DNA of 32,868 nucleotides from Candidatus Treponema merdequi (lineage in GTDB: Bacteria; Spirochaetota; Spirochaetia; Treponematales; Treponemataceae). How positions within the stretch are numbered: position 1 is the stretch's first letter; every line of letters starts with the position of its first letter. Location: contig JAGHVB010000010.1 in NCBI GenBank assembly GCA_018064525.1, positions 104,684-137,551 on the forward strand, read 5' to 3'. The notes under the pieces were generated by a model. It ran no database searches and was not told the origin of the DNA. It saw only the letters and a program-made list of their open reading frames with translations. Position numbers and translations under genes: made by a program. Below are positions 1 through 32,868 of this stretch, in pieces.

Positions 1-228
1 TACGGAAGGAATTTCTTTGTCCGCTGTATCACATATCTGAAGTGTAATTCTTTTTTTACTTTCATCTATTGTGCATAAGGTTGTATCATATTGAATTCCA
101 TTTGCACAGACTTTTATCATATCACCAGAAGTCAGACGCAGAACCTGTCTGATATATCTGTAATCTTTTCCGGAGATATAAAAAAGTCCTTTCGAATCTG
201 GTTCTGTGTCTATTACAAACTGGCGCAT
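1..228 (-). CDS. rsmE: RsmE-like 16S rRNA (uridine-1498 N3) methyltransferase, N-terminal part, cut by the window edge
   Basis: Reading from ATG at 228 toward base 1 gives 76 open codons starting MRQFVIDTEPDSKG and continuing to the window edge. The opening MRQF, followed by a conserved stretch with G-K-D-Y and QVLRLTSGDMI, matches the PUA-like N-terminal domain of RsmE. That family methylates U1498 of 16S rRNA in the assembled 30S subunit using S-adenosylmethionine. The catalytic SPOUT domain with its SAM knot would lie outside the window and is not seen. The start lies 5 nt after the stop of the C-terminal protease gene on the same strand, so the two are probably co-transcribed. No strong Shine-Dalgarno is visible, so translational coupling is plausible. 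The family call rests only on the N-terminal domain. Confidence 0.72.
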   Translation of the reverse strand, partial: MRQFVIDTEPDSKGLFYISGKDYRYIRQVLRLTSGDMIKVCANGIQYDTTLCTIDESKKRITLQICDTADKEIPSV

Positions 229-233
229 AATTT

Positions 234-1712
234 TTATTTTTCTGCAGAAGTATCTGCTTTCTCTTTTTCCTCTTTTTCTGCAAGTTCCTGCAGATCTTTA
301 AGTGTTAAAGTGGAACGGACAAGAGATGAAAAATTTTCTGTATTTATGATTTTAATTGCTTCGTTCAACTGAACATCATAATCAAGATCATAAACGAGAG
401 GCTTTTTTGTTTTCATTGTTTCAAGTCTGATAAGTCTTCTCAAAAGTTTAAGGTCAAGATTATATTCTTTCTGCAGAACAGATGCATAGGAAGCAATGTC
501 ATCTTCTGTCATACCGGGATGTGCTTCTACATATTTTGGAATTACTTCATCATCTGTCATTTTGATGAATGACTTTGTCTGTTCATCAGTATATTCTGTA
601 AACTTGATTTCTCTGTCCGGCGGAATTCCGATTTTATCGATATTGCAGTCACTTGGAGAATAATAACGGGCAACAGTAAGTTTAACTCCATCATGAGTTC
701 CATCAAATTCCCTCAAAGGAACAACCTGCTGAACAGAACCTTTTCCGTAAGTACGTTCTCCGACGAGATATGCAATATGATAATCTTTTAGTGCACCCGA
801 AAGAATTTCAGAAGCACTGGCAGAACCTTTATTGATGAGAACTACAATCGGAATGCCTTTTTTTATCAGAGTATTATTTTTAGAAGCTGAAAAAGTTTTA
901 TTTTCAGAAGGAATACGGCTCTTTGTAGAAACTACAGTTCCTGATTCTATAAACTTGTCTGCGCATGCAACTGCACTGTCCAGAAGTCCACCGGGATTAT
1001 TTCTAAGGTCAATGATAAGACCTTTATAGCCGCCCTGTGCTTCAAACGATTTTATTGCTTTTTCCATCTCAGGCGCTGTATCTGGAGTAAACTGAATCAA
1101 TTTAACGTAACCGATTTTACCGATCATAGCAGAATTTACAACAGGAACCTGAATCAGATCGCGGACCAGAGTTCTCTTAAAAGTTGCAGTCTTACCGCGA
1201 AGAATTGTTACTTCTACAGGAGTTCCTTTCGGACCGCGAAGATGCGAAAGAACATCTTCCATACTCATTTCCGGAGTAGGTTCTCCGTTAATTTCAATAA
1301 TTTTATCTCCAGCCTGAATACCTGCCTTAAACCCCGGAGTGTCCTCGATAGGAGAAACAACATCAACATAAGCAGGTTTATCAGGAGTTGATTTATTCAT
1401 CTTGGAAATTGAAAGACCAACACCGTAAAAGTTACCGCTTGTCGTATCTGTAAGACCACGCATATCCTGAACATCAAGATAAACTGTATATGGATCCTGC
1501 AAAGATTCCATCATACCGCGTAAAGCACCTTCATAAAGAGTCCTTGCATCAACATCTTCAACATAATACTGCTGAAGATAATTATAGACCGTAATAAAAT
1601 TTTTCAGATACTGTGCATCACCAGAAACTTTAGGTTCCTGTGCTGAACATGAAAAAATAAATAAGCAGAAAAACAAACTAACTAAATTTCTTTTTAAATT
1701 TCGTAAACTCAT
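234..1712 (-). CDS. C-terminal processing protease (S41 family), predicted lipoprotein
   Basis: A 492-residue serine protease of the CtpA/Prc type, which trims or degrades envelope proteins from their C-termini. The N-terminus is a short signal peptide ending in FIFSC, so Cys22 is probably lipidated and the enzyme anchored in the envelope. A PDZ domain covers about 93-180 (with GVGLSI and AGIQAGDKIIEINGE). The S41 core follows: the GSASASE motif places the nucleophile at Ser299, and YGKGSVQQ supplies Lys324 and Gln328. The 25- and 4-residue spacings match the Ser-Lys-Gln triad of B. subtilis CtpB. Residues beyond 370 form a charged helical tail. It is divergent from the MinD-like gene and upstream of rsmE. 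No Shine-Dalgarno precedes the ATG, but a promoter-like TAGAAT box sits 6 nt before it. Confidence 0.93.
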   Translation of the reverse strand: MSLRNLKRNLVSLFFCLFIFSCSAQEPKVSGDAQYLKNFITVYNYLQQYYVEDVDARTLYEGALRGMMESLQDPYTVYLDVQDMRGLTDTTSGNFYGVGLSISKMNKSTPDKPAYVDVVSPIEDTPGFKAGIQAGDKIIEINGEPTPEMSMEDVLSHLRGPKGTPVEVTILRGKTATFKRTLVRDLIQVPVVNSAMIGKIGYVKLIQFTPDTAPEMEKAIKSFEAQGGYKGLIIDLRNNPGGLLDSAVACADKFIESGTVVSTKSRIPSENKTFSASKNNTLIKKGIPIVVLINKGSASASEILSGALKDYHIAYLVGERTYGKGSVQQVVPLREFDGTHDGVKLTVARYYSPSDCNIDKIGIPPDREIKFTEYTDEQTKSFIKMTDDEVIPKYVEAHPGMTEDDIASYASVLQKEYNLDLKLLRRLIRLETMKTKKPLVYDLDYDVQLNEAIKIINTENFSSLVRSTLTLKDLQELAEKEEKEKADTSAEK

Positions 1713-1718
1713 TCTTTC

Positions 1719-1747
1719 ATTCTATTCCCTTTTTAACCCATTTTCAA
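1719..1747 (-). promoter_or_regulatory. Promoter of the C-terminal protease gene, predicted leaderless
   Basis: On the minus strand TTGAAA (1747-1742, 5 of 6 to consensus) is followed after 17 nt by TAGAAT (1724-1719, 5 of 6), then 6 nt, then the ATG at 1712. A sigma-70-type start about 7 nt after the -10 would fall on or next to the start codon. The -35 overlaps that of the divergent gene. Confidence 0.6.
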
Positions 1748-1769
1748 CCCAAAAAAATTATGTTATAAT
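1741..1769 (+). promoter_or_regulatory. Extended -10 promoter of the MinD-like gene, predicted leaderless
   Basis: TTTTCA (1741-1746, 4 of 6), a 17-nt spacer, then TGTTATAAT (1761-1769), which is a perfect -10 with a TGn extension. Only 7 nt separate it from the ATG at 1777 and no Shine-Dalgarno is present, so transcription probably starts at the start codon. The -35 shares bases 1742-1746 with the -35 of the divergent protease gene. Confidence 0.65.
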
Positions 1770-1776
1770 CCATATT

Positions 1777-2925
1777 ATGCAAATTATTCCAGTGGCGAGC
1801 GGAAAAGGCGGTGTTGGTAAGAGTCTTTTGTCTGCAAATCTCGCAATTGCACTCGGTAAGAGTGGAAAAAAAGTAGTCTTAGCCGATTTAGACCTCGGTG
1901 CTTCAAATCTTCATCTCGTATTAGGCCAGCAGGCTCCGAAATCAGGGCTTGGAACATGGCTGACAGGCAAAGGTGAATTTGAAGATATCATCGTCCAGTC
2001 TGATTACGAAAATGTGAGTTTTATTGCAGGCGATTCAGAAATTCCAGGACTTTCTAATTTAAAAGCAGTTCAAAAAAATAAACTGATAAAAGCTTTTAAA
2101 AAAATTGATGCCGATTTTCTTGTAATTGACCTCGGTGCCGGAACTCATCAGATTATTCTTGACCTGTTTTTACTGAGTCCGCAGGGAATTGTCGTTACAG
2201 CTCCTGCCGTTACGGCAACTTTAAACGGATATCTCTTTTTAAAAAATGCAGTTTTCCGGCTTTTAAATTCAACTTTCAGACCATCTACCCCAGGCGGCAA
2301 ACTTCTCGCAAAATTTAAAGAAGACCCGACACTTCTGCAGCGACTTTACGTTCCACGGCTTGTAGATGAACTCAGAAAAATCGATGCACCAAGAGCAGAA
2401 AAATTCGAAAACCTTCTGCATACATTCCGCCCGCGTCTCATCATGAATATGATCGATGACCCGAAAGACGCAGACCGCGCACTCAGAATAAGAAGTTCAT
2501 GCAACCAGTATCTCGGACTCGACATTGAACATCTCGGAATCATGTACCGCGACTCTCTCGAAGACAAAGCGCTCGCAAGCCGTCTTCCGATTGTCGTATA
2601 TAAACCAAACTGCGTACTTTCACAGGCAATTTTCAGAATTGCAGAAAAAATTCTTGCCTCAGATACAGTTCAATTTGGAGAAGAGCTGAATCTTACGTAC
2701 GATGCGGCAGGATTCTCTTTTGAACAGGCAAATGAAGAAGCACAGGAAGATTTTGAATTAAAAATGTCAGGCCTCCATGATTTAATCGGAAGCGGTGCTT
2801 TGACAACCGGAGAATTAATAGAAACTATCAAAACTCAGCAATACGAACTTCAGCAAGTCAGAAAAGAAAATCTTCTCTTAAAATCTAAACTTGTAAAAGC
2901 TGCACAACAGGGTTTTAAAATATGA
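1777..2925 (+). CDS. MinD/ParA-family (FlhG-like) P-loop ATPase with C-terminal coiled coil
   Basis: A 382-residue protein with a deviant Walker A motif at 9-16 (GKGGVGKS, including the signature Lys10), switch I around 37-44 (DLDLGASN) and a Walker B-like strand at 115-121 (LVIDLGAG). These define the MinD/ParA/FlhG group of dimerising ATPases that position cell-division, chromosome or flagellar machinery at membranes or DNA. Unlike MinD it ends in a charged helical segment with heptad-like spacing at about 345-377, probably a coiled coil or partner-binding helix. I see no clear amphipathic membrane-targeting helix at the extreme C-terminus. The Walker A lies so close to the N-terminus that the ATG at 1777 must be the start. 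The stop overlaps the lgt start (ATGA, 2922-2925), so the two are translationally coupled. Which of Min, Par or Flh roles applies cannot be decided from sequence. Confidence 0.85.
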   Translation: MQIIPVASGKGGVGKSLLSANLAIALGKSGKKVVLADLDLGASNLHLVLGQQAPKSGLGTWLTGKGEFEDIIVQSDYENVSFIAGDSEIPGLSNLKAVQKNKLIKAFKKIDADFLVIDLGAGTHQIILDLFLLSPQGIVVTAPAVTATLNGYLFLKNAVFRLLNSTFRPSTPGGKLLAKFKEDPTLLQRLYVPRLVDELRKIDAPRAEKFENLLHTFRPRLIMNMIDDPKDADRALRIRSSCNQYLGLDIEHLGIMYRDSLEDKALASRLPIVVYKPNCVLSQAIFRIAEKILASDTVQFGEELNLTYDAAGFSFEQANEEAQEDFELKMSGLHDLIGSGALTTGELIETIKTQQYELQQVRKENLLLKSKLVKAAQQGFKI

Positions 2926-3908
2926 ATTCACTTTTATACATTCAGTATCCGACATGGATTAAACCGGAAATTTTTCCCGGCATTCCATTTCTGCATTTTG
3001 TAAGATGGTATGGTCTTATGTATGTATTTGCTTTTGTATTTGCATACTTAATTCTTAACTGCCAGAGAAAAGAAGGCCTTCTGGATTCTCAGGGCTACAA
3101 AGCTTCTGAAGATGACATTTTAAGTTTTATTGCCACCGGTTTTATTTTTCTCATAATTGGTGCACGCATTTTTGCATGTCTTGTTTATACACCAAGCGGA
3201 AAATACTGGAAAGCACCATGGTTAATTTTCTGGCCGTTTGATGAAAACATGAATTTTACGGGACTTGCAGGAATGTCTTATCACGGCGGTTTTATCGGCG
3301 GTCTGTTCGGAATGATTTTCTGGTGCAAAAAAAATAAAAAGCCTTTGATGAAATGGATGGATGTTATGGCCGTCGCAATTCCATGCGGCTATACATTCGG
3401 AAGACTTGGAAATTTCTTAAACGGCGAACTTTACGGAAGACTTACAACAATGCCATGGGGAATGATTTTTCCGGCATCAAAAAGTTACAGTGTAAGCATT
3501 CAATGGGTTAAAGATTTTGCAGCACAGATTGGAATGGTATTACCAGAAACTGGAACTGTCCACCTCCCGTGTCATCCAAGCCAGCTCTACGAAGCTTTTT
3601 TTGAAGGAATTTTTCTTTTTGTTTTATTATGGTGTCTCAGAAAGAAAAAGCCTTTTGACGGATTTACAAGTGCGCTTTACAGCGTTGGTTACGGAACAGT
3701 CCGTTTTATAATTGAATATTTCAGAATGCCTGATGAAGATATGGGATTTAAACTTGGAGATGTAAACGGTGCGATTGACAGAAATACTTCGCTCTTAAAC
3801 ATTTCTACAGGTCAGATTCTGTGTTTTCTGATGATTGCATTTGGAATTACACTTGGAATCATCTGTTACAGAAAAAGTAAATTAAATAACGTTAAAAATA
3901 AAAAATAA
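2922..3908 (+). CDS. lgt: Prolipoprotein diacylglyceryl transferase (Lgt)
   Basis: An integral inner-membrane enzyme that moves diacylglycerol from phosphatidylglycerol onto the lipobox cysteine of prolipoproteins, the first step of lipoprotein maturation. The 328-residue sequence has several hydrophobic helices. It carries FVRWYGLMY near 27, the GMSYHGG segment with His121, the Lgt signature GRLGNFLNGELYGR at 160-173 (Arg161, Asn164, Glu169), HPSQLYEAFFEG near 218, and GTVRFIIEYFR with Arg261 and Glu265. These correspond to the essential residues of E. coli Lgt. It is modestly longer than E. coli Lgt, with an extra stretch at about 185-212. It overlaps the upstream ATPase gene by 4 bp and is followed 11 nt later by tyrS. 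The window also encodes several lipoproteins that would be its substrates. Confidence 0.96.
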   Translation: MNSLLYIQYPTWIKPEIFPGIPFLHFVRWYGLMYVFAFVFAYLILNCQRKEGLLDSQGYKASEDDILSFIATGFIFLIIGARIFACLVYTPSGKYWKAPWLIFWPFDENMNFTGLAGMSYHGGFIGGLFGMIFWCKKNKKPLMKWMDVMAVAIPCGYTFGRLGNFLNGELYGRLTTMPWGMIFPASKSYSVSIQWVKDFAAQIGMVLPETGTVHLPCHPSQLYEAFFEGIFLFVLLWCLRKKKPFDGFTSALYSVGYGTVRFIIEYFRMPDEDMGFKLGDVNGAIDRNTSLLNISTGQILCFLMIAFGITLGIICYRKSKLNNVKNKK

Positions 3909-3919
3909 AGGATAAAATT

Positions 3920-5152
3920 ATGACATTATTTGAAGATTTAAAATGGCGCGGACTTATCAAAGACATCGCCGGTGAAGAAACTGACTTACAGAAAACACTT
4001 GATGGAGCACCGTTTGCTTTCTACTGGGGAACAGACCCTACTGCAGATTCACTCCATCTCGGACACTACTCTTCACTCTGTATGGCAAAACGTCTTGCAA
4101 ACGCAGGACATCATCCGGTTCTTCTCTGCGGCGGTGCAACAGGCCGTATTGGTGACCCTCGTCCGACAGCAGAACGCGAAATCATTTCAGAAGAAACAGT
4201 AAACAACAACATCAACGGAATCCGCAACCAGATCAAAGCGCTTGTTCCACAGGCAGAACTTGTAGACAACTACGACTGGATGAAAGATTATACATTCCTG
4301 AATTTTCTTCGTGACATCGGTAAATACATCAATGTAAACTACATGCTTGATAAAGACATCATCAGACGCCGTCTCGAAACTGGAATCACATTTGCAGAAT
4401 TTGCATACATGCTTTTGCAGGGATATGACTTTTTACATCTGTTCCAGGAAAAGAAATGCATCATGCAGGTTGCAGGAAGCGACCAGTGGGGAAACATTAC
4501 AACAGGTGTTGACCTTATCCGCAAAGTTCTTGATAAAACTGCTTACGCATTTACAATGCCTTTGATTCTCGACCAGACAGGAAAGAAGTTTGGTAAATCA
4601 GAAGGAAACGCTTTATGGCTCGACAAGACAAAGACTTCTCCTTATGCAATCTACCAGCACCTCATCAATTCTGATGACTCGAAAGTTCTTGAATACCTCA
4701 AAGTATTCACATTCCTTTCAAAAGAAGAAATCGAAAAGATTTATGCAGAACAGACTGAACACCCGGAAACACGAATCGCTCAGAAAACTCTCGCATGGGA
4801 AGTTGTAAAAGACATCCACGGAAAAGACGAAGCTGACAACGCAGTAATGGTAAGCCAGAAACTTTTTGCAGGCGACTTCAAAGGACTTTCTGTAAACGAC
4901 ATCATGGCAGGCCTTGGTGGCGTTCCATCATTCGAATACAAAGAAGAACTTCCATTGATTGACGTTCTCGTAAACAACAAAATTGCTTCAAGTAAACGCG
5001 AAGCCCGTGAGTTCATCACAGGAAAAGCAGTAAGCTTGAATGGTGATGTTGTAACAGACGAAAATATGGTAATCACAAAAGCCATGGCTCTTGAAGGAAA
5101 AGTTCTCATCTTCAGAAGAGGAAAGAAAAAATATTTTATCGGTAAAGTATAA
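3920..5152 (+). CDS. tyrS: Tyrosyl-tRNA synthetase
   Basis: A 410-residue class I aminoacyl-tRNA synthetase that charges tRNA-Tyr in the cytoplasm. The HIGH-type motif is HLGH at 46-49. The KMSKS-type motif is KFGKS at 223-227, and the tyrosine-binding segment includes GSDQWGNITTG at about 187-197. A C-terminal S4 RNA-binding domain spans roughly 345-405 (DVLVNNKIASSKREAREFI). The AAAGGA Shine-Dalgarno lies 7 nt before the ATG. It is the last gene of the ATPase-lgt-tyrS run. The gene is richer in C-ending codons than its neighbours, as often seen in well-expressed genes. The palindromic region after it may end transcription. Confidence 0.97.
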   Translation: MTLFEDLKWRGLIKDIAGEETDLQKTLDGAPFAFYWGTDPTADSLHLGHYSSLCMAKRLANAGHHPVLLCGGATGRIGDPRPTAEREIISEETVNNNINGIRNQIKALVPQAELVDNYDWMKDYTFLNFLRDIGKYINVNYMLDKDIIRRRLETGITFAEFAYMLLQGYDFLHLFQEKKCIMQVAGSDQWGNITTGVDLIRKVLDKTAYAFTMPLILDQTGKKFGKSEGNALWLDKTKTSPYAIYQHLINSDDSKVLEYLKVFTFLSKEEIEKIYAEQTEHPETRIAQKTLAWEVVKDIHGKDEADNAVMVSQKLFAGDFKGLSVNDIMAGLGGVPSFEYKEELPLIDVLVNNKIASSKREAREFITGKAVSLNGDVVTDENMVITKAMALEGKVLIFRRGKKKYFIGKV

Positions 5153-5170
5153 ATATCATTTTAACAATTG

Positions 5171-5320
5171 AAAAATCCGGGAAACAAAAAAAATTACGGA
5201 GCAAAAAAACGACATCGCGAAGATTCGTAAGTTTAATCTATACACTTCCGAATGGCGCACGTCATCGGAGCGTATGGCGTTGTTTTTGCGGGAGTAATTT
5301 TTTTAGTTTCCCGGATTTTT
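5171..5320. repeat. Long imperfect palindrome between tyrS and the permease gene
   Basis: The outer arms 5171-5197 and 5294-5320 are inverted copies of 27 bp with one mismatch, beginning AAAAATCCGGGAAAC. Inward, pairing continues imperfectly through a C-AAAAA tract and an ACG-CAT segment. The 96-bp centre is richer in G+C than the flanks and contains a small CGAA-GA-TTCG palindrome. It lies between two convergent genes, so it may terminate both. Its size also fits a MITE-like or degenerate repeat element. No second copy is present in this window. The longest open frame across it is not convincing as a gene. Confidence 0.6.
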
Positions 5321-5337
5321 GTTTTTAAAATGATTTA

Positions 5338-6519
5338 CTATGCGCTGAGGGCTTCTACCGGGTCGAGTTTAGCGGCTCTTATTGCAGGACTTAATCCAAA
5401 TACAATTCCTACAACCACAGAGAAAACAAACGAAACAACACACGCTGTCGTATTGATGCAGTAACTTGTCGACTGGACATATTCCACTGCAAAACTAAGA
5501 AGCACACCAAGAATAACTCCAATCAATCCGCCGATGACAGTAATGCTTGCAGATTCAATTAAAAACTGCTGTCTGATATCGCGCGGACTTGCACCGAGTG
5601 CTTTTCTGATTCCGATTTCCTGACGGCGTTCAGTAACTGTTACGATCATAATGTTCATGATTCCGATTCCGCCGACTAAAAGAGAAATTGCGGCAACTGC
5701 AGCCAGCAGAACACTCATCGTGTTTGTAATCGAGCTCATCTGTTCAAGCATTGTCTGCATGGAATTTACACGAACAGAATCCGTTCCGGTTAAGTTTCTG
5801 CAATAGTCTGCAACTGTCGTAACAAGTTCCGTTGATTTTTCAGGTGTCACAGCCTGGACTAAAACTGTGTCTGCTGCCGGACTTGGCTTAATTTTTTTTG
5901 CATAAAAACCACGAGGAATAAAAGCTGTACCATTTTCCATTCCGCTTGTCTGTTCTTTTAAAACTCCTGTCACAATAAAACCAAAGGAAATTTTATCTGC
6001 TGCAAGAGTTATGGTTTTACCAATTACATCTGTCGAAGAAAAAAGACTTTCTGCAAGATCATGTCCCAGAATGATTTTCTGCAGGCCTTCTTCATTATCT
6101 GTAACATTAAAAAAAGTTCCCGATTCAAGTTTCATCTGATACATTTCAAGATATCCTGTTTCTACTGCGGTACAGTTGTTTGTAGCAGAAGTTCCCTCAT
6201 AAGTTAAAGTTGCACTAAGGGAATTTTTATACCAGATTTTTTTTATATCTTTGACATTATCAAAAAGACCTTCACGGAAATTCTCATCAAATACAAGAGT
6301 AACAGCATCCCGGTTTCGTCTCATAAAGCCGGCAGAAATGCTTACTACATCAAGACCCGAAGTTCCAAATGTAGATTCAACCTGTTTTGTACTGCTTTTT
6401 CCCATACTTGTAATTACAATTACAGAAGCAACACCGATTATAACACCCAGAAGAGAAAGAAAAGTTCTTGTTTTATTACGTGTAAAATTATGAAGTGCAT
6501 TAATAAAATCTTCTAACAT
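5338..6519 (-). CDS. MacB-like ABC transporter permease
   Basis: The membrane subunit of a MacB-type mechanotransmission ABC exporter. The start chosen is ATG 6519 because GGAGG precedes it by 8 nt and the protein then opens MLEDFINALHNFTRNKTRTF, typical of the family; this gives 393 residues. Residues about 20-39 form TM1, followed by a periplasmic MacB-PCD-like domain to about 265. Three C-terminal helices follow (about 270-295, 323-346, 357-378) with the FtsX-type segment ERRQEIGIRKALGASPRDI between the first two. The C-terminus PVEALSA matches the usual DPxEAL end. It follows its ATPase gene by 31 nt and is the last gene of the tolC-hlyD-ATPase-permease operon. The substrate is unknown; peptides, lipoproteins, macrolides or siderophores are all possible for the family. 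Confidence 0.9.
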   Translation of the reverse strand: MLEDFINALHNFTRNKTRTFLSLLGVIIGVASVIVITSMGKSSTKQVESTFGTSGLDVVSISAGFMRRNRDAVTLVFDENFREGLFDNVKDIKKIWYKNSLSATLTYEGTSATNNCTAVETGYLEMYQMKLESGTFFNVTDNEEGLQKIILGHDLAESLFSSTDVIGKTITLAADKISFGFIVTGVLKEQTSGMENGTAFIPRGFYAKKIKPSPAADTVLVQAVTPEKSTELVTTVADYCRNLTGTDSVRVNSMQTMLEQMSSITNTMSVLLAAVAAISLLVGGIGIMNIMIVTVTERRQEIGIRKALGASPRDIRQQFLIESASITVIGGLIGVILGVLLSFAVEYVQSTSYCINTTACVVSFVFSVVVGIVFGLSPAIRAAKLDPVEALSA

Positions 6520-6550
6520 TCTGCAGCCTCCGGAAAATTGAAAAACATTC

Positions 6551-7228
6551 CTAGCATAAAAGACCATCCAGAATTTTTATACATCGCTTTGTTGATTTTC
6601 CGATGCGCGGATCATGAGTGACAATAATAATTGTTGTTCCGCTTTTTTTATTGATTTCTTTAAAAAGATCCATTACCTGAATTCCGGTTGCAGTATCAAG
6701 AGCACCAGTCGGTTCATCTGCCAGAATTATTTTTGGTTCTGTAACAATTGCTCTAGCAATTGCAACTCGCTGTTTCTGACCACCAGAAAGCTCATTCGGA
6801 AGATGATACATTCTTTCTGAAAGTCCTACTTTATCAAGAGCTTTTTCTGCAAGTTCAACACGAATGCGTTTTTCTATACGTTTATATTTTAAAGGCAGCA
6901 TTACATTTTCAATTACATTCATTCCAGGAATAAGATGATACTGCTGAAAAACAAAACCGATTGTCTGATTTCTTAAAACTGCAAGTTCTGTTTCTGACAT
7001 CTTTGAAGTTTCTTTATCATCAATTTTAACAATTCCGCTCGTCGGAGTATCAAGACAACCAATCATATTCATACATGTTGACTTTCCGGAACCAGAAGGT
7101 CCCATTATTGAAATAAATTCACCCTGTTCCACTTCGAAGCTCACGCCTCTCAATGCCTGAACTTCGGCGTCACCCATTGAGTAAATTTTTTTTACATTTT
7201 CAAGCTGTACAACAATATTTTTTTTCAT
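6551..7228 (-). CDS. MacB/LolD-type ABC transporter ATPase
   Basis: A 225-residue nucleotide-binding subunit that would power the neighbouring permease. It has Walker A GPSGSGKST at 43-51, Q-loop Gln95, signature LSGGQ at 147-151, Walker B IILADE at 167-172, and the H-loop His205 in VTHD. The segment IENVMLPLKYK is typical of the LolD/MacB group. The length is that of a stand-alone ATPase, so here ATPase and permease are separate chains, unlike E. coli MacB. The gene starts 13 nt after the hlyD-like gene and has only a weak ribosome-binding site, so it is probably coupled to it. Confidence 0.95.
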   Translation of the reverse strand: MKKNIVVQLENVKKIYSMGDAEVQALRGVSFEVEQGEFISIMGPSGSGKSTCMNMIGCLDTPTSGIVKIDDKETSKMSETELAVLRNQTIGFVFQQYHLIPGMNVIENVMLPLKYKRIEKRIRVELAEKALDKVGLSERMYHLPNELSGGQKQRVAIARAIVTEPKIILADEPTGALDTATGIQVMDLFKEINKKSGTTIIIVTHDPRIGKSTKRCIKILDGLLC

Positions 7229-7241
7229 AAATATTTATCTG

Positions 7242-8276
7242 CTATCTTTTCATCGGAACGCCACCAAATCCTGGAATCATTCCGCTCTGTTTTCTTGCTT
7301 TATTCCATCCGGAAAGTTTTGGTTCTGTAAGCTGTAAGAGAACATCACCTTCTTTTACATCACCGGAAATAATTTTTACGGTTGTACTTCCATATGGCTT
7401 TACTTCAACTTCAATTTTTTTATTTGTTCTGGAATTTACGACAAAAGATTTTTTTCCTTCACGTTTAATTGCATACCGTTCTACTAAAAGATAATCTTCC
7501 GGTTCTGAAATCTGAATTTTTCCCGTAAACGAATAATTAGGTAAAATTTCCGGAGGATATTCAGTTACCTTTACCTTTGCTTTTACGACAGTTGCTCCGC
7601 GACTCGTAATTTCCCCGATTGCCGGCCAGCCTACGACAGTTCCATAAACAGGAGTATCTTTATATGCTGCAAAAGTAAATTCTACTTTCTGTCCGACCTT
7701 TAATTTACTTACATCTGTTTCTGCGACTTCTACTTCTGCAGTAAGATAATCAACATTTACAAGAGTTCCAACACAGTCTTTTGCTTCAAGAGAATCTCCG
7801 ACTGCAACATCCAGTGCTGCAATCACTCCGTCAAATGTTGCGCTTACTTTTCTGTCCGCAACTTTCTGTAAAAGAGAAAGCCGCTCTGTATTCATCAATT
7901 TAATTTCTCGAGCCGATCCTGTAATTCGAGTCGCAGCCATATTAAAATCATGTTTTTCAAGATTGTAGACTTCTGTCGTGTCATCAAGCTGAATGATTAC
8001 ATCACCCTTCTTAACATGATCACCTTCTTTGACATAAACTCCAAGAACAGTTCCAGAACTTAATGCCTGAAGTTCCTGAAGCTGAGCTGCCTCTATCGTA
8101 CCTGAAATATCAATTACATTTTCATACGTTTCTTTAATAACAGAATAATAAACCGGTTTCTGATTAACTTTTTTTACAATAAATTTTATACCGAACAAAA
8201 TTCCAATTAATAATATTATGCTGAAAATCACAATAACAGTAACTGCAACTTTTTTATTGATCTTTTGAAATTTCAT
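7242..8276 (-). CDS. HlyD/RND-type periplasmic adaptor (membrane fusion protein)
   Basis: A 344-residue adaptor that would bridge the inner-membrane ABC permease and the outer-membrane TolC-like channel. A single N-terminal TM helix spans about 11-33. The first half of a biotinyl-lipoyl domain follows, with SSGTVLGVYVKEGDHVKKGD at about 68-87. A short helical hairpin and the second lipoyl half (TFDGVIAALDVAVGDSLEAKD) come next, then beta-barrel and membrane-proximal segments. The helical hairpin is short compared with AcrA. AAGGA precedes the ATG by about 8 nt. It sits between the tolC-like and ATPase genes. Confidence 0.92.
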   Translation of the reverse strand: MKFQKINKKVAVTVIVIFSIILLIGILFGIKFIVKKVNQKPVYYSVIKETYENVIDISGTIEAAQLQELQALSSGTVLGVYVKEGDHVKKGDVIIQLDDTTEVYNLEKHDFNMAATRITGSAREIKLMNTERLSLLQKVADRKVSATFDGVIAALDVAVGDSLEAKDCVGTLVNVDYLTAEVEVAETDVSKLKVGQKVEFTFAAYKDTPVYGTVVGWPAIGEITSRGATVVKAKVKVTEYPPEILPNYSFTGKIQISEPEDYLLVERYAIKREGKKSFVVNSRTNKKIEVEVKPYGSTTVKIISGDVKEGDVLLQLTEPKLSGWNKARKQSGMIPGFGGVPMKR

Positions 8277-8309
8277 AATTTATTTCCTTAACTTATCTAT
8301 ATTTTCTGC

Positions 8310-9830
8310 TCATTGCATTTTTTTTGTATAAAACTTACTTTCTATTTCATTATTATACAAAATCAAATCTATTTTATTTATCGTCTTTTTTACTTCATAA
8401 AGCTGTCTGTTGTTTTTTGCAGAAAGATATTCACTTTCTGTTACGATTCCCATTTTAAAATACTTCTGCAAATCAATTTCATTCTGTGCATACAATTCAT
8501 AACTTTCATTTACACTTGAAGTTTCCCAGATTATTTTATTTAGTTTTTCATCAAAATCTACAATTGCCGTTTCATAATCTTTTTCTGCATTTTCAACATC
8601 TATGAGTTCCTGCTTTTCAGAAAGGACATATTGCTGTTTTGTAATTGAACGTGTACGAAATTTATTCGGATTGATTGATGCTGAAAAAGTATAAGCCGGC
8701 GTAAAATCATTCTGAACAATCGGAAGACTTACTCCGGCATTAAGTCCTATTCCGCCGATTTCAGTAGAAATACCGACATCCGCAGTATCAGTTTTTGTAG
8801 TTGAATTTGCTATTGTATATCCGCCGTTTAACCCAAGTGTAAAATATTTATCAGCTTTTCTGACAAGTGAATTATAATCATTTACCCATTTTGCATTTTC
8901 TATTTCAATAAAATTTTCTTTATCAAAAGAAATAAAGCTCAGAGCATTTACCTGAGGAATATCAACAGGAATAAATTTTAAAAGATTATTTTCATTTTCA
9001 CTATCAATTTCTATATCAATTCCACAGTCTTTATAAAAAACGACTATATCATGCTTTAAACTGTGAACAGTACTTTCTGCATCATGTTTTTCAGACATAA
9101 CTTTCATTTCTGCAAGTCTGTATGTAGACGAAGAACTTGTATATCCCTGTGCTTTAATTTTTTCAAAATCAAGCTCATCTTTATAAACTGTCTGAAGGCT
9201 TGTATAAAGAGAATTAATTTTTGTCAGAATATTTTCAAGTTTTGTATAAAAATTCTTTTCTGTTTCAAGAGCTTTTTTTTCAAGCTGCATTCTGGTTTCA
9301 AAAAGAGATCTTTCACTTTTAACAATATTCAGTTTTGCCTTAGCATCATCTGCCGAAATAATGTCTATTCCGATTTTAAATCTTGTATCTTTCCAGCCGT
9401 CATTATTTACAGGCTTTCCGGATTTTGCATTAACTGTAACATCAGATTTTTTTTCAAATGCAGTTGAAACACTTGCATTAAGATTTTTTGCCGTTGGAAT
9501 TTTTGCAGATACGGAAGGCTTTATCGAAACGGAATTTCCAGAAGGTCCTGTATAAAAAGTCATTGTTCCTGTTGAAAGAGAAATATCAAGTCCGTTATTT
9601 ATTTTTGTCTCTTTTAATGTAAGCTGTGATTTTTCGACATCAAGTGCAAGCTTTCGTAAATTATTATCCTGAATAAGATAGCCGCTCAAAAGAGCACCGA
9701 TTGTTATATTTTCTGAAGTCTGAACAATACCATTTTCTGGCACAGATTCTGTTTTTACATTTTGAGAATAAACGGATGGTAAAATTCCACTTAAAAATAA
9801 AAAAGCACACAAAAACTTTCTGCTTTTCAT
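8310..9830 (-). CDS. TolC-like outer-membrane efflux protein
   Basis: The start is taken as ATG 9830: GGAAGG lies just upstream and the protein then begins with a clean signal peptide, MKSRKFLCAFLFLSGILPSVYSQ. A longer in-frame ATG at 9857 would put charged residues before it. The mature part has long helical stretches with coiled-coil character (about 165-260 and 400-480) alternating with beta-rich segments that contain many Gly and Thr residues, as expected for the two halves of a TolC channel. Sequence identity to E. coli TolC looks low, so the call leans on architecture and on the hlyD-like and ABC genes directly downstream (33-nt gap). Confidence 0.8.
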   Translation of the reverse strand: MKSRKFLCAFLFLSGILPSVYSQNVKTESVPENGIVQTSENITIGALLSGYLIQDNNLRKLALDVEKSQLTLKETKINNGLDISLSTGTMTFYTGPSGNSVSIKPSVSAKIPTAKNLNASVSTAFEKKSDVTVNAKSGKPVNNDGWKDTRFKIGIDIISADDAKAKLNIVKSERSLFETRMQLEKKALETEKNFYTKLENILTKINSLYTSLQTVYKDELDFEKIKAQGYTSSSSTYRLAEMKVMSEKHDAESTVHSLKHDIVVFYKDCGIDIEIDSENENNLLKFIPVDIPQVNALSFISFDKENFIEIENAKWVNDYNSLVRKADKYFTLGLNGGYTIANSTTKTDTADVGISTEIGGIGLNAGVSLPIVQNDFTPAYTFSASINPNKFRTRSITKQQYVLSEKQELIDVENAEKDYETAIVDFDEKLNKIIWETSSVNESYELYAQNEIDLQKYFKMGIVTESEYLSAKNNRQLYEVKKTINKIDLILYNNEIESKFYTKKMQ

Positions 9831-9878
9831 ACAACCTTCCATATTTAATAATACCACAAAATAAAAGGTTTGTTACAT

Positions 9879-10649
9879 TTATTTTTGCAGAATATCAACG
9901 ACATGACTTGATGCACCTAAAAGTTCTGGTCTTTCACAATTTGCAAGATGATATTTTATAAAATATGCAAATTCCTCATCATCAAGCGCATTAAGTTCTC
10001 TGCGGATATAATCAGAAGCACCATCGGCTGCAATTATTTTAATTCTTTTAAGACCTGATTTTTCATTAAGACGATCAATATCTTCAAGTCTGAGATAACA
10101 GTACAAATCATCATCCGTAACAATCTGATGAAAGTCATCTGTTAATGAATTCCGTTCCATACATTCTTTAATCTTATTCTGCTTAAAGCAATAAGTTATA
10201 ACGCTGTAATCATTAAGGACATACGCAGCAAAAATAAAGCCGCCTTTTTTAGTTACACGCTTTGCTTCAGAAAAGGCTTTCAATTTTTCTTCTTCTGTCA
10301 AAAGATGATACATGGGGCCAAAAACAAGTGTTATATCAAATGTTTCATCATCAAGAAAAGAAAGATCCACTGCATTTCCGGGCCAGATATTTACATGTTC
10401 ATGTTTTGATTCCATTACCTTACGGTTTCGTTCTACAAGTTCAACAGCTGTTACAGAATGGCCTTCTCTGGCAAGAGCAATTGAATAACGGCCCGTACCG
10501 GCACCAACATCAAGAATTTTTATTTTTTTATTTTCTCCAATAAAGTCATGGATATATTTCATCGTAGTTGTAAATTCTACCTGTCCATGGCGGGTTGTGA
10601 GACGATGGTCTTCATTAAATTTATTGTAATACTTTTCTAAGTTTGTCAT
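9879..10649 (-). CDS. Class I SAM-dependent methyltransferase
   Basis: A 256-residue soluble protein with the Rossmann methyltransferase motif I ILDVGAGTGRYS at 45-56. The acidic residue after strand 2 is Glu70 (VTAVELV). A motif IV-like segment FDITLVFGPMYHLLT lies at about 104-118, and KRVTKKGGFIFAAYVLN follows. No extra domain suggests the substrate, so small molecule, protein or lipid are all open. It lies 44 nt downstream of the 77-residue gene and 48 nt upstream of the tolC-like gene. It could be co-transcribed with the efflux operon, but nothing else links them. The gap before it contains a GTGGAA/TTCCAC inverted repeat. Confidence 0.85.
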   Translation of the reverse strand: MTNLEKYYNKFNEDHRLTTRHGQVEFTTTMKYIHDFIGENKKIKILDVGAGTGRYSIALAREGHSVTAVELVERNRKVMESKHEHVNIWPGNAVDLSFLDDETFDITLVFGPMYHLLTEEEKLKAFSEAKRVTKKGGFIFAAYVLNDYSVITYCFKQNKIKECMERNSLTDDFHQIVTDDDLYCYLRLEDIDRLNEKSGLKRIKIIAADGASDYIRRELNALDDEEFAYFIKYHLANCERPELLGASSHVVDILQK

Positions 10650-10661
10650 AGTATAAATTCC

Positions 10662-10693
10662 GTGGAACTAAAAAACAGAATTTCAAATTCCAC
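10662..10693. repeat. GTGGAA...TTCCAC inverted repeat before the methyltransferase gene
   Basis: Six-base perfect arms at 10662-10667 and 10688-10693 enclose 20 nt. It lies entirely between the stop of the 77-residue gene (10694) and the methyltransferase start (10649). The minus strand begins GTGGAATTT, the nonamer also seen before fabZ. It could be a weak intercistronic hairpin or chance. Confidence 0.35.
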
Positions 10694-10927
10694 TTACCGC
10701 ACATCAATTACATCGAGCATTTCACGAAAATATGAATTATCAATTTTTGCCCGTGCATACAAGTCTTTAAACGAAGAAAAACGTTCACCTTCATAAAGAC
10801 GTCCAAACAGAATGTAATCTTTTCCGGCCGCATCTGTTCCATAAGTTATCGAAAATACTCTTTCTTTATAAGTGAATTCAATTTCTTTTTTTGCTTCAGT
10901 ATAAAAAAACAAATCATCCTTCGTCAT
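10694..10927 (-). CDS. Small hypothetical protein, 77 residues
   Basis: The start is taken as the ATG at 10927 (MTKDDLFFYTEAKKEIEF). A longer reading from 11020 would run through a terminator and overlap the upstream gene, so it is unlikely. The product is a soluble, charged protein with no signal peptide or TM helix and an alternating hydrophobic pattern suggesting mixed alpha/beta folding. The segment YKERVFSITYGTDAAGKDYILFGRLYEGERFSSF looks like several beta strands. I do not recognise a family. Its ATG follows the upstream gene's terminator by about 15 nt past the T-run, leaving little room for its own promoter. It may depend on read-through. The ribosome-binding site is weak. Confidence 0.6.
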   Translation of the reverse strand: MTKDDLFFYTEAKKEIEFTYKERVFSITYGTDAAGKDYILFGRLYEGERFSSFKDLYARAKIDNSYFREMLDVIDVR

Positions 10928-10942
10928 AAAAGAAATATAACA

Positions 10943-10970
10943 TATAAAAAAACCGCGGTAAATACCGCGG
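10943..10970 (-). terminator. Rho-independent terminator after the four-TM protein gene
   Basis: CCGCGGTA (10953-10960) and TACCGCGG (10963-10970) pair perfectly with a 2-base gap. On the minus strand the stem is followed by a run of seven T (10952-10946). It lies 24 nt downstream of the stop at 10995. Confidence 0.85.
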
Positions 10971-10994
10971 CTATTATAAAAAAAATTAAAAACT

Positions 10995-11402
10995 TCAGTC
11001 ACCCAGGCTGAACATTGCACCTAATACAATTAAATGTGATGCAAAATTGTAAAGCCATTGCCATGAAAAGCCTTTACTTAAAAGACCACCCTTTGAAAGA
11101 AAATCACCAAGTATAATTGCAACAATCCATACAATCCAGATGATGATCATAAGTACTTTATCAAATTTTCCAAAAACGCCAGATGAAAATAACTCAATAA
11201 TAAGGAATACTCCGGCAAGAAGTTCGATAACACCAAATACAATTTTTACAATCTTAAGCATTTCACCTGTAAAAATTGCATTTAATGAATTACATCCGAA
11301 ATCCCCGCTACCAGTTAATGCCCAGATTCCGCCGACAACAAGCATTGCTCCTAAAGCAATCTGAAGAATCAATTTTCCAAAAGAATACTGTGTCTTTGCC
11401 AT
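10995..11402 (-). CDS. Four-TM integral membrane protein, DoxX-like in layout
   Basis: A 135-residue protein with four hydrophobic helices at about 10-30, 50-73, 80-100 and 113-131. The short loops contain few charged residues. This size and layout recall small four-helix membrane proteins of the DoxX type, but I see no diagnostic motif, so the function is unassigned. A strong AGGAGGT lies 7 nt before the ATG. It starts 32 nt after the FecR-domain gene and is closed by a clear terminator, so it is probably the last gene of the 13779-10995 minus-strand operon. Confidence 0.75.
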   Translation of the reverse strand: MAKTQYSFGKLILQIALGAMLVVGGIWALTGSGDFGCNSLNAIFTGEMLKIVKIVFGVIELLAGVFLIIELFSSGVFGKFDKVLMIIIWIVWIVAIILGDFLSKGGLLSKGFSWQWLYNFASHLIVLGAMFSLGD

Positions 11403-11434
11403 ATAAATACCTCCTGCTCTGACAGCATATATTT

Positions 11435-12187
11435 TTATTTTAATTTAATATCAAGTAAAAATAAAGTTTCTTTTTTTTCTTCAAAAGTTTTTCCGCATTC
11501 CATATTAAAATAGTCTGATTCATTTTCAAGTGCACTATTTGTCATACCGGAAAGAGAAGTAACATTTTTAACTGCATTAACACAGGAAGTTTTCTGACTG
11601 TTTTTAGAAAACTCTGCAGACTGATTTTTTGAAACTGCAAAAGAACCATGAGGTGCTTTTGAAAAATCATTCTGTTCATCAGAAACCAAAGGTAAAGCTT
11701 CTGAAGAAGGAGTGTTCCATGCGGTTACGACACCCTGTTCTGTCGTGACAACAGCACCAGAAAAAGTATTTTTTGCATTGAATTTAGTTCCACGGACAGA
11801 CGCTGTTGCAACTGGTCCTCGTACTGTATAACTTGCACGGCGGTCTTCTGTCTTTTTTATTTCTGATTTTGCAGAACCGGTTGCAAGGTAAACACTAGTT
11901 TTATCATCAGTCGGATTTTCAACAAGCTGTTCAATTGTCAATCTTGAAAGCTGCGAAATGACTAATTTTGAATTCTGATTTGAACTTACAATTGCAACCT
12001 GAGCCTCTGATTTAAATCCAGTCTGAACAAGGTCACCCTTTTTCAAAACATCACCAGCTTTCAAATCAACCCAGGCATTTCCTTTCTGAACCTGAACTTT
12101 TCCAGAAACAGAAACAACTTTCGCCTCAATAGCAAAAACATTTGTACAAATTAATAATGTAGAAATCAAAAATATAAGTTTTTTCAT
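11435..12187 (-). CDS. FecR-domain periplasmic protein
   Basis: A 250-residue secreted protein: signal peptide MKKLIFLISTLLICTNVFA, then the N-terminal beta segment VVSVSGKVQVQKGNAWVDLKAGDVLKKGD and a FecR domain at about 48-155 (VSSNQNSKLVIS, YLATGSAKSEI, YTVRGPVATASVRGTKF, VTTEQGVVTAW). The RGTxF motif is characteristic. FecR-type domains sense or relay periplasmic signals, classically to sigma factors; stand-alone secreted versions are of unknown role. AAGGAG precedes the ATG. It lies between a probable beta-barrel gene and the four-TM gene. The divergent neighbour is a CHASE2 cyclase, and FecR and CHASE2-cyclase genes are, to my knowledge, often neighbours in other bacteria, suggesting a shared envelope-signalling role. 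Confidence 0.88.
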   Translation of the reverse strand: MKKLIFLISTLLICTNVFAIEAKVVSVSGKVQVQKGNAWVDLKAGDVLKKGDLVQTGFKSEAQVAIVSSNQNSKLVISQLSRLTIEQLVENPTDDKTSVYLATGSAKSEIKKTEDRRASYTVRGPVATASVRGTKFNAKNTFSGAVVTTEQGVVTAWNTPSSEALPLVSDEQNDFSKAPHGSFAVSKNQSAEFSKNSQKTSCVNAVKNVTSLSGMTNSALENESDYFNMECGKTFEEKKETLFLLDIKLK

Positions 12188-12199
12188 TTTTATCTCTCC

Positions 12200-13336
12200 T
12201 TAGAATGCCATCTTAATCTGAACTGAAATTGAATTATAATTTACATCAGATTTATTGACATCAAAATATTGATTCCATTTCACACCTGCAAAAAGATCGC
12301 TGAAAATCTGATAATTTGCAGAAAAATCATATTCCACTCCTTTTAGCTCAAATGATTTTGCAGTATCAAATGCGGCGTTAAAATCTGCTGTAAAAAGAAG
12401 ATTATCAAATGGTTTACATGTAACTGAAATACCAGGTTTAAAAAGGGAATTGTACGGACTTTCTGAAAAATTATTTAATGCCGCATATTTTGTTACGGCT
12501 TTAAATTTATCTGAAGCATAAACTACATTTGCAGAAACAGACGCCTTTGAAAAATAATATCCAAGCATAAACCTTACAAGCGCAGAAGTTTCAAAACCGC
12601 TGTTTCCATAGTTTGTAAATGAAGCAGTTGCATCAAGATTATAAATAAGATTATTTACAATCGGTCCATTCAAAAGTAAAGAAGCATAGATTCTTGTATC
12701 TTCAATTTCATTTAAACGCACTGCGCTTGCAAACTGAACACCAAGAGTCTGATTGCAAAACAGATTATCAAACTTTACCGTTTCTGCAGATATAATATAT
12801 TTATCTGCAAAGCTGAAAGTTTCGTCTTCTTTTACAGATTTAAAATCAGATGAATTTATCATCTTAAAAATATTTCCATTAAGAAGTCCTGTGTATGCTC
12901 CATAAATCGAAGCAGTTAAAACTCTGTTTGAAAATGAAATTTTTGCTCCATCTGCACACTGAGAATAGATAACCGGAGCAAATAATGAATGATAAAATCT
13001 TCCGGCATCAATCTGTAAACGGCTGTTTTCAAAATTTACTGTAAAAGCAAATTTTACAAGATTCAAATCTACATAATTAAAACTTTTATTTAAATTCTGA
13101 TCATATTCAAATTTATAAATGCCTTCACAGATAAAATAATTTTCACTGCTTCCTGCAAAAGGAATTTTTAACCATGCAGTCACAATATCATTCTGATCAA
13201 GATAAAAGTTTTGGTTTTTGTCAGTTTTAAAAACTGTATTATTTTTAACAAGAGCTCCGCCATCTACAGCAAAAGCCGAAGTCAGGAAAATTCCACAAAC
13301 AATAAATAATGCTGATACTTTTTTGATCATGTTCAT
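12200..13336 (-). CDS. Probable outer-membrane beta-barrel protein, unknown function
   Basis: A 378-residue protein with an N-terminal signal peptide (MNMIKKVSALFIVCGIFLTSAFA). The mature sequence has repeated amphipathic strands rich in Phe, Tyr, Asn and Ser, such as NYFICEGIYKFEYDQ and NYNSISVQIKMAF, and ends in a terminal Phe. That pattern, with the C-terminal aromatic, fits an outer-membrane beta-barrel. I recognise no named family. GGAGG lies 7 nt before the first ATG (13336), which is preferred over the Met two codons later. The start overlaps the preceding stop by 4 bp (ATGA), so the pair is translationally coupled. The FecR-domain gene follows after 12 nt. Confidence 0.72.
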   Translation of the reverse strand: MNMIKKVSALFIVCGIFLTSAFAVDGGALVKNNTVFKTDKNQNFYLDQNDIVTAWLKIPFAGSSENYFICEGIYKFEYDQNLNKSFNYVDLNLVKFAFTVNFENSRLQIDAGRFYHSLFAPVIYSQCADGAKISFSNRVLTASIYGAYTGLLNGNIFKMINSSDFKSVKEDETFSFADKYIISAETVKFDNLFCNQTLGVQFASAVRLNEIEDTRIYASLLLNGPIVNNLIYNLDATASFTNYGNSGFETSALVRFMLGYYFSKASVSANVVYASDKFKAVTKYAALNNFSESPYNSLFKPGISVTCKPFDNLLFTADFNAAFDTAKSFELKGVEYDFSANYQIFSDLFAGVKWNQYFDVNKSDVNYNSISVQIKMAF

Positions 13337-13779
13337 TTTGTTTCCTCCGTCAGAGAATTAAACAGTCCAATTGCATCCGAACCGCGAACTTTAGCAGAAG
13401 GATTTAATCCTTGTGGAATATATTTTTTTACAACAAATTCCCTGAATGCATAGTGCGGAGATTTTTTCGAAATCATAAACATAATTCCACCGCGTACATC
13501 TGTTACCTTTGCAAAAAGTGAACACAGATCAGCAATTGTAATTTTTGAATCCATATTTATTTTTTCCGGGACAAATCCTTTTTGTTTTAATACTTCAAAA
13601 GCAGTTTTCTCATCTGTATTTTCTGTAACATCACCTGTATAAATTGCTGCAATATACGCAGCCTGTGCATAGGAAATCTCATCTGTCGAAATAAGCTGTG
13701 ATAATCTGTTGAAATTCTGCGATACAGCAATCATCTGAAATGCAAAAATAAACAGTAGAACTGAAATATATTTTTTCAT
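13333..13779 (-). CDS. Small secreted hypothetical protein, first gene of the FecR cluster
   Basis: A 148-residue protein with a signal peptide (MKKYISVLLFIFAFQMIAVSQ), so it is probably periplasmic. The mature part is helical. ISYAQAAYIAAIYTGD and DSKITIADLCSLFAKVTDVRGG each resemble one SLH-like helix-loop-helix unit, but the match is weak and I do not claim an S-layer domain. GGAGG precedes the ATG closely. The gene heads the minus-strand operon and overlaps the beta-barrel gene by 4 bp, which suggests that the two products are needed together. Confidence 0.7.
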   Translation of the reverse strand: MKKYISVLLFIFAFQMIAVSQNFNRLSQLISTDEISYAQAAYIAAIYTGDVTENTDEKTAFEVLKQKGFVPEKINMDSKITIADLCSLFAKVTDVRGGIMFMISKKSPHYAFREFVVKKYIPQGLNPSAKVRGSDAIGLFNSLTEETK

Positions 13780-13875
13780 TACTCCTCCAAAGATTTAATG
13801 TAAAAAAAATTAAAGTATTATATAATTATACAAAACATTATTTACTTAGTATAGCGATTTTTGAGAGGTTTTATT
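13780..13875. promoter_or_regulatory. Divergent promoter region between the FecR cluster and the CHASE2 cyclase
   Basis: This very AT-rich 96-bp gap contains TATAAT on the plus strand at 13821-13826 and two overlapping TATAAT-like boxes read on the minus strand around 13816-13831. Good -35 boxes are not obvious for either direction. For the cyclase, GAGAGG at 13863-13868 is its Shine-Dalgarno. Confidence 0.4.
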
Positions 13876-16605
13876 TTGAAAAAATATCTTACACATGTCA
13901 TTTCTTTTGCACTGATTCTTCTTTTATCTGTTCTTACAGCGTCTGGAATTTTTGAAAAATTTGATTTTAAATTTTTTGATATTCTTCTCTCACTGACCAG
14001 AACACCTGCCGAAGCTCCTGAAATTTTACTTGTTGAAGCAGATAACATTTCAATAGATTCCATCGGGCCATGGCCATGGAAAAGAGATGTCTATGCAGAC
14101 ATGCTTTTAAGAATGAAAGAATTTGGAGCAGATACTGCCGTTTTTGATATCGAATTTCTTTCTGAATCAAACTTTCCGGAATGTGATGACTATCTCGCTC
14201 GTTCAATTCAATTTTTTGATAAAACTTATTTAACTATAAATACTAAAGACCTTGATCTCCACTATACAGATGACGATATCACATACGCAGAAAAAAGATT
14301 TCTCTCTCCTGTCGATGGAGACATGAAAAAAAACAGACATGACAACAACATCACTTCCTATGAATCTGTAAACAACTCAATTTTCGGTTTTAACAAAATT
14401 AACTGGGAAGATGAAAAATCAAGATTCTATTACGGAATCGGATTTTCACCAGCATTAAACAGCTTCCTTTCCAGAGCAAAAGGCGCGGGTTTTGCAAATA
14501 CAATCATCGATAAAGATGGTTCAAGAAGGCGCGTAGAACTTTTAAATAATCAGAACAGAACAGAACTTCCGCTGAAACAGATTATTCTCGCACCTGTTCT
14601 TGATAAATTACAACCGGAAAAGGTAATCAGAACAAAAAATAAATTGATATTACAAAATGCAGTAATCAACGGTAAAAAAACAACAATAAAAATTCCGCTC
14701 GATCAATATGGCAGAATGATAATCAACTGGACCCACAAAACTTCAAACGAAGCATTCAGACATGACAGCATTATGTTTTTCAATATGCTCCGGAATACAG
14801 AAGACAATATTTTTGAAATTACAAAACGGTTGATCGAACTTACAGACAGTTTAAATGAATACAGACAAGACTGTGCAGTTTCATTTACAGAAAATGCGTA
14901 TAACCTTTATTCTGCATATTCTGAAATTCTTGATTTTAAGGATTTTCTCCTTTCAATCTGTGAAGGTCTTGATGAAAATTCAAATGCAATCAACGGTGGA
15001 GTTTCCGACGAATATCTTTCTCAATATTTTGAACTTCGAAAAAATTATTTTTCTTCGGTAACTGATTATGTTAATAACGGAGACTTTGATAAAATATTAT
15101 CACTTGTAGAAAACCTGCGTTCAAAAACCGGAAACGACATTTATCTCAACTTAACTTCCGAATTTAGAGAACTGTTTGAAATTTTAAAAAATGAAATCAC
15201 TTTATACAATGAAGTCTTTGAAGAAAAATCTCTGCTTTACAAAAATGCTTTCTGCATAATCGGAAATACAGCAAGTTCTTCTACAGATTACGGAATTACT
15301 CCTTTCGAAAGAATCTATCCAAACATGGGAACTCATGCAAATGTCTATAACACAATTATAAACAAAAATTTCATAACACCTTTGCACTGGATATGGGGCG
15401 TATTGATCATTTCAATTTTATTTTTTGTCCAGCTTGTATTTACAAAAAAGAAACGTCCTTTTATACAGAACATAACTGGAATTTCAGTAATTCTTCTTTC
15501 TGTTTTAATTTCATTTATCTTTATCAGATATTTTTCAATTTATCTTCCAGCATTTACACCTTTATTGATTTCTTTTACATGTTACCTCTCTACAACAGTC
15601 ATCCGCTTTGCAACTGCAGAAAAAGATAAAAAGTTTTTACAGACAACATTCGGAGCCTATGTTGCGCCTGCAGTTGTTGATCAGATTGTAAAACATCCGG
15701 AGCTTGCAAGTTTAGGCGGCAAAAGTGAATACCTTACAGCGCTTTTTTCTGATGTAAAAACTTTTTCCGGTTTTACAGAAGTAATAAATAATGAAGCCGG
15801 AGAAGACAAAGGTGCTGAAAAACTTGTAGAAATTCTTAACGAATATCTTGGTGTTTTAAGCGATGCAATTATGGATCAGAGTGGAACTATCGACAAATAT
15901 GTCGGTGATGAAATCGTATCTTTCTTTGGCGCTCCGATTCCAGTTGAAAACAACGCATTCAATGCTTGCGTCGCAGCAATCAGAATGCTTGAAGCAGAAA
16001 AAGAATTCAATGAAAAAAATAAAGACAGACTTCCATTAAATCCAAAAACAGGTGAACCGTTCTGGCTCAGAAGCCGCGTCGGTTTAAATACAGGAAACAT
16101 GGTAGTCGGAAATATGGGAACAAAAAAGAAACTCAACTACACAATCATGGGAAACAACGTAAACCTCGCTAGCCGCCTCGAAGGAACAAACAAAGTTTAC
16201 GGCTCATGGATTATGTGTTCAGAAGCAACATGGAAAATGGCAAACGAAGGAAGCTGCAAAGGAAAACTTGTTGCAAGAAAGTTTGACAATGTACGCGTAA
16301 TCAATGTTAAAAAGCCAGTTGGAATTTACAACATACTCGGTCTCAAAGATGAAATGCCGGAAGAACAGATTGAAGCTGCAGAAGTATTTAATGAAGCAAT
16401 TGAAATCTATCTGAAAGGAAGCGACACACCGGAAGTTCCAAAGAAAATTTCAGAACTCAAAGAAGCATACGAATTATTTAAAAAAGCCGATGCACTTTAT
16501 CCAGAAGACCTTTCATCAAAAGTCTTCATGGACCGATGCACCGGCTTTATTAAAGACGGCGTCCCAGAAATCTGGGACGGTGTCTTTACAATGAAGAGCA
16601 AATAG
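13876..16605 (+). CDS. CHASE2-domain class III adenylate cyclase
   Basis: The start is a TTG at 13876, with GAGAGG 7 nt upstream and a clean N-terminal helix (MKKYLTHVISFALILLLSVLTASG); this gives 909 residues. An earlier in-frame TTG at 13861 would place the Shine-Dalgarno inside the gene. An extracytoplasmic CHASE2 sensor (about 25-500) carries a long helical insert (about 295-455) and is followed by three TM helices (about 502-522, 533-553, 555-578). The cyclase domain spans about 610-825. It keeps metal-binding Asp626 (FSDVKTF) and Asp678 (YVGDE), Lys674 and Thr756 for adenine selection, and Asn763 and Arg767 (NLASR). It should therefore make cAMP. The C-terminal tail is helical and TPR-like. 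It is divergent from the FecR cluster. A strong hairpin lies in its last codons. Confidence 0.92.
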   Translation: MKKYLTHVISFALILLLSVLTASGIFEKFDFKFFDILLSLTRTPAEAPEILLVEADNISIDSIGPWPWKRDVYADMLLRMKEFGADTAVFDIEFLSESNFPECDDYLARSIQFFDKTYLTINTKDLDLHYTDDDITYAEKRFLSPVDGDMKKNRHDNNITSYESVNNSIFGFNKINWEDEKSRFYYGIGFSPALNSFLSRAKGAGFANTIIDKDGSRRRVELLNNQNRTELPLKQIILAPVLDKLQPEKVIRTKNKLILQNAVINGKKTTIKIPLDQYGRMIINWTHKTSNEAFRHDSIMFFNMLRNTEDNIFEITKRLIELTDSLNEYRQDCAVSFTENAYNLYSAYSEILDFKDFLLSICEGLDENSNAINGGVSDEYLSQYFELRKNYFSSVTDYVNNGDFDKILSLVENLRSKTGNDIYLNLTSEFRELFEILKNEITLYNEVFEEKSLLYKNAFCIIGNTASSSTDYGITPFERIYPNMGTHANVYNTIINKNFITPLHWIWGVLIISILFFVQLVFTKKKRPFIQNITGISVILLSVLISFIFIRYFSIYLPAFTPLLISFTCYLSTTVIRFATAEKDKKFLQTTFGAYVAPAVVDQIVKHPELASLGGKSEYLTALFSDVKTFSGFTEVINNEAGEDKGAEKLVEILNEYLGVLSDAIMDQSGTIDKYVGDEIVSFFGAPIPVENNAFNACVAAIRMLEAEKEFNEKNKDRLPLNPKTGEPFWLRSRVGLNTGNMVVGNMGTKKKLNYTIMGNNVNLASRLEGTNKVYGSWIMCSEATWKMANEGSCKGKLVARKFDNVRVINVKKPVGIYNILGLKDEMPEEQIEAAEVFNEAIEIYLKGSDTPEVPKKISELKEAYELFKKADALYPEDLSSKVFMDRCTGFIKDGVPEIWDGVFTMKSK
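16552..16587. repeat. Strong hairpin inside the 3' end of the cyclase gene
   Basis: CGTCCCAGA (16560-16568) and TCTGGGACG (16571-16579) pair perfectly around AA. After one mismatch and a G-T pair the stem extends through AAAGAC (16552-16557) and GTCTTT (16582-16587). It is coding sequence, 18 nt before the stop, and only 10 bp separate this stop from the convergent lipoprotein stop. No T-run follows on either strand. Confidence 0.6.
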
Positions 16606-16616
16606 AATAACAGGAA

Positions 16617-18950
16617 TTATTCATATTTAACATCAAGCTGTAAAAAGTAAACATCAAGTTTCTCATTCGATACATCATGATAAACACCATTTTGATCTTC
16701 AATGCTTGAAAAATATGAAAAATATAAATTTAAAACAATATCATCACGATTAAAGCTGCCTGATGGATTCTGCAGAACAAGATAATCATCCAGTGAATTT
16801 CGCTCCTGGCTTACATAGTTATGATATTTATCACCAACAAATCTATAGCAACCCATGGAAAATCCATCTTCATATCTCAAATTATATATTTCATCTGAAC
16901 AGATAAGTTCTCCTGATTTTGTTTTTACTTCTACGATATATCTCGGATCGCCATTCAATCTGGAAGGAGAACCATTTTCTGAAAATTTTACAGGTGTATC
17001 AACAGATCCCGCTACAGGTATGCATTTAACCTGTCCGATCTTGATTTTTGAAAATGAAGAATTTTCTGCCGGTACAAAAAAACTTCCTGGGAATGATATC
17101 AATTTTGCTTTACAGCGTTGACCTTCCAGTTGAATATTTTCAACAAACTTATGTCCGATAATTAAATTTGGATTTGTATATGACTCATTTTTTTCAATAA
17201 ATGTTTTTCCATCATTTACTGATATACCTGAAATTTCAGCTCTAATTTTTACAAATTTTTCATATTCCGATAAATTTTTAATTACATATCTTCCGTCTGA
17301 AAGTCTTTTGCAGTCTGTATCTTTACTGTTATTACCGATGTATGTATTGATAAAAAGAGGAATGTAATACTCTTCATTATCTTTATTTTTCAATACTTTT
17401 CCAGTTTCTAAAGATGTATAATAAAACTTAGGGTCTTCAGAAGGAATGTAATCAAAAGCATCATTTGTAGCAGGAATCACTTCAACATTAAAATATTTTG
17501 TCTCACCTGGATTCAGCATTACTTCATATTCTGAATAATTAGCAGTGCCTTCCATATATACAGGAACGTGATTTGTATTAAATGATGGTAAATCTTCAAA
17601 ATCTGTCAAAAGTACACTGCAACCGATAGGATTTGATAATCCGTTTATTCCAGAAATGCTGTAACTTACTTCCTGTGCAGACAATGTTACCTCATCACCT
17701 TCATAACCTTCTGGAATAATTTCTATGTAAGCTCCTTCATAATCATTTTCATAAACCAGAATACCAGGTACAAGAAGCAATACTGTCTTTGGTGTATCTG
17801 CAGTTAATGAAAAACCTTCTGTTGAAGAAACAAACAATTCTTTTTTTGAAGCAAATGACCTGGCAGAAATTTTTACATTTTGTACATTTTTATCTGCTTT
17901 AAGATTAGTAATTGTAACAGTATACAATTTATCTTTTTCAATCTGCATTCCTGTAAACAATGCAGCAGAATAACCTTCTTTTGAATTATTTTTATTGAAT
18001 GTAAATTTTCCGGTATTATCAAGTTTTACAATTTCTTTTTCTGAAGGGATTACAGAATTATCCAATAAACCGGGATTACCCATAGAACTTCTTAGCTCAG
18101 GTTTTAAGACAGAAATTTTTCCACAGTCTTTAGAAAAACCGATTCTTACAAAAGGTTTCATTCCTTTCGTTCTTGGTTTCAGCATTAAGTGTTGAATTGA
18201 TGCAAATGACTCATTCAAATCTGGATCATATTCAACAAATTTTGTATAACCATAGTCTTCTCTTAATGCATCAAGAATTGTCACAGAAATCACAGACTTC
18301 TTTTCAGTTTTGTATAGTAAATTAAAATTTAAATCGGCTCCTTCAGCAATCTGTTTCCAGCCGGATTCTTCATCCATAAAAAGATTTAAATATGCGTATT
18401 CAACTTCCGGATTAATAATTTGTGCCCATGTGCAGTTCTGCCCCTGTGCAATTTCTTCCATTTCTTCACAGCCATATTCAACATCTTTTACAGCATTGTA
18501 AAAAGTGGAATTTCTAAAATACTCTTTATGATTTGAATTCCATACACCTTTAGGAACGCTTACAAAATAATCTGTTGCTTTATTCTGAAGTATTGCCTCT
18601 GCAACAAGATGATTTTTTTCATTTTGAATAATCTGTACTGATGTTGTTCCACGGGCAGCAACATAAGAATTGCTGTCAAAAGCAAGAATCTTGACTGTAT
18701 AACTTCCGCCTGAAATATTATCAAATAAAACAACTGCACCAGGAATACCCGATTTAGTAACTGTTATTCCATTTGAATCAATAAGATCAATTTTATATTC
18801 TGATACATCTTCCGGAACATATTTAGAAACAGTTTTTGTTCCATTTCCTGGCAATGAAATGACAAGTTCAGTGCTGCCAGATGTCATGCTCAAACTGCAT
18901 GAAAATAAGAATAATGTACAGATCAAAAAACTTACGAATAACTTTTTCAT
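16617..18950 (-). CDS. Large surface or periplasmic lipoprotein, unknown function
   Basis: A 777-residue predicted lipoprotein: MKKLFVSFLICTLFLFSC gives a lipobox at Cys18. Residues about 27-120 form a beta-rich region (TELVISLPGNGTKTV, then GGSYTVKILAFDSN) like the Ig- or prealbumin-like segments found near the N-terminus of secreted lipoproteins. The rest is beta-strand-rich with many aromatic residues and no enzymatic motif that I can see. AAGGA precedes the ATG. It is a single gene, convergent with the CHASE2 cyclase and downstream of fabZ. The 5' flank has an 8-bp inverted repeat whose arm includes the Shine-Dalgarno. A role in adhesion or substrate binding is possible but unsupported. 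Confidence 0.75.
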   Translation of the reverse strand: MKKLFVSFLICTLFLFSCSLSMTSGSTELVISLPGNGTKTVSKYVPEDVSEYKIDLIDSNGITVTKSGIPGAVVLFDNISGGSYTVKILAFDSNSYVAARGTTSVQIIQNEKNHLVAEAILQNKATDYFVSVPKGVWNSNHKEYFRNSTFYNAVKDVEYGCEEMEEIAQGQNCTWAQIINPEVEYAYLNLFMDEESGWKQIAEGADLNFNLLYKTEKKSVISVTILDALREDYGYTKFVEYDPDLNESFASIQHLMLKPRTKGMKPFVRIGFSKDCGKISVLKPELRSSMGNPGLLDNSVIPSEKEIVKLDNTGKFTFNKNNSKEGYSAALFTGMQIEKDKLYTVTITNLKADKNVQNVKISARSFASKKELFVSSTEGFSLTADTPKTVLLLVPGILVYENDYEGAYIEIIPEGYEGDEVTLSAQEVSYSISGINGLSNPIGCSVLLTDFEDLPSFNTNHVPVYMEGTANYSEYEVMLNPGETKYFNVEVIPATNDAFDYIPSEDPKFYYTSLETGKVLKNKDNEEYYIPLFINTYIGNNSKDTDCKRLSDGRYVIKNLSEYEKFVKIRAEISGISVNDGKTFIEKNESYTNPNLIIGHKFVENIQLEGQRCKAKLISFPGSFFVPAENSSFSKIKIGQVKCIPVAGSVDTPVKFSENGSPSRLNGDPRYIVEVKTKSGELICSDEIYNLRYEDGFSMGCYRFVGDKYHNYVSQERNSLDDYLVLQNPSGSFNRDDIVLNLYFSYFSSIEDQNGVYHDVSNEKLDVYFLQLDVKYE

Positions 18951-18956
18951 AAACTC

Positions 18957-18995
18957 ATCCTTGTAAATTAATTTTTTTCATTTTAACACAAGGAT
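18957..18995 (-). promoter_or_regulatory. Inverted repeat overlapping the lipoprotein ribosome-binding site
   Basis: ATCCTTGT (18957-18964) and ACAAGGAT (18988-18995) are perfect 8-bp inverted arms with a 23-nt spacer. In a minus-strand transcript the arm nearest the gene holds the AAGGA Shine-Dalgarno of the lipoprotein gene, so pairing would hide it. Whether the transcript includes both arms is unknown. Confidence 0.35.
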
Positions 18996-19038
18996 AAAAA
19001 GAACTCTAGTCTAAATTCGCTTCGTTCAATTCAATAAA

Positions 19039-19479
19039 TTATTCAGCCTGCTCAGCACTTCCAACAAGACAGAGCCATTCAGCTTCTGCACAAAGAGTAT
19101 CAGATACAAAAGCCTTTCCTGACTGTTTAATCATTTTTGAAGAAATCCTCAGGTTTTCAATTTCCATTCTTACAGTATCTCCCGGACGAACCTGACTTCG
19201 GAATTTTACTTTATCTACACTTGCAAGAAAAAAAAGACTTCCATCTTTAAATTTTTTCTGATAGCTCAAAGCTGCCCCTCCGGCCTGTGCCATCGTCTCA
19301 ATCAGAATTACTCCAGGAACAACCGGATACTGCGGGAAATGCCCCTTAAAGAAAAAATCATCCTCAGTAAACTTTCGCGTACATACACTTCCTTTATCAT
19401 CGCAGGAAACAATTTCATCGACAAACAGAAACGGTTTTCGATGAGGCAAAAGACTTTCAATATCAGAAGTCACAGACAT
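19039..19479 (-). CDS. fabZ: 3-hydroxyacyl-ACP dehydratase FabZ
   Basis: It dehydrates 3-hydroxyacyl-ACP to trans-2-enoyl-ACP in type II fatty-acid synthesis. The start is ATG 19479, because AAGGAG lies 6 nt upstream and the protein then begins MSVTSDIESLLPHRKPFLFVDEI, the usual FabZ opening. A longer in-frame ATG at 19524 would translate through the Shine-Dalgarno. At 146 residues it has the normal family length. The hot-dog active site is GHFPQYPVVPG with His47, and LIETMAQ with Glu61, at the same spacing as the FabZ His-Glu pair. A terminator separates it from fabG, so it has its own promoter region, which shares two sequence elements with that of fabD. Confidence 0.93.
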   Translation of the reverse strand: MSVTSDIESLLPHRKPFLFVDEIVSCDDKGSVCTRKFTEDDFFFKGHFPQYPVVPGVILIETMAQAGGAALSYQKKFKDGSLFFLASVDKVKFRSQVRPGDTVRMEIENLRISSKMIKQSGKAFVSDTLCAEAEWLCLVGSAEQAE

Positions 19480-19494
19480 TTTTTTCTCCTTTTT

Positions 19495-19537
19495 GTGGAA
19501 TTTTCCAGACCGCAAATCTATCAACTACAAATTCCAC
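19495..19537 (-). promoter_or_regulatory. fabZ leader element with GTGGAATTT/AAATTCCAC inverted repeat
   Basis: Nine-base perfect arms at 19495-19503 and 19529-19537 flank 25 nt and could form a leader hairpin just before the AAGGAG Shine-Dalgarno. On the plus strand, GTGGAATTTT followed by CC and CCGCAAAT (19495-19517) is repeated almost identically before fabD (21511-21533). Confidence 0.5.
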
Positions 19538-19572
19538 TAAAATAAATAAAGCAGTTCTTAAAATTAAAAAAA

Positions 19573-19595
19573 ATGACAAAATAACACAAATTGTC
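19573..19595. promoter_or_regulatory. TGACA-N13-TGTCA palindrome upstream of fabZ
   Basis: TGACA (19573-19577) and TGTCA (19591-19595) are separated by 13 nt; flanking bases extend the arms to ATGACAA and TTGTCAT. The fabD upstream region carries the same arms with the same spacing. Read on the minus strand, the first arm (ATGACA) also resembles a -35 box, so a bound regulator would block the promoter. Confidence 0.5.
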
Positions 19596-19644
19596 ATAAT
19601 GAAATATTAATAAATTTTACAGATTTTTTCAAGTTAACTGACAT

Positions 19645-19692
19645 AAAAAAAGTTTACCGGCAAAATTGTTTTAAGATTTTGCCGGTAAACTT
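19645..19692 (-). terminator. Rho-independent terminator after fabG
   Basis: A 17-bp perfect stem (19650-19666 with 19676-19692, containing GTTTACCGGCAAAAT) closes a 9-nt loop. On the minus strand it is followed by a T-run ending near 19645. It lies 54 nt after the fabG stop and isolates fabZ from the fabD-fabG unit. Confidence 0.9.
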
Positions 19693-19745
19693 CAAAATAT
19701 GGTCTGCAATTTATAATACTAAATACTGCTCAAAAATGATTTTGA

Positions 19746-20492
19746 TTATGCGCCCATTCCGCCGTCAACTCCGATAACCTGTCCGGTTACATAAGTTGAA
19801 AGATCACTTGCGAGGAACAGACATACATTTGCAACTTCTTCTACCTGACCTGCTCTGTTCATCGGAATGATTTTAACCCATTCTTTTCTGAGTTCTTCAG
19901 GAACAGCCTCTGTCATTTCTGTTTCGATAAAACCAGGTGCTACAGCATTAACGCGGACTTTTCTCTTACCGATTTCTTTTGCAAGAGCTTTTGTCATACC
20001 GATGAGACCTGCTTTTGATGCTGAATAGTTTACCTGACCTGCTTCTCCGTGAACACCAGAAATTGAAGTCATATTGATGATTGATCCCTTCTTTCTGTGA
20101 ATCATATCGTAAGAAATAATCTGATTGATTAAGAATGGTGCTGTAAGGTTTACATCGATTACATCTTTCCAGTTTTCCATCGGCATTGCAAATGAAAGAC
20201 CGTCACGTGTAATTCCTGCATTGTTTACGAGAATATCAAAACCGTCTGCTTCTTCGAGAGCTTTTTTAATGCATTCCTGAAGAGCTGCAAAATCTGCACA
20301 GTTGCAGTTGAGTTCGTGAAATTTTACTCCGTTATCTGCAGCGAGTTTTTCAAGATCTTCTTTTGCTTTTGAAGGCTTTGTACAAAGTCCCCATACTTCA
20401 CATCCGTTTGAAATAAAAACTTCTGCAATTTTTCTACCGATTCCGCGGCTTGAACCTGTAACCAGGGCTTTTTTATTTTCAAGCATTTTCAT
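19746..20492 (-). CDS. fabG: 3-oxoacyl-ACP reductase FabG
   Basis: A short-chain dehydrogenase that reduces 3-oxoacyl-ACP with NADPH in fatty-acid elongation. It has 248 residues, the normal length. The cofactor motif is TGSSRGIG at 12-19, with NNAG at 90-93. The catalytic set is Asn115, Ser143, Tyr156 and Lys160 (YSASK), with the 13- and 4-residue spacings of E. coli FabG. The C-terminal GVDGGM is typical. GGAG lies about 8 nt before the first ATG, which is preferred to the Met two codons on. It follows fabD by 45 nt in one transcription unit, closed by a strong terminator. Many SDRs resemble FabG, but the fabD and fabZ neighbours support this role. Confidence 0.93.
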   Translation of the reverse strand: MKMLENKKALVTGSSRGIGRKIAEVFISNGCEVWGLCTKPSKAKEDLEKLAADNGVKFHELNCNCADFAALQECIKKALEEADGFDILVNNAGITRDGLSFAMPMENWKDVIDVNLTAPFLINQIISYDMIHRKKGSIINMTSISGVHGEAGQVNYSASKAGLIGMTKALAKEIGKRKVRVNAVAPGFIETEMTEAVPEELRKEWVKIIPMNRAGQVEEVANVCLFLASDLSTYVTGQVIGVDGGMGA

Positions 20493-20537
20493 AATTTATC
20501 TCCATCAAAAAATTAGTTAAAATTTATTTTCTAAAAA

Positions 20538-21488
20538 TTAAAGGCTGTTAACAGCTTCAAGACTGTTAGCACTTGTACATTCAAGATTTTCTGCAATTCC
20601 AGATTTGATCCAGAGTCCGTTCAAAACCTGTCCGACTCCGGCTTCGATTACTTTCCATTCTTCGCCAGATGCATTCATCATGTCATACAAAACTTTTTCT
20701 TCATCTGTCCACAAAACAGAATTTGTAAGATGAAGCACTGCGTTCTTTTTAATTTCTGCTCCGCTTACTGCCTGTTTTCCTGTTACATTTGAGAAAAGTG
20801 GAATTTTTGGATCATTGAAAGTCACATCAGCAATTGCTTTTTCAAATTCGTCAGCAGCTCTCTGCATCAACGGAGAATGGAACGGACCTGCAACAGCAAG
20901 TCTCAATGCACGGCGTGCTCCAGCTTCTTTGCAAAGTGCTTCTGCCTGTGTAAGTCCGTCGAAAGTTCCACTTAAAACTGTCTGCTTAGGACTGTTCATA
21001 TTAGCAGCATAAACATTTTCGCACTTTGCAGCAATTTCTTTTACAGCATCAGGTCCAAGACCTACAACTGCTGTCATTCCAGGTGCATGACCTTCATTTT
21101 CTTTTGCGATTGTTTCACAAACGTTCTGCATGATTGCACCGCGTTTTGCAACAACTTTAATTACATCTTCAAAACTCAAAACACCTGCTGCATACAAAGC
21201 AGGAAATTCTCCGAGAGAAAATCCCATTACTGCAGAAGGAACAATTCCTTTTGATTCGAGTGCTTTCATTACTGCAATGCTCGAAGCTGTGATTGCCATC
21301 TGACTGTTGTCACTGCGGCTGAGTTCTGTTTCATCAGATTCCCACATTAATTTTGCAACATCTTTTCCCCAGATTGCACTAACTTCATCTAAAACTTTTC
21401 TGCTTTCAGGAAATGCTTCACAGACGTCCTTCAACATTCCAGGTTTCTGTGCGCCCTGTCCAGGAAATAAAAATGCATATTTAGCCAT
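20538..21488 (-). CDS. fabD: Malonyl-CoA:ACP transacylase FabD
   Basis: It loads malonyl from CoA onto acyl carrier protein, supplying the extender unit for fatty-acid synthesis. It has 316 residues with FPGQGAQ at 8-14 (Gln11 in the oxyanion hole), nucleophile Ser91, Arg116 for the malonyl carboxylate, and His204 in GPFHSPLM as the partner of Ser91. The nucleophile elbow reads GFSLGE instead of the usual GHSLGE, so the His before the serine is Phe. The true catalytic His204 is kept, so activity is expected. GGAGGT precedes the ATG by about 7 nt. It starts the fabD-fabG unit; acpP, fabF, fabH and an enoyl reductase are not in this window. Confidence 0.93.
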   Translation of the reverse strand: MAKYAFLFPGQGAQKPGMLKDVCEAFPESRKVLDEVSAIWGKDVAKLMWESDETELSRSDNSQMAITASSIAVMKALESKGIVPSAVMGFSLGEFPALYAAGVLSFEDVIKVVAKRGAIMQNVCETIAKENEGHAPGMTAVVGLGPDAVKEIAAKCENVYAANMNSPKQTVLSGTFDGLTQAEALCKEAGARRALRLAVAGPFHSPLMQRAADEFEKAIADVTFNDPKIPLFSNVTGKQAVSGAEIKKNAVLHLTNSVLWTDEEKVLYDMMNASGEEWKVIEAGVGQVLNGLWIKSGIAENLECTSANSLEAVNSL

Positions 21489-21510
21489 TCAATGACCTCC
21501 GTTTTTTCAG

Positions 21511-21533
21511 GTGGAATTTTTCCGCCCGCAAAT
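21511..21533 (-). promoter_or_regulatory. fabD leader element, near-copy of the fabZ element
   Basis: On the plus strand GTGGAATTTTTCC, then GC and CCGCAAAT, matches 19495-19517 before fabZ with only small changes, and lies just upstream of the GGAGGT Shine-Dalgarno. Locally GGTGGAA and TTCCGCC (21510-21526) are near-complementary around TTT. The matching upstream AAATTCCAC arm of fabZ is absent here. Confidence 0.45.
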
Positions 21534-21549
21534 TTGTATTTTTTAATAA

Positions 21550-21572
21550 TGACACTTTATTAAAATATGTCA
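21550..21572. promoter_or_regulatory. TGACA-N13-TGTCA palindrome upstream of fabD
   Basis: TGACA (21550-21554) and TGTCA (21568-21572) with a 13-nt spacer, the same arms and spacing as at fabZ although the spacer sequence differs. On the minus strand CTGACA could be a -35 box, with CATTAT 16 nt downstream as a -10. Confidence 0.5.
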
Positions 21573-21645
21573 GTTTTTATTCTAACAAATTCAGGAACGA
21601 GTTTCAAGTTAAAAGAAAATAAAAATTCTTCAAGAAACTTTCAGA

Positions 21646-21692
21646 TAAAAAAAATCCTGCCGGCCTGGCAAATTTCACCAGACAGACAGGAT
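21646..21692 (-). terminator. Rho-independent terminator after the small secreted protein gene
   Basis: Arms from ATCCTG...CTGG (21654-21668) and CCAG...CAGGAT (21678-21692) form a stem of about 15 bp with one mismatch and two G-U pairs on the minus strand. A run of T follows (21654-21647). It lies 23 nt after the stop at 21716. Confidence 0.85.
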
Positions 21693-21715
21693 ATGAAAAG
21701 TAAAATTATTTTATA

Positions 21716-22327
21716 TTATTCAGCTGTTGCAATAAAATATTCGTATTCAACAGTAAATTTTCCAGAAGTCATATTCCAGCCTGGTTCTTTTTTGCTGAAT
21801 GGAGGAAGATTCCACTGAACTTCGATGCTGTTATATCCATACATGTTCTGAGTTTTCATATCAATCATGAAACATTTGCGTCCGTCTTTTGTAACTACTT
21901 TGCCGTTGTTTTCATTTGGTCTTCCCTGTGTAAAATATGAACCGCCGTCTTTTCCATCTTCAAAATCAACTTTTAAAATTTCTTTTCCTTTTGCATCTCT
22001 TACAATAATGTTATCAATATAAATGACAAGAGGTGTTCCAGATTTTTCTGTATTCGATTTTATTCTGAAGATAGACATGTTTTTGTGCTGTCCACCCATT
22101 CCATCATATGTAATTCCATCTTTATTTACTTTAACAGTATATTTATTCCATTCATTTGGAGTAAATTTCAAACCAAGTTCATCAGTACCTTTGCAATAAA
22201 AACACTGGTAGTTTGAAGTATAGAATCCAGCCTGAACCATAATCGGTAATTCACCGGCAGGATCTTTTGCAAATGCAGAAACTGCAAGTCCTAAAATAAT
22301 TGAACATGTTAAAATTAATTTTTTCAT
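21716..22327 (-). CDS. Secreted protein, possible beta-sandwich carbohydrate-binding type
   Basis: A 203-residue protein with a signal peptide (MKKLILTCSIILGLAVSAFA). The mature part is beta-rich, with segments such as WNKYTVKVNKDGITYDGM, TPLVIYIDNIIVRDAKGKEILKVDFEDGKDG and KFTVEYEYFIA. The pattern 'yiDNIivrd.kGk.il.vDFEDG' resembles jelly-roll modules found in secreted carbohydrate-active proteins, but I cannot assign a numbered family. A CFYC pair near residues 42-45 could bind metal or form a disulfide. AGGAG lies 7 nt before the ATG. It is 54 nt downstream of the polysaccharide deacetylase lipoprotein gene, with a terminator after it, so the two are likely one unit acting on a polysaccharide or on peptidoglycan. 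Confidence 0.65.
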   Translation of the reverse strand: MKKLILTCSIILGLAVSAFAKDPAGELPIMVQAGFYTSNYQCFYCKGTDELGLKFTPNEWNKYTVKVNKDGITYDGMGGQHKNMSIFRIKSNTEKSGTPLVIYIDNIIVRDAKGKEILKVDFEDGKDGGSYFTQGRPNENNGKVVTKDGRKCFMIDMKTQNMYGYNSIEVQWNLPPFSKKEPGWNMTSGKFTVEYEYFIATAE

Positions 22328-22381
22328 TTTGTATCTCCTGTATTTTCTTTAAAATTTAATTCTTTAATTTTGTTAAAAAGC

Positions 22382-23080
22382 TTATCTTACATAAGTCCAT
22401 GTAATTTCTTCATGAATTGGCGGTGTAATTCCTTTTCTTCTGAAAAGTTCACTTACAGTTACAAATTCATAGCCCTGCTTTTTCAATTTTGGAATGATAA
22501 TATCAAGTGCTTCTGGTGTCGGATGTGGATAAGGCTGTACATCATGCATCAGAACTATTGCTCCATCCTGAACTCCATTAAGTACATTGTTTGCACGTGC
22601 TTTAGCATCTGTATTGCAACCCTGCCAGTCCAATGCAACAACACCGCAGATAAACGGCATATCTACATACTGAAAAAGTTCTTCACTTGTAGCAAGATTT
22701 GGTGCTCTGAAAAACTTTGGTGTCTGACCTGTGTACTTTTTGATGACTTCATTTGTTCTGTTAATTGATTTCTGAACCTGTTCTTTGTTCATATGGTCCA
22801 TACTTTCATATTCCCATGAATGATTGTTGATTTCACAACCCATATCAACCATTCTTTTAAGTGTCGGCGCTGTCTCATCAGTAACCAGCCTTCCAATTAA
22901 AAAGAAAGTTCCAGGTACATGATGTTTTTCAAGCTTATCAAGCACAAGTTCTGTCATTTCAGAATTTGGTCCATCATCAAAACTTAAAGCAACAAGCTTA
23001 TCCGGTTCTTTACAACTTGATGTACATGACATAAACAATACCACCGATGAAATTAATCCAATTAAAACTGATTTTTTCAT
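22382..23080 (-). CDS. Polysaccharide deacetylase-family (NodB/CE4) lipoprotein
   Basis: The start is ATG 23080, which gives a lipoprotein signal MKKSVLIGLISSVVLFMSC (Cys19) and 232 residues. A longer ATG at 23131 would bury the signal. The NodB homology domain has motif 1 SFDDGP (Asp35, Asp36), motif 2 NHSWEY (His87), motif 3 FFRAPN (Arg125), motif 4 ALDWQG (Asp151) and motif 5 VLMHD (His179). In CE4 enzymes motif 2 is usually H-[ST]-x-x-H; here the second metal-binding His is Tyr91, so metal binding may be altered or supplied by another residue such as the nearby His96. The likely role is deacetylation of an envelope or dietary polysaccharide or peptidoglycan. GGGG lies about 8 nt before the ATG. 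Confidence 0.86.
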   Translation of the reverse strand: MKKSVLIGLISSVVLFMSCTSSCKEPDKLVALSFDDGPNSEMTELVLDKLEKHHVPGTFFLIGRLVTDETAPTLKRMVDMGCEINNHSWEYESMDHMNKEQVQKSINRTNEVIKKYTGQTPKFFRAPNLATSEELFQYVDMPFICGVVALDWQGCNTDAKARANNVLNGVQDGAIVLMHDVQPYPHPTPEALDIIIPKLKKQGYEFVTVSELFRRKGITPPIHEEITWTYVR

Positions 23081-23153
23081 TTGTATACCCCATAAATTTT
23101 CTCCCGATATTTTTATACTAAGGCCTCTCATCCGAATTCAAAATCAGTAAAAC

Positions 23154-23173
23154 TACCTAAAAACAGCTAGGTA
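23154..23173. promoter_or_regulatory. TACCTA-N8-TAGGTA operator-like palindrome
   Basis: Perfect 6-bp inverted arms at 23154-23159 and 23168-23173. It lies between the deacetylase genes (minus) and the two-component genes (plus). It is just downstream of a minus-strand TATAAT (23190-23185), so a bound protein would sit over the likely transcription start of the deacetylase unit. The adjacent response regulator is a natural candidate to bind it. Confidence 0.4.
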
Positions 23174-23184
23174 ATTTTCCCTAT

Positions 23185-23190
23185 ATTATA
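23185..23190 (-). promoter_or_regulatory. -10 box of the deacetylase operon
   Basis: TATAAT on the minus strand, about 105 nt before the deacetylase ATG at 23080. A convincing -35 is not seen, which would fit an activator-dependent promoter. The resulting leader would be roughly 100 nt long. Confidence 0.4.
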
Positions 23191-23203
23191 TACCAATGCT
23201 TAA

Positions 23204-23232
23204 TTTAAAAGATAAAAAAATCATGCTATAAT
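23204..23232 (+). promoter_or_regulatory. Extended -10 promoter of the sensor kinase gene, predicted leaderless
   Basis: TTTAAA (23204-23209), 17-nt spacer, TATAAT (23227-23232) with a TGC extension at 23224-23226. Six T separate it from the ATG at 23239, and there is no Shine-Dalgarno, so the mRNA probably starts at the start codon. Confidence 0.6.
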
Positions 23233-23238
23233 TTTTTT

Positions 23239-25290
23239 ATGTCATACAGAGTTGGACTTATATTAAAATATCTCGATGAAGACTATCAGGCAACAATTTT
23301 CAAAGGAGCTGCAGAAGAAGCACAAAAGCTCGGGATAGAAATCATCTGCATACAGGGAGATGTATTTGACGGTTCTCCTTCTTCGGAATCAAACTGTTCA
23401 TTTGTAACTTCATGGTCTGAACTCGAATTGGATGGAATAATTTTTCTGTCCGGGATTCTCTTAAACAATGCTTCGTATGACGTTTCACAAAAACTAAAGA
23501 AAGTTTTTAAAAATATTCCACTTGTTTCAATCGGAACTGTTCTTGACGATTTTCCATCAGTTATCTGCGAATCAAAAGATTCTATTGAAAAACTGCTTGA
23601 CCATTTAATACAGCACCATAATTACAGAAATTTTCTTTATCTGGGAGGTCCTGTATACAACGAAGATAACAACAGCCGCCAAAAAATAATTTCTGACTAC
23701 ATCAGCTTACAGAATAAAAAATCAAAGAATCAATTTTCACTTGAAATACAAAACGGATTTCTTTTCAGTGAATCCGATGGTCTTCGTCTGATTGAAGAAT
23801 ATTGCAACGAAAATCCTGTCAGAAAAATTGATGCCATTCTCGCAGGAAGTGATGATATGGCTTCTGGAATTTCAAAATATCTAAGATCTATCGCACCGGA
23901 TTCATACAGAAATTGTCCTATAACAGGTTTTGACAATATTCCACTTGCACAGACACAGCAGCTTTCATTAACAACAATTGACCAGCCGACTGAACAGATG
24001 GGAGCAAAAGCCGTTGATACAATTTTTGATATTCTACTTAATAAAAAAACAGAAAAACTTATAAAAGTCTCTGCCAGAACAATCATAAGAAATTCATGCG
24101 GTTGTTCTGAATTTCATAAACATTTTTCCGATGAAGAATCTCTAAACCCGCTTCAGCGCGAACAGTTTATGAGAGATGTTGCTTACTTTGGTCAGGAAAT
24201 TGCCTGCGCTTCTGATTTTGAAAAAATAAAAAATCCGTTAAAAGAACTGCTGACAAATGTTGCCTGCAAAGATTTTTCATTAATTCTTTTTCCAGAACCT
24301 GTTGAATACATTTTTGACAAAGGCTTTTTAACAGTTCAGATAAATAATTTTACAATTAATGAAACTAAAAATAATGATTCCAGTCATAAACTTCAGAATA
24401 CAAAAGACATTTTTTCTGAAATATTTAAAACAAAAGCTGATCCGAAAACTCCGAGATGTATCTACCAGCTCCGTGTAGGAGAACGAAGACTCGGCTTTAT
24501 TGTATATTCAGCAAATCTTAACGCACCGATAAACATGAGTATTGCCGGAATGTTTTTATCTCATGCAATTAACCGAATATACGAATTTAACCAGGAAACA
24601 CTAAAAAGACGAATTGCCGAAGAAGAAGTTTTAAAAATAAGTGACCTTGAAAGATTAAGATTCAGTCTTGATCTTCACGATGATATATGTCAGAGACTTG
24701 CCGCAATGACAATGATCTGCAAAAAAGATTCTGATAAAAACACAACCATGAAAACTTTATTCAATATGGCAAATGAAACTCTTTTACGGACAAGACAATA
24801 TGCCCATGAATCTTTCCCGGTAGAACTGGACTTTTCTGATTTAACGCAAGCTCTTGAAGACCTTTGTGAAGAACTGCAGACAGATGACTGCAGAATTTCA
24901 TTCAACAAAACAGGAAATATATTTTCACTCACTTCGGAACAGAAAATCAATTTATTCCGCATCTCACAGGAAGCAATTCAAAACAGCATAAAACATGCGG
25001 ATGCAAAAAATATTTCTGTTAAATTGATTTATTCTGACATTGAATTAAATCTTATTATTACAGATGATGGAGAAGGATTTAATTCCACTGAAATTTCACA
25101 AAAAACAAACACTCAAAAGCGGAGACCAAAGGGTCTTGGTCTTCGTTCAATGCAATACAGAACAAATCAAATCGGGGGAACATTTAAAATTATTTCACAA
25201 AGTGGTAAAGGTACTTCAATTCAGGTAACAATTCCTCAAAACATTGAACAGAACATTTTTATCAATACCATTAAACAGGATAAAAAATGA
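23239..25290 (+). CDS. Soluble sensor histidine kinase with LacI-type ligand-binding domain
   Basis: A 683-residue protein with no signal peptide or TM helix. Residues 1-285 resemble the LacI/periplasmic-binding-protein core (VGLILKYLDEDYQATIFKG, DAILAGSDDMASGISKYL, ITGFDNIPLAQ, LTTIDQP) but lack the LacI DNA-binding headpiece. A CGC cluster (287-289) ends this part. A linker of about 290-455, perhaps GAF-like, follows. Then comes a HisKA_3 dimerisation segment with phospho-acceptor His480 (LDLHDD), and an HATPase domain with N-box Asn582, DDGEGF at 609-614 and GLGL at 632-635. This is the NarX/DesK class. It probably reads an intracellular sugar or related ligand and phosphorylates the response regulator, whose gene overlaps it by 4 bp. 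Confidence 0.9.
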   Translation: MSYRVGLILKYLDEDYQATIFKGAAEEAQKLGIEIICIQGDVFDGSPSSESNCSFVTSWSELELDGIIFLSGILLNNASYDVSQKLKKVFKNIPLVSIGTVLDDFPSVICESKDSIEKLLDHLIQHHNYRNFLYLGGPVYNEDNNSRQKIISDYISLQNKKSKNQFSLEIQNGFLFSESDGLRLIEEYCNENPVRKIDAILAGSDDMASGISKYLRSIAPDSYRNCPITGFDNIPLAQTQQLSLTTIDQPTEQMGAKAVDTIFDILLNKKTEKLIKVSARTIIRNSCGCSEFHKHFSDEESLNPLQREQFMRDVAYFGQEIACASDFEKIKNPLKELLTNVACKDFSLILFPEPVEYIFDKGFLTVQINNFTINETKNNDSSHKLQNTKDIFSEIFKTKADPKTPRCIYQLRVGERRLGFIVYSANLNAPINMSIAGMFLSHAINRIYEFNQETLKRRIAEEEVLKISDLERLRFSLDLHDDICQRLAAMTMICKKDSDKNTTMKTLFNMANETLLRTRQYAHESFPVELDFSDLTQALEDLCEELQTDDCRISFNKTGNIFSLTSEQKINLFRISQEAIQNSIKHADAKNISVKLIYSDIELNLIITDDGEGFNSTEISQKTNTQKRRPKGLGLRSMQYRTNQIGGTFKIISQSGKGTSIQVTIPQNIEQNIFINTIKQDKK

Positions 25291-25934
25291 AAAGAAAAAT
25301 AGTAATAATTGATGATCATAGTGTTTTCATACAGGGACTTTCGGTACTAATCGAAAGTGACAGCAGTCTTCAGGTAACAGGCTCTGCAACAAATTATGAA
25401 AACGGAATAAAACTCATTCAGGAAAAAAATCCTGATCTTGCAATTGTCGACCTTAATCTTGGAGACAGAGATGGGCTTGATTTAATAAAAGAAATTAATA
25501 CAGAATTTCCAAAAACAAAAATTCTTGTCTTATCAATGATGCAGGAAAGATTTTATTCAGAACGTTCTTTGCAGGCAGGGGCAAAAGGTTATGTTATGAA
25601 AGCAGAAGCCGCTGACACAGTAATCAGTGCAATAAAATCCGTTCTGAATGGAAAAGTCTGGTTAAGTCCTGCAGAACAGAACAGATACATCGACAATCAT
25701 TTTCAGGAACCCCAGGCCGGAACAAGTAATCCGATAGATACTCTTTCAGACAGACAGCTTCAGGTTCTTCGACTTCTGGGACAGGGAAACGGAACTATTG
25801 AAATTGCAAAGCTTTTAAACATAAGCAGTAAAACGGTTGATGCACATAAAGAACAGCTTAAGAAGAAATTAAACTGTAAAAACTCACAGGAACTTCTGCG
25901 TCTTGCAATTTCACAATATCATTCAACAAGATAA
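25287..25934 (+). CDS. NarL/LuxR-family response regulator
   Basis: A 215-residue two-component regulator. The receiver domain (1-120) has acidic residues Asp9 and Asp10, phospho-acceptor Asp55 (AIVDLNLGD), Ser83 and Lys105. The C-terminal LuxR-type helix-turn-helix (about 148-210) reads LSDRQLQVLRLLGQGNGTIEIAKLLNISSKTVDAHKEQLKKKL. Its start overlaps the kinase stop (ATGA), so the pair is coupled and almost certainly cognate. Likely targets include its own promoter region or the divergent deacetylase genes, where a TACCTA-N8-TAGGTA palindrome lies. Its stop codon directly abuts the stop of the convergent cyclase-like gene. Confidence 0.94.
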   Translation: MKRKIVIIDDHSVFIQGLSVLIESDSSLQVTGSATNYENGIKLIQEKNPDLAIVDLNLGDRDGLDLIKEINTEFPKTKILVLSMMQERFYSERSLQAGAKGYVMKAEAADTVISAIKSVLNGKVWLSPAEQNRYIDNHFQEPQAGTSNPIDTLSDRQLQVLRLLGQGNGTIEIAKLLNISSKTVDAHKEQLKKKLNCKNSQELLRLAISQYHSTR

Positions 25935-28181
25935 TTATTTTTTTAATTTCTCAACAGAATACAGGCTGACAGAGTCTTTCTGTTCAGTAACTGCAAAACC
26001 AGAAACTTTTTCTGCTTCCACAGCATCACTGACAAGAAGATATGTATCTTCTGAAATAATTATTTCATTATCAGATTCAGAAGCATAATTCTTTATTTCT
26101 TCTGCAACAGAAACAGTACCGCCTACACATACATATTCATTAAGATTTTCAGTATCAATCTGTCCTGAAACGACAGTTCCTGAATGAAGGCCAAACGCAA
26201 CATTTAATCCCGGTTTAGAATAAGAACCTCTGTCCGAATTATAATCAATCAACGCATACTTCATTCGGAAAATACCTCTTACTGCATTTAACGCGTCACT
26301 CTTTGGAGTTTCATCAGAACCAGGCAGTCCCCATATTGCAGATATTTTACTTCCTGAGACATTAAATATGTGACCTTTACATACCTTTATGCATTTTTCC
26401 ATTTCAGATACATATTCATTAAGAAGATTTAATGTTTCAGAAGCAGAAAGTCCTCTTGTCAGCATATTAAAGTTTTTAATTTCAAAAACCAGAACTGTAG
26501 ATATTTTTGTTTCACCTTTCTGATTTAAGAATATATTTCCGCATTTTTCTGTTTTATCAGGATAAATTGAATTTTCAGAAACTTCTTTTCCTGAATATTC
26601 ATTATTAAGATGTTCACAAAAAACATTAAATTCATTTGCAAGTGCACCGATTTCATCACGTCGGGATGTTTTCAAATCAAAATAAAAATTCTTTTTTACA
26701 GCTCTTTCCAGAGCAGCACGAATTCTGTTAATCAATTTTACAATCGATTTAGAAAAAAGAGTAACAATTATCAATATCAGAATCAGGACAAATGCAGTAC
26801 AGTATGCAATTTTTATCAGAATTGAAACATAATACTTTTCATAATCCGTAAGTTTTTTGTATGCAGCAATACCGGCAGAATAATTTTTCAAACTGCTGAT
26901 CTGAGCAACATATTTTTCATTTTTATATTCAAAATATTTTTTATATGATTTTAACGGATTGTTTATAAAATCATTTACAATATTTAATTCACAGATATTC
27001 TGACAATTCATTACTGTATTAAAATCAGTTCCTGAAATTGCAAAACCTTTATCATCTATTATGAATGCAGAAAAAGAACGTGCTGTATCACAAATATTGT
27101 TCAACACAGAAGTTGAAAACAGTACAGCCATTACTTCATATAAATTTGTTTCAGAATTAAGAACAGGAATTAAAACAACGGCACTTCTCATTTTTACAAT
27201 ATGACTTGTATTTTTAATTATTGTCTTTCCGTTTTTAACTTCCTTGATTTCATTTCCAAAATACGAAAGCACATCACCAAGAAGTTCCTCTTTAATTCCA
27301 TTTGATGAAACAAAATTTTCATTTATAATCTGAATGCCATTCGGTAAACTGATAAATCCAATTTCAGAATTACAGTTAAAGAATGAATTTATGATTTTAC
27401 CTTTATCTTTTGATTTTTTATAAAGTTCACAGAATAGAAAAGAACTTTCAGTTACCGATTTAATTTTTTTATCAGTCAGTTCTGATGCAGTTCTATTGAA
27501 ATTTTCAATATCTTTATTAACAGAAGAATAAACATCCTTACAGATAAAATAAGTCATAATGCCAACTATCAGAAGCAATGACAGAATTACAGAAAAAACA
27601 AAAAACGCATTTATTTTTTTTACAAGCGAACCTTTTGTTTTTACTTTGTTTTTCAATTTTTTATCTTTTGGAACAATATCTTTTTCCTTTACGGCATTTT
27701 TCTGTGTTAAATCAAACTCAGGAAGCAGATATCCTCTTTTTTTCTGGCATTTTACAAAATTACCATAATCCAATAATAAATCTTCACGTTCTTCAGAAAC
27801 ACGTTCTTCAAGTTCATTTATGACATTTGCAGTATAACGTTTCAATGGAATTTCTGTGTTTCCGTTCTGCATTATTACTTCAATGATACATTCATTACCT
27901 TCAAATTTTGTGTTTATGAACAAATCACACTTTTCTTTGGAATCATCATTCTGATTCTGTTTTACCTGTTTGAAAAATTCTTCTTTAACAGAAATCTGTC
28001 CGATTTTATAAATTTTTTCAACTTTATTTTCTGCCTGCATTTTGCAGATGTAAATTGGAATTTCTTTATTAAAAAAATCACTTTTATAGACTTTTACACA
28101 TTTTACTGCATTTCCATCACTATCGATCAATGGAACAAAGTTTTTATTCTGCAATCTGATTCCAATAATAGGTAAAATCAT
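25935..28181 (-). CDS. Membrane-bound degenerate class III cyclase homologue (probable pseudoenzyme)
   Basis: A 748-residue protein: an N-terminal cytoplasmic region of unknown type (1-185), TM1 about 189-213, an extracytoplasmic sensor-like region to about 450, TM2 about 452-476, HAMP about 477-530, and a cyclase-like domain about 555-745. The cyclase fold is recognisable (VLVFEIKNF, HIFNVSGSKISAIWG, FGLHSGTVVSGQI), but active-site positions are lost. The metal-binding Asp residues are Glu567 and Ser611, the adenine-selecting Lys is Asn607 and its partner Val684, and the catalytic Asn and Arg are Ser691 and Glu695. Cyclase activity is therefore unlikely; a regulatory or nucleotide-sensing role is my inference. 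GGAG lies 6 nt before the ATG. It is convergent with the response regulator and downstream of an NSS symporter terminator. Confidence 0.85.
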   Translation of the reverse strand: MILPIIGIRLQNKNFVPLIDSDGNAVKCVKVYKSDFFNKEIPIYICKMQAENKVEKIYKIGQISVKEEFFKQVKQNQNDDSKEKCDLFINTKFEGNECIIEVIMQNGNTEIPLKRYTANVINELEERVSEEREDLLLDYGNFVKCQKKRGYLLPEFDLTQKNAVKEKDIVPKDKKLKNKVKTKGSLVKKINAFFVFSVILSLLLIVGIMTYFICKDVYSSVNKDIENFNRTASELTDKKIKSVTESSFLFCELYKKSKDKGKIINSFFNCNSEIGFISLPNGIQIINENFVSSNGIKEELLGDVLSYFGNEIKEVKNGKTIIKNTSHIVKMRSAVVLIPVLNSETNLYEVMAVLFSTSVLNNICDTARSFSAFIIDDKGFAISGTDFNTVMNCQNICELNIVNDFINNPLKSYKKYFEYKNEKYVAQISSLKNYSAGIAAYKKLTDYEKYYVSILIKIAYCTAFVLILILIIVTLFSKSIVKLINRIRAALERAVKKNFYFDLKTSRRDEIGALANEFNVFCEHLNNEYSGKEVSENSIYPDKTEKCGNIFLNQKGETKISTVLVFEIKNFNMLTRGLSASETLNLLNEYVSEMEKCIKVCKGHIFNVSGSKISAIWGLPGSDETPKSDALNAVRGIFRMKYALIDYNSDRGSYSKPGLNVAFGLHSGTVVSGQIDTENLNEYVCVGGTVSVAEEIKNYASESDNEIIISEDTYLLVSDAVEAEKVSGFAVTEQKDSVSLYSVEKLKK

Positions 28182-28260
28182 ATTAACTCCAAAAAAAATG
28201 AAAAATCCCTATCTAAAATTTTCGGCATTTATTTCGATTTACTTGAATTATAGTTACTGA

Positions 28261-28311
28261 ACAAAAAACACCTGCAAAACTGAACTTAATTCATTCAATT
28301 TTGCAGGTGTT
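28261..28311 (-). terminator. Rho-independent terminator after the NSS symporter
   Basis: Arms 28267-28284 and 28294-28311 are 18-bp inverted copies with one mismatch (AACACCTGCAAAA core). On the minus strand the stem runs into six T (28268-28263). It lies 49 nt beyond the symporter stop. Confidence 0.9.
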
Positions 28312-28359
28312 ATTCAAAGTTAAACTTTAAAACTGTTTGATAATTAAAAAGCTGTCATT

Positions 28360-29862
28360 TTATTTTTTCAAGACATTATGTTTTACAAATCTTGAAGCAA
28401 CTATAATTACACAAACAATTACAGCTACAATTGCCAATACGATTGGAGCTTTTTTAATTCCAAACATGTCAATGTAACCTGCAATAAATACAACAAGAAT
28501 AATGAGAGGTGCAATCCATTTTAAATAAAATTTTACAAATGGATTATTCGGGAATTTAATTCCAACACCAACATCAGCTTCTTCAATAAATTTATCCCAG
28601 CCCCAGCCGCTTTTCCATATACAGAACAAAAGGAAAATCAATGATCCGATAGGAAGAAGGTTCTGACTTACGATAAAGTCTTCAAGTCCGTCGATTGAAG
28701 ATCCTGCTCCGAGTGGCTGAATATGAGACCAGATGTTCATTCCAAGAGCAGCAGGAGTTGCAAGAATAAGCATTGCAATGAAGTTGATTGAAACAGATTT
28801 TCCACGGCTCCATCCAAGTTTATCCATCGGGAATGCAACAATATTTTCAAATACTGCAATTACAGTTGAAAGAGCTGCAAATGACATAAAGAGGAAGAAG
28901 AATGAACCGACAATGCGTCCGGCCACTGGTCCCATGTTGTTGAATACGTTTGGCAATGAAACGAATGCAAGTCCAGGACCTGCACCTGTATCAACACCGA
29001 ATGCCATACAAGCAGGGAAGATGATCAATCCAGAACAGAGAGCAACAAATGTATCAAGTCCGATTACACGAACTGCTTCACCTGTCAAAGAATGTGACTT
29101 ATCAATGTATGATCCAAAGATTTCCATTGAACCGATACCAAGTGACAATGTAAAGAATGCCTGTCCCATGGCAGCATAAATTGTATCCCAGAGACCATGA
29201 CCGCCAGCACCATTACCAGCTACAAGAGCCTTGAAATCAGGTTTAAGATAGAATGCATATCCTGCAGCACCACCTTTAATTGTAGCTACATAAATTGCAA
29301 GTCCAACCATGATAACCAAAAGAGCACTCATCATAATCTTTGTAATTCTTTCAACACCCTTCTGAAGGCCGATTGCGCAGGTTCCAAAACCAAGAACAAT
29401 TACAATTACCATCCACATTAAAAGACTTACAGGATTAGAAACAGTTGCTCCAAAGCAGCCGCCAATCTGTTCTGGTGTCATTCCGACAAATTTTCCTGAA
29501 GCCATTTCAAAGAAATATTTCAAGAACCATCCGGTAATAACAGTATAGAACATCATCAAAAGATAATTTCCAGCAACAGCAAAACCGCTGTACCAGTGCC
29601 ATTTCTTTCCGGCAGGTTCCAATTCTCTAAACGCAGCAGACATACTTTTTTTCGAAGCGCGTCCGACAGCAAATTCACATACCATAACTGGTAAACCAAG
29701 AATTACAAGGAAAACTAAATAAATTAATACAAATGCTGCTCCACCATATTTTCCTGTAATTACAGGGAAACGCCATACATTTCCCAATCCGATTGCACAA
29801 CCAGCAGACAAAAGCAGGAATCCAAGACGGCTTCCCAAACTTTCACGATTCTGATTTTCCAT
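28360..29862 (-). CDS. Sodium:neurotransmitter symporter (NSS) family transporter
   Basis: A 500-residue multi-spanning membrane protein with the NSS signature GLGNVWRFP at 25-33 in TM1 and a preceding small-residue stretch SAGCAIG. About 11-12 hydrophobic helices follow. Bacterial members (LeuT, TnaT, MhsT) take up amino acids with sodium, so an amino acid is the likely substrate; which one cannot be read from sequence. AGGAG precedes the ATG by about 8 nt. It is a single gene, divergent from pyrE and closed by a strong terminator, with no enzyme gene next to it to hint at the substrate. Confidence 0.94.
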   Translation of the reverse strand: MENQNRESLGSRLGFLLLSAGCAIGLGNVWRFPVITGKYGGAAFVLIYLVFLVILGLPVMVCEFAVGRASKKSMSAAFRELEPAGKKWHWYSGFAVAGNYLLMMFYTVITGWFLKYFFEMASGKFVGMTPEQIGGCFGATVSNPVSLLMWMVIVIVLGFGTCAIGLQKGVERITKIMMSALLVIMVGLAIYVATIKGGAAGYAFYLKPDFKALVAGNGAGGHGLWDTIYAAMGQAFFTLSLGIGSMEIFGSYIDKSHSLTGEAVRVIGLDTFVALCSGLIIFPACMAFGVDTGAGPGLAFVSLPNVFNNMGPVAGRIVGSFFFLFMSFAALSTVIAVFENIVAFPMDKLGWSRGKSVSINFIAMLILATPAALGMNIWSHIQPLGAGSSIDGLEDFIVSQNLLPIGSLIFLLFCIWKSGWGWDKFIEEADVGVGIKFPNNPFVKFYLKWIAPLIILVVFIAGYIDMFGIKKAPIVLAIVAVIVCVIIVASRFVKHNVLKK

Positions 29863-29940
29863 TTTTAACTCCTAGTTGAAAATTAGCAAGTTTGTTTTTA
29901 TTTACAGTTATTTTACACAGTAGAAAAAAACTTGTCAAAC

Positions 29941-29949
29941 TGTTAAACT
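29941..29949 (+). promoter_or_regulatory. -10-like box immediately before pyrE, predicted leaderless
   Basis: TGTTAAACT contains a TGn extension and a 4-of-6 match to TATAAT, 7 nt before the ATG at 29957. No Shine-Dalgarno lies between. The spacing matches the two clearer cases in this window; the box itself is weaker and no good -35 is seen. Confidence 0.4.
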
Positions 29950-29956
29950 TGATTTT

Positions 29957-30643
29957 ATGGAACAATACAAGAAAGATTTTATCGATTTTATGGTACAGAG
30001 CAATGCTCTTAAATTCGGAAGTTTTACACTCAAAAGTGGAAGACAGTCTCCATTTTTTATGAATGCCGGTGCGTATGTGACAGGAAAACAGCTTGAGATG
30101 CTTGGAATTTTCTATGCACATGCAATCCATGATAATTTTGGAGATGATTTTGACGTTCTTTTCGGACCTGCATATAAAGGAATTCCTCTAAGCGTTGCAA
30201 CATGCATCGCATATTCAAAACTCTTTGGTAAAGAACTTAAATACTGCGCAGACAGAAAAGAAGAAAAAGATCACGGTGCTGATAAAGGCGGTCTTTTGGG
30301 ATACAGCATCAAAGATGGTGACAGAGTTGTAATCATCGAAGATGTAACAACATCCGGAAAATCAATCGAAGAAACATATCCAAAAATCAAAGCCCAGGAA
30401 ACAGTTCCAGGATCCGTTAAAATTATCGGTGAAATTGTTTCACTCAACCGTCTTGAAAGAGCTTCTGATTCAGAAAAATCTGCACTTGATACAATAACAG
30501 AAAAATACGGATTTCCTGCACGTGCAATCGTCTCAATGAAAGATGTAATCGAATATCTTTACAAAGAAGACGGAACAGGACTTATTACAAACGAAATCAA
30601 AAAAGAAATGGATGCTTACTACGAAAAGTGGGGAGCAAAATAA
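29957..30643 (+). CDS. pyrE: Orotate phosphoribosyltransferase
   Basis: It converts orotate and PRPP to orotidine 5'-monophosphate in de novo pyrimidine synthesis. It has 228 residues. Early segments FGSFTLKSGRQSPFF (20-34) and the flexible loop ADRKEEKDHGADKGG (98-112, with Lys and His residues) match the family. The PRPP-binding motif VVIIEDVTTSGKS spans 124-136. The ATG at 29957 has no Shine-Dalgarno, and a -10-like box lies 7 nt upstream. It stands alone, away from other pyr genes, convergent with the acyl-CoA synthetase locus and separated from it by a bidirectional terminator. Confidence 0.95.
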   Translation: MEQYKKDFIDFMVQSNALKFGSFTLKSGRQSPFFMNAGAYVTGKQLEMLGIFYAHAIHDNFGDDFDVLFGPAYKGIPLSVATCIAYSKLFGKELKYCADRKEEKDHGADKGGLLGYSIKDGDRVVIIEDVTTSGKSIEETYPKIKAQETVPGSVKIIGEIVSLNRLERASDSEKSALDTITEKYGFPARAIVSMKDVIEYLYKEDGTGLITNEIKKEMDAYYEKWGAK

Positions 30644-30679
30644 TTTCTATACAAACCTGACATCACTCAAAATATTCGC

Positions 30680-30727
30680 TCAGAAAAAAAAAAGACGGTC
30701 TCGCGAGAAACCGTCTTTCTTTTTTTA
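30680..30727. terminator. Bidirectional terminator between pyrE and the acyl-CoA synthetase locus
   Basis: AAAGACGGT and ACCGTCTTT arms with an inner CTC-GC-GAG pair form a stem with a small bulge (about 30691-30718). It is preceded by a run of A and followed by a T-rich run, so each strand has a T-tract after the stem. It serves two convergent genes. Confidence 0.88.
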
Positions 30728-30740
30728 AGAAATAATTAAC

Positions 30741-31016
30741 TTATTTCTTTGCAGCTGGTTTTTTAGCAGGTGCTTTTTTTGCAGCTGGTTTTTTAGCTGC
30801 TGTTTTTTTTGCAGGTGCTTTTTTAGCTACTGCTTTTTTTGCAGGTGCTTTTTTAGCTACTGCTTTTTTAGCTGCTGGTTTTTTTGCAGCTGGTTTTTTA
30901 GCTGCTGGTTTCTTTGCAGCTGGTTTTTTAGCTGCTGGTTTTTTTGCAGCTGGTTTTTTAGCTGCTGGTTTCTTTGCAGCTGGTTTTTTAGCTGCTGGCT
31001 TTTTAGTTTCTGCCAT
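30741..31016 (-). CDS. Histone H1-like protein from an internal in-frame start (nested)
   Basis: Internal ATG at 31016 opens [16 protein letters not shown] and runs 91 residues to the shared stop. AAAGGGGG lies 5 nt before it, a good Shine-Dalgarno allowing one G-U pair, in what would otherwise be coding sequence. The product is almost only Lys, Ala, Pro and Val, extremely basic, without an ordered domain. It resembles the C-terminal tail of eukaryotic H1 and the Hc1- and AlgP-like proteins of bacteria, which bind and compact DNA. I infer that it is an independent nucleoid protein, made from the acyl-CoA synthetase mRNA or from an unseen internal promoter. Whether the long fusion, the short form or both exist is open. 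Confidence 0.7.
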
Positions 31017-32765
31017 GTCGTCCCCCTTTGACGTAATTGACAAATTACGCTTAATTTTCCTTGTTGTAGTCATTTCAAGAGCCTTATCCAGAACTATAAT
31101 CCTGGAAATTCGGGCATAAGGCTGTAATGTCTTATTTACTTTATCGACAATTGCCTTAATTTCTTCATAGACTATTTTATTTTCTGAAGCGTCTTCACGT
31201 TTTACCTGAAGTCTTGCAAGTAAATCGTTTGAAGGATAAATCAAAGCTTCAATCTCTTCTGACTTATGATCTTTATCGGCAATAAAGCCTCGGACCATTA
31301 TCTGTTCAACATCGTAGTAAAGCTGAAATGAATCTTCAATTTCTTCCGGATAAACGTTTTTTCCGCCATCAGTTACAATAATATTTTTTGCACGTCCAGA
31401 AAGCATAAGATAATGTTCTCTGTCCATCCAACCAAGATCGCCTGTTTTAAAGAAACCGTCTTCAGTAAATACCTTTTTTGTTTCCTCAGGCATGTTATAG
31501 TAGCCCTGCATTACCATAGGACCTTTAACTACTATTTCCCCAATTCCCTCCTCATTTTTGTTGATGATTTTGATTTCTTCCCATGGAGAAAAATCAAGTC
31601 CGACACTTTCTGCTTTAAAGTGTTCCAAAGGATTTAAAGTGATGATTGGAGAAGTTTCTGTAAGACCATATCCCTGTATAAAATCAATTCCTAATGCATT
31701 GTAACCTTTGACCACGCTTGGAGCAAGAGGACCACCACCACAAATCGCAACGCGTACTGTTGAAATATTTGCGGCTTCAAGAATTGATTTTAATAGAACA
31801 CGTCCAATATTTTTTCCTGTCATTTTTTTAATTAAATAACAGAAATTAATAAGAAGTTTAACTATAACTTTAACAAAATTACCTTTTGACTCAATTCCTT
31901 TCATAATTCCAGTCAAAAGTTTGTTATATAAAAGTGGAACGCCAAGCATGATTGTTATTCCACCTTCACGAAGTTCTTTCATAAGACGGCTTACTGCCAT
32001 GCTTTTTCCAAACACAATCGATGCTCCGCTTGATAACGGATTGATAAGCGCAGCCTGCATTGTATAACCATGATGAATTGGAAGCAAAGCATAAAAGACA
32101 TCTTTTTCTGTATGAATAAGATTTGACTGTGCAATAAAACAGTCAGAAACAAGATTTTCATGACTCAGCATTACACCTTTAGGAGAACCTGTTGTTCCTG
32201 ATGTAAAAAGGATTGCTGCTGTATCTTTGTAATTTACTTTTTTGAACTCTGCTTTTTTTACTGATTTTAAATTGTAAACATATTTGTCAGCAATTTTTTT
32301 TGAAATGGAATATATTCTGCACGAAGTTTTCTTTTTTGAATAAACAAGATATTTTTCTTCATCTACGAAAAACAATACAGGTTTTGCAGCCTGTAAAAGA
32401 TTATCGATTTCTCTTTCATGAAGCGCACAATCAATCGGAACTATAATTGCACCTGCCAGCATTGCAGCAAAATAAGTTGTTGCCCATTCCGGAGAATTTT
32501 TTCCAGAAACTGCAACTCTATCACCCTGCTTTACACCATTGCATATCATCCAGTTTGCAAGGTTTTCGACATTATTCCAAACCTGATTATATGTTAAAAC
32601 ATTTTTTATACCGTTGTCTGTAAAATCGATAAAACATGGTCTGTCACCAAAACGAAGTTGAGACACATGTAACATCTCTGGCAATGTTGGCCATGTTGAG
32701 TCAAAAATTTTTCCTCTGAACTCATCTAAAAATTTCCATGCAACTTCTGTTCTAATTGGTTTCAT
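30741..32765 (-). CDS. AMP-forming acyl-CoA synthetase fused in frame to a histone H1-like Lys/Ala/Pro tail
   Basis: The start is ATG 32765, with GAGG 6 nt upstream, giving 674 residues ([12 protein letters not shown]). Residues 1-574 form a complete adenylate-forming enzyme: the P-loop [10 protein letters not shown] at 188-197, YGLTETSP at 366-373, TGDLG at 441-445, and the C-terminal TTTRKIKRN at 566-574 with the probable catalytic Lys570. It should activate a carboxylate, probably a fatty acid, to acyl-AMP and acyl-CoA. The usual enzyme end is reached at about 574. After a nine-residue linker, Met584 begins 91 residues of repeating KPAAK-type units, as in bacterial H1-like DNA-binding proteins. 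No stop codon separates them. An ATG with a Shine-Dalgarno at the junction suggests that the tail is also made alone. The codon just before the junction is one base from a stop. Confidence 0.85.
30811..30870. repeat. Two 30-bp tandem units in the H1-like coding region
   Basis: 30811-30840 and 30841-30870 differ at one base (29 of 30 identical), each starting GCAGGTGCTTTTTTAGC. They encode [10 protein letters not shown] units. Confidence 0.85.
30871..30990. repeat. Perfect 60-bp tandem duplication in the H1-like coding region
   Basis: Four 30-bp units that start GCTGCTGGTTT lie end to end. Units 1 and 3 are identical and units 2 and 4 are identical, differing from the others by a single T to C, so 30871-30930 and 30931-30990 are exact 60-bp copies. 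Each 60 bp encodes 20 residues of KPAAK repeats. Confidence 0.92.
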
Positions 32766-32777
32766 CAAATTCCTCAA

Positions 32778-32868
32778 TTAACTTTTTTTTAATTAATAAT
32801 TACATTTTATCACTAATTAAAAAAAAATACAAAATAAATTTTATATATTAATAAGAAAAAAAAGATTA
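32778..32868. other. AT-rich upstream region of the acyl-CoA synthetase gene
   Basis: The last 91 bases are almost only A and T. They must hold the promoter of the minus-strand synthetase gene, but the low complexity gives many weak -10-like boxes and no box that I would single out. I see no gene here. Confidence 0.4.

Follow-up and report, generated by a model that had tools for sequence, protein, structure and literature searches.

A membrane receptor of Candidatus Treponema merdequi whose class III cyclase domain has lost its catalytic residues

We analysed a stretch of 32,868 nucleotides (the window) from the 2.70-Mb genome of Candidatus Treponema merdequi (G000) and found, on contig C78 of that genome, a gene for a receptor-like protein whose class III cyclase domain has replaced all six catalytic residues. 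We consider this protein, hereafter the pseudo-cyclase, to be probably a real pseudoenzyme, in which fold and reading frame are under purifying selection while the catalytic residues have been lost. The explanation that we favour, with somewhat more confidence than doubt, is a catalysis-free receptor derived from a dCache-HAMP adenylate/guanylate cyclase, which most likely works through protein contacts of its cytosolic domains. Pseudoenzymes are well studied among kinases, but descriptions of them in the class III cyclases of bacteria are scarce. A literature search, with subscription journals mostly outside its scope, found no characterised bacterial class III pseudo-cyclase of this kind.

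Domain architecture and active site

The pseudo-cyclase gene (Table 1) starts with ATG and encodes 748 amino acids free of frameshifts, in agreement with the first-pass annotation of the window. Its hydropathy profile shows two hydrophobic segments (approximately residues 190-215 and 450-485), the first of them separated by a linker from an N-terminal domain (residues 1 to about 140), and a HAMP domain, 33% identical between orthologues, follows the second helix with a score marginally above the Pfam cut-off. The Guanylate_cyc profile matches residues 562-732 (7e-12, 45.7 bits against a cut-off of 21.9). A Pfam search of the pseudo-cyclase gave no match to dCache, and dCache_1 was found weakly and under the cut-off (E 2e-4 to 9e-3) in the relatives aligned with it; residues 188-743 align with dCache-HAMP cyclases, covering the sensor region along its length. 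The transmembrane helices, sensor and HAMP had been annotated as intact, which stands for the two hydrophobic segments and for HAMP, whereas the sensor is recognised by homology and not by Pfam; the cytosolic N-terminal domain had been overlooked.

Table 1. Features of the pseudo-cyclase gene and its surroundings (window coordinates unless a genome is named), and tandem cyclases of this and related genomes
Feature	Location	Strand	Basis or remark
Pseudo-cyclase receptor gene	25935..28181	-	748 codons + stop; intact ORF; orthologue at L043 4668-6926 (G007)
N-terminal cytosolic domain, residues 1-130	27792..28181	-	AlphaFold2 + structure comparison; probably Hsp70 substrate-binding (beta-sandwich) like
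Transmembrane helix 1, ~residues 191-213	27543..27611	-	Hydropathy
Extracytoplasmic sensor, ~residues 214-450	26832..27542	-	dCache-like by homology
Transmembrane helix 2, ~residues 451-475	26757..26831	-	Hydropathy
HAMP, residues 475-525	26607..26759	-	Pfam PF00672, 25.1 bits, cut-off 25
Class III cyclase homology domain, residues 559-745, catalytically dead	25947..26507	-	Pfam PF00211, 45.7 bits; AlphaFold2; PDB matches
E567, replaces metal Asp 1	26481..26483	-	Alignments
N607, replaces adenine-selecting Lys	26361..26363	-	Alignments
S611, replaces metal Asp 2	26349..26351	-	Alignments
V684, replaces Asp/Thr/Ser partner	26130..26132	-	Alignments
S691, replaces catalytic Asn	26109..26111	-	Alignments
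E695, replaces transition-state Arg	26097..26099	-	Alignments
LuxR-type response regulator	25287..25934	+	Convergent; stop abuts pseudo-cyclase stop; same in L043
LacI-type sugar-sensor histidine kinase	23239..25290	+	Same pairing in L043; absent at G046 locus
Terminator-like hairpin	28267..28311	-	After symporter gene, upstream of pseudo-cyclase; 3 found, 0.6 expected
7TMR-DISM pair	G046 C18, L192 2339-4318 and 4317-6341	-	
7TMR-DISM pair	G007 C118, L191 1969-3939, 3936-5894		
7TMR-DISM receptor cyclases	G000 C73/C29 (L188, L232); L213-L230		

We placed the six catalytic positions using phmmer alignments to CyaB (3r5g), Cya2 (2w01) and CyaC (1wc1) together with a 32-row alignment. Across the 30 sequences used for comparison, 100% invariance held in five columns, and the sixth always contained Ser or Thr; in the pseudo-cyclase all six are replaced (E567, N607, S611, V684, S691 and E695), residue by residue as had been annotated. 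AlphaFold2 predicted a confident class III fold for the cyclase domain (pLDDT 86, pTM 0.82) from an input alignment rich in active cyclases, which aids the fold and cannot create residues. A Foldseek search with this model returned CyaB, CyaC and Cya2 on top (E ~1e-16, TM 0.74-0.81) with Rv1625c ranked below them (E 4e-13), the four PDB cyclases together spanning E 1e-13 to 1e-17 and TM 0.71-0.81. Since the model matches all four, the loss of the residues is not an alignment slip. Structure prediction, which had been proposed as a check on the six positions with CyaC and Rv1625c as references, confirmed the fold.

CyaB from P. aeruginosa, CyaC from Spirulina and Cya2 share the fold of the pseudo-cyclase but are active enzymes carrying both metal Asp residues, the Asn and the Arg, which it lacks. 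As a member of the fold family the pseudo-cyclase is a class III cyclase by profile score and structure matches (E ~1e-16); as an enzyme it would not be one, having lost the metal Asp pair, the Lys and its Asp/Thr partner, and the Asn and Arg. By the established class III mechanism, a site without these residues cannot support two-metal catalysis. From its sequence and modelled fold, the pseudo-cyclase is predicted to be unable to make a cyclic nucleotide.

For the N-terminal region, AlphaFold2 run on three sequences (185 amino acids) predicted a beta-sandwich at residues 1-130 (pTM 0.62, mean pLDDT 65), with pLDDT at 63-86 in most blocks of residues 1-139, 50 at residues 71-80 and below 50 in segment 76-82. 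Nearly all top rows returned by a structural aligner were Hsp70 substrate-binding domains (SBDs), aligned from DnaK residue 393, with matches that reach Z 9.2, little above the common background, for a model of pLDDT 65. Foldseek results with the same model were weak (E 0.1), a PDB profile search with the domain gave no match, and the hhalign comparison with a Treponema-wide LysM protein that has an Hsp70-SBD-like N-terminus was also weak (P 0.0013, probability 19%). We retained the Hsp70-like reading on the strength of the structure comparison, the sequence tests being weak, and regard the modelled domain as probably Hsp70 peptide-binding-like. It resembles the beta part of the Hsp70/DnaK SBD in predicted strand order and in where the domain starts; unlike Hsp70/DnaK, it has no significant sequence match to that family and no ATPase domain, and it is carried on a cyclase receptor. 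Foldseek also matched the model to SAS-6 and XLF head domains; we discarded these matches, whose rmsd was around 10 or higher. The LysM protein, to which the domain is possibly related, is encoded in the same genome (G000 C9:56714-57061; L046/L049), combines its Hsp70-SBD-like N-terminus with a transmembrane segment and a LysM-like end, and was present in 36 of the 39 genomes searched.

Orthologues and gene neighbourhood

Searching 200 genomes of the genus and 274 of the family, we found the N-terminal domain of the pseudo-cyclase in three of the 274 family genomes (G000, G007 and G046). A contig search using the single pseudo-cyclase protein found no orthologue; the search using a three-row alignment recovered orthologues in Candidatus Treponema scatequi (G007, locus L043) and Treponema sp. 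Horse_feces311 (G046, locus L042). The Ca. T. scatequi orthologue is full-length and syntenic (44% identity, 752 codons) and carries E, K, N, T, T and E at the six positions (L010/L043), so that the metal-binding residues, the Asn and the Arg are lost and the Lys and Thr kept. The 839-aa orthologue in Treponema sp. Horse_feces311 has all six residues intact. Gene order at L043 is that of the window (acyl-CoA ligase, pyrE, symporter, pseudo-cyclase, response regulator, kinase, deacetylase, fabD, fabG), and at L042 the active cyclase gene adjoins pyrE and the acyl-CoA ligase gene, with fabD 9 kb on; the shared gene order supports orthology.

In a phylogenetic tree, where L003 and L024 are long rows and call for a long-branch caveat, the dead proteins of the window and L043 form one clade with a support of 100/100 and a long stem. 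We compared the two at 54 near-invariant cyclase positions: 34 are lost in the window protein and 21 in the L043 protein, with 20 losses shared, and the new residues at E567 and E695 are identical in both. These identical residues, the nested losses and the tree indicate that the loss is for the most part shared and predates the divergence of the two species. The simplest reading is that the metal-binding residues, the Asn and the Arg were lost in the common ancestor with Ca. T. scatequi, and the Lys and Thr later, in the window lineage. A survey of orthologues for the same substitutions had been suggested, and these are in part conserved: both species have lost four of the six, with the same new residue at two of them, and the remaining two are kept in L043. 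Partial degeneration is also seen in two other relatives, L021 (N, K, E, T, S, R) and L024 (N, N, D, T, S, Q), whose origin in the tree is separate from the window/L043 clade. For the pseudo-cyclase, the loss of catalysis is confined to one small lineage.

The nearest relatives of the pseudo-cyclase are dCache-HAMP cyclases, for example the genome's own L002. The Treponema dCache-HAMP cyclases L002 and L013/L042 share its TM-sensor-TM-HAMP-cyclase order and align with it from end to end, and L013, from Treponema sp. Horse_feces311, also shares its N-terminal domain and its pyrE/fabD neighbourhood. In L002 and L013/L042 the six residues are kept and a FecR-domain gene comes next, and the pseudo-cyclase has neither. 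A FecR-domain gene lies directly downstream of every testable intact relative (28 of 28) versus one of four degenerate relatives (Fisher P 0.0008, or 0.006 with the two orthologues counted once). It is absent from the directly downstream position at the window locus and in L010; at L024 the downstream gene is present, and a search of it for a FecR domain found none. In two lineages, FecR is lost where catalysis is lost. With active and dead forms at one locus, the likely order of the losses and the loss of FecR can be read directly and tested.

The first-pass annotation had suggested that the protein tunes a CHASE2 cyclase encoded 10 kb away. That gene (13861-16605) is intact, but in G046 the orthologue lies midway along a 173-kb contig and the CHASE2 cyclase at 125 kb of another long contig; with this linkage not kept and the nearest relatives of the pseudo-cyclase being dCache-HAMP rather than CHASE2 cyclases, the suggestion is unsupported. 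Elsewhere in the window, the acyl-CoA ligase ORF (30741-32777) ends in a long lysine/alanine-rich (AAKKPAAKK) repeat tail, which is also present in L042 and L043 and may be a fused histone-H1-like tail.

Selection on the pseudo-cyclase

The frames of the window and L043 genes are intact at 748 and 752 codons, and every indel between them is in frame. Between the two, the cyclase domain is free of stops and has a pN/pS of 0.45 (bootstrap 95% 0.36-0.55) and a dN/dS of about 0.25, while pN/pS is 0.36 in the N-terminal domain and 0.72 in the sensor, the fastest-evolving part; identity is 56% in the N-terminal domain, 54% in the cyclase domain, 33% in HAMP and 30% in the sensor. Under simulated neutral drift of 0.3 substitutions per site, the cyclase domain stayed free of stops in 0.2% of runs. 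For the same species pair, dN/dS was 0.01-0.14 in neighbouring genes and 0.07-0.23 in active cyclases, all dN/dS values being approximate as dS is near saturation. At 44% identity against 72-100% for its neighbours, the pseudo-cyclase evolves several times faster than they do, a rate that would also suit partly relaxed selection. Constraint is weaker than on most of the enzymes compared yet clearly present, and it falls on both cytosolic domains and not on the sensor. The proposal that the protein is a pseudoenzyme retained for function gains support from this purifying selection and from the dead, frame-intact orthologue.

Proposed mechanism and alternative explanations

Our proposal assumes the order Hsp70-SBD-like domain, transmembrane helix, dCache-like sensor, transmembrane helix, HAMP and cyclase homology domain, in which the folded, dead cyclase domain would serve as a ligand-controlled dimerisation module and the N-terminal domain would recruit a partner. 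Class III cyclase domains are normally dimeric, with two composite sites. If the pseudo-cyclase paired with an active paralogue, L002 for instance, neither site of the mixed dimer would work, since both the metal half and the Asn/Arg half are missing from the dead domain. Intact cyclase paralogues, L002 among them, are encoded in the host genome, as are cNMP-binding proteins. We infer that the protein would act as a sensor-controlled brake or scaffold; the most economical concrete model would be a brake on a close paralogue, for example L002, and a scaffold built on the N-terminal domain the main alternative to it. Pseudokinases and inactive receptor domains offer a parallel, having likewise kept their fold under selection with the catalytic residues gone. 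The fuller scenario, in which a cyclase of one small Treponema lineage was converted into a catalysis-free receptor that signals by binding proteins via the dead cyclase and Hsp70-like domains, while a sister species has kept the active form at this locus, is one that we advance tentatively, at less than even chances. If true, it would be a traceable natural conversion of an enzyme into a pseudoenzyme in a bacterial second-messenger receptor.

The pseudo-cyclase might instead be a former cyclase decaying towards a pseudogene with no present function, which we judge unlikely though the foremost competitor. Rapid protein divergence, a sensor pN/pS of 0.72 and the loss of the FecR partner gene at the locus would all fit decay, and the same genome contains a truncated cyclase (C14), a cyclase with an in-frame TGA (C62) and the dead L001; cyclase loss being a trend of the lineage, this explanation stays alive. 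Against it are the intact frames in two species with in-frame indels only, and pN/pS values well under 1 for both the cyclase domain and the N-terminal domain. About half as probable in our estimate is a nucleotide sensor that binds but does not turn over ATP, GTP or a cyclic nucleotide, a capacity also raised in the first-pass annotation. The kept fold, and the adenine-selecting Lys and Thr retained in the sister orthologue, would suit such a sensor, but both of these residues are also gone from the window protein, and in both species the metal Asp pair and the Asn are replaced and the Arg is reversed to Glu. Nucleotide binding is disfavoured because the positions that contact phosphate and metal and the transition-state position are gone in both species.

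It is improbable, somewhat more so than nucleotide sensing, that the protein acts together with the convergent LacI-type kinase and response regulator, for instance with their expression coupled where the 3' ends abut. Ca. T. scatequi shares the stop-to-stop arrangement, and the kinase and regulator genes are absent from the locus with the active cyclase (G046), but short distances between genes are common in compact genomes and the arrangement was seen in two closely related genomes only. The stop codons of the pseudo-cyclase and response regulator genes abut exactly at 25934/25935 in the window and at 6926/6927 in L043. Least credible of all, and highly improbable, is one half of a heterodimeric cyclase completed by a partner, by analogy with complementary tandem 7TM cyclases. 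Pairs with complementary half-sites do exist in the host genome and its relatives, but the pseudo-cyclase, with all six residues replaced, retains neither half and can complete neither site. Our preferred reading is the catalysis-free receptor acting by protein contacts.

Other cyclases in the genome and family

Matches to the Guanylate_cyc profile overcount cyclases: all degenerate relatives examined score well above the Pfam cut-off, and the best-scoring cyclase homologue of the genome, L001 (about 150 bits), is dead. L001 (G000 C18:19364-20701) carries S, K, N, D, D and Y, and its family is intact in 13 other species examined; its counterpart in G007 (L155, C152) carries N, K, D, N, D and R, and the dN/dS of this type is 0.21 for the species pair. 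G000 also contains a truncated cyclase remnant (L187, C14:44703-45050) and, on C62 (L189 1929-4256), a gene with an in-frame TGA just before the cyclase domain. A conserved cyclase present in all three genomes (L007, L174 and L179) has its base-selecting Lys changed to Ser and the other five residues intact.

Tandem 7TMR-DISM receptor cyclases (Table 1) split the active site between them, one half carrying D, K and D without the Thr and Asn and mostly without the Arg, and the other keeping Thr, Asn and Arg with the metal-binding residues lost. From its sequences, such a pair looks like a bacterial heterodimeric membrane cyclase. The literature search, again with subscription journals mostly outside its scope, found no tandem complementary cyclase pair, and the 7TMR-DISM pair merits separate study. 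Relatives were found in 66 of 274 Treponemataceae genomes from nine genera, mostly as adjacent pairs. Two pairs are fused, L221 (G246 C1:682700-687000, 1314 aa) and L228 (G206 C106:35900-40000, 1272 aa), each holding two membrane parts and two cyclase domains, a layout that recalls the mammalian membrane adenylyl cyclases. In one subgroup (L213-L218 and L230), both halves are degenerate.
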